Assembly (NCBI RefSeq): GCF_000316685.1
Contig: NC_019680.1
Location: forward strand, 2,861,407-2,925,406
DNA from: Synechococcus sp. PCC 6312
GTDB lineage: Bacteria; Cyanobacteriota; Cyanobacteriia; Thermosynechococcales; Thermosynechococcaceae
Length of the DNA stretch: 64,000 nt
Direction: 5' to 3'
Under the pieces are notes generated by a model, which was given only the letters and a program-made list of their open reading frames with translations, searched no databases and had not been told where the DNA came from. The translations under genes were made by a program, and so were the position numbers. This document shows positions 1 through 64,000 of this stretch, piece by piece. The first letter of the stretch is position 1, and the number at the start of each line of letters is the position of its first letter.

Positions 1-1646
1 CGGCTGATGGGCAAACCGCTCTCTCTGGCCTGGAACGCTACAATCCTGATCTCATTCTGTTGGATTTAATGATGCCGGGCTTAAAGGGCCTGGAAGTCTG
101 TCAACGGATTAAAGCAGCCAGTCAATGGGAAGGCGTACCAATCATTATGGTGACAGCCCTCAGTAGTAAACAGGATCTATTTCGTTGCCTAGATGCTGGT
201 GCTGATGATTTTGTGACTAAACCTGTAAACCGGATGGAGTTACGGGCGCGGGTGCAATCTATGTTACGGATTCGTCAGCAATATCAGGATTTAGCAAGCT
301 TTAATGCCACCCTTGAAGCGACGGTTCAGGCTCGGACAGCAGATCTGCAACAGATGATCAATCAAGATCCCCTGACTCAATTACCCAGTCGCACCGCCCT
401 AGTCCGCAGCATCCACAATATTCAAATCTCTAACTCAGCAGAATTTGCCCTCATTATTTTAGATTGCGATGAATTTAAGTTAGTCAATGGTTCCTTGGGG
501 TATTTAGTGGGAGATCAGTTATTAACCGCTATCGCCACTCGGTTAAGACAGTTATTGGGGCCTGGAGATCTGCTAGCCCGTATGGGAGAAGATGAGTTTT
601 GCTATTTGAAGTTAAATGTGGCTTCACTCAGTCAATTAAAACCATTTTTAGCTGAAATTCAACATCGCTTCCAGGCCCCCTTTTCCTTGCCGAATGCAGA
701 GATCTTTATGACGGCATCCCTGGGAATTACCTTTTCTGATCGTTCAACTCTTGGGCCTGAGGAACTTTTGAAAAATGCTGATATTGCTATGTACCAGGCC
801 AAGCAAAAAGGACGCGGTAGTTATCAACTATATGATCATCAGATGCACTTGGCTATTGTTCATCGCCTGACCTTAGAAAGTGATCTGCAACGGGCCTTAG
901 ATCGACAGGAATTCATCATTTATTATCAACCGATTTTTAGTTTAAAAACTCAAGAAATTTCTGGTTTTGAAGCACTGATTCGCTGGCAACATCCCAGCCG
1001 CGGGACGGTCTCTCCAGGAGAGTTTATTTCTTGCTTAGAAACGACAGGATTTATTGTCCCCGTTGGTTTATTGATTCTCCGCCAGGCCTGTGCACAATTA
1101 CAGCAATGGCATCGGTCAGGTTATCCAGATCTAACCATGGGTATTAATATTTCAATTCGTCAGTTTGCCTGTCCCACACTCCTGGACGATATTGATCAAA
1201 TTATCTCGGAAACTCAAGTCAATCCAGCCTATATCAAATTAGAAATTACGGAAACTTGCATTATGGAAAATGCCGAAACTACAATTGCCTTAACTCAACA
1301 ACTGCGCGCCCGTCAGATTCAAATTAGTATTGATGACTTTGGCACTGGCTATTCTTCACTTAGTTATCTCCACTGTTTACCTGTTAACACCCTAAAAATT
1401 GACCGCTGTTTTGTTGCTGGGATTACCCCAAGTACCACCAACTATCAGGTCGTAAAGACAATCATGCTCCTAAGTCAACAACTGGGCCTGGATGTGGTAG
1501 CAGAAGGGATTGAAACCGAATCTGAACAAGCCTATTTACTCGCTTTGGGCTGTCAGTTTGGACAAGGATATTTCTTTGATCGGCCCCTTCCGGCGGCAAT
1601 GGTTGCAGAAAAATATCTCACAGGCCCACCCCTGACAGTGCCATGA
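1..1646 (+). CDS. Response regulator with GGDEF and EAL domains (5' end outside window)
   Basis: The reading frame is already open at the window edge. The first visible residues belong to a receiver domain, with the phospho-acceptor Asp in LLDLMMP and the conserved Lys in TKP. A GGDEF domain follows (roughly residues 100-260 of the visible part). Its signature reads GEDEF instead of GGDEF, so cyclase activity is doubtful. The C-terminal EAL domain looks intact: EAL in GFEALIRW, the Asn in NIS, Glu in EITE, the DDFGTGYSS loop, Lys in LKID, and Glu in AEGIE. The likely role is a phosphorylation-controlled c-di-GMP phosphodiesterase in the cytoplasm. The start codon is not visible. Confidence 0.93.
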   Translation, partial: ADGQTALSGLERYNPDLILLDLMMPGLKGLEVCQRIKAASQWEGVPIIMVTALSSKQDLFRCLDAGADDFVTKPVNRMELRARVQSMLRIRQQYQDLASFNATLEATVQARTADLQQMINQDPLTQLPSRTALVRSIHNIQISNSAEFALIILDCDEFKLVNGSLGYLVGDQLLTAIATRLRQLLGPGDLLARMGEDEFCYLKLNVASLSQLKPFLAEIQHRFQAPFSLPNAEIFMTASLGITFSDRSTLGPEELLKNADIAMYQAKQKGRGSYQLYDHQMHLAIVHRLTLESDLQRALDRQEFIIYYQPIFSLKTQEISGFEALIRWQHPSRGTVSPGEFISCLETTGFIVPVGLLILRQACAQLQQWHRSGYPDLTMGINISIRQFACPTLLDDIDQIISETQVNPAYIKLEITETCIMENAETTIALTQQLRARQIQISIDDFGTGYSSLSYLHCLPVNTLKIDRCFVAGITPSTTNYQVVKTIMLLSQQLGLDVVAEGIETESEQAYLLALGCQFGQGYFFDRPLPAAMVAEKYLTGPPLTVP

Positions 1647-1677
1647 TGGTTGGAGCAGCCCCGGAATTTTTTTACCT

Positions 1678-2799
1678 ATGTCTTCTCTCTCATCCCAATC
1701 GGGTTATACATTGCCTGTATTTGCCTGTGCTGCGGCTGTAGCGGCATTGCGATGGTTACAAACTCAGCAGCCCGATGCTTCCGTAACCTTGGAGTTAATC
1801 AATCCTGATCAATGTGTGGAGATTCCCATTCAACAGGTGGCTGGCCTGGGGTCGGAGATGAGTTTAGCTATTACCCACAGTAATCCGGGCGCAAATCTAG
1901 ACTTAACTAGAGACACTCCCATCTGGGGCCTGGTGCAGTGGGCTGGGGCAAAGCAAAAAGAAACCATCAAAATTCAGGGGGGTGAAGGGATTGGCATCAA
2001 CCAGGCCACGGGGGAATCTGCCATTTACAGCTATGCCCAGCAACTCCTTCTCCACAACTTGCAAAAAGTTCTGGGTCAGGATCAGAAAATCTTTGTCACC
2101 ATCATTCTCCCCGAGGGCAGAGCCTTAGCAGAGCGGACTTCCAATCCAGCCTTTGGTATCGTCTCTGGTTTATCTCTGCTTGGCACCTCTGGGATTTCCC
2201 AGGCCCTCAGCGCTCCTGAACAACTGGATATCTTTCGCCAAGAGCTGCTCCAAAAAGCCCAAACATCCAAACAGTTAGTCTTTTGTATTGGTGAAAATGG
2301 CCTGGACTTAGCCACGAAAGCCGGGATTCCCCCAGAACTACAGGTCAAAACCGCCAATTGGCTCGGGCCTTTATTGGTGGAAGCTGGATTACAGGGGGTC
2401 AACTCACTGGTACTTTGGGGCTATCATGGCAAACTGATTAAACTCGCTGGCGGCATTTTCCATACCCATCACCACCTGGCTGATGCCCGCCAAGAAATCC
2501 TCACCGCCCACTGTGCCCAACTTGGCCTGACTGGCGCACCTCTACAGGCCATTTTCCAGGCCCCCACCATTGAAGCAGCTTATCAAATTCTCGAAGAACT
2601 GACCCTGAGTACTCAAGTTCCTTGGACAACGCAAGTATTTACCCAAATTACTAATGCCATTGAAGCCCGCGCCCAGGCCTACATTTACAATCACACCAGC
2701 GTCCAAGTTCAAGTGGGTTGTGTCCTGTTTAATCGGCAGCGACAACTTTTTGCGTGGGGAGAGCAAGGACGGGCAATCCATACTCAAGTTCTGGGTTGA
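1678..2799 (+). CDS. cbiD: Cobalt-precorrin-5B (C1)-methyltransferase CbiD
   Basis: A 373-residue protein of the usual CbiD length. Family signatures are the N-terminal GYTLPVFACAAAVAA segment (residues 9-23), GGEGIG (101-106), RTSNPAFGI (about 153-161) and the GTSGI turn (about 169). CbiD transfers a methyl group from S-adenosylmethionine to C1 of cobalt-precorrin-5B in the anaerobic (early cobalt insertion) corrin pathway. The ATG start lies 31 nt after the EAL gene, leaving no room for a cobalamin riboswitch. No other corrin gene adjoins it, which is common in cyanobacteria. Confidence 0.93.
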   Translation: MSSLSSQSGYTLPVFACAAAVAALRWLQTQQPDASVTLELINPDQCVEIPIQQVAGLGSEMSLAITHSNPGANLDLTRDTPIWGLVQWAGAKQKETIKIQGGEGIGINQATGESAIYSYAQQLLLHNLQKVLGQDQKIFVTIILPEGRALAERTSNPAFGIVSGLSLLGTSGISQALSAPEQLDIFRQELLQKAQTSKQLVFCIGENGLDLATKAGIPPELQVKTANWLGPLLVEAGLQGVNSLVLWGYHGKLIKLAGGIFHTHHHLADARQEILTAHCAQLGLTGAPLQAIFQAPTIEAAYQILEELTLSTQVPWTTQVFTQITNAIEARAQAYIYNHTSVQVQVGCVLFNRQRQLFAWGEQGRAIHTQVLG

Positions 2800-2868
2800 T
2801 TCAGATTGGTACACTTGCGCAAGGATTTGGTCAGCTACTATCCCTAATTTTTCTGAAGCGGCGAGATG

Positions 2869-3342
2869 CTATAGCCACCAACGTTCTGGTAGATATTTTT
2901 GCACAACCGCCCACCCCGTCCAGGCCACGACTCCCAAAGCAATCAAAAGTAAGCCATTCAAGGTTAAATGCAAAGGTCTGGCCCAGGCCCGTTGGGGATG
3001 AATTTGTAGCGCGCTGATGGCCGAACCCACACCCAGAGCAACCACGATTAAACCTGCGACTAAATGCCAAGAATGTCCCAGAGAACCGTAGTACCCGTAA
3101 GTGCCCATCAAGCCGATGATCAGTAACAGGAAAATTAACCCGACCAGGCCTGTGCCAAAGATTAAATGGGTGAATCTCAAACCATTCGGCCGCTTTATTT
3201 TTTTTAAACGTGTATAGCTCAACCCAAGGCCGGAAAAGGTCAAGAGAAAATAACAGCACAAAACACCGCCCATTGACCAGGCTGCAATTCGCCACAACCA
3301 GAGAAACGAAGGAAGATTGATTTTGGCAATTAGGAATGGCAT
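2869..3342 (-). CDS. DUF4079 family membrane protein
   Basis: A 157-residue protein with about four hydrophobic segments (near residues 12-38, 58-82, 90-110 and 128-147). The pattern, with conserved H in RFTH and in GHSWH, matches the DUF4079 family of cyanobacteria and plastids, whose role is unknown. It lies 6 nt downstream of scpB on the same strand, so the two are probably co-transcribed. The paired membrane histidines could bind heme or a quinone, but that is speculation. Confidence 0.8.
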   Translation of the reverse strand: MPFLIAKINLPSFLWLWRIAAWSMGGVLCCYFLLTFSGLGLSYTRLKKIKRPNGLRFTHLIFGTGLVGLIFLLLIIGLMGTYGYYGSLGHSWHLVAGLIVVALGVGSAISALQIHPQRAWARPLHLTLNGLLLIALGVVAWTGWAVVQKYLPERWWL

Positions 3343-3348
3343 GAAGAA

Positions 3349-3873
3349 CTAAGAGTCTAAATCAGGCAGTTTATCCACTTGAAAATACTGATAAAACTTC
3401 TCCGTCACTTGGACTTGATAGGAACGCCCTTGGGATGGTCGCCGCCGACTAATAAACCCCAATTCCAGGAGGTCTTGAATGTGTTGATAGGCACTTGAGC
3501 CGCGAATTTCAACCAACTCCGATTGCAAAATTGGCCCCTTCAAGGCAACTAAGGCCAACGTCCGCTGGGCCGCTAACCCCAAATCCACCGGCACTAAGGT
3601 TTGCACTAACTCCCGAAACGCTGGCCGTAATTGGAGGCCATATCCGGCATCACTTTCGACAATTTCTAAGGCCGTATCCCGATGACTGTAGTCTGCAATT
3701 AAATCCATCAAGGCGACTTCCACCGTATCCCGATCAGATTGGGCATGGGTCGCTAAGTCAGCCAAGCTCAGGGGTTGTCCCTTCAGATACAAAATGGCTT
3801 CTAAACGCGCCGCTAGGGAAGGGGACTCTTCAGGTGCAGATGCTTGAAAAGGAGAAGGTTTCAGACTGGCCAT
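3349..3873 (-). CDS. scpB: Segregation and condensation protein B
   Basis: A 174-residue ScpB with two winged-helix domains (about residues 18-90 and 95-165). Typical segments are LEAILYLKGQPLSL, AAQRTLALVALKGPI and the RGSSAYQHIQDLLELGFI recognition region. ScpB works with ScpA and SMC in chromosome condensation and segregation. The ATG at 3873 is the only sensible start. The first 15 residues are a poorly conserved tail. The gene precedes the DUF4079 gene with a 6-nt gap. Confidence 0.92.
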   Translation of the reverse strand: MASLKPSPFQASAPEESPSLAARLEAILYLKGQPLSLADLATHAQSDRDTVEVALMDLIADYSHRDTALEIVESDAGYGLQLRPAFRELVQTLVPVDLGLAAQRTLALVALKGPILQSELVEIRGSSAYQHIQDLLELGFISRRRPSQGRSYQVQVTEKFYQYFQVDKLPDLDS

Positions 3874-3944
3874 AGGGGCGGGCCAAAAACTGGAGACGAT
3901 GATGTGTTAATTATGGCTTGCCCAGGCCTGATCTACCCCTGCTT

Positions 3945-5279
3945 CTATCCCCGCTTTGACCACGGCCCCCAAATTGCCAATGTCATCCCTGGATGGTAAA
4001 TATTGACAAACATGGTTTGACCATCCGGAGAAAAACACACTCCTGCTAACTCCTGATCATTGAGGGCATTTCGAGCAAAAGTATAAATTTTTCCTTCCGG
4101 GGTCACTCCCATTAACCGATTCAAATTATCCTCACCATCTTCACAGACAATCAAATCCCCAAAGGGAGCCATAATCAGGTTATCGGGATAGTCCAGCACA
4201 TCTTTCCCCGGTGACTCAACAAATAACTCTAAACTGCCGCCTTGATCTCGGGTTGCCCCCGGCCGGTATCGCCAAATTTGCCCTAAGCGTTTATCCCCGC
4301 CACTGGTTGCTGTAAAGAAGATTTCCCCATTGCTGTAACAAATGCCTTCCCCGCGTGTAAATTGAGCCGCACCTAAATCAAACCCCTGATGCCGGACTGT
4401 ATCCACTGCTGGATCGGGGTCTTTAATTGTTACCCATTCCACATCAAAAAATCGCCGCTGGGGAAAACCATCACGGGTATTACTTTTGGGATAGCCTGTA
4501 ATCCGCAGAGCTTGCAATTCCCCCCCGGCCTGGAGCTTACCCACTTGCTTGGGAAGAAACCGATAAAAGAGACTATCCCCCCGATCTTCGGTCTGGTAAA
4601 TAATATTCGTTTTCGGATCAACCACAATTGCTTCGTGTTGGAATCGGCCCATTGCTTTCAGGGGAATCGGTTGAACAGGCCCCGTGGCAGTGACGGGAAT
4701 TTCAAAGTTATAGCCGTGGGGTTTGTTGACGGGGCCATGTTGACCGGGTGTGGCAGGTGTAGCTGTATTTTCTTCACAACTAATCCAAGACCCCCAAGGT
4801 GTCGTTCCCCCAGCACAATTGCGATAGGTTCCCGCCAACGAGACAAAATCCTTAACTAAGGTACGCTCAGGACTAATGATGACGGTGGTAGTTCCGCCCG
4901 GACAAAGGCTGTCGTACTTCAAGTTGTTGGGAGCGAGTACAGACTGATAGCCAGAGGGCAGGCCTGGATAGACTTCATGATTACGAATCAAAATAGTTGT
5001 GCCGTTGGGGCCGGGAAAGGCAGCCATCCCATCATGCAAAGACGGAACTGGGTTACCATCACTCATCCTCTGCCCTAATTTAGAGAAAATCCGATATTGA
5101 AATCCCGCTGGCAAATCAAGAATTCCTTGGGGATCTCGAACGAGGGGGCCAAAACCAGCTCCTTGCACCGTTTGTCCGGCCTCAGCCCTGGCATAAAGTT
5201 TTCTTAACCCCTGGGGAAATAGGGCGGCTCCAGTTGACAAAACCCCTAGGGTTAAGAGGTTACGGCGAGATAGGGTCAT
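3945..5279 (-). CDS. PhoX-like alkaline phosphatase (DUF839), Tat-exported
   Basis: I place the start at the ATG at 5279, because that gives a protein beginning with a twin-arginine signal (SRRNLLTLG, then a hydrophobic stretch). The longer frame to 5348 adds 23 unlikely residues. The mature part (444 residues overall) fits the DUF839/PhoX beta-propeller family: RNHEVYPG, FVSLAGTYRNCAGG, WGSWISCEEN, FQHEAI and GEGICYSNGEIFFTAT. PhoX enzymes are Ca/Fe-dependent phosphomonoesterases of the periplasm. The phosphatase assignment for this short member is inferred from the family, and some members remain uncharacterised. Confidence 0.85.
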   Translation of the reverse strand: MTLSRRNLLTLGVLSTGAALFPQGLRKLYARAEAGQTVQGAGFGPLVRDPQGILDLPAGFQYRIFSKLGQRMSDGNPVPSLHDGMAAFPGPNGTTILIRNHEVYPGLPSGYQSVLAPNNLKYDSLCPGGTTTVIISPERTLVKDFVSLAGTYRNCAGGTTPWGSWISCEENTATPATPGQHGPVNKPHGYNFEIPVTATGPVQPIPLKAMGRFQHEAIVVDPKTNIIYQTEDRGDSLFYRFLPKQVGKLQAGGELQALRITGYPKSNTRDGFPQRRFFDVEWVTIKDPDPAVDTVRHQGFDLGAAQFTRGEGICYSNGEIFFTATSGGDKRLGQIWRYRPGATRDQGGSLELFVESPGKDVLDYPDNLIMAPFGDLIVCEDGEDNLNRLMGVTPEGKIYTFARNALNDQELAGVCFSPDGQTMFVNIYHPGMTLAIWGPWSKRG

Positions 5280-5348
5280 AAAGCGTTCCAGATGATTTTC
5301 CGCAGGGGGTAATAACAATAAGTAACTAATGTCTGAAATCCCTAACAA

Positions 5349-5747
5349 ATCCTAGCAATGTTTACTCTTGTAGATTGGTTATCGGGATAACATCAGCCCA
5401 CTTCCGAAGGTAAAACCCCTATAATAGCAATGCGAGACAGACCTAATTACGTCATAGATTAACAAAAACTCTTTTTGCCAATGAGTTCTGCTGGTTTAGT
5501 TCCTGGTTTGTTCATTTAGCTGCCCCGGAAACTCTTTGCCCCCAGAACGTTTGGCTGATAGAGTTTACGTCTGACCTACTGACTCGATTTTAGTCCGCAC
5601 AATCCCAGACAACTCTCTACTCTGTTGAAACCCCAGATGTGGTCATTCAGAGTCTTTTTCTGTCTTTGTCTAGCCCGTGATTGCCTGAGTGTGGCATTAT
5701 CTAAATTCACTCCCCCTAATATGCTTAATTCCTACCCGTTGACTGCC
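5349..5747. other. Intergenic region upstream of Fd-GOGAT
   Basis: About 400 bases between the divergent PhoX-like gene and the chosen start of Fd-GOGAT. A perfect TATAAT lies at 5420-5425 and may be the -10 element of a forward promoter with a long leader, but no good -35 box is visible. I looked for an NtcA site (GTA-N8-TAC) and found none. Part of this region (from 5625) is open in frame with Fd-GOGAT. Confidence 0.35.
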
Positions 5748-8700
5748 ATGCATAGCCCCTTCTCCACTTCTGCCTTAACTCAATCTTCTGCCGCTGGATA
5801 CGCTGGTCAACCTTGGTTAGTCGAAGAACGAGACGCTTGCGGTGTGGGGTTTGTCGCCCATCAAAAGGGATTGGCTAGTCATAGCATTCTTGAACAGGCC
5901 TTGACGGGATTGACCTGTTTAGAACACCGCGGGGCCTGTAGTGCGGATCAAGATTCCGGCGATGGCGCGGGCGTGATGACGGCGATTCCCTGGGGCCTGT
6001 TTGCGGATTGGGCTGAAAGCTATGATTCGGCCAATGTTGGGGTGGGGATGGTTTTTTTTCCTGCGGATTCCAATGCCGTAGCCCAGGCCAAGACCGCGAT
6101 TGCCCAAGTATTAGCCAATTCTGGGTTGAAACTCTTGGGGTGGCGACCTGTTCCCGTGAATCCCGATGTATTGGGGGTGTTGGCGCGGCAAAATCAACCG
6201 ATGATTGAACAACTCTTTGTCGCCGCAGAATCCACAGGCACAGAACTTGAGCGGCTTTTATATCTAACTCGGAAACGGATGGAACGGGCCGTCTCGGAAC
6301 TCCATGCCGATTGGGGGCGGGATTTTTATGTTTGCTCTTTTTCCCACAAAACCATTGTCTATAAAGGCATGGTGCGCTCGGTCATCCTGGGTGAGTTCTA
6401 TCAAGACCTGAAAAATCCGGCCTACGAAACTACCTTTGCCATCTATCACCGCCGCTTTAGCACGAACACAATGCCGAAATGGCCCTTGGCCCAGCCAATG
6501 CGGTTTTTAGGTCACAACGGCGAAATCAACACGCTTTTAGGCAATGTCAACTGGATGCGGGCCCGAGAAGCGCAATTAGCCAGCCCGGCCTGGGGGGAAT
6601 CCCTCAAAGAACTCAAACCCATTGTCAACCCAGAAAACAGCGATTCAGCCAACCTGGATAATGCCTTTGAATTGTTGGTGCAATCGGGTCGGGCTCCCTT
6701 CCAGGCCATGATGATGTTGATTCCTGAGGCCTATAAAAATCAACCAGACTTGGCGGATCACCCGGAAATTACCGACTTTTACGAATACTACAGTGGCCTG
6801 CAAGAAGGCTGGGATGGCCCGGCGTTGGTCGTCTTTAGTGATGGCAATGTCGTCGGAGCCAACTTGGATCGCAATGGCCTCCGCCCGGCCCGGTACACGC
6901 TGCTCAAGGATGGCCTGGTGATTGTGGCCTCAGAAGCAGGAGTAATTCCCGTGGACGAAACCCAAGTCTTAGAAAAAGGTCGCTTGGGGCCAGGCCAGAT
7001 GATTGCCGTAGATTTAACCACCAACGAACTGTTAACTAACTGGACGATCAAGCAACGGGTGGCCCAACATCAGCCCTATGGCCAATGGCTCCAGGCCCAT
7101 CGGCAAGAATTAACGGCGCAATCCTACGTTGAAACCCCAACCCTGACTAAGGCCCAATCCCTGCAACAGCAAACCGCGTTTGGTTACGGCGCAGAAGATG
7201 TGGAAATGGTGATTGAGTCCATGGCCCAGGAGGGAAAAGAACCGACATTTTGCATGGGCGATGATATTCCTTTGGCCATTCTGTCCCATAAACCTCACCT
7301 GCTCTACGACTATTTCAAGCAACGGTTTGCCCAAGTCACCAACCCGCCGATCGACCCATTGCGGGAAAAATTGGTCATGTCTTTAACGACTCAGTTGGGT
7401 GGCCGGGGTAACTTGCTGGATGAAAAACCGGAGTTTGCCAAGCTCTATAAGCTCAATTCCCCCCTCCTGAATGAAGCTGAACTTGAGCAAATTGTGAATT
7501 CTGAGTTCCATGCAGAGCGTTTGAGTACCCTGTTTGAAGTTGCCGCCGGCCCCGATGGTTTAAAAACTGCGATTGACGCGCTCTGTCTGCGGGCCGATGA
7601 ACTGGTCAAATCTGGCGCAGAAATTCTCGTACTTTCGGATCGGGTGAATCTCGCCGGGGAAATGCAACTCCTCACCGCTGAAACCACCTATATCCCGCCT
7701 CTGTTAGCTGCTGGGGCTGTCCATCACCACCTGATTGCCCAAGGATTGCGCCGTCAAACCTCCATCGTGGTTGAAACCGCCCAGGCCTGGAGTACCCATC
7801 ATTTTGCTTGTTTGATTGGCTATGGTGTGGCTGCTGTCTGTCCTTACATGGCCTGGGAAACGATTCGGCAGTGGTGGCACAGTGACCGCACCCAAAACCT
7901 TATGGAGAAAGGCAAAGTTACCAAAATTGATCTGACTACGGCCCAGGCCAAGTACCGCAAAGCCATTGAAGACGGGTTACTCAAGATCCTCTCGAAAATG
8001 GGAATTTCCCTAATTACTAGTTACCAAGGGGCACAGATTTTTGAAGCCATCGGCATTGGCCCAGAACTCTTGAATTTGGGCTTTGTCGGGACAACCTCAC
8101 GGGTGGGCGGCTTAACGGTCAGTGATCTGGCCCAAGAAGTCATGGCGTTCCACCAACAGGCTTTCCCCGAACTGACGGCGAAAAAACTGCAAAACTTTGG
8201 CTTTGTCCAATACCGGCCTGGTGGTGAATACCACATGAACAACCCAGAAATGGCCAAGGCCCTGCATAAAGCGGTATCTAGCCAAAACTACGATCACTAC
8301 GAAGTTTATCGCCAACAACTCACCGGCCGGATTCCGACAGCCTTACGGGATTTACTCGAGTTCAAGAGCGACCGGCAACCGATTCCAATTGAAGAAGTCG
8401 AATCCGCCACCGAAATTGTCAAACGCTTCTGCACCGGCGGGATGTCCTTAGGAGCCTTATCTCGGGAAGCCCATGAAGTCCTGGCCATTGCCATGAATCG
8501 TCTCGGCGGTAAGTCCAACTCTGGGGAAGGGGGCGAAGATCCGATTCGGTTCAAAGTCCTGGTGGATGTGGACGGAGAAGGTCACTCGGATTTACTGCCC
8601 CACTTGGCCGGCTTACGGAATGGGGACACTGCCAGCTCGGCGATCAAACAGGTGGCTTCCGGCCGGTTCGGGGTCACGCCTGAGTATTTAATGAACGCCA

Positions 8701-10373
8701 AGCAAATCGAAATCAAGATTGCCCAAGGCGCAAAACCCGGTGAAGGGGGGCAACTCCCAGGCCCCAAGGTGAGTCCCTATATCGCCATGTTGCGGAAATC
8801 CAAACCCGGTGTTTCCCTAATTTCACCCCCGCCGCACCACGATATTTACTCCATTGAAGATCTGTCCCAGTTAATTTTTGACCTGCACCAAATTAATCCC
8901 AAGGCTCAAGTTTCCGTAAAATTAGTGGCCGAAGTTGGGATTGGCACGATTGCTGCCGGGGTGGCCAAAGCCAATGCCGATATTATCCAAATTTCCGGTC
9001 ACGATGGCGGCACGGGAGCATCTCCCCTGAGTTCGATTAAACACGCCGGGAGTCCCTGGGAATTGGGCTTGTCGGAAGTGCATCGGGTGCTGATGGAAAA
9101 CCAACTCCGGGATCGAGTGATTCTGCGGGTGGATGGTGGCCTCAAGTCCGGTTGGGATGTGATCATGGGCGCACTCATGGGGGCGGAAGAATTTGGTTTT
9201 GGTTCCATTGCCATGATTGCGGAAGGCTGCATTATGGCCCGGATTTGCCATACCAATAATTGCCCCGTGGGAGTCGCAACCCAAAGAGAAGAACTGCGGA
9301 AACGCTTTACTGGCCTGCCGGAGCACGTGGTTAATTTCTTCCTGTTTATTGCCGAAGAAGTGCGCTCAATTTTGGCTCGCTTAGGTTATAAATCTCTGAT
9401 CGAAGTTGTCGGTCGCTCTGATTTACTCGTTCCCCGCAGCGATGTCAGTTTGAGCAAAACTAAAGCCGTTAATCTCGATTGCCTCACCCAACTACCGGAT
9501 AGCCGCACTGACCGGGCCTGGTTGATCCATGAGGAAGTCCACAGCAACGGGCCGGTTCTCGATGACAAAATTCTCGCCAATCCCACGATTCAAGCGGCCA
9601 TTGCCAATCATCAGGAAGCTGGCCTGGATTTGGATATTGTCAATACAGATCGAACTGTGGGGGCGCGGGTTGCGGGTGAAATTGCCAAACAACATGGAAA
9701 CACAGGCTTTACGGGGCAACTGAAGCTTAACTTTGTCGGTAGTGCCGGCCAAAGCTTTGGGGCCTTTAACCTACCCGGAATGATCCTCAATCTCACCGGA
9801 GAAGCCAACGATTATGTCGGAAAAGGCATGCATGGCGGCGAACTGATTATCAAACCCTTAGCCAATGCTCCCTATGCCGCGGCGGATAACGTGATTGTTG
9901 GCAATACCTGTCTCTATGGGGCCACGGGCGGTTATCTCTTTGCCAATGGCCAGGCCGGGGAACGGTTTGCTGTGCGCAATTCAAAAGCCTATGCAGTTGT
10001 GGAAGGGGTTGGCGACCACTGTTGTGAATACATGACCGGCGGCGTGGTTGTGGTGCTCGGTAAAACAGGGCGGAATGTGGGTGCTGGGATGACCGGGGGC
10101 CTGGCTTATATTCTGGATGAGGATGGGGGCCTGGCGGCCAAAATCAACCCAGAAATTGTCAAGCTGCAACGGGTTAGCTCCACAGTCGGGGAAAAACAAC
10201 TCCTCGAATTAATCCAGACCCATGCGGAACGGACGGGTAGTAAAAAAGCCAAGGACGTTCTGGAAAATTGGCCAACTTATTTACCACAATTCTGGCAAGT
10301 AGTTCCACCCTCGGAAGCCAATAGCCCGGAAGTTGTTGCTAGCGAGGAGAAGATTCTCAACCCAGTTACTTAG
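5748..10373 (+). CDS. glsF: Ferredoxin-dependent glutamate synthase (Fd-GOGAT)
   Basis: A roughly 1541-residue enzyme that makes two glutamates from glutamine and 2-oxoglutarate with electrons from ferredoxin. The N-terminal glutaminase begins at the catalytic Cys of ACGVGF; the preceding 30 residues would be the cleaved propeptide. The FMN domain and the 3Fe-4S cysteines (CxxxxxCHTNNC) are present, followed by the C-terminal GxGxG beta-helix domain. The insertion [19 protein letters not shown], before the SGRFGVT segment, corresponds to the ferredoxin loop that separates Fd-GOGAT from NAD(P)H-GltB. The start is uncertain: in-frame codons lie at 5625 (TTG), 5637, 5721 and 5748, none with a good ribosome site. 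Confidence 0.95.
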
Positions 10374-10482
10374 TCTTGAGCACTATTCCTTAATCTCTTC
10401 TTAAAAAGGTACTGCTATTTTGACTGACGATAGCCATTCATCATAATGATGTTGTCATACCAGAACTAGTGAATAGAGGGCT

Positions 10483-11055
10483 ATGACTAATGATTTCGCC
10501 TTGATGGGGGTATTCTCAGACATTACCTGGCATCGGCTGATCCAAAAATATCTTAATCAAACCCCAAACGCAATTTACTGGCTCCCCTGGGGATCAAGAC
10601 AGATTAACATTCGTAGATTACTTAATTATCTAGTTGCCCAGGAAAAATGGAGCCAAAGAAGCCAAAAGAACTATGAGATTTATCAAAGATTAGAAACAAT
10701 TAATACTTTGAAGTTCTTCCATCATGATTCCAAAACTCAAGGCGGAAATGGCAAGATACGTTACAGATACGAAATCAGCCATATTATCTTGGGAAATGTT
10801 GCGTTTTCTCCAGCAAGATCAGTCGGTCATAAACTAATCTCTGAGGCTAGTCCAACATGGTTCGGGATTTCAGGTTATAAATTAGTCAAAAATCTCGATT
10901 TTTCTGAAGAATTTAACGTAGTTAGCCTCAGAAATAACACGAGCAAACAAGTTGATGAGTATCAAGATAGCATCTTACTTTATAAAGATGTACTTATCGT
11001 GCGGCATTTTAACCATGGAAAAAAACAACCTTGCACCTGTTCCCAATGCACATAA
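10483..11055 (+). CDS. Unknown protein, AT-rich, with C-terminal CxCxxC tail
   Basis: A 190-residue protein I do not recognise. It is rich in Lys, Asn, Tyr and Ile and ends in PCTCSQCT, a CxCxxC cluster that could bind a metal. No signal peptide or membrane segment is visible. The gene is more AT-rich than its neighbours. The stretch from about 10.4 to 11.3 kb lacks the CAGGCC motif typical of host genes, which suggests recent acquisition. Confidence 0.6.
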   Translation: MTNDFALMGVFSDITWHRLIQKYLNQTPNAIYWLPWGSRQINIRRLLNYLVAQEKWSQRSQKNYEIYQRLETINTLKFFHHDSKTQGGNGKIRYRYEISHIILGNVAFSPARSVGHKLISEASPTWFGISGYKLVKNLDFSEEFNVVSLRNNTSKQVDEYQDSILLYKDVLIVRHFNHGKKQPCTCSQCT

Positions 11056-11301
11056 CATCAAAGTAATTTTGGGATGCACCATGATTAACTGTGCTGATTG
11101 TAATTCAACTTGAATTGTGAAGTATGGAAAAGTGTTGCTCTATCTCTATAACCCGAAGGTCATGGGAATCAGAATGTTCTCAAGCAGTCATTAAACCAAC
11201 TTAACTCCATTCAAAAATGTGTCGACAATGCTCTTCCCGGTAGTTCAATACTTATCAAGTAATAATATAGTTGTCGAGATAGCTCTTTCTTGGTTGAGAG
11301 A

Positions 11302-11679
11302 CTATGGCAGTGATTGCTTGGTCGGGGAGGAATCAGAGAACTCCACCCGTTCAATTTTCAACTCTCGGCCTGAGCGAATGTCCTCCATTGGTTGCCCGCA
11401 ATTTGGACAGGTATAGCGTTGACCCATTTCGGGAAAATATTCCTCCTGGCAGCGATGACAAAAAGCAATTAAGGGGATTTCCGTAATCACCAGCTCAGCG
11501 CCGGCCAAAAACGTATTTTCCGTTTGTACCTTAAACGCAAATTGTAAACTCATAGGCTCCACGCAGGTAAACTTGCCCACGGTTAAATGCACTTTGGTAA
11601 TTTGGGGCTTTTCTGGTTGCGCCTCCCACCAATCTTTAACGGTGAGAATTAAAGCTTTAGTCATGTCGGTTTCGTGCAT
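11302..11679 (-). CDS. hypA: Nickel metallochaperone HypA/HybF family
   Basis: A 125-residue HypA. It has the N-terminal nickel-binding MHE and a zinc site formed by CHRC (about residues 74-77) and CPNC (about 91-94). HypA delivers nickel to enzyme precursors together with the GTPase HypB. It is the third gene of a minus-strand run after gdmH and an unknown gene, only 4 nt from the latter. I infer that it serves the nickel-dependent guanidine hydrolase (the GhaA role) rather than a hydrogenase. No hydrogenase gene or hypB is in the window. Confidence 0.92.
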   Translation of the reverse strand: MHETDMTKALILTVKDWWEAQPEKPQITKVHLTVGKFTCVEPMSLQFAFKVQTENTFLAGAELVITEIPLIAFCHRCQEEYFPEMGQRYTCPNCGQPMEDIRSGRELKIERVEFSDSSPTKQSLP

Positions 11680-11683
11680 AGAA

Positions 11684-12064
11684 TCACAATGGCTGATGTC
11701 TCACTGACTCCAATACCAAAGATTTAACCACCTCAGATACTAGCTCGCCATCACTGTTGATTCTCAAAGCACAAATTTCAACGTCTAGGTATCTTGAATT
11801 CTCGTGTTTCATCCATTCAAAAATAAAAGTAGCGTAGGCCTGAATGCCTTTGACCGCGTCCTGGCGATTCTGCCAAATTCGGACTTGACTTAAATCATCG
11901 GTAACATCAATAGATGGTTTATCGTGATTGGATTGCTCAGTGGATTCATCGGTGGCACTCTTTTTAAGCGTAGGTTTATCAGCCGCATAAAGCTCAACAT
12001 CTGGGAAGAGTTTTAAGGTGTAGCCAACAATTTTGTTCGTTGGAATGCCAAAGCCTTTTGCCAT
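11684..12064 (-). CDS. Unknown protein between gdmH and hypA
   Basis: A 126-residue protein with no family I recognise. The N-terminus is basic (MAKGFGIPTNK), a Ser/Thr/Asp-rich low-complexity stretch lies at about 35-58, and a compact C-terminal part has WMKHENSRYLDVEICALR. It is encoded 25 nt after gdmH and 4 nt before hypA on the same strand, so it is likely co-transcribed with a nickel enzyme and its chaperone. A role in guanidine use is guilt by association only. Confidence 0.65.
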   Translation of the reverse strand: MAKGFGIPTNKIVGYTLKLFPDVELYAADKPTLKKSATDESTEQSNHDKPSIDVTDDLSQVRIWQNRQDAVKGIQAYATFIFEWMKHENSRYLDVEICALRINSDGELVSEVVKSLVLESVRHQPL

Positions 12065-12089
12065 AGGATGAATGACTTACCTCATATTT

Positions 12090-13274
12090 CTAAACCCAAG
12101 GCTGATCCACGCCCATATTAGCTTCTGGATGAATGTAGTCGGGTTTGGTAGTCCGGGGTAACTGACCAGAAATCACCAAATGGGCCATGGCATCACAAAT
12201 CACCCGCGTCGCTATCAAGGAGGTCATATCACTAATGTCATAGGGGGGGGAAACTTCCACCACTTCCATTCCACAAACTGGCGCATTGCGAATAATTTTA
12301 CCCAGCAAATACAGGGCTTCTCTGGGCAACAACCCACCTGGCTCCGGCCAGCCCGTCCCAGGGACAAAACCCGCATCAATGCAATCAATATCAAAGCTAA
12401 TCCAGACGCAATCCGTGCCATCTAAAGCCCGTTCCAAGGCAAAATCGGCGGCGGCATCCAGGCCCATTTCGGTAATATCAGTCACCGTCAGGATATTCGT
12501 TGCTCGCTCTCGACAGACTTTTACGCCTTGCCGCGGCACTTGCCACCCCCCAATTCCCAACTGCACCAGATTTTTGGCCGGAGCATTGGCCATATTGGTG
12601 GCATGGAACCAAGGACAGGTGTGCATCCGTTCATCTAAGTCGGTTTCTTGGGTGTCCACATGGCGGTCAAAGTGAATGATGCCAAGCTTTTTATCACCTA
12701 AATGCCGACAGACTCCGCGCACCGTGGGAAAGCCAATCGAGTGATCGCCGCCCAAAATGATCGGAAACGCCCCAGAGGCAAAAATATGGGCAATGCCTTT
12801 AGAAATTTGGTCAAAGGATTTTTCATTATTGGCCGGAATTGTAAAAATATCGCCGACATCACAGAGGGTAATTTGCTCCCGCAGGTCAACCCCAAATTCA
12901 AAGTTGTAGGGCGTATAAAGGGCCGAAATCCGGCGAATCCCTTGGGGGCCAAACCGTGTTCCTGGCCGATAGGTGGTGCCAGAATCGTGCGGGACACCGA
13001 CAATCGCCACATCGTAATTCCCCACTTGCCGGACATCTTCTAGGTAGGGGGCTTTGAGAAAGGTATTGATGCCAGCGAAATGGGGTAATTCCCCCCGAGA
13101 AAACGTGGAAATGGTGCGGTCTTTAATACTGTCTGCGGCTTCCAGGCCAAACGCTAACCCCTGGGATACTTCCTGCTGCCAACCGGTCAGGGGTAAATGT
13201 CGTTCTTTTTCTAGGGCCTGTTGAGCCTCGGTTGGGCGATTAAACAGGGGAGATTCGCTACTCGAAGAAGTCAT
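12090..13274 (-). CDS. gdmH: Ni-dependent guanidine hydrolase (ureohydrolase family)
   Basis: A 394-residue ureohydrolase starting at the ATG at 13274; the longer frame starts with TTG at 13295. Metal ligands are visible as GGDHS, HFDRHVD and SFDIDCID (His178, Asp203, His205, Asp207, Asp295, Asp297). Agmatinases usually read HFDAH. The HFDRHVDTQ variant, the long N-terminal arm, the DERMHTCPWFHA loop and the C-terminal extension (DYIHPEANMGVDQPW) match the cyanobacterial guanidine hydrolases typified by Synechocystis Sll1077. That enzyme hydrolyses guanidine to urea and ammonia and needs nickel chaperones. The neighbouring hypA supports this over agmatinase. Confidence 0.87.
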   Translation of the reverse strand: MTSSSSESPLFNRPTEAQQALEKERHLPLTGWQQEVSQGLAFGLEAADSIKDRTISTFSRGELPHFAGINTFLKAPYLEDVRQVGNYDVAIVGVPHDSGTTYRPGTRFGPQGIRRISALYTPYNFEFGVDLREQITLCDVGDIFTIPANNEKSFDQISKGIAHIFASGAFPIILGGDHSIGFPTVRGVCRHLGDKKLGIIHFDRHVDTQETDLDERMHTCPWFHATNMANAPAKNLVQLGIGGWQVPRQGVKVCRERATNILTVTDITEMGLDAAADFALERALDGTDCVWISFDIDCIDAGFVPGTGWPEPGGLLPREALYLLGKIIRNAPVCGMEVVEVSPPYDISDMTSLIATRVICDAMAHLVISGQLPRTTKPDYIHPEANMGVDQPWV

Positions 13275-13427
13275 AGAAAGCAGTTGCCAGGTCAAGGATA
13301 AGAAATTTTGTCCAGGGTTAAGAGCTACAGTAGCAGCAATTTAGCAAATCGTGATTGATCAGGGCCAGACTCTCTTTGAGATTGGTATCTTGTTAGTGAA
13401 TCTACCCTTTGACCACCCCCTAATTCT

Positions 13428-13997
13428 ATGGCGTTACAGCATATTGTCTATGAAGAGGTCTTAGTCCGCTATACCGACCCTAACCAAGCAACCCATCTTT
13501 TGCGGCAATATCGCCCCTACTTAGAAACCATCCCCAGTATGCGCCGGCCAACAGAAAGCCTGATTACAATTCCCTTACCCATCGCCCAAATCCAACGCCA
13601 GAACCCCAATCAAAATGGCCAACGCCAGCAAAGTGTCACCGCCGTCCAACTCCCCTGTGAGCTGGTCTTTCTCATGTGTGACCCAGAGTGGCGAGTGAAG
13701 ACCGATGTTGAGATTTTAATTTTCATCCATCGGCCTGGTGAACATTTTCCCGACCTGCTTAATCGCTGGCGACAAACCCAAGTTCTTTTACAGCGGGGGT
13801 ATCACTGGGAAATGCCCCAACATCATCAGGATATTTTTAGTGAAGGAGCCGAGCGGCGATTACCCCTGTTTGTCTTGTTAGATTACAGCAGTGGCCGGAT
13901 GAGGCGGGGAATGCAGGCGGCCCAGTTACCCCATGTTTGTTTACATCTGACCCAGGCCGACTTAGAGCAGGCCAAAAGCAAAGCAACACAGGGATAG
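13428..13997 (+). CDS. Unknown cyanobacterial protein
   Basis: A 189-residue soluble protein that I cannot assign. It carries a Gln/Asn-rich linker at about residues 47-66 (QRQNPNQNGQRQQ), then CELVFLMCDPEW and a basic SSGRMRRGMQ segment. It is divergent from gdmH with 150 nt between the starts and is followed by tRNA-Leu. The host CAGGCC motif occurs in the gene, so it looks resident. Confidence 0.7.
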   Translation: MALQHIVYEEVLVRYTDPNQATHLLRQYRPYLETIPSMRRPTESLITIPLPIAQIQRQNPNQNGQRQQSVTAVQLPCELVFLMCDPEWRVKTDVEILIFIHRPGEHFPDLLNRWRQTQVLLQRGYHWEMPQHHQDIFSEGAERRLPLFVLLDYSSGRMRRGMQAAQLPHVCLHLTQADLEQAKSKATQG

Positions 13998-14030
13998 ATG
14001 CCACCTAAATATTGTTGTTGAGATGGGGGA

Positions 14031-14114
14031 TGCGGAACCGGGGACTTGAACCCCGAAGTCCTTTCGGACACTAGAACCTGAATCTAGCGCGTCTACCAAT
14101 TCCGCCAGTTCCGC
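14031..14114 (-). tRNA. tRNA-Leu (anticodon CAG)
   Basis: An 84-nt class II tRNA on the minus strand. The acceptor stem is GCGGAAC/GTTCCGC with discriminator A. The D-arm includes GGCGGAATTGGTAGACGC. The anticodon stem CTAGA/TCTAG closes the loop TTCAGGT (anticodon CAG). The variable arm is long, and the T-arm is CGGGG-TTCAAGT-CCCCG. CCA is not encoded. Confidence 0.96.
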
Positions 14115-14279
14115 ATAAGTTCATTGTTTTGCCCAGTCAGACACCAGGCCCCGTTTCATGAGCGGGATTACCATCTTCTCCCAGAAACAGGAACCACGTC
14201 AACTGTAAATTTACAGACTCCAGCAAAAATGAACATGACTATGCGGCTCTCAATCTGCTAGAATAAGCTTTGCTCAGTT

Positions 14280-14371
14280 GGAGAGATGGCTGAGTGGTCG
14301 AAAGCGGCAGATTGCTAATCTGTTGTACGGATCGAAAGGCCGTACCGAGGGTTCGAATCCCTCTCTCTCCG
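14280..14371 (+). tRNA. tRNA-Ser (anticodon GCT)
   Basis: A 92-nt class II tRNA. The acceptor stem is GGAGAGA/TCTCTCC with discriminator G. The anticodon stem GCAGA/TCTGT closes the loop TTGCTAA (anticodon GCT). There is a long variable arm with a GTACGG...CCGTAC stem, and the T-arm is GAGGG-TTCGAAT-CCCTC. The ccmP start codon lies 49 nt downstream. Confidence 0.97.
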
Positions 14372-14420
14372 TTTTTCAGGGTTATCCGAGGTGGAGGAAA
14401 TCTCCAAGTGGTGATTTGGG

Positions 14421-15071
14421 GTGGCGATTTTGGGCGTTGATCTGCGGAGTTATGTCTATCTTGATTCCCTCCAAGCTCAACACGCTGCCTATTTAGGAAC
14501 CGTTGCTCAGGGGTATTTGCCGTTGCCAGGAGAAGCCTCATTATGGGTAGAAATTTCCCCAGGCATTGATATTAATCGGTTATTGGACATTGCCTTAAAA
14601 GCTGCAGTTGTCCGTCCAGGGGTGCTATTCATCGAACGGTTATATGGCCTGTTGGAAGTTCATGCCAGCAGTCAGGGGGAGGTGAAGGCTGCCGGTCAAG
14701 CCATTTTAGATGCCATTGGTGCTAGGCCGAGGGACTCCTTCCGCCCTAGGATCATCTCTAGTCAAGTGATTCGGAATCTTGATGCCCACCACACCCAACT
14801 GATTAACCGTTCCCGGCGGGGTAATATGATTCTCTCTGGACAAACTCTCTATGTTTTTGAAGTTGAACCAGCGGCCTATGCGGCTCTGGCGGCCAATGAA
14901 GCTGAAAAAGCAGCCCTGATTAATATTTTGCAAGTCTCGGCGGTCGGAAGTTTTGGGCGATTATTTTTAGGTGGGGCAGAACGGGATATTTTAGCGGCAC
15001 AGCGGGCCGTCCAGGCCGTGATGGAGTCATTACCGGGGCGAGATTTACGATTACCCGGCCGACAGGAGTAA
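14421..15071 (+). CDS. ccmP: Carboxysome shell protein CcmP (BMC-T, tandem BMC)
   Basis: A 216-residue tandem bacterial-microcompartment protein starting with GTG. The N-terminal half ([20 protein letters not shown]) and the C-terminal half ([18 protein letters not shown]) match CcmP of beta-carboxysomes, which forms stacked pseudohexameric trimers with a large gated pore thought to pass metabolites. It follows tRNA-Ser and is 2 nt from a pentapeptide-repeat gene. It lies away from the main ccmKLMNO cluster, as is usual. Confidence 0.92.
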
Positions 15072-15073
15072 CT

Positions 15074-15880
15074 ATGGCCGATCCAGAACACCTGGCCCTA
15101 CTCCAATATGGGGTTAAGGCTTGGCAGGCCTGGCGGGCCCGTTGTCCTCAAGTGATTCCCAATTTATCCCAGGCCAACCTCCAAGGGCTGGATTTGCGAG
15201 GGTTTGACTTTTCCCAGGCCCAGCTACAGCGAACAAAATTTAACCAGGCCAAGTTAACCGACTGTAATTTTCAGGCAGCCAACCTCAACCAGGCCAGTCT
15301 CTATCGGGCCAACCTCCAACAGGCCAACCTGAGTGAAGCCAGACTGACAGGGGCCTATTTCCTCGGAGCTAATTTAACCGAAACCAACCTCACCAAAGCC
15401 GATATATGCCTGGGGGATTTACGGGAGGTGATCGCTGTAGGAGCAGATTTTAGTTGGGCCACCTTAACCCAATGTGATGGCCGCAATGGCAATTTTGATC
15501 ACGCGGATTTTAGCCAGGCCCAGGCTCCCCAGGCCAACTTTAGTCACGCTCGGTTACTCCATGTCCACCTGAATTATGGGAACTTTAACCAGGCCATCTT
15601 GCACCAAACCGAATTGAGCCAGGCCCAACTTTTTCGCTGTAATTTTTACTGTGCTGATTTAACCGCAGCTTCATTGACCAGTGCCTACGGCGCAGAAACA
15701 ATTTTCGTCAAGGCTAATTTAACAGCAGCAAATTTATCTTGGGGCTATTGGGGTAAGGCTAATTTCTCGGAAGCTAATTTAATGAATACAAACCTGGCCT
15801 CGGCCAAACTCCGCGGTGCTAATTTCAACCGGGCCATCTTAACAACGGCTAAGTTCTCCCAGGCCAGGCCCCAGCCATAA
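15074..15880 (+). CDS. Pentapeptide repeat protein
   Basis: A 268-residue protein made almost wholly of pentapeptide repeats of the form A(N/D)LxX, from about residue 30 to the end (ANLQQ, ANLSE, ANLTE, ANLTA). These fold into a right-handed quadrilateral beta-helix. There is no signal peptide and no extra catalytic domain. It starts 2 nt after the ccmP stop and is probably co-transcribed. The function is unknown; such proteins often act as protein-protein scaffolds. Confidence 0.88.
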   Translation: MADPEHLALLQYGVKAWQAWRARCPQVIPNLSQANLQGLDLRGFDFSQAQLQRTKFNQAKLTDCNFQAANLNQASLYRANLQQANLSEARLTGAYFLGANLTETNLTKADICLGDLREVIAVGADFSWATLTQCDGRNGNFDHADFSQAQAPQANFSHARLLHVHLNYGNFNQAILHQTELSQAQLFRCNFYCADLTAASLTSAYGAETIFVKANLTAANLSWGYWGKANFSEANLMNTNLASAKLRGANFNRAILTTAKFSQARPQP

Positions 15881-15905
15881 CATTCCACCCCCCTGTTCAA
15901 CTTCA

Positions 15906-16238
15906 TTACAAATAGCGAATATCTAAGGTTCGCGAGGGAATGGTTAAGTTACACTCTGCTCTGACTGGATATCCCCCCGCATTCACCCCCCGTAAAACTA
16001 CCGTTGCCCCGCCCTTGCCAGAATAGGAATCAACCAAACCAGTAACTCGGACTCCATAGCGGGCTAGTTCTTTTGAGCAAGTCTGGTAAGCATCATCCAC
16101 CACCGAATAAGCTAACCACGGCCGGTTGACGCCTAAAGATTCTGTCGGACTCGGGATCAGAGCTTCTGCGCTTGCCATCATCAAGACAGGAGTCGTTACA
16201 GTTCCAATCATCAGCACGAACCGAGCCACAATCGCCAT
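15906..16238 (-). CDS. Small secreted protein of unknown function
   Basis: A 110-residue protein with a clear signal peptide (hydrophobic VARFVLMIGTVTTPVLMMASA, cleavage near residue 26). The mature part has two cysteines (CSKE and AECNL) that may form a disulfide. The ATG at 16238 starts the only long frame here. The family is not recognised. Confidence 0.62.
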   Translation of the reverse strand: MAIVARFVLMIGTVTTPVLMMASAEALIPSPTESLGVNRPWLAYSVVDDAYQTCSKELARYGVRVTGLVDSYSGKGGATVVLRGVNAGGYPVRAECNLTIPSRTLDIRYL

Positions 16239-16377
16239 ACAAAATCTAGTCCTTTAATACAAATAATTTCAGGAAATCGGGGAAACTGCCTGAATAAGTA
16301 CACCCTATCTCAGGTGAATCGTGGTTGGGATATTGGGTAAAAAAACTTGGACTGGGGCGACAGATGCTTGCAGGAGG

Positions 16378-16530
16378 CTAGGAAGAGGATTTTCCATCTG
16401 ATCCGGCCTGGAGATTAGCTAGCTGCTCCTTAAGGGCCTGTAATTCAGCTTCTAAGGCCTGGCGACGTTCCCGTTCTTGACTATAATTCCCTAACGATTG
16501 GCTGGTCACCGGATCATAAAAAACGAAACT
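16378..16530 (-). pseudogene. Out-of-frame C-terminal tail of the Uma2 gene
   Basis: In a second frame the sequence continues FYDPVTSQSLGNYSQERERR and a coiled-coil (ALEAELQALKEQLANL). This is the normal Uma2 ending. It is displaced by one base at a run of six A (T on the coding strand) near 16519-16524. Removing one T would join it to the upstream reading frame as RFYDP. This may be a real frameshift, slippage or a base-calling error. Confidence 0.7.
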
Positions 16531-17074
16531 CTGTCTCATCCCAATGCAACTCCAGGCCAAGGACTTGACTCCTTAAGCTATAACCCTTGGCAAGGGGATC
16601 GGCCACAATCGGAAAATAATTGGCCTGGTCTAACACCCAACCTTGCAACGGCGGCGACAAATAATCGGATGTGGGATCAAATAAGAAATACTCCTGCACT
16701 CCCAAATAAGCGTAGATTCCCTTTTTCGCCCCCATGTCTTGGCTAACGGTGGATTTGGACGTAATTTCTAGGACAAAACTGGGGCAATGGCCACCTTCTT
16801 CCCACACCTTGTAAGAACGCCGATTTTCTGGAGAGACCCCAAAAATGACAAACGTATCGGGAGCCACTACCGCTTCTGGGTTGCCCTGCTCGTAGTAAAT
16901 AAAGAGATTTCCAGCGACATAAACATCATCTCTTTTAGCAAAAAAAGCACGCAGAACCTGGCGAGCATAGGTTAGATAGTCACATTGAGAATCACCTTCA
17001 GCCATGGGTTTACCGTCATCCTCGGGGTAGTCAACGGTTACAACTGTTTCATCGGGGTAAATTGGCTGCTTCAC
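16514..17074 (-). CDS. Uma2 family putative endonuclease (DUF820), frameshifted at the 3' end
   Basis: A 186-residue Uma2 protein with a PD-(D/E)XK-like fold: PEAVVAPDTFVIFG (active Asp), SFVLEITSKST (E-x-K) and GIYAYLGVQEYFLFDP. It ends prematurely after EFRFL because of a one-base shift at a homopolymer, and the remaining 45 or so residues are in the next frame (see the adjoining entry). The core catalytic residues lie before the break, so the product may still be functional. Uma2 genes are very abundant in cyanobacteria and their role is unknown. Confidence 0.82.
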   Translation of the reverse strand: MKQPIYPDETVVTVDYPEDDGKPMAEGDSQCDYLTYARQVLRAFFAKRDDVYVAGNLFIYYEQGNPEAVVAPDTFVIFGVSPENRRSYKVWEEGGHCPSFVLEITSKSTVSQDMGAKKGIYAYLGVQEYFLFDPTSDYLSPPLQGWVLDQANYFPIVADPLAKGYSLRSQVLGLELHWDETEFRFL

Positions 17075-17129
17075 TGTCTCAAATCCTTAAAATGGGTGAA
17101 AGAGAACTCAGAGGCACAAAGGGCGCGTT

Positions 17130-17363
17130 ATGAAGCTGAACTTAACAGCAGATGAGTACCGCAAACTCGTTCATACTAACTTCGACTCAGCCATAGCCCA
17201 TATTGAATCTTTGATGAGCAATCCAGAGGAAATCCATAAAATTCCTATGGGAGCAGCGATTATTCATCAAACATCGAATGATTGGGTTAATCAACAAAAT
17301 CAAGAAATTACTCAGTTCATTCAAGCTACCGGAACTACAATCCTTTCTGTTGATGTTGCCTAA
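17130..17363 (+). CDS. Small protein of unknown function
   Basis: A 77-residue acidic, helical protein (LTADEYRKLVHTNFDSAIAHIESLM) starting at an ATG, divergent from the Uma2 gene. No family is recognised and no ribosome site stands out. It could be an antitoxin-like or regulatory peptide, but nothing in the sequence shows it. Confidence 0.45.
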   Translation: MKLNLTADEYRKLVHTNFDSAIAHIESLMSNPEEIHKIPMGAAIIHQTSNDWVNQQNQEITQFIQATGTTILSVDVA

Positions 17364-17417
17364 ACCCAGGAAGGATTGCGAAGAGTGGATCAGATTGTAA
17401 AACTAGCAACTTAATAA

Positions 17418-17795
17418 TTAAGTGAAGTTAGACCGGATCTCAGCTATGGCTTGGCGTAGCCCTTCTGAGTGAACCCAGCCCACAAAACCACCAAATACCA
17501 TTTCGCCATTTTTATTGGCAATGAAGATGTGTTCCACTCCTATAGGATTCTTCCAGGCCTTGACCACAGAACCATCTCGCAGAGTAAAAATAGGCATAGC
17601 TCTTTTAAAATCTCGGCTGTGTGCTTGAGTCATTCCTGGGAGACGATTTAGATAATCCACGACCTGCTCCGAAACTTTTGAAATTTCATTTGATACAGAG
17701 GCAGGATTATTCCAATCTTCCACAGAGTCATGAATTTTGGGGTAAATATTGGAGGCCATGCCAGCAAGTTTTGCAACAGCATCAAAAGGATCCAT
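17418..17795 (-). CDS. Protein of unknown function
   Basis: A 125-residue soluble protein, convergent with the preceding small gene. It contains PIFTLRDGSVVKAWKNPIGVEHIFI and NGEMVFGGFVGW, which look like a small beta-rich domain, after a helical N-terminus. The family is not recognised. Confidence 0.55.
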   Translation of the reverse strand: MDPFDAVAKLAGMASNIYPKIHDSVEDWNNPASVSNEISKVSEQVVDYLNRLPGMTQAHSRDFKRAMPIFTLRDGSVVKAWKNPIGVEHIFIANKNGEMVFGGFVGWVHSEGLRQAIAEIRSNFT

Positions 17796-17942
17796 TGCGA
17801 AAAACCTCAGAATTTTTCCTTAAATATACCCAATGTTGCTTCAGGCCAGGCCCTCAAAATCTTTAGTTGTTGTAAAGACTGAGAAATTTCTAATAAATAA
17901 TATCTAGGATGGTGGTGAAACGCCCCATTTTCGGATGGCATC

Positions 17943-19010
17943 ATGTCCAGCGAACGACTCACGGCCCAGGCCCCGCTTGAAACTGACCCCGCCCTAGATC
18001 GTGACTGCACGACTCTTTCACGCCATGTACTCCAACAACTCAAAAGCTATGATGCCGCCGCCCAAGACCTGAGCGCGATCATGAATCGGATTGCCTTGGC
18101 GGGGAAACTAATTGCGCGGCGGTTAAGTCGGGCCGGGTTGATGGCGGGAGTGTTGGGCTTTACCGGCGAAACCAATGTCCAGGGTGAAGATGTCAAAAAA
18201 ATGGATGTCTTTGCCAATGAGGTGTTTATTGCCGTCTTTAAGCAAAGTGGCCTGGTCTGTCGGCTGGCGTCCGAGGAAATGGAAAAGCCCTACTACATCC
18301 CGGAAAACTGCCCCATTGGCCGTTATACCCTCCTCTATGACCCGATTGACGGCTCCTCCAATGTGGACATTAACCTGAGTGTGGGTTCCATTTTTTCGAT
18401 TCGGCAGCAGGAAGGCGATGATCTTGATGACACGGCGCAAGATCTCCTCCAGGCCGGGCGGAAACAAGTGGCGGCAGGCTATATCCTCTATGGCCCAAGT
18501 ACAATGCTGGTTTACTCCATTGGCCAGGGCGTGCATGTGTTTACCCTCGACCCCAGCCTAGGTGAGTTTATTCTCTCCACTGAAAATCTGCAAATTCCCG
18601 CCCACGGGCCGGTGTATAGCGTTAATGAAGGGAATTTCTGGGAATGGTCAGAACCCTTTCGGGAATTTACTCGCTATGTCCATCGGCATCCTGGTTATAC
18701 GGCGCGCTACAGTGGGGCCTTGGTCGGAGATATGCACCGGATTTTAATGCAAGGCGGGGTCTTTCTCTATCCCGGAACCGTGAATAAACCCGAGGGAAAA
18801 CTGCGACTGCTCTATGAAACCGCGCCCTTAGCATTTCTGGTTGAACAGGCCGGGGGCAAAGCCAGCACGGGCACCGAACCCTTACTTGATGTGATTCCCG
18901 ACAAACTCCATGCCCGCAGCCCCCTGGTCATTGGTAGCCCGGAAGATGTCGCCCTCGTCGAATCCTTTGTGAACCGCCCCCAGCCCACGCCCCCCCTCGC
19001 CCAAGTTTGA
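17943..19010 (+). CDS. fbp: Fructose-1,6-bisphosphatase class I
   Basis: A 355-residue class I FBPase. It has the N-terminal LTRHV-like segment, the metal site with SEEMEKP and [11 protein letters not shown], and the substrate segment [13 protein letters not shown]. It hydrolyses fructose-1,6-bisphosphate in gluconeogenesis and the Calvin cycle. It is first in the conserved fbp-zwf-opcA run, with zwf starting 21 nt after its stop. Grouping with the oxidative pentose phosphate genes suggests use in night-time carbon recycling. Confidence 0.96.
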
Positions 19011-19031
19011 AATCAAGAAGGAACGCAAACC

Positions 19032-20561
19032 ATGGTCGCCGTAATGGAAAATCCGCTGCGAGTTGGTCTCCGGCAAGAACGCACCCCCGAACCCCTGATT
19101 TTGGTTATTTTTGGGGCCTCGGGAGATCTAACCCAACGCAAATTGATCCCGTCCATCTATCAACTCAAACTCGAGCGGCGCTTGCCCCCAGAAATTACGG
19201 TCGTGGGAGTGGCCCGGCGGGATTGGAGTCATGAGTTTTTCCGGGAGCACCTCAAGCAAGGGGTGGAGGAATTTGGCGGTGGTATCCAGGCCGAGCCGGT
19301 GTGGAATGAATTTGCCCAGGGTTTATATTACTGCTCCGGCAATATGGACGATCCCGCGGCCTACTTAAAGCTGAAAAATTTACTGGATGAATTGGATCAA
19401 ACCCGGCGAACCAGGGGCAATCGGGTCTTTTATCTCGCAGTTTCCCCGAACTTTTTCGTCGAAGCGATTGAACAACTCGGGGCGGCTGGCCTGTTAACGG
19501 ATCCCCATAAATCCCGATTGGTGATTGAAAAACCCTTTGGCCGCGACCTCACCTCAGCCCAGGCCTTAAACCAAGTCGTCCAAAAAGTTTGCAAAGAAGA
19601 ACAGGTTTATCGGATTGATCACTACTTGGGCAAAGAAACCGTTCAGAATTTAATGGTCTTTCGCTTTGCTAATGCCATTTTTGAACCCCTCTGGAACCGC
19701 CAATTTGTGGATCACATTCAAATTACGGTGGCAGAAACGGTTGGTGTGGAAGACCGGGCCGGCTATTACGAAAGCTCCGGGGCCTTGCGGGATATGGTGC
19801 AGAACCACATTCTCCAACTCCTGGCCCTCACGGCAATGGAACCGCCCAACTCCCTCGATGCCGATAGTTTACGCAACGAAAAAGTCAAAGCCCTCCAGGC
19901 CTGTCGCTTAGCGGATCTGAATAATCTAGACAACTGTGCAATTCGGGGCCAATATGCGGCCGGCTGGATGAAAGGGCAACAAGTCCCTGGCTATCGGGAT
20001 GAACCGGGGGTGAGTCCAACCACCTTAACGCCAACGTTTGTTGGGATGAAGCTGCTGATTGATAACTGGCGCTGGCAAGGGGTTCCCTTCTATTTACGGA
20101 CAGGCAAACGACTCCCGAAAAAGGTCACCGAAATCTCGATCCAATTCCGGGATGTGCCCCTGCTCATTTTCCAATCCGCCGCCCAACAGGCCAACGCTAA
20201 TGTCTTAACCATGCGGATTCAACCCAATGAGGGAATTTCGCTCCGGTTTGAAGCCAAAATGCCTGGCCCGGATTTGCGTTCCCGTTCCGTGGATATGGAC
20301 TTTAGCTATGGTTCCTCCTTTGGGATGGCCACGGCCGATGCCTACACCCGGTTGTTGCTCGATTGTATGTTGGGGGATCAAACCCTCTTTACCCGCGCCG
20401 ATGAAGTGGAAGCGGCCTGGCGCGTTGTCATGCCGGCCCTTGCGGCCTGGGAGTCCCCCAGTGACCCCAGTAAAATTCCCACCTATGAAGCCGGCACCTG
20501 GCAACCGGAAGCAGCGGAACTGATGATTAATAACGATGGCCGGCGTTGGCGACGACTTTAA
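19032..20561 (+). CDS. zwf: Glucose-6-phosphate 1-dehydrogenase
   Basis: A 509-residue G6PD with the NADP-binding [11 protein letters not shown], the catalytic RIDHYLGKE and EKPFGRDL. It oxidises glucose-6-phosphate to 6-phosphogluconolactone, making NADPH. An AAGGA-type ribosome site sits upstream of the ATG. It lies between fbp and opcA. In cyanobacteria the enzyme is activated by OpcA and inactivated by thioredoxin in light. Confidence 0.97.
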
Positions 20562-20608
20562 GGGCTGTAATATTTTCGTCTCGATGATGCAATTTGGTAC
20601 TTAGACCT

Positions 20609-21970
20609 ATGGCGACTCAATCTACTTCCCTCGTGTCCCTCCAAGACCCGATTGATGTTTCCCTCAGTGATATTGAATCGGAGTTACAGAAAATTTGGTT
20701 GGCCCAAAGCCCCAATGGGGATAGCCAGGCCGTACCTGTAGCCACCCGCGCCGCGACGTTTTCCTTGGTCGTTTACGATTCCGATGACACCCAACAACTC
20801 CTCTCTCGTTTAGGGTTTTACAGTGGCCCGATTGATGGCATTGCTGGCCCCCGGATGACCGCAGCCTTGAAAGCAGCCCAGGCCCACTATGGCTTACCAG
20901 TAACGGGAGAACGCGATGCTGCGACCTTAGACCATCTGCGTCAAGAATATGCCCGCAAACAGGCCGGGGATTTTGAAGGCATTGGGGAACGCTATGCGGC
21001 GGATATTCGCAGTGGTGGTGTGGCCGATGTCATTGCCAGTCAAAACCCCTGTCGGGTGATTGCCCTTTGTCCAACTCTCGGCCCCGATACTGGTGTCACG
21101 GCCCAAGTGGCTGCCTATTGCCCAATCAAAAAACAAAGCCGCAGTTCACTCATCTGCTGTGAATACATCACGCTCCAGGGAACCACGGAAGCTTTGGGCC
21201 GGGTGGCTGAGTTAATTCCCTCCTTAGCCATTGGCGATTTACCGAAGTTCTTGTGGTGGAAGGGGGGACTGGACAGTAACCCGGAGCTTTTAACGACGAT
21301 TGCACCCCTGTTTGACAGCATTATTGTTGACTCCAGTGAATTTACCCAACCCATTACGGATTTACGGCAAGTTGCCGAGTTAATCGCTAAGGACCTACCG
21401 ATTGCAGATTTGAACTGGCGCCGACTCGGGGCCTGGCAAGAACTCAGTGCTGAGGCCTTTGATCCCCCAGAACGGCGGGCGGCGATTCATGAAGTAGATC
21501 GAGTTACCGTAGATTATGAAAAAGGGAATCCGGCCCAGGCCCTGCTGTTTTTAGGCTGGTTAGCGAGCCGACTAAAGTGGCAGCCTACTGAATTTAAGGT
21601 GGAGTCAGGAGATTATGAGATTTACCAGATTCAACTCCTTGGAGCAGATCAACGGGTGATTGAAGCGGAATTGGCGGGGATTCCGACTGGGGATCGGGGT
21701 GAGATCATTGGGGATTTAATTGATCTGAAGCTCGCTTCCACCAATTTGAAGGCTGATTGCTCCACAATTATTTGTTCTGAAACCCGCGGCTGTATGCGGA
21801 TGGAATCGGGCGGTGGGGCCCAGGTGGCCAAAACCTATCAGGTCAATCCCTTGAGTGAACAAACGGCGGAAGTGCTACTGAGTCAACAACTGCAACGCTG
21901 GGGACAAGATCTGCTCTATGAAGAGAGTTTTTTGATTGTCCGGCAAATCCTTGATCTCATTGAAAGTTAA
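20609..21970 (+). CDS. opcA: Glucose-6-phosphate dehydrogenase assembly protein OpcA
   Basis: The ATG at 20609 is preferred over the TTG at 20594, giving 453 residues. After a short N-terminal arm there is a peptidoglycan-binding-like module (LLSRLGFYSGPIDGIAGPRM, about 60-120). The OpcA domain follows (GRVAELIPSLAIGDLPKFLWWKGG). OpcA promotes oligomerisation and redox activation of G6PD. It ends the fbp-zwf-opcA cluster and is 47 nt from zwf. Confidence 0.93.
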   Translation: MATQSTSLVSLQDPIDVSLSDIESELQKIWLAQSPNGDSQAVPVATRAATFSLVVYDSDDTQQLLSRLGFYSGPIDGIAGPRMTAALKAAQAHYGLPVTGERDAATLDHLRQEYARKQAGDFEGIGERYAADIRSGGVADVIASQNPCRVIALCPTLGPDTGVTAQVAAYCPIKKQSRSSLICCEYITLQGTTEALGRVAELIPSLAIGDLPKFLWWKGGLDSNPELLTTIAPLFDSIIVDSSEFTQPITDLRQVAELIAKDLPIADLNWRRLGAWQELSAEAFDPPERRAAIHEVDRVTVDYEKGNPAQALLFLGWLASRLKWQPTEFKVESGDYEIYQIQLLGADQRVIEAELAGIPTGDRGEIIGDLIDLKLASTNLKADCSTIICSETRGCMRMESGGGAQVAKTYQVNPLSEQTAEVLLSQQLQRWGQDLLYEESFLIVRQILDLIES

Positions 21971-22025
21971 TTAAGATGAGTGATGACCTGATCGGTGAGT
22001 CATTCCAGATAATTATTGAGGGTCT

Positions 22026-22256
22026 GTGGAAACTCAAGAACTAAAAGCATTGATTAAAGAAAGTCTGCGAGAAGGGAGGCTTTTTCAATGTCAATCACTT
22101 ATGCCCAGCATTACTGATGAAGCACAAGGGGAGATTATTAGTGAACTGGGTGTCCCCACTGATTATGAGAATCAAGAGCTAATTGACATGACTGAATGGG
22201 TTAAAAATAGCTATCAAGTTCCGCAAATAATCAATCAAATTACTGGAGAGAGCTAA
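22026..22256 (+). CDS. Small protein of unknown function
   Basis: A 76-residue acidic helical frame starting with GTG (ETQELKALIKESLREGR...). It lies 55 nt after opcA. The composition resembles small cyanobacterial antitoxin-like proteins, but no family is recognised and the start is weak. Confidence 0.35.
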   Translation: METQELKALIKESLREGRLFQCQSLMPSITDEAQGEIISELGVPTDYENQELIDMTEWVKNSYQVPQIINQITGES

Positions 22257-22283
22257 CTCTGAAGATGTCCTTAAAATCCAAAC

Positions 22284-22391
22284 TCAACTTAAGCAGATTC
22301 TGACCTTGAGCCTAGTGATGGTTTCCTGATACCAAAGCACTAAATCCTGATCATACAGATCATCAGTAAGGTCAGGCGGAGAAAGAGTCAT
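22284..22391 (-). pseudogene. Truncated DUF29 gene remnant
   Basis: A minus-strand frame starting at the ATG at 22391 encodes 35 residues containing DDLYDQDLVLWYQETITRLK, the typical opening of DUF29 proteins, then a stop. Beyond it, another frame holds LSLDFKDI, resembling the next DUF29 segment. The rest is missing. It is a decayed gene. Confidence 0.5.
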
Positions 22392-22473
22392 AGGGCCAGG
22401 CCTGGCTTCAGCGTAAAATCAACCTAGTGGCTACTGAAAATAATATCGCCAGCATTAGTGAGGCATAGATTTT

Positions 22474-23319
22474 ATGGGATTTGTGGTTCGGCAAATGCAG
22501 CCAGAAGAAATTCAGCTTGCGGTAGGTTGGGCGGCGGCGGAAGGTTGGAACCCCGGCCAGTTTGATGCCACTACGTTTTACAACACCGATCCGGCTGGCT
22601 TTTTTATTGGCGAGTTAGATGGTGAACCCATTGCCTGTATTTCTGGAGTGACCTATGGGCAGAGCTATGGCTTTGTCGGATTCTATATCGTCAAACCGGA
22701 ATTTCGCGGACAAGGCTATGGCCTGCAAACCTGGAATGGCGCGATTACCTACTTGAAATCACAATCGGGGCGGATTTTTGGCCTGGATGGGGTGGTTGAG
22801 CAGCAACATAACTATGAACGTTCCGGGTTTCGGCTGGCCCATCGCAATAGTCGATTTCAGGGGCAGTTTTTCGAGAATTTTGCCGTTGATCCACATTTAG
22901 TTGCGATTCAAGACGTGGCCTGGGAGGAGTTATTAGCATTTGATCGGCAATTTTTTCCAGCAGAGCGCGGCAAGTTTCTCCAGGCCTGGTTCCAGCAACC
23001 CCAAACCCTCAGCTATGCCTATGTAGATTCTGCACTCAAAGGCTATGGAGCAATTCGACCGGCTGAGACGGGTTGGCGGATTGGGCCGTTGTTTGCCGTG
23101 AATTATCCAGTCGCAGAAAGGATTTTTCGGAGCCTGGTTGCCCACACTCAAGGTGCAGCTTGTTTTCTCGATATTCCCCTGGTTAATCCTGATGCCGTGA
23201 AATTAGTTGAGGTTTACCAAATGACCCCGATGTTTGAAACTGGGCGGATGTACACTCCCCAGGCCCCGCCGCTCAATCTCAAGGGTCTTTACGGGATTAC
23301 TAGTCTGGAATTGGGTTAG
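22474..23319 (+). CDS. GNAT family N-acetyltransferase (two-domain, YitH-like)
   Basis: A 281-residue protein. The N-terminal GNAT domain carries the acetyl-CoA loop RGQGYG (about residues 75-80) after VGFYIVKPEF. The C-terminal half (ELLAFDRQFFPAERGKFLQAW ... GYGAIRP) matches the YitH/HolE-type second acetyltransferase domain. The substrate is unknown. The gene stands alone. Confidence 0.86.
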   Translation: MGFVVRQMQPEEIQLAVGWAAAEGWNPGQFDATTFYNTDPAGFFIGELDGEPIACISGVTYGQSYGFVGFYIVKPEFRGQGYGLQTWNGAITYLKSQSGRIFGLDGVVEQQHNYERSGFRLAHRNSRFQGQFFENFAVDPHLVAIQDVAWEELLAFDRQFFPAERGKFLQAWFQQPQTLSYAYVDSALKGYGAIRPAETGWRIGPLFAVNYPVAERIFRSLVAHTQGAACFLDIPLVNPDAVKLVEVYQMTPMFETGRMYTPQAPPLNLKGLYGITSLELG

Positions 23320-23382
23320 GTTCACCGTTTTCATCAAGAATAGAAGTGAACTAAGAATGTTTGCAATCGGCAAGGGCTAAGT

Positions 23383-24696
23383 TTGTTCACGCTTAAACAT
23401 GGGATCACTCAAGGTTGGAGTTGGTTGTGCTGGCTTGGCCTGGGACTGTTGTGCCTGACGCTCTGGGGCTGTGGGGCGACACCGACATCGGATGTCATTC
23501 ATCTCACATTTTGGCAAGGCGTTAATCCTCCCCCCAATCGAGAAGTCCTCCAAAAGCTGGTGGATCGGTTTAACCAGGCCCACCCTCAGATTCAGGTTGA
23601 AAGCATTTATGTTGGCCAACCCGATCAACAATTACCGAAAATCTTGGCGGCTGTCGTTGGCAATGCGCCCCCGGATCTGCTTTGGTACAATCCAACCATT
23701 ACTGGGCAACTGGTGGAGCTAGGGGCAATTCGGAATTTGGATGATTGGTGGCAAACCTCTCCCCTGCGCCCAGAACTTGAACCGACCCTCCAGGCCACAA
23801 TGACCTTTGAAAACCACATTTGGTCAGTCCCCTTTGCGACAAATAATTTGGGTGTCTTTTACCGTCCCAACTTATTTAAGGCCGCCGGCATCACAACCCT
23901 ACCCCAAACTTGGTCAGAATTTCGCCAAATTGCCCGTCAACTCACCCAAGACACCAATGGGGATGGCCGAATTGATCAACACGGGATCATGCTGGCTTTG
24001 GGACAGGGGGATTTTGCTGTTTTTACCTGGCTACCCTTTTTATGGAGTGCCGGTGGGGGCCTGGGGACAACGGTGGATAATGCAACCTTGAATAGTCCGG
24101 GGGCGGTGGCCGCATTGCAGTTTTGGGCTGATTTAATCCAAGATGGCTCGGCAATTTTATCCTTACCGGAACGGGGCTATGAATTAGATAACTTTTTGGC
24201 CGGCAAAGTGGCCATGCAAATTACCGGCCCCTGGACGCTCGGACAACTCCAACAGGCCAAAACTGACTTTGCCGTGATGCCCATTCCCAGAGATGTCCAA
24301 GCCGCCACTGCCTTGGGAGGCGAAAACCTCTTTATCCTCAAAACCAGACCAGCGCGAGAAAAAGCCGCCTGGGTTTTTGCGGAATATGTCATGAGTCAGG
24401 ATTTTCAAACTGAGTTTGCTTTGGGAACGGGTTATTTACCTGTGAATCGCTTTGTCCAAAATCGCCCCCAATATCAGTCCTTCCTGGCCGAGCAACCCGC
24501 GTTGAACGTCTTTCTTGAGCAAATGCCCCAGGCCCAGGCCCGCCCCTTATTTCCTGGTTATGCCCGCTTTTCCGAAAGCTTAGGCCGGGCGTTGGAATCG
24601 GTCTTACTCGGTCAAGATCGCCCCAATGTTGCCCTCAACCAGGCCCAAGACCGCTGGCAACTCCTACAACCCCGTTCTCCGACCCAGACTCCCTAG
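23383..24696 (+). CDS. ABC transporter substrate-binding lipoprotein (sugar type)
   Basis: A 437-residue family 1 extracellular solute-binding protein. The N-terminus has a hydrophobic signal ending in the lipobox L-W-G-C (Cys about residue 30), so it is lipid-anchored in the periplasm. The binding fold shows LTFWQGVNPPPN, FNQAHPQIQVE, DTNGDGRIDQHG and AMQITGPW. It resembles maltose, trehalose or glycerol-phosphate binding proteins. The start is a TTG at 23383 with a weak AAGG upstream. No permease or ATPase partner adjoins it. Confidence 0.87.
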   Translation: MFTLKHGITQGWSWLCWLGLGLLCLTLWGCGATPTSDVIHLTFWQGVNPPPNREVLQKLVDRFNQAHPQIQVESIYVGQPDQQLPKILAAVVGNAPPDLLWYNPTITGQLVELGAIRNLDDWWQTSPLRPELEPTLQATMTFENHIWSVPFATNNLGVFYRPNLFKAAGITTLPQTWSEFRQIARQLTQDTNGDGRIDQHGIMLALGQGDFAVFTWLPFLWSAGGGLGTTVDNATLNSPGAVAALQFWADLIQDGSAILSLPERGYELDNFLAGKVAMQITGPWTLGQLQQAKTDFAVMPIPRDVQAATALGGENLFILKTRPAREKAAWVFAEYVMSQDFQTEFALGTGYLPVNRFVQNRPQYQSFLAEQPALNVFLEQMPQAQARPLFPGYARFSESLGRALESVLLGQDRPNVALNQAQDRWQLLQPRSPTQTP

Positions 24697-24720
24697 ACCT
24701 CGGAAATATCGGTTCAGGAC

Positions 24721-25812
24721 TTACTCAAAAAAATCCAGGCCCCCAGATTTAGGTTGGCGCAGTTGCGGTTCCGGGGCAAAACCCAATAGGAGGGGAAACT
24801 GCAACATGGATAAGTTCACCGATTCCTGGGAATCATCAATCAAAATTAGGGGTAAATAGTCATCCTGTTCTAAGCGATCGGCGCGAAATGCCAAGGCATC
24901 GGCGGATTCAAATAAGGCCACCCCCCGATCGGGGCCAAAGTCAGTCCGGGTAATGCCCAAGCAATCCTGTAAGCCGCGCCGCCAATCCCCCAATCGTTCC
25001 GGTGAATCGGCCAAAATCAGCACCCGCAGCGTATCGTCATAAAAATCTCTCAGGATCGAAATAATTGCCGAGGCCACGAGGATGTTTTGCAGCCGACTGT
25101 TCATGGAACGCAAAGCCCCACGCCCGCCAAGGTCAAAAAACCAAGTCTCCACTCGCTCAGCATGGATGGGTTCAAAGGTACGACGCAATTGCCAGGCCGG
25201 GCCATAGTAATTGGGGTTTTGCCGATATTGCTCAATTAACTTCTGGATCCGCTTGGCTTCTTCTTGAAAACTTTCCTCAGCCAAATGGAGTTTAGCCGTT
25301 CCCTTTGTTTCTGGAGCCGCAGTTGGGGTGGCCGGAGTCGGAGGAGCCGCCGGTACCAATTCTAATTGCTCAGCAGTGGTGGCCAAATCCTGCAAACTAT
25401 TGACCAAATAATCCTTAAACCCCTGAATCCGGATCGCCAGGTCTTGGGAGGCCCCGACAAAGTTTTGCTTCAGTTCTTTTTGAATCCGTTCGCGGCGGCG
25501 TTCGAGTTTTTCAATTTCTCTGATCAGACCGGCCCGTTGAGCTTCTAAATCCGCCAAAGATGTGGCCACGAGTTGCTGAAGCTGGGTCTGGGTGGCGGCT
25601 ATGTCCACTGGTGCTAGGAGGGGCAAGGGGCGAGAACTCGTATTTTCACCTTTGATCAGGAATTCCGTTGGCTCATCTAAAGAAGGCATCTCTGGCATTT
25701 CTTGGTATTCCGGCCGCAGATCGAGGGGTTCCGGTAAGGCAATCTCCTCTGAGGCCTGGGAATTATTTTCCGATGCTGGTTGGGCATCATCTGGCCAGTT
25801 TTCATTCATCAT
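24721..25812 (-). CDS. DUF3086 family coiled-coil protein
   Basis: A 363-residue protein starting at the ATG at 25812. An acidic Pro-rich N-terminus is followed by a coiled coil (about residues 75-150, LEAQRAGLIREIEKLERRRERIQKEL), an Ala/Pro linker, and a conserved C-terminal domain (RVETWFFDLGGRGALRSMNSRLQNILVA). This is the cyanobacterial DUF3086 family of unknown role. Its start overlaps the end of the DUF3119 gene by 11 nt, so the two are translationally coupled behind an MlaE permease. Confidence 0.85.
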   Translation of the reverse strand: MMNENWPDDAQPASENNSQASEEIALPEPLDLRPEYQEMPEMPSLDEPTEFLIKGENTSSRPLPLLAPVDIAATQTQLQQLVATSLADLEAQRAGLIREIEKLERRRERIQKELKQNFVGASQDLAIRIQGFKDYLVNSLQDLATTAEQLELVPAAPPTPATPTAAPETKGTAKLHLAEESFQEEAKRIQKLIEQYRQNPNYYGPAWQLRRTFEPIHAERVETWFFDLGGRGALRSMNSRLQNILVASAIISILRDFYDDTLRVLILADSPERLGDWRRGLQDCLGITRTDFGPDRGVALFESADALAFRADRLEQDDYLPLILIDDSQESVNLSMLQFPLLLGFAPEPQLRQPKSGGLDFFE

Positions 25813-26218
25813 GACCACTCACCGCAGTTGCAGAGGTTATCCGAGGGCAGCGCGCTTCTAGGCAGGCCTGGAGTTGTTTGGGATCAAAAAGGATGGGCAG
25901 GAAATGGATACTTTTAACTTCTCGAAAATAGAACAAAATTTGTAAGTCAGACCAGTAAACTTCCCAATGCAACCAGTCTTGATAGGGGAAGGCTCGAATT
26001 TGTTTTTCACCGCGATAAACATCCAGGCCCTGATCCGTAAACTGAAGCCTTAAAGTTGCGGCTTGAACGGCTAAAAACAGGGCAAAGGCTTCAAAGGGCA
26101 GGGGCAGCCAGGGATTGACTGTAAACAGAGGCAATGCCAACGTAGCCAAAGCAAAGGGGAGACGGTAGCTGGGGAGCAGAGTAATTGTCCCTAGAGAAGG
26201 AGGAGCTTGAGAAGTCAT
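25802..26218 (-). CDS. DUF3119 family membrane protein
   Basis: I set the start at the ATG at 26218, giving 138 residues. There are two hydrophobic segments near the N-terminus (about 17-60), then a soluble domain with LDVYRGEKQIRAFPYQDWLHWEVYW. This matches DUF3119 of cyanobacteria and plastids. It lies 44 nt after the MlaE gene and overlaps the DUF3086 gene. The neighbourhood suggests a part in lipid transport, which is inference. Confidence 0.82.
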   Translation of the reverse strand: MTSQAPPSLGTITLLPSYRLPFALATLALPLFTVNPWLPLPFEAFALFLAVQAATLRLQFTDQGLDVYRGEKQIRAFPYQDWLHWEVYWSDLQILFYFREVKSIHFLPILFDPKQLQACLEARCPRITSATAVSGHDE

Positions 26219-26262
26219 GTAGCCCAAAATTAACCAGCAAAGGTTCACTTGCCCATTGTAGG

Positions 26263-27081
26263 CTATAGCTGATTGACGCTGATCGTCCCCGTGCCCCCGA
26301 ACAAGACCCAAGAGAGGAAGAAATTGATGATGAAGATCGCTAAAAGTGAGATCACGACTGCGGCCGTTGTGGATTGTCCGACCCCCTTGGCCCCACCCGT
26401 AGTCGTTAAGCCCCAGTGACAGCCAATAATTGAAACTAACCCGCCAAAAATGACCGCCTTAATCATCGCCGCCCAAATATCCCAGGTACCGAGGAAGTTA
26501 CGAATAGAATCCAAGTAGATAGGTCGGGGAATATCATACAAATTAGCGGAGATGATCATTCCTCCAGCTAACCCTGTCACCAGGCCAAGGACAGTCAAGA
26601 TCGGCATCATCAGACAACAGGCCAACACCCGCGGAATGACCAAATAGTTAATTGGATTTGCCCCCAACATCCGCAAGGCATCAATTTGTTCGGTGACGCG
26701 CATGGTGCCAATTTCCGCCGCAAAGGCAGACCCGACCCGACCCGCCAAAACCACCGCCGTTAAAACTGGCCCCAACTCGCGGGTTAAGGCAATGGCCAGA
26801 ACACCCCCCACCGCCGATGCCGCCCCAAAATTGATAAATTCCCGCGCCACCTGAATCGTGAACACCATCCCAACAAACATCGAAGTAATCAGGGCCACCC
26901 CCAAAGACTCAGGCCCCACGGCTGCTAGTTGATCGAGGGTATTGCGGCGATGAATTTTACCTTGCAGGATGTGGTAGGCAACTCGCCCAGCTAATAAAAA
27001 GGCGGAACAATAGCGGAGAAATTTTGGCGATGACCAGTCAAAGCCCCAAAACCGCCTTAACTTGAAGTTGCCTTGTGCCAT
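26263..27081 (-). CDS. MlaE family ABC transporter permease (lipid transport)
   Basis: A 272-residue MlaE/TGD1-like permease with five or six membrane spans. Conserved segments are MFVGMVFTIQVAREF, ALTRELGPVLTAVVLAGRVGSAFAAEIGTM, EQIDALRMLGANP and the C-terminal GVGQSTTAAVV. It forms the membrane part of a phospholipid or glycolipid transporter between the two membranes. It is first in a run with DUF3119 and DUF3086 genes. The ATPase and MCE-domain partners are not in the window. Confidence 0.93.
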   Translation of the reverse strand: MAQGNFKLRRFWGFDWSSPKFLRYCSAFLLAGRVAYHILQGKIHRRNTLDQLAAVGPESLGVALITSMFVGMVFTIQVAREFINFGAASAVGGVLAIALTRELGPVLTAVVLAGRVGSAFAAEIGTMRVTEQIDALRMLGANPINYLVIPRVLACCLMMPILTVLGLVTGLAGGMIISANLYDIPRPIYLDSIRNFLGTWDIWAAMIKAVIFGGLVSIIGCHWGLTTTGGAKGVGQSTTAAVVISLLAIFIINFFLSWVLFGGTGTISVNQL

Positions 27082-27263
27082 TTCTTCCCAACCGAAATAG
27101 GTTTTCAGGTTTTTTGGAGTTAATCTTTAGAGAGTATAGCGTTACAGAGCCAAGCCCACTCATTAAACATCAGTCCAGATTAGCTTTTTCTTACATCGGC
27201 TGACCCTGCCCAAATCACAAGCTAAAGTAGGGGGGTGATGGGTCGAGTTTGGCGCACGGAAGA

Positions 27264-27986
27264 ATGATGAAAGTAACGGGCCTGGGCAAAACACCTGTGG
27301 AAGTTGGGGCGTTCTTTAGCGATACTTGGCGCACCTATCAAAAAATTCTCCAGCATAACCATATGCACCATCGAGAACTCTATGCCCTTGTCCATCAAGA
27401 ACTGCAGAATATACCCCCAGGCCTGGAGATTCTCGACTTAGGCTGTGGCGATGCGTCCTATACGGCCCAGTCCTTGGCAGGGATTCCCTTTAGTCGATAT
27501 ATTGGGGTGGATCTCTCAACCGTGGCCCTCGCTCTAGCCGCAGAGAACTTTAGTCACTTACCAGGGCAGTCAGAGTTTGTTACCGCCAATTTTGTCGATT
27601 ATGCTCAGGCCTGCTCGGGCCAATTTGATTGTATTTTGATGTCCTTTTCACTGCATCACCTTACCTATGGGGATAAAGACAAGTTCTTAGGGCAATTAAG
27701 CCGTGTCTTGCGGCCTGGGGGCATTTTCTTAATGATTGATGTGTTTCGGGAGGAGGGGGAAAGCCTCTCGGACTATTACCAGCGATATATCGGCCAGGCC
27801 GAGCGCAATCAATGGAAACTCAACCCCGAAGAATTTGTTGCCATGTCAGAGCATATTACGACCAGTGATTTACCCGATTCCGTCGCGGCGATCATTGGCT
27901 TAGGTCAGTCCCACGGCTTTAAGGACATTCATTGCTTATTTCTCCATCCAGACACTACCATTGGCCTGCTCAAGTTCCAGGGTTAA
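27264..27986 (+). CDS. Class I SAM-dependent methyltransferase
   Basis: About 240 residues; the start is at the tandem ATGs at 27264/27267 behind GGAAG, rather than the TTG at 27249. Motif I is LDLGCGDASYT, then GVDLS, FDCILMSFSLHHL and RVLRPGGIFLMIDVF. The SAM-binding Rossmann fold is clear. The substrate is unknown. It precedes a cysteine desulfurase gene by 30 nt. Confidence 0.87.
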   Translation: MMKVTGLGKTPVEVGAFFSDTWRTYQKILQHNHMHHRELYALVHQELQNIPPGLEILDLGCGDASYTAQSLAGIPFSRYIGVDLSTVALALAAENFSHLPGQSEFVTANFVDYAQACSGQFDCILMSFSLHHLTYGDKDKFLGQLSRVLRPGGIFLMIDVFREEGESLSDYYQRYIGQAERNQWKLNPEEFVAMSEHITTSDLPDSVAAIIGLGQSHGFKDIHCLFLHPDTTIGLLKFQG

Positions 27987-28016
27987 GCCGCCTAAATTCT
28001 CTCAAGTTACCCGGTC

Positions 28017-29171
28017 ATGCCAGTCGCCAAGCCCATTTATTTAGATCACCAGGCCACGACCCCTTTGCACCCAGAGGTTTTAGCGGCCATGTTGCCCTAC
28101 TTTATCGAAAAGCCCGGAAACCCCTCCAGTAACGGACATTTATATGGGTGGGAAGCCGCCGCCGCCGTCAAAAAAGCCAGAGCTACCATTGCCAAGGCCA
28201 TCAATGCCCCGCTAGAGTCTCTCATTTTCACCAGTGGAGCCACCGAAGCTAATAACTTAGTCATCAAGGGGATTGCTGAAGCCTATTTTGCCCAGGGCCG
28301 CCATATTGTCACTGTCCAAACCGAACACGCCGCCGTTTTAGCCCCCTGTCGTTATTTAGAACAGCATGGATTTTCAGTTACCTATTTACCCGTCCAGGCC
28401 GATGGCTTTGTGGATCTGAACCAACTGACCGAAGTATTGCGAGAAGACACTCTGTTAGTTTCAGTAATGGCCGCAAATAATGAAATCGGTGTACTTCAGC
28501 CCATTGAAAAAATTAGCGCACTGTGTCGGTCACGGGGGATTCTTTGCCATACTGATGCAGCCCAAGCTCTTGGAAAAATTCCTTTAGATGTCCAGGCCTG
28601 GGGAGTAGATTTCATGTCCTTAACAGCGCACAAACTCTATGGCCCCAAAGGGATTGGCGGACTTTACATTAAACCCCAACACCCACCGCTCAACCTTACT
28701 CCCCAACTCCACGGCGGTGGCCAAGAAGAGAATTTACGCTCTGGAACCTTACCCACACCCCAAATTGTCGGATTTGCCCAGGCCGTGACTTTAGCCCATC
28801 AATCCTTAGAAACTGAATCCCTGCGATTAACCGCATTACGGGAAAAACTCTGGCAAGGCTTAGAACAATTGGGTGAGGTAATTCCCAATGGCCATCCCAC
28901 TCAGAGCTTACCGGGGTGTTTAAGTGTCAGTTTTCAGGGCCTGGATGGGGCCAAATTACAATCCAACCTTCAAGGAAAACTTGCCCTCTCCGCTGGATCC
29001 GCCTGTAGTTCTGCCAAACCCGAACCTTCCCATGTGTTAATCGCCTTGGGCCGGACTGTGGCGGAATGTCGAGCTACGCTTCGCTTTGGCCTGGGCCGAT
29101 CCACAACCTCAGCCGAGATTGAACAAACCTTGGAAATTCTGACCGATACTATCCAGGCAATCAGAAGATAA
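28017..29171 (+). CDS. Cysteine desulfurase (NifS/IscS family)
   Basis: A 384-residue PLP enzyme with IYLDHQATTP, the His stacking site TEHAAV, HTDAAQALGK, the PLP lysine in SLTAHKLYGPKG, and the catalytic Cys in SAGSACSSAKPEPSHVL on a longer group I loop. It takes sulfur from cysteine for Fe-S clusters and thio-cofactors. No iscU or other Fe-S gene is adjacent. Confidence 0.94.
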   Translation: MPVAKPIYLDHQATTPLHPEVLAAMLPYFIEKPGNPSSNGHLYGWEAAAAVKKARATIAKAINAPLESLIFTSGATEANNLVIKGIAEAYFAQGRHIVTVQTEHAAVLAPCRYLEQHGFSVTYLPVQADGFVDLNQLTEVLREDTLLVSVMAANNEIGVLQPIEKISALCRSRGILCHTDAAQALGKIPLDVQAWGVDFMSLTAHKLYGPKGIGGLYIKPQHPPLNLTPQLHGGGQEENLRSGTLPTPQIVGFAQAVTLAHQSLETESLRLTALREKLWQGLEQLGEVIPNGHPTQSLPGCLSVSFQGLDGAKLQSNLQGKLALSAGSACSSAKPEPSHVLIALGRTVAECRATLRFGLGRSTTSAEIEQTLEILTDTIQAIRR

Positions 29172-29197
29172 TCTTTTTCCCCTTTGAACCATCCAAG

Positions 29198-29662
29198 TCA
29201 GTTAGGAAATACGGACAAAGTTACCTCTGGGATTTTAGGCTGGGTGATAGGCGGATGAGTCGGATAGGGAGTTAAGTTACTGAAATTAATCTTGTATCCT
29301 GGAAATTCAGGCATGGCTTGCGGCTCGTTATCTAGGGTCAGGTTTACGGGAGTCATCGGCTGGGTTGCGTCTTGGAGCTTGAGATTGATCACGGCTTGCC
29401 CGGCCCAAACACATTGCGCCCCCCTTGGACAGCGACTATCCTGAACCACGCCCACGAACGTAATCTTTAACTGTCCAGAGTTGAGGCTGATGGTTTCACC
29501 TTGTTTGATCTGCAACGGTTGGCCAAATTCTCCGGTTGCCGCGCCACGGGTTTTCGCCAAAAGTTGGGTCATGATCCCTAAGCCATTGACGGGATTTAAG
29601 TTTAAGCCCAGGCCCAACCCAAACAGCCCCACAGCCACTAACGGCTTAATTCCCCAACCCAT
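29198..29662 (-). CDS. Secreted protein of unknown function
   Basis: A 154-residue protein with a signal peptide (IKPLVAVGLFGLGLGLNL). The mature domain has VQDSRCPRGAQCVWAGQA, with two cysteines six residues apart, a motif seen in a widespread family of small secreted or lipoprotein domains without known function. The rest is beta-rich, with a Pro-rich end. Confidence 0.72.
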   Translation of the reverse strand: MGWGIKPLVAVGLFGLGLGLNLNPVNGLGIMTQLLAKTRGAATGEFGQPLQIKQGETISLNSGQLKITFVGVVQDSRCPRGAQCVWAGQAVINLKLQDATQPMTPVNLTLDNEPQAMPEFPGYKINFSNLTPYPTHPPITQPKIPEVTLSVFPN

Positions 29663-29772
29663 GATCGTTCCCGACTCGCAACTCGCAATATTCCCGGATT
29701 TTTCCTGGGACTGGGTTTAGGGTAGCACTGGCCTGGGGGTGTAGTTGGTTAACTCTGATACGGGGATCAATC

Positions 29773-31008
29773 TCAGTTCACAGTATCCCGCAATGGGGCA
29801 GCCGAGCTTAGAGAGTTCGCTTTGAAGGAAAAAATACGCTCTAGGACATCAGCGACAACTTTATCAGGAGTAGAAGCCCCAGAAGTGATCCCAATCGTTA
29901 AGGGGCCTGGGGGAAGCCAGTTTTCGGTCACTTCTAAATCCTGTTTCAGGGGCTTATGCTCAACCCGATTACCCGGCCCGATCCGTTCAGCCGCATCAAT
30001 GTGATAAGAGGGAATATTCCATTCCACGGCAATTTCTTGGAGGTGGGTTGTATTAGACGAGTTATAGCCACCAATGACAACAATTAAATCTAAAGGCTCC
30101 TCCACCAGCTTAAACATGGCATCTTGGCGTTCTTGGGTGGCATCACAGATGGTATTAAAACTGAGGAAATGATGATTGATTTGGTCAGGGCCATATTTGC
30201 GGATCAGGGTATGCTCAAATAATTTCCCCATTTGTTCCGTTTCCCCCTTGAGCATCGTGGTTTGGTTAGCAATGCCCAGCCGGACTAAATCCCGATCCGG
30301 ATCAAAGCCCAGGGAATAAGCATTTTGGAATTTGGCTAAAAACTCAACCCGATCTCCGCCATTGAGGATGTAATCACAGACATATTCTGCCTCGTCCATA
30401 TTCAGCAAAATCAGATAAGTTCCGGCAAAAGAACTGGTGGCAACGGTTTCTTCATGATTATATTTGCCATGAATGATCGAGGTATAGCTGCCTTTTTTAT
30501 GTTTTTCGACACTGTTCCAGACCTTAGAGACCCAAGGACAAGTGGTATCCACAATCGTGCAGCCCCGTTCATTCAAGAGTTGCATTTCTTGGACACTGGC
30601 CCCAAAGGCGGGCAAAATCACCACATCCCCAGGCCCGACCTCGGAAAAATCTTTCCCATCTGGGACAACGGGGATAAACTCCACGGCCATATCTCGCAAT
30701 CGTTGATTGACAGAAGGGTTATGGATAATCTCATTGGTAATCCAAATCCGCTGAGTCGGAAAATGCTGACGGGTTTCATAGGCCAAGGCCACCGCCCGCT
30801 CTACGCCCCAACAGAAGCCAAAGGCCTCCGCTAATCGAATCGTCACCTCCCCTTCTTGCCAGACATAGCCATTATTGCGAATGCTTTGAATCAGATTGCT
30901 TTGATATTCTCCCTGGAGACGCTCGTTAACATCGGCTTCATGGCCAAACCCTTTGCGATGATATTGAGTAGATTGATGCAGTGAACGCTTAAAGGCTTTG
31001 GTATCCAT
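29773..31008 (-). CDS. ispH: 4-hydroxy-3-methylbut-2-enyl diphosphate reductase
   Basis: A 411-residue IspH (LytB) of the long cyanobacterial/plastid type. The three 4Fe-4S cysteines are in [22 protein letters not shown] and [27 protein letters not shown] and the Ser/Thr site [10 protein letters not shown] follow. It is the last step of the MEP pathway, making IPP and DMAPP. The ATG start at 31008 is unambiguous. Confidence 0.97.
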
Positions 31009-31120
31009 AGTTGACCTAGAGCAAAGTCTATAACTGAGATGGGATTTAGCTTCGGGACGGGCGGGAGTGGTTGAGGTAATTGATTTCTACTCTACCGGAT
31101 GGAGTTCGCTTTAATGATCT

Positions 31121-31957
31121 TTAACGATACTGTTGGACGGGTTCTAGCCAGTGGAGAATTTCCTGTTCTAGCTGTTGTAATTCCGTAAAGAGGGTTTGCC
31201 GTAACCATTGCCCAACTGCATCGAGAGGAGAAAAGTCCTGGCCGGGTTGCCAACTCCAATCTTGACCGAGGGGGGTAAGATGATTTCCAGCTAATCGTTT
31301 GGAGGTGATCAGAAACTCAGGCCGTTGCTCCAAGATGCGAATTAGACGGGGGGTTTGGTCAATGTCATCGTTTTGGAAGCGAATTAACAGGTTGCGGCGG
31401 ACGCGATAGCCTTCATGGATCATCCGTTCGGTTTCCCGCGGACTGGGGCTAAATTCTGTGGTGCTAAGGCTCTCCCGCAACCCCCGCAGATTCTCTGATT
31501 TCAAGACTGACTCCATAAACGGGATGGACTGACTGGCACTGTAGTTATTAAACGCCAAAAAGATATTTCCGGCCCGCTCGGCACCATAGAGACTGGTCAT
31601 GAGCAGATGGAGTTTACAGCCCATACTGTGACCCAGGCCATAGACGGGCAAAAATCGCTTCAGACGGTTGCGTTGCTCGATATACTCCAGGCCTGTATTA
31701 AATTGTCGCAGGGCCTGGGCGGCCAACGTGGTGTGATCGAGGGTATTCAGAAACGGGGTGGCAATGACAACATAGTTATGTTTGGCTAAAAATTCCAATA
31801 ATCGCCGATAGGTCACCTGGGGAGCCGCCGCCACAAAAGCCCCACCGACAAAGTGAATCACCCCTAAGGCCCGACTGGGAATTAAAATCCAGGCCCCTTT
31901 ATGTTCTTGCCACTCCATCCGCGTTTTGTTTTCCTTAATGTTGGTGAGTTGCTGCAT
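31121..31957 (-). CDS. DUF1350 family alpha/beta-hydrolase-like protein
   Basis: 278 residues from the ATG at 31957, or 265 from the ATG at 31918, where homologues usually begin (MEWQEHKGAWILIP). It shows GVIHFVGGAFVAAAPQVTYR and the nucleophile-elbow-like YGLGHSMGCKLHLLM. DUF1350 is found in cyanobacteria and plastids. A hydrolase fold is likely, but the substrate is unknown. Confidence 0.87.
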   Translation of the reverse strand: MQQLTNIKENKTRMEWQEHKGAWILIPSRALGVIHFVGGAFVAAAPQVTYRRLLEFLAKHNYVVIATPFLNTLDHTTLAAQALRQFNTGLEYIEQRNRLKRFLPVYGLGHSMGCKLHLLMTSLYGAERAGNIFLAFNNYSASQSIPFMESVLKSENLRGLRESLSTTEFSPSPRETERMIHEGYRVRRNLLIRFQNDDIDQTPRLIRILEQRPEFLITSKRLAGNHLTPLGQDWSWQPGQDFSPLDAVGQWLRQTLFTELQQLEQEILHWLEPVQQYR

Positions 31958-32055
31958 CCATGCTTAGTCTAATCAAGGTTGCGGGTTAGTATTTTTCCTT
32001 AGCTTGTTCCAGAATAGAAGCTGTATTCTACACGGAAATATTTGGCTGACTGACC

Positions 32056-32829
32056 ATGCACCATAACCCCATCTGGATAAAAAATCTCAGCTACATCTAT
32101 CCCGATGGCACCCAGGCCCTGCACCATGTTTCGATCTCTATTGCCGCAACAGAACGGGTGGCGATTGTCGGGGCCAATGGTTCGGGAAAATCCACCCTCC
32201 TGCTGCATCTGAATGGGATTCTTTTGCCCCAGGCCGGTGAAGTTCGGGTGGGCGAGATGCTAGTCACTAACCAAAACTTACGGGCCATTCGCAACTTTGT
32301 TGGCCTGGTGTTTCAAAATCCCGATGATCAGCTATTTATGCCCACGGTGGGGGATGATGTCGCCTTTGGCCCGAAAAATCTGGGCTTAACAGGAGCAGCC
32401 TTAGGGCAACGGGTGCATCAGTCTTTGTACGCAGTGGGTATTGATCCAGACACCTACGGGCAACGGAATCCGCAAAACTTATCGGGTGGTGAGAAAAAAC
32501 GAATTGCCATTGCCGGAGTGTTAGCCATGCAGCCTCAAGTCCTTGGCCTGGATGAACCCACTGCCCAACTGGATCCCCGCTCCCGCCGCCAACTGATTGA
32601 ACTCTTACATGGCCTGCCCTTGACCCAAGTGATTGTTACCCATGATTTAGATTTAGCCCTAGAACTTTGTCCCCGCACGATTGTTTTAAGCCAGGGAAAA
32701 ATTGTCTTTGATGGCGGCACGGCCCAGGCCCTGAGTGATGTTCATTTTCTCCAAGCCCATGCCCTCGAATCGCCTCTGAGTTATGCCCGTCCCTACTGTA
32801 ATCTCCGCGATGCCCCAGCCCTGTTATGA
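32056..32829 (+). CDS. cbiO: Energy-coupling factor type ABC ATPase (CbiO family)
   Basis: A 257-residue ABC ATPase with Walker A GANGSGKST, a Q-loop in VFQNPDDQLFMPTV, signature LSGGEKKR, Walker B VLGLDEPTAQLD and the switch His in VTHDLDLAL. FQNPDDQ and the overall length fit CbiO/EcfA, which power cobalt, nickel or vitamin uptake. No membrane partner is adjacent, so the substrate is open. Confidence 0.88.
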   Translation: MHHNPIWIKNLSYIYPDGTQALHHVSISIAATERVAIVGANGSGKSTLLLHLNGILLPQAGEVRVGEMLVTNQNLRAIRNFVGLVFQNPDDQLFMPTVGDDVAFGPKNLGLTGAALGQRVHQSLYAVGIDPDTYGQRNPQNLSGGEKKRIAIAGVLAMQPQVLGLDEPTAQLDPRSRRQLIELLHGLPLTQVIVTHDLDLALELCPRTIVLSQGKIVFDGGTAQALSDVHFLQAHALESPLSYARPYCNLRDAPALL

Positions 32830-32959
32830 GAGGTAATTGACACAGATACAATCTTAAGCATCCAGGCGAGCCTAGCAACCATGAAAGATATTCTGATTGG
32901 GTTGAGTGGAATTTTGAGGGCCTTTGTTTTGGCTGATTCTGAATGAAGTGGAGGCATAG

Positions 32960-33733
32960 ATGTTGCAACCTGGGGATAGCGTTGAATTTAGTTTCTGGGA
33001 AGCGGGCTGCATGATTTGGCTTGGCTCCTTAGATATTTATGAGTCTTTTTGCCAGGCCTGGTTTAGCCTCGAAGATAATGTGATCAAAACGGATGGGGTG
33101 GCGATTCAAGACCTGATTCTGAATCAACGCGCGATTATGCCCATGGAGTTATACCAAGATGATGGCTTTCGGACTCGGGTGATTCTCCGGGAACTAGATG
33201 AGCGGGAACAGGCAGATTGGACGGCGCGGGCGGCTTGGCAACTCAATTTACCCACGGGGCAGATGGTGATGTCGGGAATTGTAGATTGCAATCAAGAGGT
33301 TCCGGCTTTTAGCGAGGTTGCCCCTGAGGATATGCTGCAGTTGTATGTGGATGTACCGCCCGGAGAATATGCTGTAACAGTCTATGCCTATCCCCCCGGA
33401 GACCTATCCACAGGTTGGGGGCAGATTGTTGATCCAGACCTATTTGAACCCACTGTAGGTATTGAGCCAGAAAACCCCCTTGACTATTTTTTACGCACGC
33501 GCCCCGGTGAAGCTATGCCAGATTGGTTAGGGTCAGAGTATGGGGCCACAGAAGCAGAACGAGAGCAGCATCACCAGGCCGGTGAAAAGAGTCCGGGGTT
33601 TATTGATTTTGTCGTCCAGCTATTGCCATTAAAAGAGCCGCTGCCCAGGCCCCAGCTAGACGGTGAGATGTTTATCCCCTGGGAATTTCGTAAGCCCCAA
33701 CGGTTCCCCTTAGGTGTACCAGCCCAGGCCTGA
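32960..33733 (+). CDS. Unknown cyanobacterial protein
   Basis: A 257-residue acidic, probably beta-rich cytosolic protein. It contains VEFSFWEAGCMIWLG, YVDVPPGEYAVTVYAYPPG and a C-terminal PRPQLDGEMFIPWEF. A GGAGG ribosome site lies 7 nt before the ATG. No family is recognised. It may be co-transcribed with the following methyltransferase. Confidence 0.72.
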   Translation: MLQPGDSVEFSFWEAGCMIWLGSLDIYESFCQAWFSLEDNVIKTDGVAIQDLILNQRAIMPMELYQDDGFRTRVILRELDEREQADWTARAAWQLNLPTGQMVMSGIVDCNQEVPAFSEVAPEDMLQLYVDVPPGEYAVTVYAYPPGDLSTGWGQIVDPDLFEPTVGIEPENPLDYFLRTRPGEAMPDWLGSEYGATEAEREQHHQAGEKSPGFIDFVVQLLPLKEPLPRPQLDGEMFIPWEFRKPQRFPLGVPAQA

Positions 33734-33802
33734 GAGCGTTCAGCTTGTCGAGCTAATTGCGTTACGGTGAAGGGTGAAGTTAATCTTTTTTGCAGATTTC
33801 CA

Positions 33803-34471
33803 ATGGCTTCTGTGCTCCAGGCCCTTCAACGGCAAAAACTCGATCCCAGTGATGACAGTCAGTTTTATGATGTCCCCCGCTTTGTCACCCATGTGGATGC
33901 TGGATTTATTGCCCAACTGACTAACCTCTATCGGCAACGACTCCGCCCAGATCTGCGGATTTTGGATTTAATGAGCAGTTGGGTCTCCCATTTACCGCCA
34001 GAAATGCGCTTTACGGAAGTGGTCGGCCATGGGTTGAATGCAGAGGAACTGGCTAAAAATCCCCGCTTGGATCAGTATTTCGTCCAGAATCTCAATCAAG
34101 AATTAGCGTTACCGTTTCCCGATGCCAGCTTTGATGCGGTGTTGAATACGGTTTCCGTTCAATATCTCCAATACCCGGAAGCCATTTTTGCAGAAATTTA
34201 TCGAGTTTTGCGGCCAGGTGGGATCCTTATTGTCAGCTTTTCCAACCGAATGTTTTACCAAAAAGCAATCCAGGCCTGGCGGGATGGGGATGACCAAGCT
34301 CATCTAGAGTTAGTCAAATCCTACATTCAATCTGTACCGGGGTTCACGTCACCAGAGGTCATCGCCAATGGGGGCCTGTTGGAGAAATTTTTGCCTTGGT
34401 TTTCTTTGGGAGATCCCTTTTATGCCGTGATCAGCCAACGCCTTGATTCAGGAGGAGTAACTCTTCCCTAG
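33803..34471 (+). CDS. Class I SAM-dependent methyltransferase
   Basis: About 222 residues from the ATG at 33803; the longer frame begins at a GTG at 33767. Motif I is degenerate (RILDLMSSWVSHLP, lacking the GxGxG). Later motifs are clear: LPFPDASFDAVLNTVSVQYL and EIYRVLRPGGILIVSFSNRMF. The altered glycine loop leaves SAM binding to be confirmed. Confidence 0.8.
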   Translation: MASVLQALQRQKLDPSDDSQFYDVPRFVTHVDAGFIAQLTNLYRQRLRPDLRILDLMSSWVSHLPPEMRFTEVVGHGLNAEELAKNPRLDQYFVQNLNQELALPFPDASFDAVLNTVSVQYLQYPEAIFAEIYRVLRPGGILIVSFSNRMFYQKAIQAWRDGDDQAHLELVKSYIQSVPGFTSPEVIANGGLLEKFLPWFSLGDPFYAVISQRLDSGGVTLP

Positions 34472-34500
34472 TTCCCCTGCCATGATTAGCCTGACCCATT

Positions 34501-35043
34501 TTATTGATTGGGTTCTAGGGGCAAGTTTGGGCTAGGTAGGGGGGTCGGAATTGGCTTGGGGGGCAGCGGGTTAGCTGGGGCCGTATTCAAGGGAGGAATG
34601 TTAAATAATTCAGAACTAGAATTACCGAGGGTGGGTTGTTCGGCTGGTTGAGTGGCTAAGGCGACCCGATTACCCCCTACAGATCTGAGCAAATCTAGGA
34701 CTTGAATGACTTCGTTATAGCTGACCAACTGGGAGGCCCGTAAAACAACCAGGCCTTGGGGATTTGTTCGCAAATAGGTTAACAACCGCTCATATAACTG
34801 ATCCCGATTGACCGGATCCTGCTCCACATAGGTTTGCCCAGTTGGATCAATGCTGACCACGAGTAATTTCTGGGATTGGGCCTGGCTGGTACTGGCTTTG
34901 GGGAGGTCTAAGCTGATGGCCTGTTGGCGGGTGAGGGCGACTGCGGCCAGGATAAAAAAGGTCAAAATGCAAAACACCACGTCGATCAAGGGCAGCATTT
35001 CAATCCGAGCATTGTCCCCTTCATTGGGCAAATGGACTTTCAT
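34501..35043 (-). CDS. exbD: Biopolymer transport protein ExbD
   Basis: A 180-residue ExbD/TolR with one N-terminal membrane span carrying the proton-path Asp (EMLPLIDVVFCILTFFILAAVAL), a periplasmic domain, and a Pro-rich C-terminus. It follows exbB by 12 nt. The pair forms a proton-driven motor that energises outer-membrane transport. No tonB adjoins. Confidence 0.91.
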   Translation of the reverse strand: MKVHLPNEGDNARIEMLPLIDVVFCILTFFILAAVALTRQQAISLDLPKASTSQAQSQKLLVVSIDPTGQTYVEQDPVNRDQLYERLLTYLRTNPQGLVVLRASQLVSYNEVIQVLDLLRSVGGNRVALATQPAEQPTLGNSSSELFNIPPLNTAPANPLPPKPIPTPLPSPNLPLEPNQ

Positions 35044-35055
35044 CGGTGCAGTTTC

Positions 35056-35718
35056 CTAAAGATAAGCGGACTCGGCTGGGCTGATACCAGCTTGTTGTTG
35101 TAACCAGGCCTGGCGGTAGGTCAGTTCCAACTCATTACCCGTGCGGCGAAAAATTTGGGCTTGTTGAAACAGCAGGGCCTGGAAAAATCGCTGAAAGGCC
35201 AAGGTGACAATTGCGACCACTAAGCCGGTTGCCGTACTGATCAACGCCTCACTAATCCCAATGCTCACCCCAGTGGTTGCCGGTGTACCCAAATCCCCCA
35301 AACGAACTTGCCCCAGAGCATTAATTAAACCCAAGACTGTCCCCAACAAGCCCAGGAGGGGAGCCATCGTAATTGTGGCCTCTAAAACTTTTTCTCCCCG
35401 CCGCATGGCCGAGAGTTCTTCATCCGCCGCCGCCTCTAGGGCTAAACGAAAAATTTCCGGTTCCGTATTGACCAGTTGTAACGGTGTCGCTAAAAAACGT
35501 CCCATGGGTTGCTCACTGGCCTGGATCGCAATAGTTAGAGCCGCTTGCCAGTTTTGTTGGGCGGCGATCAGAATTTGTTCCGCTAGTTTACGCTCCCCCC
35601 GAAAAACAAGGCTCCAAAACCAAAGGCGTTCAAAAATTGTTCCCAAGGCCAAAATCGATAGGACTAACAGGGGCCACATGGCCAGGCCACCGCGGTTAAA
35701 TGCCTCAGCAATATTCAC
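35056..35718 (-). CDS. exbB: MotA/TolQ/ExbB proton channel protein
   Basis: I prefer the GTG at 35718 (N-terminus NIAEAFNRGGLAMWPLL, preceded by AGGGAA) over the ATG at 35748. The 220-residue protein has three membrane spans. The ExbB core reads GEKVLEATITMAPLLGLLGTVLGLINAL and ISEALISTATGLVVAIVTL. It partners ExbD downstream. Confidence 0.92.
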   Translation of the reverse strand: MNIAEAFNRGGLAMWPLLVLSILALGTIFERLWFWSLVFRGERKLAEQILIAAQQNWQAALTIAIQASEQPMGRFLATPLQLVNTEPEIFRLALEAAADEELSAMRRGEKVLEATITMAPLLGLLGTVLGLINALGQVRLGDLGTPATTGVSIGISEALISTATGLVVAIVTLAFQRFFQALLFQQAQIFRRTGNELELTYRQAWLQQQAGISPAESAYL

Positions 35719-35846
35719 AGTTTGTTCCCTAAATGCAGACGTTCCCATTCCCAGGTTAGATTAGCAAAAATCTCGCGGGTGGATTTCCACACCTGTAGCA
35801 TAGATTTTTTCATGGCACAATCTTAGGTAATGATGAGGGTTGATTC

Positions 35847-36119
35847 ATGGCCGCCTTTTACAACTGGTATCGCAACACCTTACGCCATCCCAAGTATCGC
35901 TGGTTAGTGATTGGTGCTAGTTTACTGTACCTGTTTAGTCCCCTCGATATTTCCCCCGATTTAATCCCCATCATTGGGCAGGTGGATGATGTGGCAGTAA
36001 TCATGCTCTTGGCCAGTGAAGTGACACAAATGATGGTGGAGCGAATTCGCTCGCGGAAGCAACAGGTCGCAACCCCAGCCGCAGAGCAAACCGTGGATGT
36101 TTCCGCTGAGTCCTTCTAA
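35847..36119 (+). CDS. YkvA family protein (DUF1232)
   Basis: A 90-residue protein with the DUF1232 core (VIGASLLYLFSPLDISPDLIPIIGQVDDVAVIM), which forms two short membrane-associated helices around the conserved SPLD..PD..P motif. The function is unknown. Confidence 0.88.
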   Translation: MAAFYNWYRNTLRHPKYRWLVIGASLLYLFSPLDISPDLIPIIGQVDDVAVIMLLASEVTQMMVERIRSRKQQVATPAAEQTVDVSAESF

Positions 36120-36703
36120 GAGGTTCCTGGTTGCCCTTGGGATGATGGCTTGATCTAGATTCAACATCTTAAGTACATCTCCCAGGCCAGGGTTAGGTCA
36201 ATAATTTTGATGACAAGTAGACAGATGAGTGGTTCAATAAAGTCCCCTGCATCGAGATAGGCACTTCACGTAATCTATTGTTGAGTGAAAAGGGCTGAAG
36301 AAGGTTGTTGAATTTCATCCTGTCACCCTGAAGGAGACTTTCAACTAGCACCTAAGCTTAACTCATTAAAAATTTCCTTCAGCTATTTGAATGTAACCTG
36401 GACAACATTAGACAGCGGAATTAACGCTCTCGCCATAGGGTCGCGCCAACCTGCGGATACTCAATAAAAGCAAGGGCAAGATAAAGATTCATAAAACTTC
36501 ATGACTTTTGTCTGTTTTGCCTAGAGAATAGTAAATATTCATTAATATTATCTGACTACTTCTTTTCAAATTGTGACGGAATCCGGCTCTATCGCTGATT
36601 TTGCGGCAATTCTTTGCTACAAGGTGATAGAAGGCTTGCTTGCCCAGGGCCTTAACGATTCTTCACATTTGTGAATTTTTAGTTACTCAAGGAGTCAGAA
36701 CGC
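36120..36703. other. Intergenic region upstream of chlH
   Basis: About 580 bases without a convincing gene. The last part is the chlH leader with an AAGGAG ribosome site at about 36688, nine bases before the ATG. An AT-rich patch at about 36525-36570 could hold the promoter, but I see no clear -35/-10 pair. The minus strand near 36420-36490 has a short coding-like stretch (RRLARPYGESVNSAV), possibly a gene remnant. Confidence 0.4.
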
Positions 36704-39700
36704 ATGTTCACCCACGTCAAGTCCACAATTCGCCATTTGGCCCCAGAAGCACTAAACGGGCGGTCTTTGATGCGAGTGGTCTATGTGGTGTTAGAAGCCC
36801 AGTACCAAAGTGCTTTGTCTGGAGCGGTAAAGACGATTAATGCAAAAAACCCCGGCCTGGCCATTGAAATCAGTGGTTATCTCCTGGAAGAACTGCGCAA
36901 CCCAGAAAACTACGCTGCCTTTTGTGAAGATGTGGCCCGGGCCAATGTTTTTATTGCCTCGTTGATTTTTATTGAAGATCTGGCCGATAAAGTTGTCGCA
37001 GCGGTGGAACCCTATCGGGATCGGTTAGATGTGGCCGTGGTCTTTCCCTCCATGCCCCAGGTGATGCGCCTCAATAAAATGGGCAGTTTTTCCATGGCCC
37101 AACTCGGTCAGTCCAAGAGCATGATTGGCCAATTCATGAAAAAACGGAAAGAGAAGGCTGGCTCTAGTTTCCAAGATGGGATGCTCAAGCTCCTGCAAAC
37201 CCTGCCGAAAGTCCTCAAATATCTCCCCATTGACAAAGCCCAAGATGCCCGCAACTTTATGCTCAGTTTCCAATATTGGCTGGGTGGCTCCCCGGAAAAC
37301 CTGGAAAACTTTTTGTTAATGCTAGGGGATCGGTATGTCTTCAAAGGCGAACTCAACATTGCCGAGCAAACCTACCAGGATCCTGTCACCTATCCCGATA
37401 CGGGCATTTGGCACCCTCTCGCCCCGCAAATGTTCGGGGACTTAAAAGAATATTGCAACTGGTTCAACAGCCGTCGCGACATTTCTGCTGATCTCAAGGA
37501 TCCCTTAGTCCCGACTGTTGGTTTGATTCTCCAGCGTACCCATTTGGTCACGGGGGATGATGCCCATTATGTGGCGGTTGTCCAGGAATTAGAATCCTCT
37601 GGAGCACGAGTAATTCCAGTGTTTTCGGGGGGTCTGGATTTCTCGAAACCGATGGATCTGTTTTTCTATGATCCCTTGCAGCCAGAAAAAGCGATTGTGG
37701 ATTGCGTTGTGAATCTAACTGGATTTGCCCTAGTCGGTGGCCCGGCTAAACAGGATCATCCCAAAGCCATTGCCGCGCTGAAAAAGCTCAACCGTCCCTA
37801 TATGGTTTCCTTGCCCCTCGTCTTTCAAACCACCGAAGAATGGGAAGACAGTGATTTGGGCCTGCATCCGATCCAAGTTGCGCTCCAGATTGCCTTGCCA
37901 GAGTTAGACGGAGCGATTGAACCAATTATTCTCTCAGGGCGGGATGGAGCCACCGGAAAAGCGATTGCTCTCCAAGATCGGGTCGAAACCATTGCCCAAC
38001 GAGCGATGAATTGGGCCAACCTCCGCCGCAAACCGAAAGTTAATAAAAAAGTTGCGATCACGATTTTCAGTTTCCCACCGGATAAAGGCAACATTGGTAC
38101 CGCCGCCTATTTGGATGTCTTTGGCTCCATCTATAAAGTCATGGAGGGTCTGAAAAACAACGGCTACGATGTCGAAAATATGCCGGCCAATGCCGAAACC
38201 CTGATGCAGGAAATTCTCCACGATGCCCAGGCCCGGTACAGTAGCCCCGAACTCAACATCGCCTATCGGATGCCGGTGAACGAGTACGAAAAACTCACCC
38301 CCTTTGCCAAACGTCTGGAAGAAAACTGGGGTAAAGCACCGGGAGAACTTAACAGTGATGGGCAAAATCTCCTCGTCTTTGGTAAAGAATACGGCAACGT
38401 CTTTATTGGGGTGCAGCCCACGTTTGGCTATGAAGGCGATCCAATGCGGTTGCTCTTTTCCCGCTCGGCCAGTCCCCACCACGGGTTTGCCGCCTATTAC
38501 ACTTACCTGAATAAAATCTGGAAAGCCGATGCAGTCTTACACTTTGGCACCCACGGCTCCTTGGAATTTATGCCCGGTAAACAAATGGGGATGTCCGGCG
38601 ATTGCTATCCCGACAACCTGATTGGCAACATTCCCAACCTTTACTACTACGCCGCCAATAACCCCTCGGAAGCGACCATTGCCAAACGCCGCAGTTACGC
38701 CAACACCATCAGTTACCTCACCCCACCGGCGGAAAATGCTGGACTCTATAAGGGCCTGCGGGAACTGAGTGAGTTGATTGCCTCCTACCAAACCCTAAAA
38801 GAAAGCGGGCGGGGCATCCAGATTGTTAACACGATTATGGACAAATGCCGCCTGGTCAATTTGGATCAGGATGTGGCCTTACCGGATCAGGATGCGGCGG
38901 ATCTCTCGGCGGAAGACCGGGATGGGATTGTCGGCAAAATCTACATCAAATTGATGGAAATTGAGGCTCGCTTATTGCCCTGTGGCCTGCATGTGATTGG
39001 TAAGCCCCCCAGCACCGAAGAAGCCGCCGCCACCTTGGTGAATATTGCCAGCTTGGATCGCCCGGAAGATGAGATTCTCAGCTTGCCCCGGATTATTGCC
39101 CAAAGTCTGGGCCGGGACATGGAGGAAATTTACAAAAACAGTGATGCCGGAGTTTTGGCCGATGTGGAGCTCTTGCAAGCGATTACCCAGGCCACCCGTG
39201 CTGCTGTTGATGCTCTCGTCCAGGCCCAGGCCGATGCCGATGGTCGGATTTCCAAGGTGTCTAAGCTCAATTTCTTTAATATGGGCCGGAAAGAACCTTG
39301 GATTGAAGCCCTCCATAATGCGGGTTACACCCAAGTCAGTGCGGCCGATCTCAAGCCCTTGATGGAATATCTCGAGTTCTGTTTGCAGCAGGTGGTTGCC
39401 GATAACGAGTTGGGGGCCTTGCTTCAAGCTTTGGAAGGGGAATATATCTTGCCGGGGCCTGGGGGCGATCCGATTCGCAATCCCGATGTCTTGCCCACGG
39501 GGAAAAATATCCATGCCTTGGATCCCCAATCCATCCCAACAGCCGCCGCCGTCCAATCAGCCAAAGTTGTCGTGGATCGGTTACTGGCCCGGCAAAAAGC
39601 AGAAAACAATAATCAATGGCCGGAAACCATTGCCCTGGTGCTCTGGGGAACGGACAACATCAAAACCTATGGGGAGTCTTTGGCTCAAGTCCTCTGGATG

Positions 39701-40687
39701 GTGGGGGTGCGGCCGTTGCCGGATTCCTTGGGACGGATGAATAAATTGGAGTTGATCTCCCTCGAGGAACTGGGCCGCCCCCGGATTGATGTGGTGGTCA
39801 ACTGTTCCGGTGTCTTCCGGGATTTGTTTATCAATCAGATGGACTTGATCGACCGGGCGGTAAAAATGGCCGCTGAAGCCGATGAACCGGCTGAGATGAA
39901 CTTTATCCGTAAACACGCCCTGAAACAGGCCGAGGAATTGGGGGTGAATATTCGCCAGGCCGCGACACGGGTGTTTACTAATGCTTCCGGTTCCTATGCC
40001 GCTAACGTTAACTTGGCCGTGGAAAACAGCAGTTGGGAGCAAGAGTCGGAATTGCAGGATATGTATTTATCCCGGAAGTCCTTTGCGTTCTCGGCAGATT
40101 CCCCTGGCACGATGGAGCAATCTCGGCAAATTTTTGAGTCGGCGCTAAAAACCGTAGATGCCACGTTCCAAAACCTGGATTCAGCGGAAATTAGCTTGAC
40201 GGATGTGAGCCACTATTTTGATTCGGATCCGACGAAAGTTGTGAGCAGTCTCCGTAAGGATGGCAAGCAACCCCTTTCTTATATTGCTGATACGACCACG
40301 GCCAATGCTCAGGTTCGGTCACTTTCGGAAACGGTGCGTTTAGATAGCCGGACGAAACTCCTCAATCCCAAGTGGTATGAAGGAATGCTCTCCCACGGTT
40401 ATGAAGGGGTGCGGGAAATCTCGAAACGCTTGGTGAATACGATGGGCTGGTCGGCCACGGCGGGCGCGGTGGATAACTGGGTCTATGAAGATGTCAACAC
40501 GACCTTTATTCACGATGAGGAAATGCGGCAACGGATGCTGAATCTGAATCCTCATTCGTTCCGCAAAATTGTCAGCACGTTGTTGGAAGTCAATGGCCGG
40601 GGTTATTGGGAAACCAGCGAGGAAAACCTAGACTTGTTACGACAGTTGTATCAAGAGGTGGAGGATAAAATTGAAGGGGTAGAATAA
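36704..40687 (+). CDS. chlH: Magnesium chelatase subunit H
   Basis: A 1327-residue ChlH of full length (family about 1330). Signatures are [64 protein letters not shown] and [13 protein letters not shown]. It binds protoporphyrin IX and, with ChlI and ChlD, inserts Mg in the first committed chlorophyll step. A strong AAGGAG ribosome site precedes the ATG. The end is complete. Confidence 0.98.
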
Positions 40688-40923
40688 TAAATTTATGTTG
40701 TTTGGGGGGCATTTGGCCCCTTAAGCGCCTTTAAAGAATCTAGCTCTGTAAGGTAATAGAGCTTAATAAAAAGGGTGGCGGTGTTCTATATGACATCTAA
40801 CAAGAGAGAATTATGTTAGATATCATTTCTATCCATAATCCCCACAAAGCATATTTTAGTTTTATAAATTTTTCATAATTTTTTTGGGATCTATGTATTA
40901 CGAGAGAAGTAACGGGGCAAGAC

Positions 40924-41970
40924 ATGAAGGGAGAGGTGCTAAAGCGTTTATTTCGGGCTGTTGCCAGTGATGATTCACAGGCAATACAGAGTATGCTGTC
41001 CGTTGTTGTAGAAGAAGAGCGCAAGTTGGGCCACATTAATCTTGCGGATCAATTAGAAAGCATTCTCCGAAAAAGCAGCCATCATGCTACCTATGAAAAC
41101 TCATCAATAGCTCCTCATAGAAGTAGTTCTGTAAAGACCTTAGAAGACACTGCATCAAAAGTACCTGATGCAAAATCGCTTACACTCTTATCGAGTAAGC
41201 ATAGGTTTAATCATCCGTTTATTGTTACGATTCCTCGTGATAATTTGCGGCATCATATGATCCTTTCTGATGCTGTAGAGGTACGGTTCCGCCGTATTGA
41301 ACGGGAATATGCCGCTCGTGATCGACTTGCTCATCATGGTCTACGGTATCGTCAAAAGATTCTACTGTATGGTTCTCCAGGATGCGGCAAAACGATGGGA
41401 GCCGAACGGATCGCTTGGAATACAGGTTTAACTTTGGTCAAGGTTCGCTTTGATGCAATGGTATCTTCTTACTTAGGAGAAACTGCTACCAACCTACGTG
41501 AAGTATTTGAAACTGCTGCTGCATCGCCTTGTTTGCTTTTTATTGATGAATGTGATGCGATAGCAAAGTCCCGTGAAGATAGTCAAGAAGTTGGTGAAAT
41601 CAAACGTGTAGTTAATACATTCCTTCAGCTACTTGACGAGTATGAAGTCTCCAATGGCTTGCTTGTTGCTGCAACCAACTTAACTAAATTTCTCGATGAA
41701 GCTGTATGGCGAAGATTTGACGATGTTATTGAAGTACCGAAGCCAACAGAACCAGAAATTAAGGCTATTCTTAAACAAACTCTCTCTTCAGTCGAGGTTG
41801 GTTCAATCGATTGGAACTTGATTGTCCAGAAGATGATTAATTTCTCGGCTGCTCAAGTTGTCAGAGCTGCTCAAGATGCTGCAAAACGAGCCATTCTGGA
41901 TCGAGAAGAACTAGTCATTCAAGAGCATCTAGAAGAATCAATTCAAGACGTTTTAGCTTCTCATGTCTGA
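40924..41970 (+). CDS. ietA: AAA+ ATPase, IetA-like partner of a subtilase
   Basis: A 348-residue protein. The N-terminal 110 residues are helical and variable. The AAA+ core has Walker A GSPGCGKT (150-157), Walker B LLFIDEC (204-210), sensor AATN (249-252) and Arg fingers in WRRFD (263-264). It overlaps the next gene by 8 nt (ATGTCTGA), so the two are translationally coupled. AAA ATPase plus S8 protease is the architecture of IetAS, first described as a plasmid stability module and later as an anti-phage system, in which the ATPase counteracts or controls the protease. The gene is AT-rich and lacks the host CAGGCC motif. Confidence 0.83.
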   Translation: MKGEVLKRLFRAVASDDSQAIQSMLSVVVEEERKLGHINLADQLESILRKSSHHATYENSSIAPHRSSSVKTLEDTASKVPDAKSLTLLSSKHRFNHPFIVTIPRDNLRHHMILSDAVEVRFRRIEREYAARDRLAHHGLRYRQKILLYGSPGCGKTMGAERIAWNTGLTLVKVRFDAMVSSYLGETATNLREVFETAAASPCLLFIDECDAIAKSREDSQEVGEIKRVVNTFLQLLDEYEVSNGLLVAATNLTKFLDEAVWRRFDDVIEVPKPTEPEIKAILKQTLSSVEVGSIDWNLIVQKMINFSAAQVVRAAQDAAKRAILDREELVIQEHLEESIQDVLASHV

Positions 41971-44602
41971 GAGATCGGAACAGTTCAAACATATTCCATT
42001 AAGGTTAACAAGAACAGGAACCGCGTTTTCATATCCTCGAAAGCGACCGAGACCTTCTGCACAATCCTTTGCTAATAAAGGAAATCGTGATGGGCACGGT
42101 CGGCGGCTCAAATCCTCTGTATCCTCAATCACTTCTGATTGGCAAACCACTCTTGAGAAGCGTCGCCAAGAAGGATTGCCAGACATACCTACGTTGCCAT
42201 CTTTTTTACTCAAGGTTGATCCAAAATCATTCGATGCAGACTCACTCAAAAGCTTTGATATTGAAGTCATTCTTGAACTTGAAGATGGTTATATTTTAGG
42301 GGCTTCGGCTGATGCTGAATTAACCAAACTTCAAGAAAAAATCGAGAAGTTTATTGCTGAGGAGCACGGTGGCGGTAAGGTTGCTGAGATTTGGGAAATT
42401 CTGGAAGGTAAATTTAAACGTTTAAAATATATACTCTCGCCAGATCTACTTGCAAAGTGGGATCAGATTCTAGATGGTCAAACTTATACAGTTGATGTCA
42501 GTATTGCTTGTGTTGGTCTAAATCCCAAATTTTCTAATTATCCACTTCAAAAGGAAGAAGAAAACCCTGAAAAATACGCTCGTAAGATCGCTCGGTGGAC
42601 TGAGAAGCGCGATCAAACTATACAGGAGTGGGATCAACTCCAATATGAACGAGAGTGTGATTTTGAGAATTTTGTGAGAGACCTAGGTGGTACATTTCTT
42701 TTACTTGGCGACCACGATGACCGTTCACATCTTGCACTTCTGCCCGATAGTTTTTCTAGTCGAATTGAAATTTCAGGCAGAGGCTTGAAAGATTTAGTTG
42801 CTAACTATCCTTATATTTTTGAGGTCAATGAGCTAGAACAAATTGCTGAACCATTGACTGAACGTAATCTAGAAACAACTGACCAACCTTCTTTTACGCT
42901 TGAACCACCATCGCCATTGGCTCCGAAAGTGTGCGTTATTGATAGTGGCATTCAAGAAAGTCATCGTTTACTGCATGTTGCTATAGACAGTACGAACTCC
43001 CGATCTTGGGTTCCTCATGACACTGATACAGTAGACCGCGTATTACCTGGGGGGCATGGTACACGCGTCGCTGGAGCAATTTTATATCCTCAAGGGGTTC
43101 CACGTACTGGTCGGCAAGCAGCAATTTGCTGGCTTCAGAACGCTAGGGTTTTAGGGCAGAATTGCCTTCTCTCGGGCAAGGTATACATGCCAGAAGTCTT
43201 ACAAGATATTGTGGATTTTTATCATCGACAGGATCGACAGGTACGTACTCGCATCTTTAATCACTCAATTAACAGTTCGGCTCCTTGTCGAACACTTTAC
43301 ATGAGTGCGTGGGCGGCTGAGATAGACTATCTTTCTTGGCAAAATGATATCCTTTTTATTGTTTCAGCAGGGAATCTGCCTACTGTTCGACTTCGAGGAC
43401 TTAGCATCACTCGAAAGACACTTACAGAGCACTTTCTAGAAGGCTGTGTATATCCAGACTTCCTTTTGAAGGATTCATCTCGTATTGCTAATCCTGCTCA
43501 AAGCTTTCAAGCTCTGACAGTGGGATCCATTGCTCATTGCACATACAACAAGCCACCTCTCACTTCTGTTGCATCCCAAGATTATCCTTCAGCTTTTTCC
43601 TGCGCAGGCTACGGCATTTGGGATTCAATTAAGCCTGAGGTTGTTGAGTATGGTGGTGATTGGGTTCAGGATCAAGGAAACCCACCTAGCTTTTCTACCC
43701 CCAAAGATGTTTGTCCTGAGTTGATACAGACAACAATGGGAGGAGCGCCTGCGATCGCTGCAGATAGTATTGGTACCTCCTTTGCAACACCTAAAGTCAC
43801 TCATATTGCGGCAGCTTTAGCAGCTAATTTTCCTGAAGAGAGCTGTTTGCTTTATAAAGCGTTGATTGTGCAATCAGCAAGACTACCTGAATGGACAAAG
43901 GATGAACTTGATCTTTCTCCAGCTATTCGTATGATGGGCTATGGTTTGCCTAATCTTGAACGTGCTCTCGGAAATGCGCCTCATCGCGTGACTCTAATTA
44001 CTAGAGGGGACACTTTTATTCAGGCACAGCAGGCACATATCTATCAGGTAGTAATTCCTGAAGAGTTACAATCTCCAGCAGAGTCATTTGACATTTTGGT
44101 TGAGATTACTCTTTCCTACAAAGCAGAACCACGTCGAACACGACGCGATAAACGCAAGTACTTATCTACCTGGCTACATTGGGAATGTAGCGAAAAAGGC
44201 GAATCGCCAGACTCTTTTTTAGCTAGAGTTTTGAAAAAATCTGAAGTATCTGATGAAAATATTGAGGAATCCCGTCAGGAAATAGATAGCGACGGAGAGG
44301 GTATTTTTTCATGGACTATTGGACAACAAAAAAATCATAGTAAGCGTGTCAAAGATACATCTAGAGGAGTTGGAACAATTCAAAAAGACTGGGCAATAGT
44401 GAAATCTTTCGACTTGCGCGACACCTTCTGTATAGCAGTTGTAGCCCATAAAGGCTGGAATAATGATTTAACGGCTCAGATACCTTATGCTCTAGCTGTT
44501 AGTTTTGAAATTATTAATTCTGAAATTACTATTTACGACGCGTTTGTGCAAGTTCAGCAGCCTCTACAAGTACAACAGGAAGTGCGTTTGAGTGTTTCTT
44601 AA
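41963..44602 (+). CDS. ietS: S8 family subtilisin-like serine protease, IetS-like
   Basis: An 879-residue cytosolic subtilase without a signal peptide. The catalytic triad is intact: Asp327 in VIDSGI, His365 in GGHGTRVAG and Ser606 in GTSFATP, with the oxyanion Asn471 in SAGN. About 320 N-terminal residues and 240 C-terminal residues flank the protease domain and probably bind the ATPase or sense a target. There is no propeptide-like export region, in line with an intracellular effector. One HIP1 octamer lies at 43751-43758, unlike the host genes. Confidence 0.86.
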   Translation: MSERSEQFKHIPLRLTRTGTAFSYPRKRPRPSAQSFANKGNRDGHGRRLKSSVSSITSDWQTTLEKRRQEGLPDIPTLPSFLLKVDPKSFDADSLKSFDIEVILELEDGYILGASADAELTKLQEKIEKFIAEEHGGGKVAEIWEILEGKFKRLKYILSPDLLAKWDQILDGQTYTVDVSIACVGLNPKFSNYPLQKEEENPEKYARKIARWTEKRDQTIQEWDQLQYERECDFENFVRDLGGTFLLLGDHDDRSHLALLPDSFSSRIEISGRGLKDLVANYPYIFEVNELEQIAEPLTERNLETTDQPSFTLEPPSPLAPKVCVIDSGIQESHRLLHVAIDSTNSRSWVPHDTDTVDRVLPGGHGTRVAGAILYPQGVPRTGRQAAICWLQNARVLGQNCLLSGKVYMPEVLQDIVDFYHRQDRQVRTRIFNHSINSSAPCRTLYMSAWAAEIDYLSWQNDILFIVSAGNLPTVRLRGLSITRKTLTEHFLEGCVYPDFLLKDSSRIANPAQSFQALTVGSIAHCTYNKPPLTSVASQDYPSAFSCAGYGIWDSIKPEVVEYGGDWVQDQGNPPSFSTPKDVCPELIQTTMGGAPAIAADSIGTSFATPKVTHIAAALAANFPEESCLLYKALIVQSARLPEWTKDELDLSPAIRMMGYGLPNLERALGNAPHRVTLITRGDTFIQAQQAHIYQVVIPEELQSPAESFDILVEITLSYKAEPRRTRRDKRKYLSTWLHWECSEKGESPDSFLARVLKKSEVSDENIEESRQEIDSDGEGIFSWTIGQQKNHSKRVKDTSRGVGTIQKDWAIVKSFDLRDTFCIAVVAHKGWNNDLTAQIPYALAVSFEIINSEITIYDAFVQVQQPLQVQQEVRLSVS

Positions 44603-44817
44603 AAGTAATTCTAATTACTCAGCCTTATATCCTGAAATCTGTACAACATTTGGTGCATTTATAGTTGGGTATAACGAAAGCAATCGTTCTGAGGTTTACT
44701 TAAGTAAAAAACCTAGTGTTCTCCATAGAGTTCTTGTCCTCATGAAAATTCCTACTTTGTCCGTATAAAATTAATCTTTATATAATTAATTAATCAATAT
44801 TGTCTTGGAGTTAACCA

Positions 44818-45060
44818 ATGTTACAAGAAGATATTAAGAAAGAATTAGATAACCTCAATGATGGGCAACTTAAACAAATTGCTGATTTTATTGCTTTAGT
44901 TGAACTACATGCCAAACAAATGATCCTGCCGCAGCAATTGTGGCAAAGAGCAACATCATCAGACAGGGCTAAGGAATTTCGGGAATGGGTATCACAACTT
45001 CCGAAAGGTAATCCAAGCTTAAATGAGACAGCTTTTAATCGGGGTAGCATCTATGAATAA
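44818..45060 (+). CDS. Small antitoxin-like protein
   Basis: An 80-residue helical protein (EELDNL..QLKQIADFIALVELHAKQ) similar in build to small cyanobacterial DUF2281-like antitoxins. A GGAG ribosome site precedes the ATG. Its stop overlaps the start of the DUF433 gene (ATGAATAA), so they are coupled. The precise family is not certain. Confidence 0.62.
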   Translation: MLQEDIKKELDNLNDGQLKQIADFIALVELHAKQMILPQQLWQRATSSDRAKEFREWVSQLPKGNPSLNETAFNRGSIYE

Positions 45061-45436
45061 TGACGAAGTACAGACTCGATCGACTACAGTATCCAACCAT
45101 CAACCCAAAATTATTCGCACAGAACGAGGACTAACCATTTCTGGCACTCGTATCACCCTCTATGATGTCATGGACTATGTAACGGCGCAGTATCCCCCAA
45201 AATTTATTCGCTCCTTATTTGACCTAACAGAAGCAGAAATTAACACTGCGTTGACTTACATTGAAACCAATCGCCCTGAGGTTGAAGCAGAGTATCAACT
45301 GGTTCTCAAACAGGCTGAGGAAAATCGGCAGTATTGGGAAGAGCTTAGTCGTCAACACCTTGCACATGTTGTCAAGAGACCACCCAGGCCAAGACGCTCT
45401 TTGGGCAAAACTTCAAGCACAGAAAGCGAGACATGA
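45053..45436 (+). CDS. DUF433 domain antitoxin (VapB45-like)
   Basis: A 127-residue protein from the ATG at 45053. The DUF433 helix-turn-helix core reads IIRTERGLTISGTRITLYDVMDYVTAQYPPKFIRSLFDLTEAEI. DUF433 proteins are usually antitoxins for a PIN-like nuclease of the DUF5615 type encoded directly after. The expected toxin follows here but only as a stub. Confidence 0.8.
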   Translation: MNNDEVQTRSTTVSNHQPKIIRTERGLTISGTRITLYDVMDYVTAQYPPKFIRSLFDLTEAEINTALTYIETNRPEVEAEYQLVLKQAEENRQYWEELSRQHLAHVVKRPPRPRRSLGKTSSTESET

Positions 45437-45445
45437 ACTAGACGC

Positions 45446-45535
45446 ATGAACTTTTTGGTCGATCACAACCTGGGGGGACATGCTGAACTTTTATTAGGTA
45501 ATATCGCCAGTCAAGGATTAAAATTAGTGTACTGA
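45446..45535 (+). pseudogene. Truncated DUF5615 PIN-like toxin
   Basis: A 29-codon frame beginning MNFLVDHNLGGHAELLLG, the start of DUF5615 (Mut7-C-like) nucleases with the first active Asp. It runs into unrelated sequence and a stop (TGA at 45533). A normal member has over 100 residues. It begins 9 nt after the DUF433 antitoxin, the usual operon position. Confidence 0.68.
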
Positions 45536-45610
45536 ACATATTCTCTAAATTATATTGGACATTGAAAATAAAAAATAATCTCATTAAATCTAGATTACAA
45601 CGCATGATTT

Positions 45611-45630
45611 TGTCACTGACATTGGTGACA
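45611..45630. repeat. TGTCAC inverted repeat at an element boundary
   Basis: TGTCAC and GTGACA face each other across an 8-nt spacer. Further TGTCAC copies lie at 47345-47350 and 47365-47370, and GTGACA at 47598-47603. They bracket the decayed regulator-nuclease-integrase segment, so they may be old element ends or recombinase sites. Confidence 0.3.
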
Positions 45631-45737
45631 GTCGAGTGAGGGTTGCATTTGGATACTGGTCAGGTCACTTATCTCGAACCAACTCCATACGTTTTCAACA
45701 GAACTAGCAAAATCCAACTGCGGTTAATGACGGTCTT

Positions 45738-46139
45738 TTATCCGGCCTGGGCATCCAGGATTTGCCGCCATACCAATGGGTTTAGTCCCCAACACCGCAC
45801 AAACCAACCCAATCTAGTCTGCTGAACAGCAACTAAGGCCGATACCGTTGTTGCCCATTTCGCAAATTGATAGGCAGCAAATTCCGATTCACAACCGACA
45901 CGCACGGCCCAAACCCGGCCTAAACTCACCTCTAAAACAACTTCAGGGGTTAGGGGGGATAGTTTCAAGGGTTCAGGCTTCCCAATAATCTGTTCACAAT
46001 ACGCCAACACATCTGTCTGCCGTGACAGACTCATCTGCTGCCAACTCTGGCCAAACTGGGAAGAAATCAGGAAGCGGCCATACTGCTGTTCTAGGGTAGT
46101 CCGTTGGGTGCTCAGGGTTTGAAATTGATTGTTGTTCAT
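45738..46139 (-). CDS. Protein of unknown function
   Basis: 133 residues from the ATG at 46139 (the longer frame to 46157 adds six). It shows CEQIIGKPEPLKLSPLTPEVVLEVSLGRVWAVRV and a Trp-rich end (FVRCWGLNPLVW). There is no membrane segment and no family I recognise. It is divergent from the S24 repressor gene and may be controlled by it. Confidence 0.55.
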   Translation of the reverse strand: MNNNQFQTLSTQRTTLEQQYGRFLISSQFGQSWQQMSLSRQTDVLAYCEQIIGKPEPLKLSPLTPEVVLEVSLGRVWAVRVGCESEFAAYQFAKWATTVSALVAVQQTRLGWFVRCWGLNPLVWRQILDAQAG

Positions 46140-46216
46140 GGGGCGACTCCATTCCATCCCTTCAAACTCTCATAGGTTTTGTGTTAGATTACGCCCATTC
46201 GGGCATTGCATTGAAA

Positions 46217-46870
46217 ATGAATAATCACAATCAGCGTCTTTCGAGTGGGATTGGGGAACGTTTAGTACAGTTACGGGGAAAACGGAGCCGTCAAACCTTT
46301 GCGGAGTTATTAGGCATTGGGGCGCGTACTCTAGTTCGGTATGAAAAAGAAGAACGTCTTCCCGATGCCGAACTGTTGGCCCGTGTGTGCCAAACCTTTG
46401 AGGCTGACCCAACCTGGCTCCTGATGGGACGTTACCCACAACGCCCAACGGTGGCGATTCCTCGGTATGACTTAGAAGCAGCAGCGGGGCCTGGCACATT
46501 TTTAGAGGCAGAAGCAGCGATTGATGCGCTTAACCTCGACTTGGATTGGATTGAACAAGAATTGAACGTAAATCCACAGGATGCCGGATTACTCACAGTG
46601 CGAGGTGACTCAATGGAGCCTACCCTCAATAATGGCGATACCGTACTTTTCACTCATAAACTCCCTGACCCCTTACAAGAGGGGATTTATCTGATTCGCT
46701 GTAATGCCCTACTGATGGTGAAGCGGTTACTCCCACAGCCAGGTAAAACTCTCTTGATTGCTAGTGATAACAGTGCCTATCCACCATTTCCAATTTCTGA
46801 GCAAATTGACCCTGATGATTTTGCGATCCTGGGTCGAGTCGTCTGGTCGGGACGGAAATTAAGAGGGTAG
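46217..46870 (+). CDS. XRE-type HTH repressor with S24 (LexA-like) peptidase domain
   Basis: 217 residues from the ATG at 46217. The N-terminal helix-turn-helix has TFAELLGIGARTLVRYEKEERLP. The C-terminal S24 domain has the Ser nucleophile in RGDSMEPT and the Lys base in LMVKRLL. This is a phage-CI-like repressor that can self-cleave on DNA damage. It sits 6 nt before a nuclease pseudogene and close to an integrase stub, so it probably controlled an integrated element. Confidence 0.88.
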   Translation: MNNHNQRLSSGIGERLVQLRGKRSRQTFAELLGIGARTLVRYEKEERLPDAELLARVCQTFEADPTWLLMGRYPQRPTVAIPRYDLEAAAGPGTFLEAEAAIDALNLDLDWIEQELNVNPQDAGLLTVRGDSMEPTLNNGDTVLFTHKLPDPLQEGIYLIRCNALLMVKRLLPQPGKTLLIASDNSAYPPFPISEQIDPDDFAILGRVVWSGRKLRG

Positions 46871-46876
46871 ATAGTT

Positions 46877-47435
46877 ATGGTTTACACCCTCCCTGTATCT
46901 CGATTCCAAACCTATCAACGATGTCCCCAGGCCGACTACTTTCGATACGAGCGGCACATGAGTAACCCAATCGGCCATAGAGCTGCGGGCTTGGGACGGG
47001 GCCCTCCATCAGACCCTTGCGACTCTCTACCGTGACTGGTCCTATAGTCAGCCGATGCCTTGGGACTGGGTAATCGAGCAATGGGAGCCACACAAAACTA
47101 GGTTAACTCTCTCGAAATACCAAGATGGGGAAAGCATTCTTCAGCGTTACTACACCCAGTATCTCCAGTCAGAGATGCTCCGTAAACCGGTCGCAGTCGA
47201 AGAGAAGATTCAAGGCACACTCCGATTTGAGGGGATTGAATTTAGCTTAAAGGGACGCTATAACCGTCTTGACTGGAACGATCTGGAAACTACACCACTG
47301 ACAGGTCTGACCTACCGACTGTTAACGCCCAGTAGAACCAATAATGTCACCTTCTTAATATTTTTGTCACCTAAGGGTTATTTGGGGCTTGAGTTTACCC
47401 CTAATTTTTATCCCCGCAGGTTGCCCCATGAGTAA
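46877..47435 (+). pseudogene. PD-(D/E)XK nuclease (RecB-like), frameshifted and truncated
   Basis: It begins SRFQTYQRCPQADYFRYERHM, typical of RecB-family PD-(D/E)XK nucleases in cyanobacteria. The frame breaks near 47000 (GLGRGPPS instead of GLG.ALHQ) and continues in another frame as ALHQTLATLYRDW and GRYNRLDW. The segment expected to hold the DYKT catalytic part is missing. It follows the S24 gene by 6 nt. It is a dead gene. Confidence 0.72.
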
Positions 47436-47568
47436 AGTTACGATTGAGCATCACCGAGGCTTGTTATGTTTAGGGTGGCAGAATTCTGGCAAGTGTCACA
47501 CTTTCTCCTTAGGCGTTAGAGGTGATGCCATTGGCGGAGTTGCTATCAACGGGTGTTGGCTCACCTAA
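47428..47568 (+). pseudogene. N-terminal stub of a phage-type integrase
   Basis: A 46-codon frame starting MSKVTIEHHRGLLCLGWQ, then GKCHTFSLGVRGDAIG. This matches the arm-type DNA-binding N-terminus of cyanobacterial tyrosine integrases, and nothing of the catalytic domain follows. It overlaps the end of the nuclease pseudogene. Confidence 0.55.
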
Positions 47569-47764
47569 GGCAATCTCTCAACATCCAGGCCAATTTGGTG
47601 ACAGTGCAGAGAACTAAAGATTTTGCAGCGGCAATCATGGAGTAAGCCTGTGACCCCACTGCTAAAGAACATTTATGGTTATTGGAGTCATGCTGGAGTT
47701 GAGCATCTAGAGCTGATGAGTTTGCACCATGACTGAGCCTTGGGCTTAGATAGCTAAGACAAAG

Positions 47765-50626
47765 TTAGGTTTCTAGTAGGGTAATCTTGCCTGTTTGCCC
47801 GTTCATCTGAATCTGCTGTCCCGTTTTTAGATGTTGAGTGGCTTGCTCCAGACCCATAATGGCGGGAATGCCTAACTCTCTGGCTACAATTGCCCCATGG
47901 GATAAACGGCCACCCACTTCAGTAATAATGCCCACGGCTCCCGTCAGCACTGGCAACCAGCCCGCATCTGTGTAGGGGACAACCACAATCGTATTGGGCG
48001 GAACCCGCAGGGCCTGGCTTGGGTTGTGAATGATTTGGACTCTGCCTTGAGCGATACCCGGACTGGCTCCAATCCCTTGCCAAGTTGAGGTCTGCTGCTG
48101 GGTGACGGAGATGGGTAGTTGGGGATTTTGACCGTAAACAACATAGGGAATGGGTTCTAAATTTTGCAGTGCATTAAATTCTCGACGGCGGTTCTCAATG
48201 AGTTCTTGATAGTTTGGCCAATCCATTGTTTGGGGAGCTTGAATTGCCGTAGTCAGCTCATTGAACTGGAGGAAGAAAATATCCCCCTTGGTCAAGAGTT
48301 GCCCGTTTTTAAGCCATTGGTTTTCCAGGCCAAGAACCGTCCAACGTAAATTTGCCAGGAGTTGACCATAGACTGTAGCCACATCCCCCTTAAGATTGAT
48401 CCGCGCCTGCACCCAGGCCTGGGCTTTTGGATTGAATTTAGGCCGATGAGCGGATGTTGACTGGCCCACTAAACTGCCTAACAACTGCCACACTAGGTCT
48501 GGGGTCTCTTGCCAAGTCGGGACAGAAATATCCGTAGCTGTGGGGCTGATATAGCCAAAGGTCTGCAAGAATTTCTCTAAATCCCCTAAAACGGTTTTTC
48601 CTTCAGGCATTTTTTCTAAGGCCTGTTTGAGGGGTTCTGGGGCCGTAGCTACATCTGTCTTCAGAATCTCTTGAACCTTTTGAGCAATTGTCGTTAAGGC
48701 TTTTAAGGATGCAGTTTCTGGGCTAGTACTGGTATCGAGAGTTTCAGGGTGGACGCGACCAAGGGCTTGTCTGAGGGCAGCACTCAAGGGGGCCATGATG
48801 TTGTAGTAGGTGGCAATTTCCAGGCCTGTCAAGATTTTTTCAATCCGATTGAGTAACCAGAGGGGATCGGCAGCGGCAGTGATGGGATGCTCTTGGAGTT
48901 CCTGGAGGAGGGGGTGGAGGTGTTTCTGGTCATCCCGTTGCCAATCCCTGGGCAGTTGCCATTCCCGTTGTGCCAATTTTCCCAAACCGGGTAAGGCTTT
49001 CAAGGTGGTGCTCAAGGGCGGCCGACTCATTTTAGCTCCCCGAGTCAGAAACTCTAAACTCTCTGGGGGCAGTCCCATCCGGCGGAAAATAGTCCCTAAA
49101 AGGGTGGCATTAAAATAAGCCCGGCCAAAATGGAGATCTGCTGTGGCCTGGAAATCTAATCCCTGAGCCGCTTGACCCAAAACAAGGGAAAAAATTTCTC
49201 CCCAGACCCCACAGGTGAGCGGCCGATTAATTGACCAAGTGAGGGGATGAATCACACCGGGAATGACTTCGGCGGCAATTTTACGTGTCCAAATCGGTAA
49301 TAGGGTGGTAATCGGCCGGGCCTGGAGCACCCAAATGGTTTGCCCGTCATAGGTCCACTCCAGATCCTGAGGAATGCCATGATAGCGAGTTTCTAATTCT
49401 CGACACAGGCGAGCCACTTCCAGTATTACGGCTGCAGGTACATCTCCCGTGATCTTTAATGAGTCTGGGATTGGCCCCTGTGCATCAAACAAGACTCGAT
49501 AGGACTCCGGCGTAAATTGTCCCGAAACAACGCGACTGGCAGGGCCGGGTAACGTTTCTACCGCCACGCAATCCAAACCGCCCCAGAGGGGATCTCGGCT
49601 AAAGGCCACCCCAGAAAAGACCCCCTGAATTTGGATTTGGACAAGAACGGCCATCCCAGCATGATTTGAATGGTCTGACTCTGAAGGATTATTGGCCCGG
49701 TTGTAGGACTGTTGCACCCCAATCAGGGCCTGGGTGAGTTGCTCCGGGTTGGTAATATCCAAAAAACTGGCATATTGTCCCGCCATGGCACTGGCCAAAG
49801 AGTCTTCCCCCGGTGCTGAAGAACGGGCTACCAGAGGATGGGCAACATCAAAGTTCAGGCTGGTAATCAGGGGTTCCGGATCATCGCCAGCCGGTAATAC
49901 CCAACCCATCGGCACAGCATAGCCCCAGCGTTTCAGCTGACTGAGGGTTGCCGCTTTATGACCAACTTTTTCGGGAGACAGGGGGTGATCCAAACTCAAT
50001 AGGGCGCGCTCCCCTTGGAAAAACTGAAACATGACTTGACTCTCTGGTCGGGCCTGGTGCCTGTTTAAGGCTAAATCATCGGGCAACTCTTCATAAATCC
50101 AGCCCAAGGTTAAGGCTAAAACCCCAGCGGCCAAGGTTTCGGGAATGGAACGGCGAATCAAGGCCACCATCACTGGAAAAATAATTAACGCGACAAGCCG
50201 CCCCTGTTGCCGTTGACGAAAAATCGTAAAACTGACCCCACTAACTAGAACCGTTAACCAGGCTACCCCAGGAGCAAACCATAAGACTCCCCAAACGACG
50301 TTGGTTGTCCCGGCCCCATTCCCCCAACAATATCGTCCCGCCACCAAGCAGAGTAAGGCTAACCAAGGGCCAACGGCTAAATCTGGAAACCAGTTTTGCA
50401 TCCAAAGAACCGCTAAAATCCCCTTCGCAGCTTCCGAGCAAACGGCCAAAATCCCCAAAACAGTCCCGCCATGATAGAAGGCTGCCGATACCCCCGCATT
50501 ACCTGTGCCTAATTGGGATAGGGGGCGTTTCAGCCACAGCAAACCCAACCCGTTAATAATTGGCAGGCCCCCCAAGACCGAACAACCCAGGCCCAGAACT
50601 ATCGCTAATCCAATTTGAGTAATCAA
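47765..50626 (-). CDS. Fusion of PlsY-like membrane domain with PEP-synthase-like domains
   Basis: A 953-residue protein starting with TTG. Residues 1-185 form a multi-span membrane domain like the glycerol-3-phosphate acyltransferase PlsY: GTGNAG (40-45) for motif 1 and EAAKG (65-69) for motif 2, but a degenerate third motif (GRYCWGNGAGTTNV, 97-110). Residues 213-440 resemble the PPDK/PEP-synthase ATP-grasp (KVGHKAATL, VARSSAPGEDS, DLEWTYDG). The C-terminus is the PEP mobilising domain with the phospho-His in GGRLSHGAIVARELGIPA. Known as a cyanobacterial fusion, but its reaction is not established. A linker of about 420 residues lies between. Confidence 0.82.
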   Translation of the reverse strand: MITQIGLAIVLGLGCSVLGGLPIINGLGLLWLKRPLSQLGTGNAGVSAAFYHGGTVLGILAVCSEAAKGILAVLWMQNWFPDLAVGPWLALLCLVAGRYCWGNGAGTTNVVWGVLWFAPGVAWLTVLVSGVSFTIFRQRQQGRLVALIIFPVMVALIRRSIPETLAAGVLALTLGWIYEELPDDLALNRHQARPESQVMFQFFQGERALLSLDHPLSPEKVGHKAATLSQLKRWGYAVPMGWVLPAGDDPEPLITSLNFDVAHPLVARSSAPGEDSLASAMAGQYASFLDITNPEQLTQALIGVQQSYNRANNPSESDHSNHAGMAVLVQIQIQGVFSGVAFSRDPLWGGLDCVAVETLPGPASRVVSGQFTPESYRVLFDAQGPIPDSLKITGDVPAAVILEVARLCRELETRYHGIPQDLEWTYDGQTIWVLQARPITTLLPIWTRKIAAEVIPGVIHPLTWSINRPLTCGVWGEIFSLVLGQAAQGLDFQATADLHFGRAYFNATLLGTIFRRMGLPPESLEFLTRGAKMSRPPLSTTLKALPGLGKLAQREWQLPRDWQRDDQKHLHPLLQELQEHPITAAADPLWLLNRIEKILTGLEIATYYNIMAPLSAALRQALGRVHPETLDTSTSPETASLKALTTIAQKVQEILKTDVATAPEPLKQALEKMPEGKTVLGDLEKFLQTFGYISPTATDISVPTWQETPDLVWQLLGSLVGQSTSAHRPKFNPKAQAWVQARINLKGDVATVYGQLLANLRWTVLGLENQWLKNGQLLTKGDIFFLQFNELTTAIQAPQTMDWPNYQELIENRRREFNALQNLEPIPYVVYGQNPQLPISVTQQQTSTWQGIGASPGIAQGRVQIIHNPSQALRVPPNTIVVVPYTDAGWLPVLTGAVGIITEVGGRLSHGAIVARELGIPAIMGLEQATQHLKTGQQIQMNGQTGKITLLET

Positions 50627-51063
50627 AGCAGAATCAAAGATGGAATTGAAGATAATTATAACGTGATCAATTCCGATGAATAGCTGAGTGATGAGTTAAC
50701 AAGAGTCTATCAATGATCATCTAGCATTAGTTTATATATTTAATATTTGTCAAATTTTTATTTATTTTTTCAATTTATCCGTCAATTCAATTTCATTGAT
50801 TCTGTTTTTTTACTGAAGCACTTATCTAGCAATTTGGTATGTACCATTAAAAAACTAACTTTTGTGATCATACTTTTAAATAAGTTTTGAAGACATTAAC
50901 ATGGTATCAAGTCATTAGAATTATGACAATTTTGCAAACCACTGAATTGAGCTTAAGCAAGTAGGAGAGTATTTCTTACAAGTAGCTCTACTAAATCCCC
51001 GCAGGATTGTGATAAAAACACGGATGAAATCTGTTAGGTTTAAGTAAGTTCATGGCTTGATCT
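50627..51063. other. AT-rich intergenic region
   Basis: About 440 very AT-rich bases between divergent genes, with runs such as TTTATTTATTTTTTC near 50760. I see no gene, no clear inverted repeat and no assignable promoter. It lacks the host CAGGCC motif. Confidence 0.4.
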
Positions 51064-51981
51064 ATGGAACTTGCACCCGGATTCTCTCGCCAATCATTGC
51101 TAACAGATTTAGGTCGCGTCGCCTATGCCCGCGGAGGCCCAGAGATTACGGTCGCTAATACACCTCTGACAACGCTTTTGTTCTTGCATGGGTTTGGGGG
51201 TGGTTCCTCTAGCTATGAATGGTCACTGGTTTATCCCGCCTTTGCCGCCCACTATCGGATCATTGCCCCTGATTTGATTGGTTGGGGAGATTCAGAGCAT
51301 CCCCGTCGCGACTATACAGATTTAGATTACTTACAACTGCTGGAAACCCTGATCAGCCACTTTGCCGAGACTGGGCCAATTGTGGTGATTGCCTCATCCC
51401 TCACAGCAGGCCTGGTGATTCGAGCCGCTATTGCCATCCCTGAAAAACTCCAGGCCCTGATTTTATTTCATCCCAGTGGTCTCAGTGATTTTGGTCAAGA
51501 TTTTCGGGACACATGGCTAGCCCAGTTAATTGCCACCCCAGGCCTGGATCAATTGGTCTATCGGTTCGGGATTGCCACAGAATTTGGGATTCAAACCTTT
51601 ATGGCCCAACGACAATTTGCCAACCCGGATCAGATTGCGCCTGCAATGGTCAAGGCTTATTTGCGGTCGGCGGAAATGGAAAATGCGGATTGTGCCGCCC
51701 TGGCCTTTGTGCGGGGTGATCTTTGCTTTGACTTGGCCGATTACTTACCGACGCTAACAACACCAACATTTTTTATTTGGGGCAGTGAGGCGCAACTTTC
51801 ATCCCTAAGTTTGGGCCAAGAACTGGCAAAACTCAATCCCCAGGCCATCCAGGAATTTATTACCTTGCCGAATGTTGGGATTACCCCGCAGTTAGAAGTC
51901 CCCGCCGTCACGATTGGTTTAATTCATCGCTGTTTAGGGAAGATTGAGGGCCTGGTAATAGATATACCCAGACATGACTAA
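51064..51981 (+). CDS. Alpha/beta hydrolase
   Basis: A 305-residue alpha/beta-hydrolase. The oxyanion-hole HGFGGGSSS, the core APDLIGWGDSEHP and the nucleophile elbow IASSLTAG (shifted from the usual GxSxG) are visible. The late Asp lies in FIWGSEAQLSS. It may be a lipase or haloalkane-dehalogenase-like enzyme; the substrate is unknown. Its 3' end overlaps the convergent TauE/SafE gene by 48 nt. Confidence 0.83.
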   Translation: MELAPGFSRQSLLTDLGRVAYARGGPEITVANTPLTTLLFLHGFGGGSSSYEWSLVYPAFAAHYRIIAPDLIGWGDSEHPRRDYTDLDYLQLLETLISHFAETGPIVVIASSLTAGLVIRAAIAIPEKLQALILFHPSGLSDFGQDFRDTWLAQLIATPGLDQLVYRFGIATEFGIQTFMAQRQFANPDQIAPAMVKAYLRSAEMENADCAALAFVRGDLCFDLADYLPTLTTPTFFIWGSEAQLSSLSLGQELAKLNPQAIQEFITLPNVGITPQLEVPAVTIGLIHRCLGKIEGLVIDIPRHD

Positions 51982-52731
51982 CATAAATACATTAAATAAT
52001 AGGACTACCACCTGATTAGGTAAGCGGGGTAACAGGCGCGTACTGAATTGTGTGGCTAAAACCCCCCCCAGGCCCAGGATAATCCCCGGCATGACCGCAA
52101 CATTCCCTTGCACCCCATGACCTATAACCGCCGAAACCGCCGTAATCATGATCACCCCCAAACTGGTTTGAATGGCAGCTTTAATCTTGTCTCCCAATAA
52201 AAGCACCTGTAAAGACACCATAATTACCCCCCCCCCAATCCCAAACAAACCGGCCATTAACCCCGCAATCCCACCAATAAAAATTACAGCCCCAAATCGT
52301 TGTAATAAATTAGTTTGACTGTTTACAGAAGTAGCGTGATCATCAGATTGATTGAGATTGGTTTCTGGTGGTTCCCTAAGATTAACCCGCAGTTGCATTA
52401 GGTAAATATTGACTAATAACATTGTCGCAAAGGCAATCAGTAACCATTTATCGGGCAATTGGGCAGCCCAATAAGAACCAAGGGGGGCAGTAAACGCAGC
52501 CGGAATCCCTAAACTCAGAATTTTATTGAGTTGCCAATAGCCCATGCGCGCATTTTGTACCGTTCCTGCCACGGCCGTAATGATGATCGCGACCGTACTC
52601 GTCCCCACCGCCACAACGGGTTGAAAGCCCAAAGACACCAATAAAGGCACCATAATCACTCCCCCACCAATCCCCAGCAACCCCGCTAAGGTTCCAGCCA
52701 CCAGGCCCCCAACAATTAAATAAATCTCCAC
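51934..52731 (-). CDS. TauE/SafE family membrane transporter
   Basis: A 265-residue protein with about eight membrane spans and the two family repeats (GTLAGLLGIGGGVIMVPLL and GLMAGLFGIGGGVIMVSLQ). Family members export sulfite or organosulfur anions. The substrate cannot be deduced. It is convergent with the hydrolase gene. Confidence 0.9.
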   Translation of the reverse strand: MEIYLIVGGLVAGTLAGLLGIGGGVIMVPLLVSLGFQPVVAVGTSTVAIIITAVAGTVQNARMGYWQLNKILSLGIPAAFTAPLGSYWAAQLPDKWLLIAFATMLLVNIYLMQLRVNLREPPETNLNQSDDHATSVNSQTNLLQRFGAVIFIGGIAGLMAGLFGIGGGVIMVSLQVLLLGDKIKAAIQTSLGVIMITAVSAVIGHGVQGNVAVMPGIILGLGGVLATQFSTRLLPRLPNQVVVLLFNVFMLVMSGYIYYQALNLP

Positions 52732-52835
52732 TTTTTCGCCTCGGTTTTCTTCTATTGCTAGTATGGTGACATTTTGAGCTAGATATTTTGACCTAGATAT
52801 TTAGTACGATCAGCCGCTGAGGACCATTAACCGCG

Positions 52836-54044
52836 ATGAACTTAATTCAACTGGATGTTCGTCAAACGATTATTAGTGCCATTTTAGTGCTCTACTTTGG
52901 AAAGTACTTAACCAAGCACGTCAGATTCTTACGCGAATACAACATTCCAGATGCGGTTTCAGGAGGGTTGATTGCTTCACTTTTTTTTGGGATTTGCTAT
53001 AGCCTATTAAAAACCCAAGTTGAATTTCATCTCCCCATTCGGGACATTCTTTTAGTGGTTTTCTTTACCACGATTGGACTATCAGCTAAATTACAAACCC
53101 TCCTCAAAGGGGGCAAACCCTTAACCATTCTCTTAATTACGGCTGTAATCTATCTGTTCTTACAAAATATTACCGGAATTACCGTGGCCAGAATCATCGG
53201 TGTGGATTTACCTATTGGTGTTTTAGCTGGTTCAGTTTCCCTCAGTGGTGGTCACGGAACAGCCATTGCTTGGGCCCCCATTTTTCAACGGGATTATGGG
53301 ATTGTGAACGCGTCTGAGATTGGCATTGCCAGTGCGACCTTTGGCCTGGTTTTGGGTGGCATCATTGGTGGGCCTGTGGCTCGATTCTTAATTAAACGAC
53401 ATCGTTTAAAAGCCGACTGCATTGATCAAGAGTTAACGGTGGGGATTCGCCAAGATCAAGAGAATGTCCAAATTAACTACAATACAATGCTCAATGCCGT
53501 GTTTGTGATTGGCTTAACCGTGGGTCTGGGGATTCAAATTAATGGAATTACGGATGCATTGGGCTTGAAACTCCCTTTGTTTGTCGCTTGTTTGCTGGCG
53601 GGAATTATCCTCACCAATACTATGCCTTACCTGTTTAAGCGTTTACCCTGGCCGGCTGGAACCTCCTCCTTAGCCTTGATTGCAGATGTGAGTCTCGGCT
53701 TATTTTTAGCCATGTCTTTGATGAGTTTACAGTTATGGACATTGGCGGGAGTGGCTGGCCCTGTGACAATATTGCTATTAGTACAATTTGGATTAAGCAC
53801 CGTTTACACCATTTTTGTTGTGTTTCCAGTCATGGGAAAAAATTACAATGCTGCGGTAATTGCAGCGGGCTATTCCGGGTTAACTTTAGGCGCAACTCCC
53901 ACAGCGATTGCCAACATGACCGCCGTCACAGAACGCTTTGGAGCCTCCCCCCAGGCCTTTATTATTTTGCCGTTGGTCGGGGCATTTTTTATTGATCTTG
54001 TCAATGCCTTTGCGATTCAACGATTTCTCAGCTTTATGGGTTAA
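52836..54044 (+). CDS. gltS: Sodium/glutamate symporter
   Basis: A 402-residue GltS with ten or more membrane spans and two inverted halves. Signatures are IPDAVSGGLIASL, LSGGHGTAIAW and the second-half GYSGLTLGATPTAIANM. It imports glutamate with Na+. It ends directly against the convergent TetR gene. It is distinct from the glutamate synthase also called gltS in cyanobacteria. Confidence 0.94.
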   Translation: MNLIQLDVRQTIISAILVLYFGKYLTKHVRFLREYNIPDAVSGGLIASLFFGICYSLLKTQVEFHLPIRDILLVVFFTTIGLSAKLQTLLKGGKPLTILLITAVIYLFLQNITGITVARIIGVDLPIGVLAGSVSLSGGHGTAIAWAPIFQRDYGIVNASEIGIASATFGLVLGGIIGGPVARFLIKRHRLKADCIDQELTVGIRQDQENVQINYNTMLNAVFVIGLTVGLGIQINGITDALGLKLPLFVACLLAGIILTNTMPYLFKRLPWPAGTSSLALIADVSLGLFLAMSLMSLQLWTLAGVAGPVTILLLVQFGLSTVYTIFVVFPVMGKNYNAAVIAAGYSGLTLGATPTAIANMTAVTERFGASPQAFIILPLVGAFFIDLVNAFAIQRFLSFMG

Positions 54045-54653
54045 CTAAGTAAAGAGCAATTCAATATAGTTTCGGTAATGGGCCAGCTGTTGTTTGAGTT
54101 GTCTGGGTTCTTGCAGGGTTCGCATCATCACAAAAGCCCCCTCAAACGCCGAAACCATGCCATCTGCCAACTCCCAAGCCTGGACTGTTAATCGTGGTGG
54201 ATATTTAGCGATCACCTCTGTAAATTTTGCCCCCAGTTGCTCCCGCCAGTTCAGCAAGGCTTTAGCGGAAATGGTATGAACCTCGGCATCAAGTTCTTCA
54301 AATTGATAAACGTAGGAAGCAATTAGGCAACCTGCACTGGAATCCGTGAGTTCTTCAACTTCTTCTTGGAAAAGAGCAATCAAAATAAGAATTTGTTGGA
54401 GTGGATCGCGACTTAGAGTTTCAGCGCGGGCTAGATTTCTCTGCAAGTGGGCGGCATCCTGACTGGCATAGCGTTCAACCAGAGCCCGAGCTAAATCGGC
54501 TTTAGTTTTGAAATGGTAGAAAAATGCTCCCTTTGTAATCCCAGCTTTGGCTAAGACCATATCAATGGAGGTACCAGAGAGTCCATGCCCCATCACCAGA
54601 CCATGAGCCGCATCTAAAATCTTGATTTTCGTAGATTCACCGCTTTTAGGCAT
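54045..54653 (-). CDS. TetR/AcrR family transcriptional regulator
   Basis: A 202-residue TetR. The N-terminal HTH reads GTSIDMVLAKAGITKGAFFYHFKTKADLARAL, and the C-terminal part fits the TetR_C ligand-binding fold. It is divergent from a methyltransferase gene, and the gap holds several TAGTC operator-like sites, so it probably represses both genes. Confidence 0.93.
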   Translation of the reverse strand: MPKSGESTKIKILDAAHGLVMGHGLSGTSIDMVLAKAGITKGAFFYHFKTKADLARALVERYASQDAAHLQRNLARAETLSRDPLQQILILIALFQEEVEELTDSSAGCLIASYVYQFEELDAEVHTISAKALLNWREQLGAKFTEVIAKYPPRLTVQAWELADGMVSAFEGAFVMMRTLQEPRQLKQQLAHYRNYIELLFT

Positions 54654-54689
54654 TTATTATCTCAACGAATCGACTACTCTTCTCATGTT

Positions 54690-54851
54690 ACAGACTATTT
54701 AGTCTATTTACAAATTGTTGCTCTCCTCAACGCCGATCAGTGATCCAATCCTATCAGTAGGGGATTTTGGGCTATATAGTCCATGGCTCAATTGCTCCTT
54801 TCCTCCCCTTGACAGGTCAATTTGGTTTGGCTACTATACCAACTAGTCTGT
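54690..54851. promoter_or_regulatory. TetR operator sites in the tetR/methyltransferase gap
   Basis: Three related sites: ACAGACTATTTAGTCTAT (54690-54707, near-perfect dyad around TT), GGCTATATAGTCC (54770-54782, same dyad spacing) and ACTAGTCTGT (54842-54851). The shared half-site is TAGTC(T/C). The last two flank the methyltransferase promoter, and the third covers its expected start point. Confidence 0.55.
54809..54837 (+). promoter_or_regulatory. Sigma70-type promoter of the methyltransferase gene
   Basis: TTGACA at 54809-54814 and TACTAT at 54832-54837 are separated by 17 nt. An AGGAG ribosome site and the ATG at 54883 follow. This is the best promoter in the window. Confidence 0.72.
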
Positions 54852-54882
54852 ATAAATACATTCAAAGAATTCAGGAGATTTT

Positions 54883-55968
54883 ATGACAACCCAAGTAAGT
54901 GAACCATCGCTTGATTTATCCACAGCCGCAGCCTTTGCCGAGCGTTTATTGGGCATCATTAACAGTGGCGCACTATCGCTGATGGTTTCCCTGGGGCATC
55001 GGGCGCGGTTATTTGATGCGTTGGCAGACTTACCCCAGGCCACGAGTCAAGCAATTGCTGAGGCGGCGAATCTGAATGAACGGTATGTGCGGGAATGGCT
55101 GAAGGCGATGGTTGTGGGGCGAATTGTGGATTATGACCCCGTGAAGAAGACGTATCACTTACCAGCGGAACATTCTGTATTTCTAACTCGGGCTGCAACC
55201 GCAGACAACATGGCAACCTTTGCTCAATATATTCCGGTGTTGGCCAGCGTTGAAGACAAAATTCTGGATTGCTTCCAAAACGGCGGCGGTGTTCCCTATT
55301 CCGAATTTTCCCGGTTTCATCAGGTGATGGCGGAAGATAGTGGACAAACAATTGTGGCAGCCTTGGAAGATCATATTTTACCCTTGGTTCCGAATTTGCA
55401 AGACCGTTTAGAGAGGGGTATTGATGTCTTGGATGTGGGTTGTGGCAGTGGGCGGGCCATGAATAAGCTAGCAAGCCTTTTTCCCAACAGTCGGTTTACT
55501 GGGTATGATTTGTCGGAAACTGCGATTGCTACAGCCATTGCGGAAGCTCAGGAAAAGCAATTAAACAATGCCCGGTTTCAGGTGCAAGATACAACACAAC
55601 TAGGGGAAGTTGAGCAATACGATTGGATTACCACCTTTGATGCGGTACATGACCAGGCCAGGCCAGATTGGGTTCTTCAAAATATTTACCAGGCCTTGCG
55701 TCCGGGCGGGGTTTATTTAATGCAAGATATTCATGCCTCAACAGCGGTGGAGGGGAATCTTGAACATCCCGTTGCGCCCTTGCTCTATACGGTTTCTTGT
55801 CTGCACTGTATGACCGTCTCCTTAGCGGCTGGGGGATTAGGCCTGGGGACGATGTGGGGGCAAGAAAAGGCCTTAGAACTCTTGCAGGAAGCGGGCTTTG
55901 AGCAAGTTGAGATAAGGCAACTAGCCCACGACGTGATGAATGACTACTATATTACTTATAAGCATTAA
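54883..55968 (+). CDS. SAM-dependent methyltransferase with N-terminal winged helix
   Basis: A 361-residue protein. The N-terminal 90 residues form a winged-helix dimerisation domain like O-methyltransferases (LFDALADLPQATSQAIAEAANLNERYVREWL). The SAM domain has VLDVGCGSGRAMNKLA, TGYDLSETAIA, DWITTFDAVHDQ and IYQALRPGGVYLMQD. The TetR gene is divergent and the shared region carries operators, suggesting that a small molecule induces it. The substrate is unknown. Confidence 0.88.
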   Translation: MTTQVSEPSLDLSTAAAFAERLLGIINSGALSLMVSLGHRARLFDALADLPQATSQAIAEAANLNERYVREWLKAMVVGRIVDYDPVKKTYHLPAEHSVFLTRAATADNMATFAQYIPVLASVEDKILDCFQNGGGVPYSEFSRFHQVMAEDSGQTIVAALEDHILPLVPNLQDRLERGIDVLDVGCGSGRAMNKLASLFPNSRFTGYDLSETAIATAIAEAQEKQLNNARFQVQDTTQLGEVEQYDWITTFDAVHDQARPDWVLQNIYQALRPGGVYLMQDIHASTAVEGNLEHPVAPLLYTVSCLHCMTVSLAAGGLGLGTMWGQEKALELLQEAGFEQVEIRQLAHDVMNDYYITYKH

Positions 55969-56297
55969 AGTCATGTGTAGCATTTGTACGCTCCTATCTC
56001 GGAAAAGCCTGACCGTCTTAGGTGAAAACTCACTGAGTACTCATTTAGGTCTAACTTCTCAACCGGGTTCAGCAGGCGAAGCAGACCAGTCTAAATCTGA
56101 AGTGAGCCAGAAATTTGCGGGAGTAGAGGGATTGCCAAACAAACCAGAATCTACAAGTGTTGAATCTTAAATTTTTGGGGTTGGTTGCCAAGTTGTCCAT
56201 CTACCGTAGTGATACCCAATAACTATCACTATTAACCCCATTGCCTTTTTGCAACTAGCCATGACTGATTCAGAGGATCGGTTTGCGGGCAAATCCC
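55969..56297. other. Intergenic region with a possible short ORF
   Basis: A 65-codon frame from the ATG at 55973 (MCSICTLLSRKSL, with a CxxC) to 56170 begins 4 nt after the methyltransferase stop. It is Ser/Glu-rich and matches no family, so I do not call it a gene. The rest shows nothing. Confidence 0.3.
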
Positions 56298-57350
56298 CTA
56301 CTTCACCCCACTCACTGCGAGATTCCCTTCAGCTTCTGTTTCTGTTAATAACCGGGACAACAATGAGGCGGGGGGTTCCGTATAGGGCCAAGCAAAGGCA
56401 TGACGAAAAGCGGCTTCCTGACAGGCCTGGAGCTCCTTAAAGTCAATCAGGTTTTGGGTGAGGAGATTTTCATATTCAAAGGGCAAGCGGACATTGTGCA
56501 GGCCAGCATTATCGGTACAGATGGCAATATCCACCCCAGCCTCAAAGCAACGTTCAAAAACAACCCGCAACTGATCCAAATTTTCCAGCGTGCCAGTTTG
56601 TAAATAGGTCGTCGGACAAACTTCCAAACATTGTCCGGCCTGGGCCACTTGGGGCAGCAATTCTGGATAATGGAGGGGAATTTGAATCCCGTGGCCAATC
56701 CGCATCAGGTAGGGGAGGAGGTCCGGGTAACAGCCAGCAGTCGTTTCATAGAGATGGCCAGTGGTTTTTAGGCCTAAGTTCCGGGCCTGGGCATAGAGAT
56801 CAATAAATTCCGTCATCCGTTCTCCATAGGCCGTGTCTCCCCCTGCTAAATCAACTCCACAGACATAATTTGGCATGGCGGCCGCGAGGTGGAGGATGGC
56901 CTGGTTCACCTCGTAGGGGAGGCGGGTGTGCATACAGAGAATTTGACTGGTGATAATTGGATATTCAGCCACTTCACAGGCCAGGCCAACGACTTTGACA
57001 ATTTCAGCCATTTGCTCTAGGCGTTGATTTTGGCTCAAGTTGTGATCGGTGCGGAGATAGGGGGTATAGCGCAATTCCAGGTAGGCCAAATTTTCAAACA
57101 CATAGGCTCCCCGAATCAGGCGATAGATAAAGTAGGGCAAGGCCTGGGGAGTTTGGACGCTTTCCACCAAAGAGTGGAGTTCTAAATATTCTTCAAGGGT
57201 GTTGCGGGGTTGGGTATAGAACTGCTCAAAGTCGGGATAGTTTGGGAAACGACTGGCCAACTGGGCATCATTGCGCTGAAAATACCGCCATAGAATCCGT
57301 GGAACTACAGCCCCTCCCAAATGACGATGCAGTTCGGCATATAAAGCCAT
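56298..57350 (-). CDS. Adenosine-deaminase-like amidohydrolase
   Basis: 350 residues from the ATG at 57350, which has a GGAGG at proper spacing; the ATG at 57353 is too close. It carries the metal HxH in ELHRHLGGA, VDLAGGD, GHLYE in place of THAGE (His and Glu kept), RIGHGI and ICTDNAG in place of STDDP. The second Asp, which contacts the purine in adenosine deaminase, is Asn. Zinc chemistry looks intact, but the substrate may not be adenosine. Confidence 0.83.
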   Translation of the reverse strand: MALYAELHRHLGGAVVPRILWRYFQRNDAQLASRFPNYPDFEQFYTQPRNTLEEYLELHSLVESVQTPQALPYFIYRLIRGAYVFENLAYLELRYTPYLRTDHNLSQNQRLEQMAEIVKVVGLACEVAEYPIITSQILCMHTRLPYEVNQAILHLAAAMPNYVCGVDLAGGDTAYGERMTEFIDLYAQARNLGLKTTGHLYETTAGCYPDLLPYLMRIGHGIQIPLHYPELLPQVAQAGQCLEVCPTTYLQTGTLENLDQLRVVFERCFEAGVDIAICTDNAGLHNVRLPFEYENLLTQNLIDFKELQACQEAAFRHAFAWPYTEPPASLLSRLLTETEAEGNLAVSGVK

Positions 57351-57590
57351 CATTACCTCCCGAGTTGAGCCTCAATGGAACCGAGTCAGAGTCAATGCAG
57401 TAAATTCTTGGCGACATGGGCATCCTATTGAAGCCATGGTAGCAAAGTTAACAAAAATTTACACTGTATTGAACACATCTGGGATCCAGACTGCATAGAC
57501 GCTCAGATCGAGAATCCGAAGGGGGTCGCTGGGGACTGACGGCTGAGAACCTGGCTGAGACGGATCAAGTGCTTTGATTGTCAGGGTTCC

Positions 57591-57836
57591 CTAAAATTCG
57601 TTGCGGCTCGGTAACTCAATCCCATCCAGTGTGGGTACAGCCAGGCCCCGTGACAGGCGAAAATCAACCCAATCTTCGAGGAGTTCCGTTAAGGCATGGC
57701 GGCATTCTAAGAGGGTACGTCCTTGGGCATTGACATTAGCAAAGCCGGGAATTTCCCCATGTACCAGGCCATCCTCGGGTTGGATATGGTAAACCGCTCG
57801 CTCCATAGCTGCCCGCATATAGTTAGCCAAGGTCAT
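57591..57836 (-). CDS. HicB family antitoxin-like protein
   Basis: An 81-residue single-domain HicB (VYHIQPEDGLVHGEIPGFANVNAQGRT, then LLECRHALTELLEDWV). Usually HicB neutralises the RNase HicA, but no hicA is found on either side, so this is an orphan. It lies 52 nt downstream of the DUF2811 gene. Confidence 0.82.
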   Translation of the reverse strand: MTLANYMRAAMERAVYHIQPEDGLVHGEIPGFANVNAQGRTLLECRHALTELLEDWVDFRLSRGLAVPTLDGIELPSRNEF

Positions 57837-57888
57837 AGGCTTGCAACGTTACCCCAAGGATGGGCCTGTGAATTACGGTCTAAAGGGA

Positions 57889-58092
57889 CTAGAAACGCTT
57901 AAAGAGGGTATCTAAATAAACCCGTGCGGCCCGACGATCACAGTTTCCATTTTGGAGCAAAAACAAGGATAAAGCCGCTACAAAAACCCGGTCTTGATCC
58001 CAGTCGGGATGATGTTCTAGGTAAGATTTCAACGTCTCATGGAGTTCTTCGGGAATTTCCGCCAAGATACTGACTGTTGCCTGTGCATTCAT
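57889..58092 (-). CDS. DUF2811 domain protein
   Basis: A 67-residue protein (SILAEIPEELHETLKSYLEHHPDWDQDRVF, then AALSLFLLQNG) matching the cyanobacterial DUF2811 family, which looks like a ribbon-helix-helix-type small protein. The role is unknown. It precedes hicB on the same strand. Confidence 0.83.
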   Translation of the reverse strand: MNAQATVSILAEIPEELHETLKSYLEHHPDWDQDRVFVAALSLFLLQNGNCDRRAARVYLDTLFKRF

Positions 58093-58757
58093 GAATAATT
58101 GACCTCTACTATATTAACGCGATGACCCTAGGGCAAAACCAAAACAAACATGACCACCCATCTCTCACACAGTGCTCCAGGCCTGCTGAGAGTAAGCAAA
58201 AACTGTCAATTTCAAACCTTGGGAGTTGGGAAGTGCCTCTTCAGCTTTGGGGTTGACTCGGTGTGTGGAGTTACATTGTTGTCGATCAGGGGGGGAGGTT
58301 GTCAATGTTGTTGCGAATACAGTCTTTTCGGCCCCTTGACACGAATTTACTGGGTTTGAGGGTTGTTTTTGTTACGTTTCTTCATATATATCTGCGGAAA
58401 ACTCGATATTCCCCAGAAAGCCAGGGAAGCCTAGATTCAGCATTATCACCTGTGGAAAACTCTCGGTGGTCTGTGGAAAACTTCCGGGGAACTGGGGAAA
58501 TCCTGGGGAAATCCTGGGGAAATCTCAATTCAGCCCAATTGTGCTAAGAAATTTGTCAAGTCAGAAATTGATAACTTTTGTCAAGATTTTCTGAAAGAAA
58601 AAGCCAGGCCTGCGGATTTGGGGGATGGAGCATTGCAGGGATTCTGAGTAAGTACCCAGGCCAGAGGGAAGGGCGTAGCGTTATTCTTAACTCCATGGTG
58701 ATCAGTGGATTGGGGTCAACAGAGAACTACCAGGCCTGGGGCTCAAAGTTTTCATCC
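58093..58757. other. Gene-free region around a DnaA-box-like repeat array
   Basis: About 665 bases with no convincing gene; short frames at 58150-58547 and 58578-58790 have no family similarity and unlikely composition. An AT-rich patch (TTCATATATATC) at 58381-58392 lies directly beside the repeat array described separately. Confidence 0.5.
58393..58523 (+). repeat. Helically phased TGKGGAAAW array (DnaA-box-like)
   Basis: TGCGGAAAA at 58393, TGTGGAAAA at 58451 and 58472, TGGGGAAAT at 58493, 58504 and 58515. Steps between the last five are 21, 21, 11 and 11 bases, so all lie on one DNA face. TGTGGAAAA is the reverse complement of TTTTCCACA, the DnaA box reported for cyanobacteria. The last three form an 11-bp tandem repeat (CTGGGGAAATC). 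No dnaA or dnaN gene adjoins. Confidence 0.6.
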
Positions 58758-59129
58758 TTAGGGTTTATCAAACAGGGTCAACTTCACTAGCCCACCTGTA
58801 AGTAACAGAATTAAGGCCACAATAAAGCTCCAGAGTCGGTTATCAATACTGCGTTGCTGAGTACGGAGGTCATCTACTTTGTTATTGAGGGACTTAATTT
58901 CTCCCTGCACAGCCTCAAATTTTAAATCCATTTTGTCATTGAGAGATTTGACTTCAGACCTGACCTCAGCAATTTCGGCCTTGACCTCGGCAATATCAGA
59001 TTTTACTTCCGCCCGTAAAGTTTTAAATTGTTCGTCAGTCCTGGCCTGGTTAACTTTCATCTCCACAGTGAGAGCCTGAATCGCATCTAAGATTTGCCGT
59101 GCTTCACTAGCGGTTATTGCTTCAGACAT
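58758..59129 (-). CDS. Coiled-coil membrane-anchored protein of unknown function
   Basis: A 123-residue protein. A long heptad coiled coil (about 20-95, with repeats such as EVKSDIAEVKAEIAEVRSEV) is followed by one C-terminal membrane span (SFIVALILLLTGGLVKL). It resembles the small coiled-coil tail-anchored proteins common in cyanobacteria. There is no known function. Confidence 0.72.
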   Translation of the reverse strand: MSEAITASEARQILDAIQALTVEMKVNQARTDEQFKTLRAEVKSDIAEVKAEIAEVRSEVKSLNDKMDLKFEAVQGEIKSLNNKVDDLRTQQRSIDNRLWSFIVALILLLTGGLVKLTLFDKP

Positions 59130-59194
59130 TATTTTCTCCCTGTGGCGATACTCAACTTGGGGCGTTTGATTGGGCCTACTTTTAGGATAGTGGA

Positions 59195-59458
59195 TTAGGC
59201 TGTAGGGCCTTTGATAGTATGGCGTTGGGCTGCTTGAGTGGCAAGGTGAAGGCTCCAGTCTAACAGTTGTTGGAGTAAATCATCCTTGGGGTTGAATCCA
59301 TAGGCAGTTAATACCTGTTGATCCAGTTGGGCATGGAGTTGATAGAGTTAGCTGGCGGGTGCATCAAAATAAGCATTGTAGAGTTTGGTAATGCCCCATT
59401 GTTTTTGTGACATTTGCGCAGTGCGATAGTCATACAGATTTATCACCTGATAGCCAAT
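59195..59458 (-). pseudogene. C-terminal remnant of an Eco57I-type DNA methyltransferase
   Basis: The minus strand reads QKQWGITKLYNAYFDAP, an in-frame TAA (59348-59350), then LYQLHAQLDQQVLTAYGF, NPKDDLLQQLLDW and a stop at 59195. This is the usual C-terminus of cyanobacterial Eco57I-like restriction-modification methyltransferases. The upstream catalytic part is absent (stop at 59459-59461). It is a dead remnant. Confidence 0.6.
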
Positions 59459-59669
59459 CTAAAGGTGCAGGAATAAACACAGCCCATTTAGAAACTCTTG
59501 GAACAGTAAAGTAGTAGGATAAATTGCTTATTGCTAATCTCATACTTGAGGCGTTAACTCCAAATTGCCACCATTTTCATCGTCTCTTATTTATGCGGTT
59601 TAATTCTCGTTTGAACTTGACTATCTGTTTAATATGTTGGTTCTCATAGGAAGAGGGTGATCAGTAAAA

Positions 59670-60060
59670 CTAATGAGAGAAGCAAGCCATGAGCCTCATT
59701 CGCAGATGCCTAAAATTTGTAAAGCCATAGGCCTGACGTTTAATCACCTTAATCTTATTATTAATTCCTTCCATAAGCCCACTGGTCGTTCGGTGCCCAA
59801 AATAGTTACAAATTCCATCAATGTGATTTTTTATTATTTGACTTGACGCATGAAATAACTGACTAGATTTTTCCATCCATCTTTCAAATTTCACCCTAGC
59901 CTTGTCAGGGGGTTGGTCAGTTTCATAAATGCTACGAAATTCTTCTTTTAACTCATACGCCAACCTTAATTTTTTCGAGCAATCGAGAGCGTACTCTAGA
60001 TTTTGCTTCTCTCCCTTTGTTAAACTGCTGTGATTCCTTAAGAGTAGGTACTTGATCAGA
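59670..60060 (-). mobile_element. ISL3 family transposase remnant
   Basis: The last 97 residues of an ISL3 transposase are open (AYELKEEFRSIYE, TTSGLMEGINNKIKVIKRQAYGF). The preceding part (IKYLLLRNHSSLTKGE) is in another frame, shifted near 60020. The N-terminal DDE region is missing. I found no intact terminal repeats. It is a dead IS fragment between the methyltransferase remnant and the lasso-type genes. Confidence 0.8.
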
Positions 60061-60278
60061 AGTCCTGAAAGTTAGCTTGAAGTACAAAAAGAGGGGCAGA
60101 AATGAATTGTTTTCCCCTTAGATAAACAAAAAATAGCGAGTTGTTATGGCATCATTCTCAAGCATTGTCAAATCGATTCTGAAGCAACTATTTCTGGTCT
60201 TCAAGATGAGCATGACTGTTGCAGAAATAATCTTTTATCATGATCAGGTTGCACCCTAGGACAGCTTGAAAGGCCAAT

Positions 60279-60437
60279 CTAGCTACCCAGATTATCAAAA
60301 TCCGCTCCATCATTCTCCCCTGCTAAAGTCATATTGGATAGATGACCCAAAACCTCCAACTTAGGAGGGCTGTAGAGCTTGCGTTGTCTGGTTTTAGCTT
60401 CTTTTTCCTGAGACTGAATATTCTGAGGCTGTGACAT
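60279..60437 (-). CDS. Lasso-peptide-type precursor, copy 1
   Basis: A 52-residue gene. The leader carries Tyr22, Pro25, Leu27, Gly31 and Thr37 (LYSPPKLEVLGHLSNMT), the YxxPxLxxxG...T pattern read by the lasso RRE protein. Cutting two residues after Thr37, as in known lasso peptides, gives the core AGENDGADFDNLGS. Ala1 could close a ring onto Asp8. The core starts with Ala-Gly and ends in Ser, as in paeninodin, whose Ser is phosphorylated by an HPr-kinase-like enzyme. Such a kinase is encoded just upstream. GGAG precedes the ATG. Cyclisation is inferred. Confidence 0.75.
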   Translation of the reverse strand: MSQPQNIQSQEKEAKTRQRKLYSPPKLEVLGHLSNMTLAGENDGADFDNLGS

Positions 60438-60472
60438 AAAAGCTCCGATAAAGGTCAATTCAAGAAAGAGTC

Positions 60473-60637
60473 TTAACTAGCTGCCGCCGTCCGGCCCCGA
60501 AAGACATCAACAATAGAAATAGCTTGAGTTAACGAATGTAAATTGCCAAAAAACTCTAGCTTTGGGGTTTTGTAAACCTTGCGTGGGGCCTGGCTATTTT
60601 CCTCTGGGGATGCTGTGCTGACTAGTGAATCGGACAT
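60473..60637 (-). CDS. Lasso-peptide-type precursor, copy 2
   Basis: A 54-residue gene with the same leader residues at the same positions (Tyr22, Pro25, Leu27, Gly31, Thr37; VYKTPKLEFFGNLHSLT). The predicted core is AISIVDVFRGRTAAAS. It ends in Ser but has no Asp or Glu at positions 7-9 and only Asp6, so a normal lasso ring is not possible by the usual rule. GGAG precedes the ATG. It lies between the kinase gene and copy 1. Confidence 0.7.
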   Translation of the reverse strand: MSDSLVSTASPEENSQAPRKVYKTPKLEFFGNLHSLTQAISIVDVFRGRTAAAS

Positions 60638-60740
60638 CACTCAAAACTCCGAGAAACCGAGACTGGATGATATCAACTTACCTAAAATTGCTTGGAAATG
60701 ACCAGAGGCGCAATGAGTCTCCAAAATTACGGCAACAACG

Positions 60741-61679
60741 TTAACAATGGCGAGACTCCAGGCCTTGGATCACGGCCTCCATATATGCAAACTGCCTGGG
60801 GCGATTCAAGCGATAGAGGGGAATCTGCTTTAAGACCTGCCCAATGAGTCGGAACTGGGCGGAGTTTTCACCCAAGACCGGAATCGCTGGGGCAATATAA
60901 CGATGACAGGTTAACTCAAAAAAAGCATGTTGCCCCAACAGCGGTTCTATGGAAACAGTATCAGCTGCGGTGAGAACATAAAGGGCCGTGAGAGGAACAG
61001 CTTCCTGAAAAAATCCCGCTTCTAAGCGGTGTATCTTTTTCGTGATGCCAGTAAATAAATTGGGTAGGCTGTTTAGGCTGAATCCTAATGCGGACACCGT
61101 ATCTGGCCAGAGGCGAATATGGGGATATCCCGGAATAACCACGGGTGGCCCGGCTGGACTAGGTTGGACTAACACCTTATCATCAGCAACCAATGGATAG
61201 CCCCGCTGATGAAGGAAAGACGTGAGAGTGGATTTACCTTGCCCGCTAGCTCCCATAAACGCAACTGCCCCAGACCCCATGACCACACAACTCGCATGGA
61301 GAACTAGATGCCCTCGCACATAGAGCAGTGCCCCGAATACTGGCCCCAACAAAAACGCCCGAATGAGGTCTTCCTGAGCTTCTGGTAGGGGGTCAAGCCA
61401 AATTTCTCGGGTCTGGTGAATCTGGAACAACCCCACAGTTGGATAAAAGTGAAACAGATCTGGGCTATCTGGGGCAGAATACGTGCGCGGACGGGCGGCT
61501 AGATCCTGAATCGGGTGTTGGACTGGGGCATATTTGATTGTGATATCGGGTGGGGCCTGGGTTGGTAATAATTCGGGTAAGGCCAACTCCGAAGCAATAT
61601 TCAGGTGATACGCCGTATAGAAATACACTGAGCAAATAGAAGTTAAAACCTCTTTAATCCTACAGTCCCAGGCCGACAT
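60741..61679 (-). CDS. HPr kinase/phosphorylase-like protein of a lasso-type cluster
   Basis: A 312-residue protein. The P-loop kinase core has His128 in LHAS, Walker A GASGQGKST (143-151) and the Asp pair in LVADDKVLV (166-167), as in HPr kinase. The N-terminal part is not the HprK N-domain, and no HPr substrate is near. Kinases of this class in lasso-peptide clusters (PadeK, ThcoK) phosphorylate the C-terminal Ser of the precursor. The two precursor-like genes just downstream both end in Ser. The target assignment is inference from context. Confidence 0.8.
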   Translation of the reverse strand: MSAWDCRIKEVLTSICSVYFYTAYHLNIASELALPELLPTQAPPDITIKYAPVQHPIQDLAARPRTYSAPDSPDLFHFYPTVGLFQIHQTREIWLDPLPEAQEDLIRAFLLGPVFGALLYVRGHLVLHASCVVMGSGAVAFMGASGQGKSTLTSFLHQRGYPLVADDKVLVQPSPAGPPVVIPGYPHIRLWPDTVSALGFSLNSLPNLFTGITKKIHRLEAGFFQEAVPLTALYVLTAADTVSIEPLLGQHAFFELTCHRYIAPAIPVLGENSAQFRLIGQVLKQIPLYRLNRPRQFAYMEAVIQGLESRHC

Positions 61680-61890
61680 CTCTGAAGGGTTCTCTAATTC
61701 GGTTCCGTATTCCTCGATATTTCAGATATGGCCTTACCGATTGAGGGTTAGACATGATCCCATCAGAAAAAAACTGCTGCTCAATAGCTTGGCGATTTCT
61801 CCTTGCTTAAACCAGCCTGTGTAACGCTATGCTTGGTAATTTTGTTTAGGATGGCAGAGACTTAGCTGATGTTTTTGCCGGAGTAAGCTG

Positions 61891-62901
61891 ATGCGTGTTG
61901 CTGTCTTTAATACCAAACCCTATGACGAGAAATTTTTAACGGCGGCCAACCAAACCCTACCCCCAGCCGAAGCCCACGAACTAGAGTTTTTTGAGAGCAA
62001 CCTCCGGCCTGGAACAACGGCCCTCGCTGCCGGATTTCCCTGTGTCTGTATTTTTGTGAATGATTATCTGAATCGCCAGGCCCTCGAACGATTAAAACAG
62101 GGGGGAACCACTCTGATTGCCTTACGCAGTGCTGGATTTAATCATGTGGATTTAGCGGCGGCGGCCGAATTGGGCATGACGGTGGTGCGAGTCCCAGCTT
62201 ATTCCCCCTATGCGGTGGCTGAGCATACTGTGGGCTTAATTCTTGCCTTGAATCGTCACATCCATCGGGCCTTTAACCGAGTCCGAGAGGGAAATTTTGC
62301 CCTCAATGGCCTAATGGGATTTGATCTACATGGCACAACCGTTGGGATTGTTGGGACGGGAAAAATTGGCTTAATCGTAGCCCAAATTTTAGGACAGGGT
62401 TTTGGGTGTAATATTCTGGCCTATGACCTCTATCCCAACCCGGAACTCGAAACCATCGGCGGGCGCTATGTGGATATTCTCTCGCTTGCAGCCCAGGCCG
62501 ATATTATTGCTCTCCACTGTCCCTTAACCCCAGAAACCCATCATCTGATTGATGCAAAAGCCATTGAATATATGAAACCGGGAGTGATGATTGTCAATAC
62601 CAGCCGGGGAGCTTTGATTGATGCCGCAGCCATGATTGGGGGCTTAAAATCTGGCAAAATTGGCTACCTGGGCCTGGATGTCTATGAGGGCGAGGAAGAA
62701 CTCTTTTTTGAGGATTTTTCCAACGAGGTGATTCATGATGATGTCTTCCAACGGTTATTGACCTTTCCCAATGTGTTGATCACGGGGCACCAGGCCTTTT
62801 TCACCCGTAATGCGATGGTCAGTATTGCCGAAACTACACTCCAGAATATTAGTGATATTGAACAGGGGCGGGCCTGTGCCAACCTGGTGACAATCTCATA
62901 A
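61891..62901 (+). CDS. D-lactate dehydrogenase (2-hydroxyacid dehydrogenase)
   Basis: A 336-residue D-2-hydroxyacid dehydrogenase. NAD site GIVGTGKIG, catalytic Arg in NTSRGALID, Glu in [13 protein letters not shown] and His in ITGHQAFFT. The substrate loop ([26 protein letters not shown]) is typical of D-lactate dehydrogenases such as Synechocystis Slr1556. It reduces pyruvate to D-lactate with NAD(P)H. GGAG precedes the ATG. Confidence 0.93.
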
Positions 62902-63061
62902 TCGAAAGCGTTCATTCCCTTGGCCTGCGGACAAACCCTATCCGGGTGGGGGGGATTACTGCAATTCCTTAACATTGAGTGGTTACTTGATCTAAATTGA
63001 TAGGATAGTTAATTAATCCTTATTGTTTTGGCTAGATGAAGTCATCCTGGATATTAGTTAA

Positions 63062-63355
63062 ATGTCTATGAATCCTGGGTTTGCGGTGATCATGTCTGAG
63101 GTATGGTTTTGGTTAGCCTGGGTGCAGCCGCTCTTGACTCCCCTATGTTTTCTAGTTGCTTGGTCATTTTTAGGACTCCTGGCCTGGAATGCTTGGCAAT
63201 TTTGGCAAGAGGGGATGCTTGTCGCTAAGCGAATGCACCAAATTCCCTGTAGTCAATGCCGGTTTTTCTGCGCTGACTACCGTTTGAAGTGTGCGCTTCA
63301 TCCCCACCAGGCCGCGACAGAATCGGCTATTTATTGTGTTGACTTTCAAAAATAA
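63062..63355 (+). CDS. Small membrane protein with cysteine-rich tail
   Basis: A 97-residue protein. One hydrophobic region (WLAWVQPLLTPLCFLVAWSFLGLLAW) is followed by a cytosolic or lumenal domain with IPCSQCRFFCADYRLKCALHP and a final YCVDF. Five Cys suggest metal or Fe-S binding. The start may be the ATG at 63062 or one downstream. The family is not named; it resembles conserved cyanobacterial hypotheticals. Confidence 0.65.
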   Translation: MSMNPGFAVIMSEVWFWLAWVQPLLTPLCFLVAWSFLGLLAWNAWQFWQEGMLVAKRMHQIPCSQCRFFCADYRLKCALHPHQAATESAIYCVDFQK

Positions 63356-63434
63356 GGGGTGGCGGATCTGCTGCTCCGGTTCCTGATTGATGTTGATGAC
63401 TTGCCCCCCTTGAATAGTTGGTTGTTGACCCATT

Positions 63435-64000
63435 GTGCCTAGAAACTTTCCCCAATTAGTCGTTTATACCAATGGCGGTCATTATGTTGCTCCCCTTGAT
63501 CAAGGCACGGCCTGGACTTTGGGGCGGGGTAAAGACTGTCAAGTCGTTTTGTCTGATCGGTGGGTCTCTCGCCGCCATGCTTTAGTCCAAAGACTCGAAA
63601 ATGGTGATTATTATCTCATCGATCTCGGTAGTCGTAATGGCTGCACTCTCAATAACAGCAAAATCACAGTCCCAACACTCCTGAAAACAGGTGACCGCAT
63701 TGCCTTGGGTAAAACCTTTGTCGAATTTCGGGCAGCTCAGGCCCAAACCACCATTCCGCCCCAAGCCGATAGCCCAATTGATACCTTACCGGATGCCGCC
63801 AAAATTCGGCCCGTGGTTTTGATTATTCAGGAGTACACTAACCAAAGTCATCTCTGGCGCGATTTACTGGTATCTCAGGATATTAATGTCATTGTTGAGT
63901 CCGGTAAAATCAATGTCCGCCAAGTCCTTCAGGATTTTATGGTGATGGTGCAGTCCCATCCGGGCATTGTCATGTTGGATACGCGGGCTGAACTTCCCGA
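63435..64000 (+). CDS. FHA domain protein (3' end outside window)
   Basis: The frame opens at a GTG at 63435 and runs off the window. The FHA domain spans about residues 25-100: TLGRGKDCQVVLSD, VSRRHALV, DLGSRNGCTLN, GDRIALG. These are the phosphothreonine-binding residues. After a Pro/Thr linker, RPVVLIIQEYT and HPGIVMLDTRAELP look like strands of a receiver-like fold. The function is unknown, probably signalling. Confidence 0.85.
   Translation, partial: MPRNFPQLVVYTNGGHYVAPLDQGTAWTLGRGKDCQVVLSDRWVSRRHALVQRLENGDYYLIDLGSRNGCTLNNSKITVPTLLKTGDRIALGKTFVEFRAAQAQTTIPPQADSPIDTLPDAAKIRPVVLIIQEYTNQSHLWRDLLVSQDINVIVESGKINVRQVLQDFMVMVQSHPGIVMLDTRAELP

Follow-up and report, generated by a model that had tools for sequence, protein, structure and literature searches.

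Genome mining for lasso peptides seeks the precursor, RRE, protease, and cyclase genes side by side, and the ring acceptor of a lasso core usually falls within positions 7 to 9. Some of these pathways include a kinase, for which the reported catalytic set is His-Lys-Asp-Asp (PMC9266682). The residue phosphorylated by BsfK is Ser3 of the BsfA core (PMC10368454), and LppK acts on core Ser3 of LppA (PMC13381572). Among known kinase-precursor RiPPs that lack a cyclase, the nearest are the linear polyphosphorylated peptides (LPPs), to which LppA belongs and for which the leader consensus is YxxPxVLxHQxIxFETxxS (PMC13381572). Here we describe a locus of Synechococcus sp. PCC 6312 with a kinase gene and two lasso-type precursor genes, which is probably (at about 0.6) a piece of a phosphorylated lasso pathway of the paeninodin type, with its genes dispersed along the chromosome and a single B2 protease in common.

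A kinase gene followed by two precursor genes

Within the window (the whole stretch of 64,000 nucleotides that was analyzed), positions 60279 to 61679 contain the kinase gene and the two precursor genes, all on the minus strand, with an insertion-sequence remnant just downstream:

60741-61679, minus strand: intact HprK-like peptide kinase of 312 aa, with H128, P-loop GASGQGKST (K149), D166-D167, K214, and R293
60473-60637, minus strand: precursor 1, 54 aa, ATG start; leader MSDSLVSTASPEENSQAPRKVYKTPKLEFFGNLHSLTQ, predicted core AISIVDVFRGRTAAAS, with Asp6 as the sole acid, Ser3, and a C-terminal Ser
60279-60437, minus strand: precursor 2, 52 aa, ATG start; leader MSQPQNIQSQEKEAKTRQRKLYSPPKLEVLGHLSNMTL, predicted core AGENDGADFDNLGS, with Ala1, Asp8, and a C-terminal Ser
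59638-60190, minus strand: decayed ISL3-type insertion-sequence remnant, with an ISL3 transposase fragment at 59670-59963

These frames agree with the sequence-only reading of the locus, which had placed genes of 52 and 54 codons downstream of an HprK-like kinase on a shared strand. The kinase gene is followed after 103 nt by precursor 1 and, after a further 35 nt, by precursor 2, and a GGAG can be read about 8 to 12 nt upstream of the ATG of each precursor. Partial copies of the insertion-sequence remnant recur at four further sites of the genome, with 76 to 92% identity.

The residues Y22, P25, L27, G31, and T37 occupy the same positions in both precursors; with T set at -2, they become Y-17, P-14, L-12, G-8, and T-2, so that the lasso leader code previously read at these positions is indeed present in both leaders, just as both products end in Ser. 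In an alignment of 12 precursors from this genome and its relatives, the five residues are invariant. Precursors 1 and 2 are the only ORFs of the window with the full motif Y..P.L...G.....T, and Markov-1 resamplings of the window yielded a mean of 0.03 such ORFs and a maximum of 1. Their matches to the NCBIfam models lasso_cyano (20.8 bits; cut-off, 33) and lasso_leader_L3 (14.6; cut-off, 19) are below threshold, and a whole-genome search with a precursor profile that itself contains both of them ranks the pair among other lasso precursors (E values of 7e-12 for precursor 1 and 2e-12 for precursor 2).

The HprK-like kinase

The window kinase gives weak matches to the Hpr kinase models of Pfam and NCBIfam. 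An alignment revealed that H128, K149, D166, D167, K214, and R293 are common to 16 of its homologs, and the first four of these residues constitute its His-Lys-Asp-Asp set. The closest solved fold to its AlphaFold2 model (pLDDT of 89.6) is that of PEPCK (Z of 17.6, rmsd of 4.1, 265 aligned residues), and a Foldseek search with the model likewise ranked PEPCK first, with HprK/P matched lower down. PEPCK and HprK/P belong to one P-loop superfamily, and in a comparison based on a predicted model, the ranking of the former over the latter does not separate kinase substrates.

Homologs of the window kinase are found in complete clusters of relatives that combine RRE, B2, cyclase, precursor, and kinase genes (L059, L060, L062, L064, L065, L066, and L078). 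Since many homologs sit in such clusters, the kinase family belongs at least largely to lasso pathways. The earlier pairing of lasso-type leaders with a paeninodin-type kinase is thus supported both by these clusters and by retention of the catalytic set reported for lasso kinases (PMC9266682). In the kinase tree, the window kinase has no firm placement (support of 46/81; best identity of about 36%) and is therefore not assignable to a particular cyclase; a genome scan with the kinase as a single protein query retrieved no relatives.

Predicted cores and the proposed site of phosphorylation

Judged from its residues, which include Ala1 and, as the acceptor, Asp8, core 2 has the textbook form of a lasso core. 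Core 1 has no Asp or Glu at positions 7 to 9, its only acid being Asp6, which makes lasso formation by precursor 1 doubtful. This core may be degenerate, cut elsewhere, or unknotted, and cleavage two residues earlier would shift its Asp to position 8; the precursor as a whole may serve as a degenerate substrate or as one that is not made into a lasso.

Ser is the C-terminal residue in 7 of 21 related precursors, which exceeds background (p of ~4e-4 for an assumed background of 7% and with relatedness ignored), and, as far as these predicted peptides go, it is no general mark of the group. The conservation in relatives that the sequence-only reading had named as a check holds for the leader code and only in part for the C-terminal Ser. 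Its further proposal, that the kinase phosphorylates that Ser, retains the two serine ends and the supported kinase type, but the site itself is called into question both by the minority of relatives ending in this way and by the targeting of Ser3 by BsfK and LppK. Ser3 is present in core 1 and absent from core 2.

Maturation genes at other chromosomal loci

The genome comprises 3.72 Mb in two contigs, and the window is part of the 3.70-Mb contig. Searches of the window with the Asn-synthase, Transglut_core3, and PqqD profiles gave no match, in keeping with the earlier observation that it has no cyclase, protease, or RRE gene. The flanking ORFs of at least 100 aa comprise only the kinase, a dehydrogenase, and short unrelated genes; an NTP-transferase is absent from among them by reading rather than by profile search. 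The suggestion that maturation would depend on distant genes is supported by a genome-wide search, which located a pair of cyclases, RREs of the lasso type, and a single B2 elsewhere:

2.69 Mb: RRE (91 aa) and cyclase (631 aa from an inner start)
3.57 Mb: cyclase (636 aa), second kinase (304 aa), and RRE
1.09 Mb: precursor MQSSFF...RKPYSQPKLECFGHCGNLT...CGSS, with the B2 leader protease directly downstream
0.46 Mb: lone precursor MEDMQKQ...LPYTSPKLVVLGKVDTLT...CSAP

The B2 protein at 1.09 Mb is the sole protein of the genome above the Transglut_core3 cut-off, clears the NCBIfam lasso_biosyn_B2 cut-off (87 versus 33 bits), and has the conserved Cys and His. For both cyclases, the best family is the lasso cyclase model NF033535, at 387 and 268 bits, which is below the full-length cut-off of 525; in the cyclase tree, the two are sisters with full support. 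The RREs, too, have lasso PqqD models as their best matches, below cut-off. Neither the motif nor a weight matrix retrieved a precursor near the 2.69- and 3.57-Mb cyclases, and neither locus has a B2; each part could therefore work only in trans.

Among the leaders compared, the B2-linked one at 1.09 Mb is the nearest to the window leaders, with 11 and 12 of 19 positions identical versus 5 to 8 for those of relatives. The leader code is identical in four precursors of the genome, and open frames with their key residues are kept by the window kinase, both window precursors, both RREs, both cyclases, and the B2. The A, B1, B2, and C genes are thus all represented on one chromosome and are unclustered, lying at five loci. 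With the lasso gene set complete yet scattered in this way, every part would have to act in trans. As for a dedicated lasso exporter, 21 ABC transporter matches were obtained, none exceeding 36% identity.

Three further places in the genome have related features. A fifth ORF resembling the precursors, at 1.167 Mb (L108 6578-6718), has the complete leader motif (SPYHSPTLRKLGGVATVTTASAHC) but a core of about 5 residues and is perhaps a truncated precursor. A PqqD-like protein and an HprK-like kinase occur amid glycosyltransferases both at 1.94 Mb (L024 8998-18531), together with an ABC transporter, and at 2.27 Mb (L025 6847-11776), together with an NTP_transf_5 nucleotidyltransferase. The gene content of these two loci resembles that of LPP loci, with no precursor seen; we rejected them as lasso parts, given their glycosyltransferase surroundings and the absence of a lasso-type precursor.

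Split lasso loci and free-standing kinase-precursor pairs in related cyanobacteria

In a survey of 97 genomes of the class, a B2 is present in 22, and 6 of these 22 (the genome studied here, G000, with G006, G034, G037, G045, and G073) have it without a nearby lasso cyclase, a call that is limited by contig ends in G037 and G045 and is made on essentially complete chromosomes in G000 and G073. Gene clustering in lasso biosynthesis is usual rather than essential. Isolated RRE-B2 pairs occur in G037, G034, G006, and G045 (L109 to L112), with cyclase, precursor, and kinase together elsewhere in the same genomes. That split loci of this kind recur among other cyanobacteria points to a general pattern. 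Of the seven loci retrieved by a scan with the two cyclases as queries, the useful one is from Cyanosarcina radialis, which keeps the cyclase-kinase pair of the 3.57-Mb locus (60% and 59% identity) with no RRE, B2, or precursor nearby and has a separate full lasso cluster in its genome.

Short peptides of one family have a lasso-type leader of the W type (KKxWxxPxLxxxGxxExxT) and the consensus WTSPKLxIHGAIEELTQVxLxDLQxMGxFxLPDQAxDLLASLGGL. These W-leader peptides lie beside a homolog of the window kinase at eight loci (L079, L088, L089, L091, and L103 to L106) and are found without a kinase at three (L100 to L102); no cyclase is near any of the eleven. Their cores have no Asp or Glu at positions 7 to 9 and share one invariant Ser near the C terminus, and the family is possibly a new class of kinase-modified RiPP. 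In a separate case (L070 6937-9294), a kinase homolog, an adjacent F-leader precursor, and an NTP_transf_5 nucleotidyltransferase lie in an apparent polysaccharide locus with no cyclase.

A proposed scattered pathway and its alternatives

In a scattered pathway of this kind, the window kinase would phosphorylate a precursor Ser, namely, the C-terminal Ser14 of core 2 and, in core 1, either Ser3 or Ser16. The YxxPxL leader would be bound by a PqqD-like RRE, from either 2.69 or 3.57 Mb, and the precursor handed to the single B2 of the genome at 1.09 Mb, which would cleave one residue past the Thr at -2. Either the Asn-synthetase-like cyclase from 2.69 Mb or that from 3.57 Mb would then link the N terminus of core 2 to Asp8. 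The genes, their intactness, the common leader code, and the occurrence of every enzyme class are established, whereas the action of the dispersed enzymes on the window precursors, the sequence of steps, the phosphorylation site, and the knot are inferred. The window precursors have the leader code of cyclase-adjacent precursors in relatives, which counts for this scheme.

Counting against it are the missing acceptor of core 1, the loose placement of the window kinase in its tree, and the decayed insertion sequence bordering the locus, which is also compatible with a broken-up remnant. The missing acceptor and the lack of a cyclase at the locus are consistent instead with a cyclase-free kinase-precursor system, in which the peptides would be phosphorylated, cut, and left linear, like the LPPs of Bacillota. 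Core 1 also has a Ser at position 3, where LppA and BsfA are phosphorylated (PMC13381572, PMC10368454), and cyclase-free kinase-precursor loci recur in relatives, as in the eight kinase-linked loci of the W-leader family. However, both window leaders are of the Y type with G-8 and T-2 and do not match the LPP consensus, neither an RRE nor an NTP-transferase was seen at the locus, and core 2 has the Ala1 and Asp8 of a lasso core. Moreover, lasso cyclases occur in the genome together with a B2, the locus of which encodes the precursor with the nearest leader, and on balance, linear products are unlikely. A decaying remnant of a formerly complete cluster, split by insertion sequences and with its product lost, is conceivable because the insertion-sequence remnant lies immediately downstream of the precursors, and both the odd core 1 and the truncated precursor-like ORF at 1.167 Mb would fit. 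This appears more improbable still, as all of the genes checked are open with their key residues, both precursor genes keep ribosome-binding sites, and the leader code does not vary among four precursors. A merely fortuitous likeness of two short ORFs to lasso precursors, in favor of which one could cite their length and subthreshold family scores, has a negligible probability: it is effectively refuted by the observation of two motif ORFs versus 0.03 expected per window, adjoining each other and a kinase of the right type, and the whole-genome profile ranks both with lasso precursors, though both were in that profile.

The new type of kinase-precursor system raised in the sequence-only reading is thus not needed to explain the window and keeps some probability, above all for precursor 1. 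More broadly, we tentatively consider that cyanobacteria might possess free-standing kinase-precursor modules with lasso-type leaders, of which precursor 1 and the W-leader family would be two forms, giving phosphorylated, unknotted products that are either linear or substrates of shared machinery elsewhere. This idea, somewhat unlikely as it is, stays alive because the W-leader loci pair precursors with a kinase, without a cyclase and without an acid at positions 7 to 9.

Comparison with known systems

Our search of the open-access literature, with subscription papers outside its scope, found no description of such a scattered lasso pathway. As the cutting and knotting enzymes lie elsewhere on the chromosome, the pathway would escape cluster-based searches: its single shared B2, its pair of RRE-cyclase loci, and its precursors, no fewer than four at three places, would be overlooked or turn up only as orphans. 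If the scattered pathway is real, lasso enzymes are able to act in trans on a number of unlinked precursors, and the rules of leader-RRE pairing become testable within one cell.

As in paeninodin-type lasso clusters, an HprK-like kinase with His-Lys-Asp-Asp adjoins precursors with YxxPxL...G...T leaders and a C-terminal Ser; unlike in those clusters, the RRE, B2, and cyclase are at other chromosomal sites, and one of the two cores has no acceptor at positions 7 to 9. With the complete cyanobacterial lasso clusters (e.g., L060, L062, L064, and L078), the locus shares kinase homologs at 30 to 39% identity, the leader code, and the enzyme classes, but the genes that are contiguous there are distributed here among five loci, only one of which has a B2. 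The LPP systems of Bacillota (PMC13381572) also combine an HprK-like kinase with a YxxP-leader precursor and no cyclase at the locus, whereas the window precursors have a different leader consensus and no RRE or NTP-transferase seen beside them.
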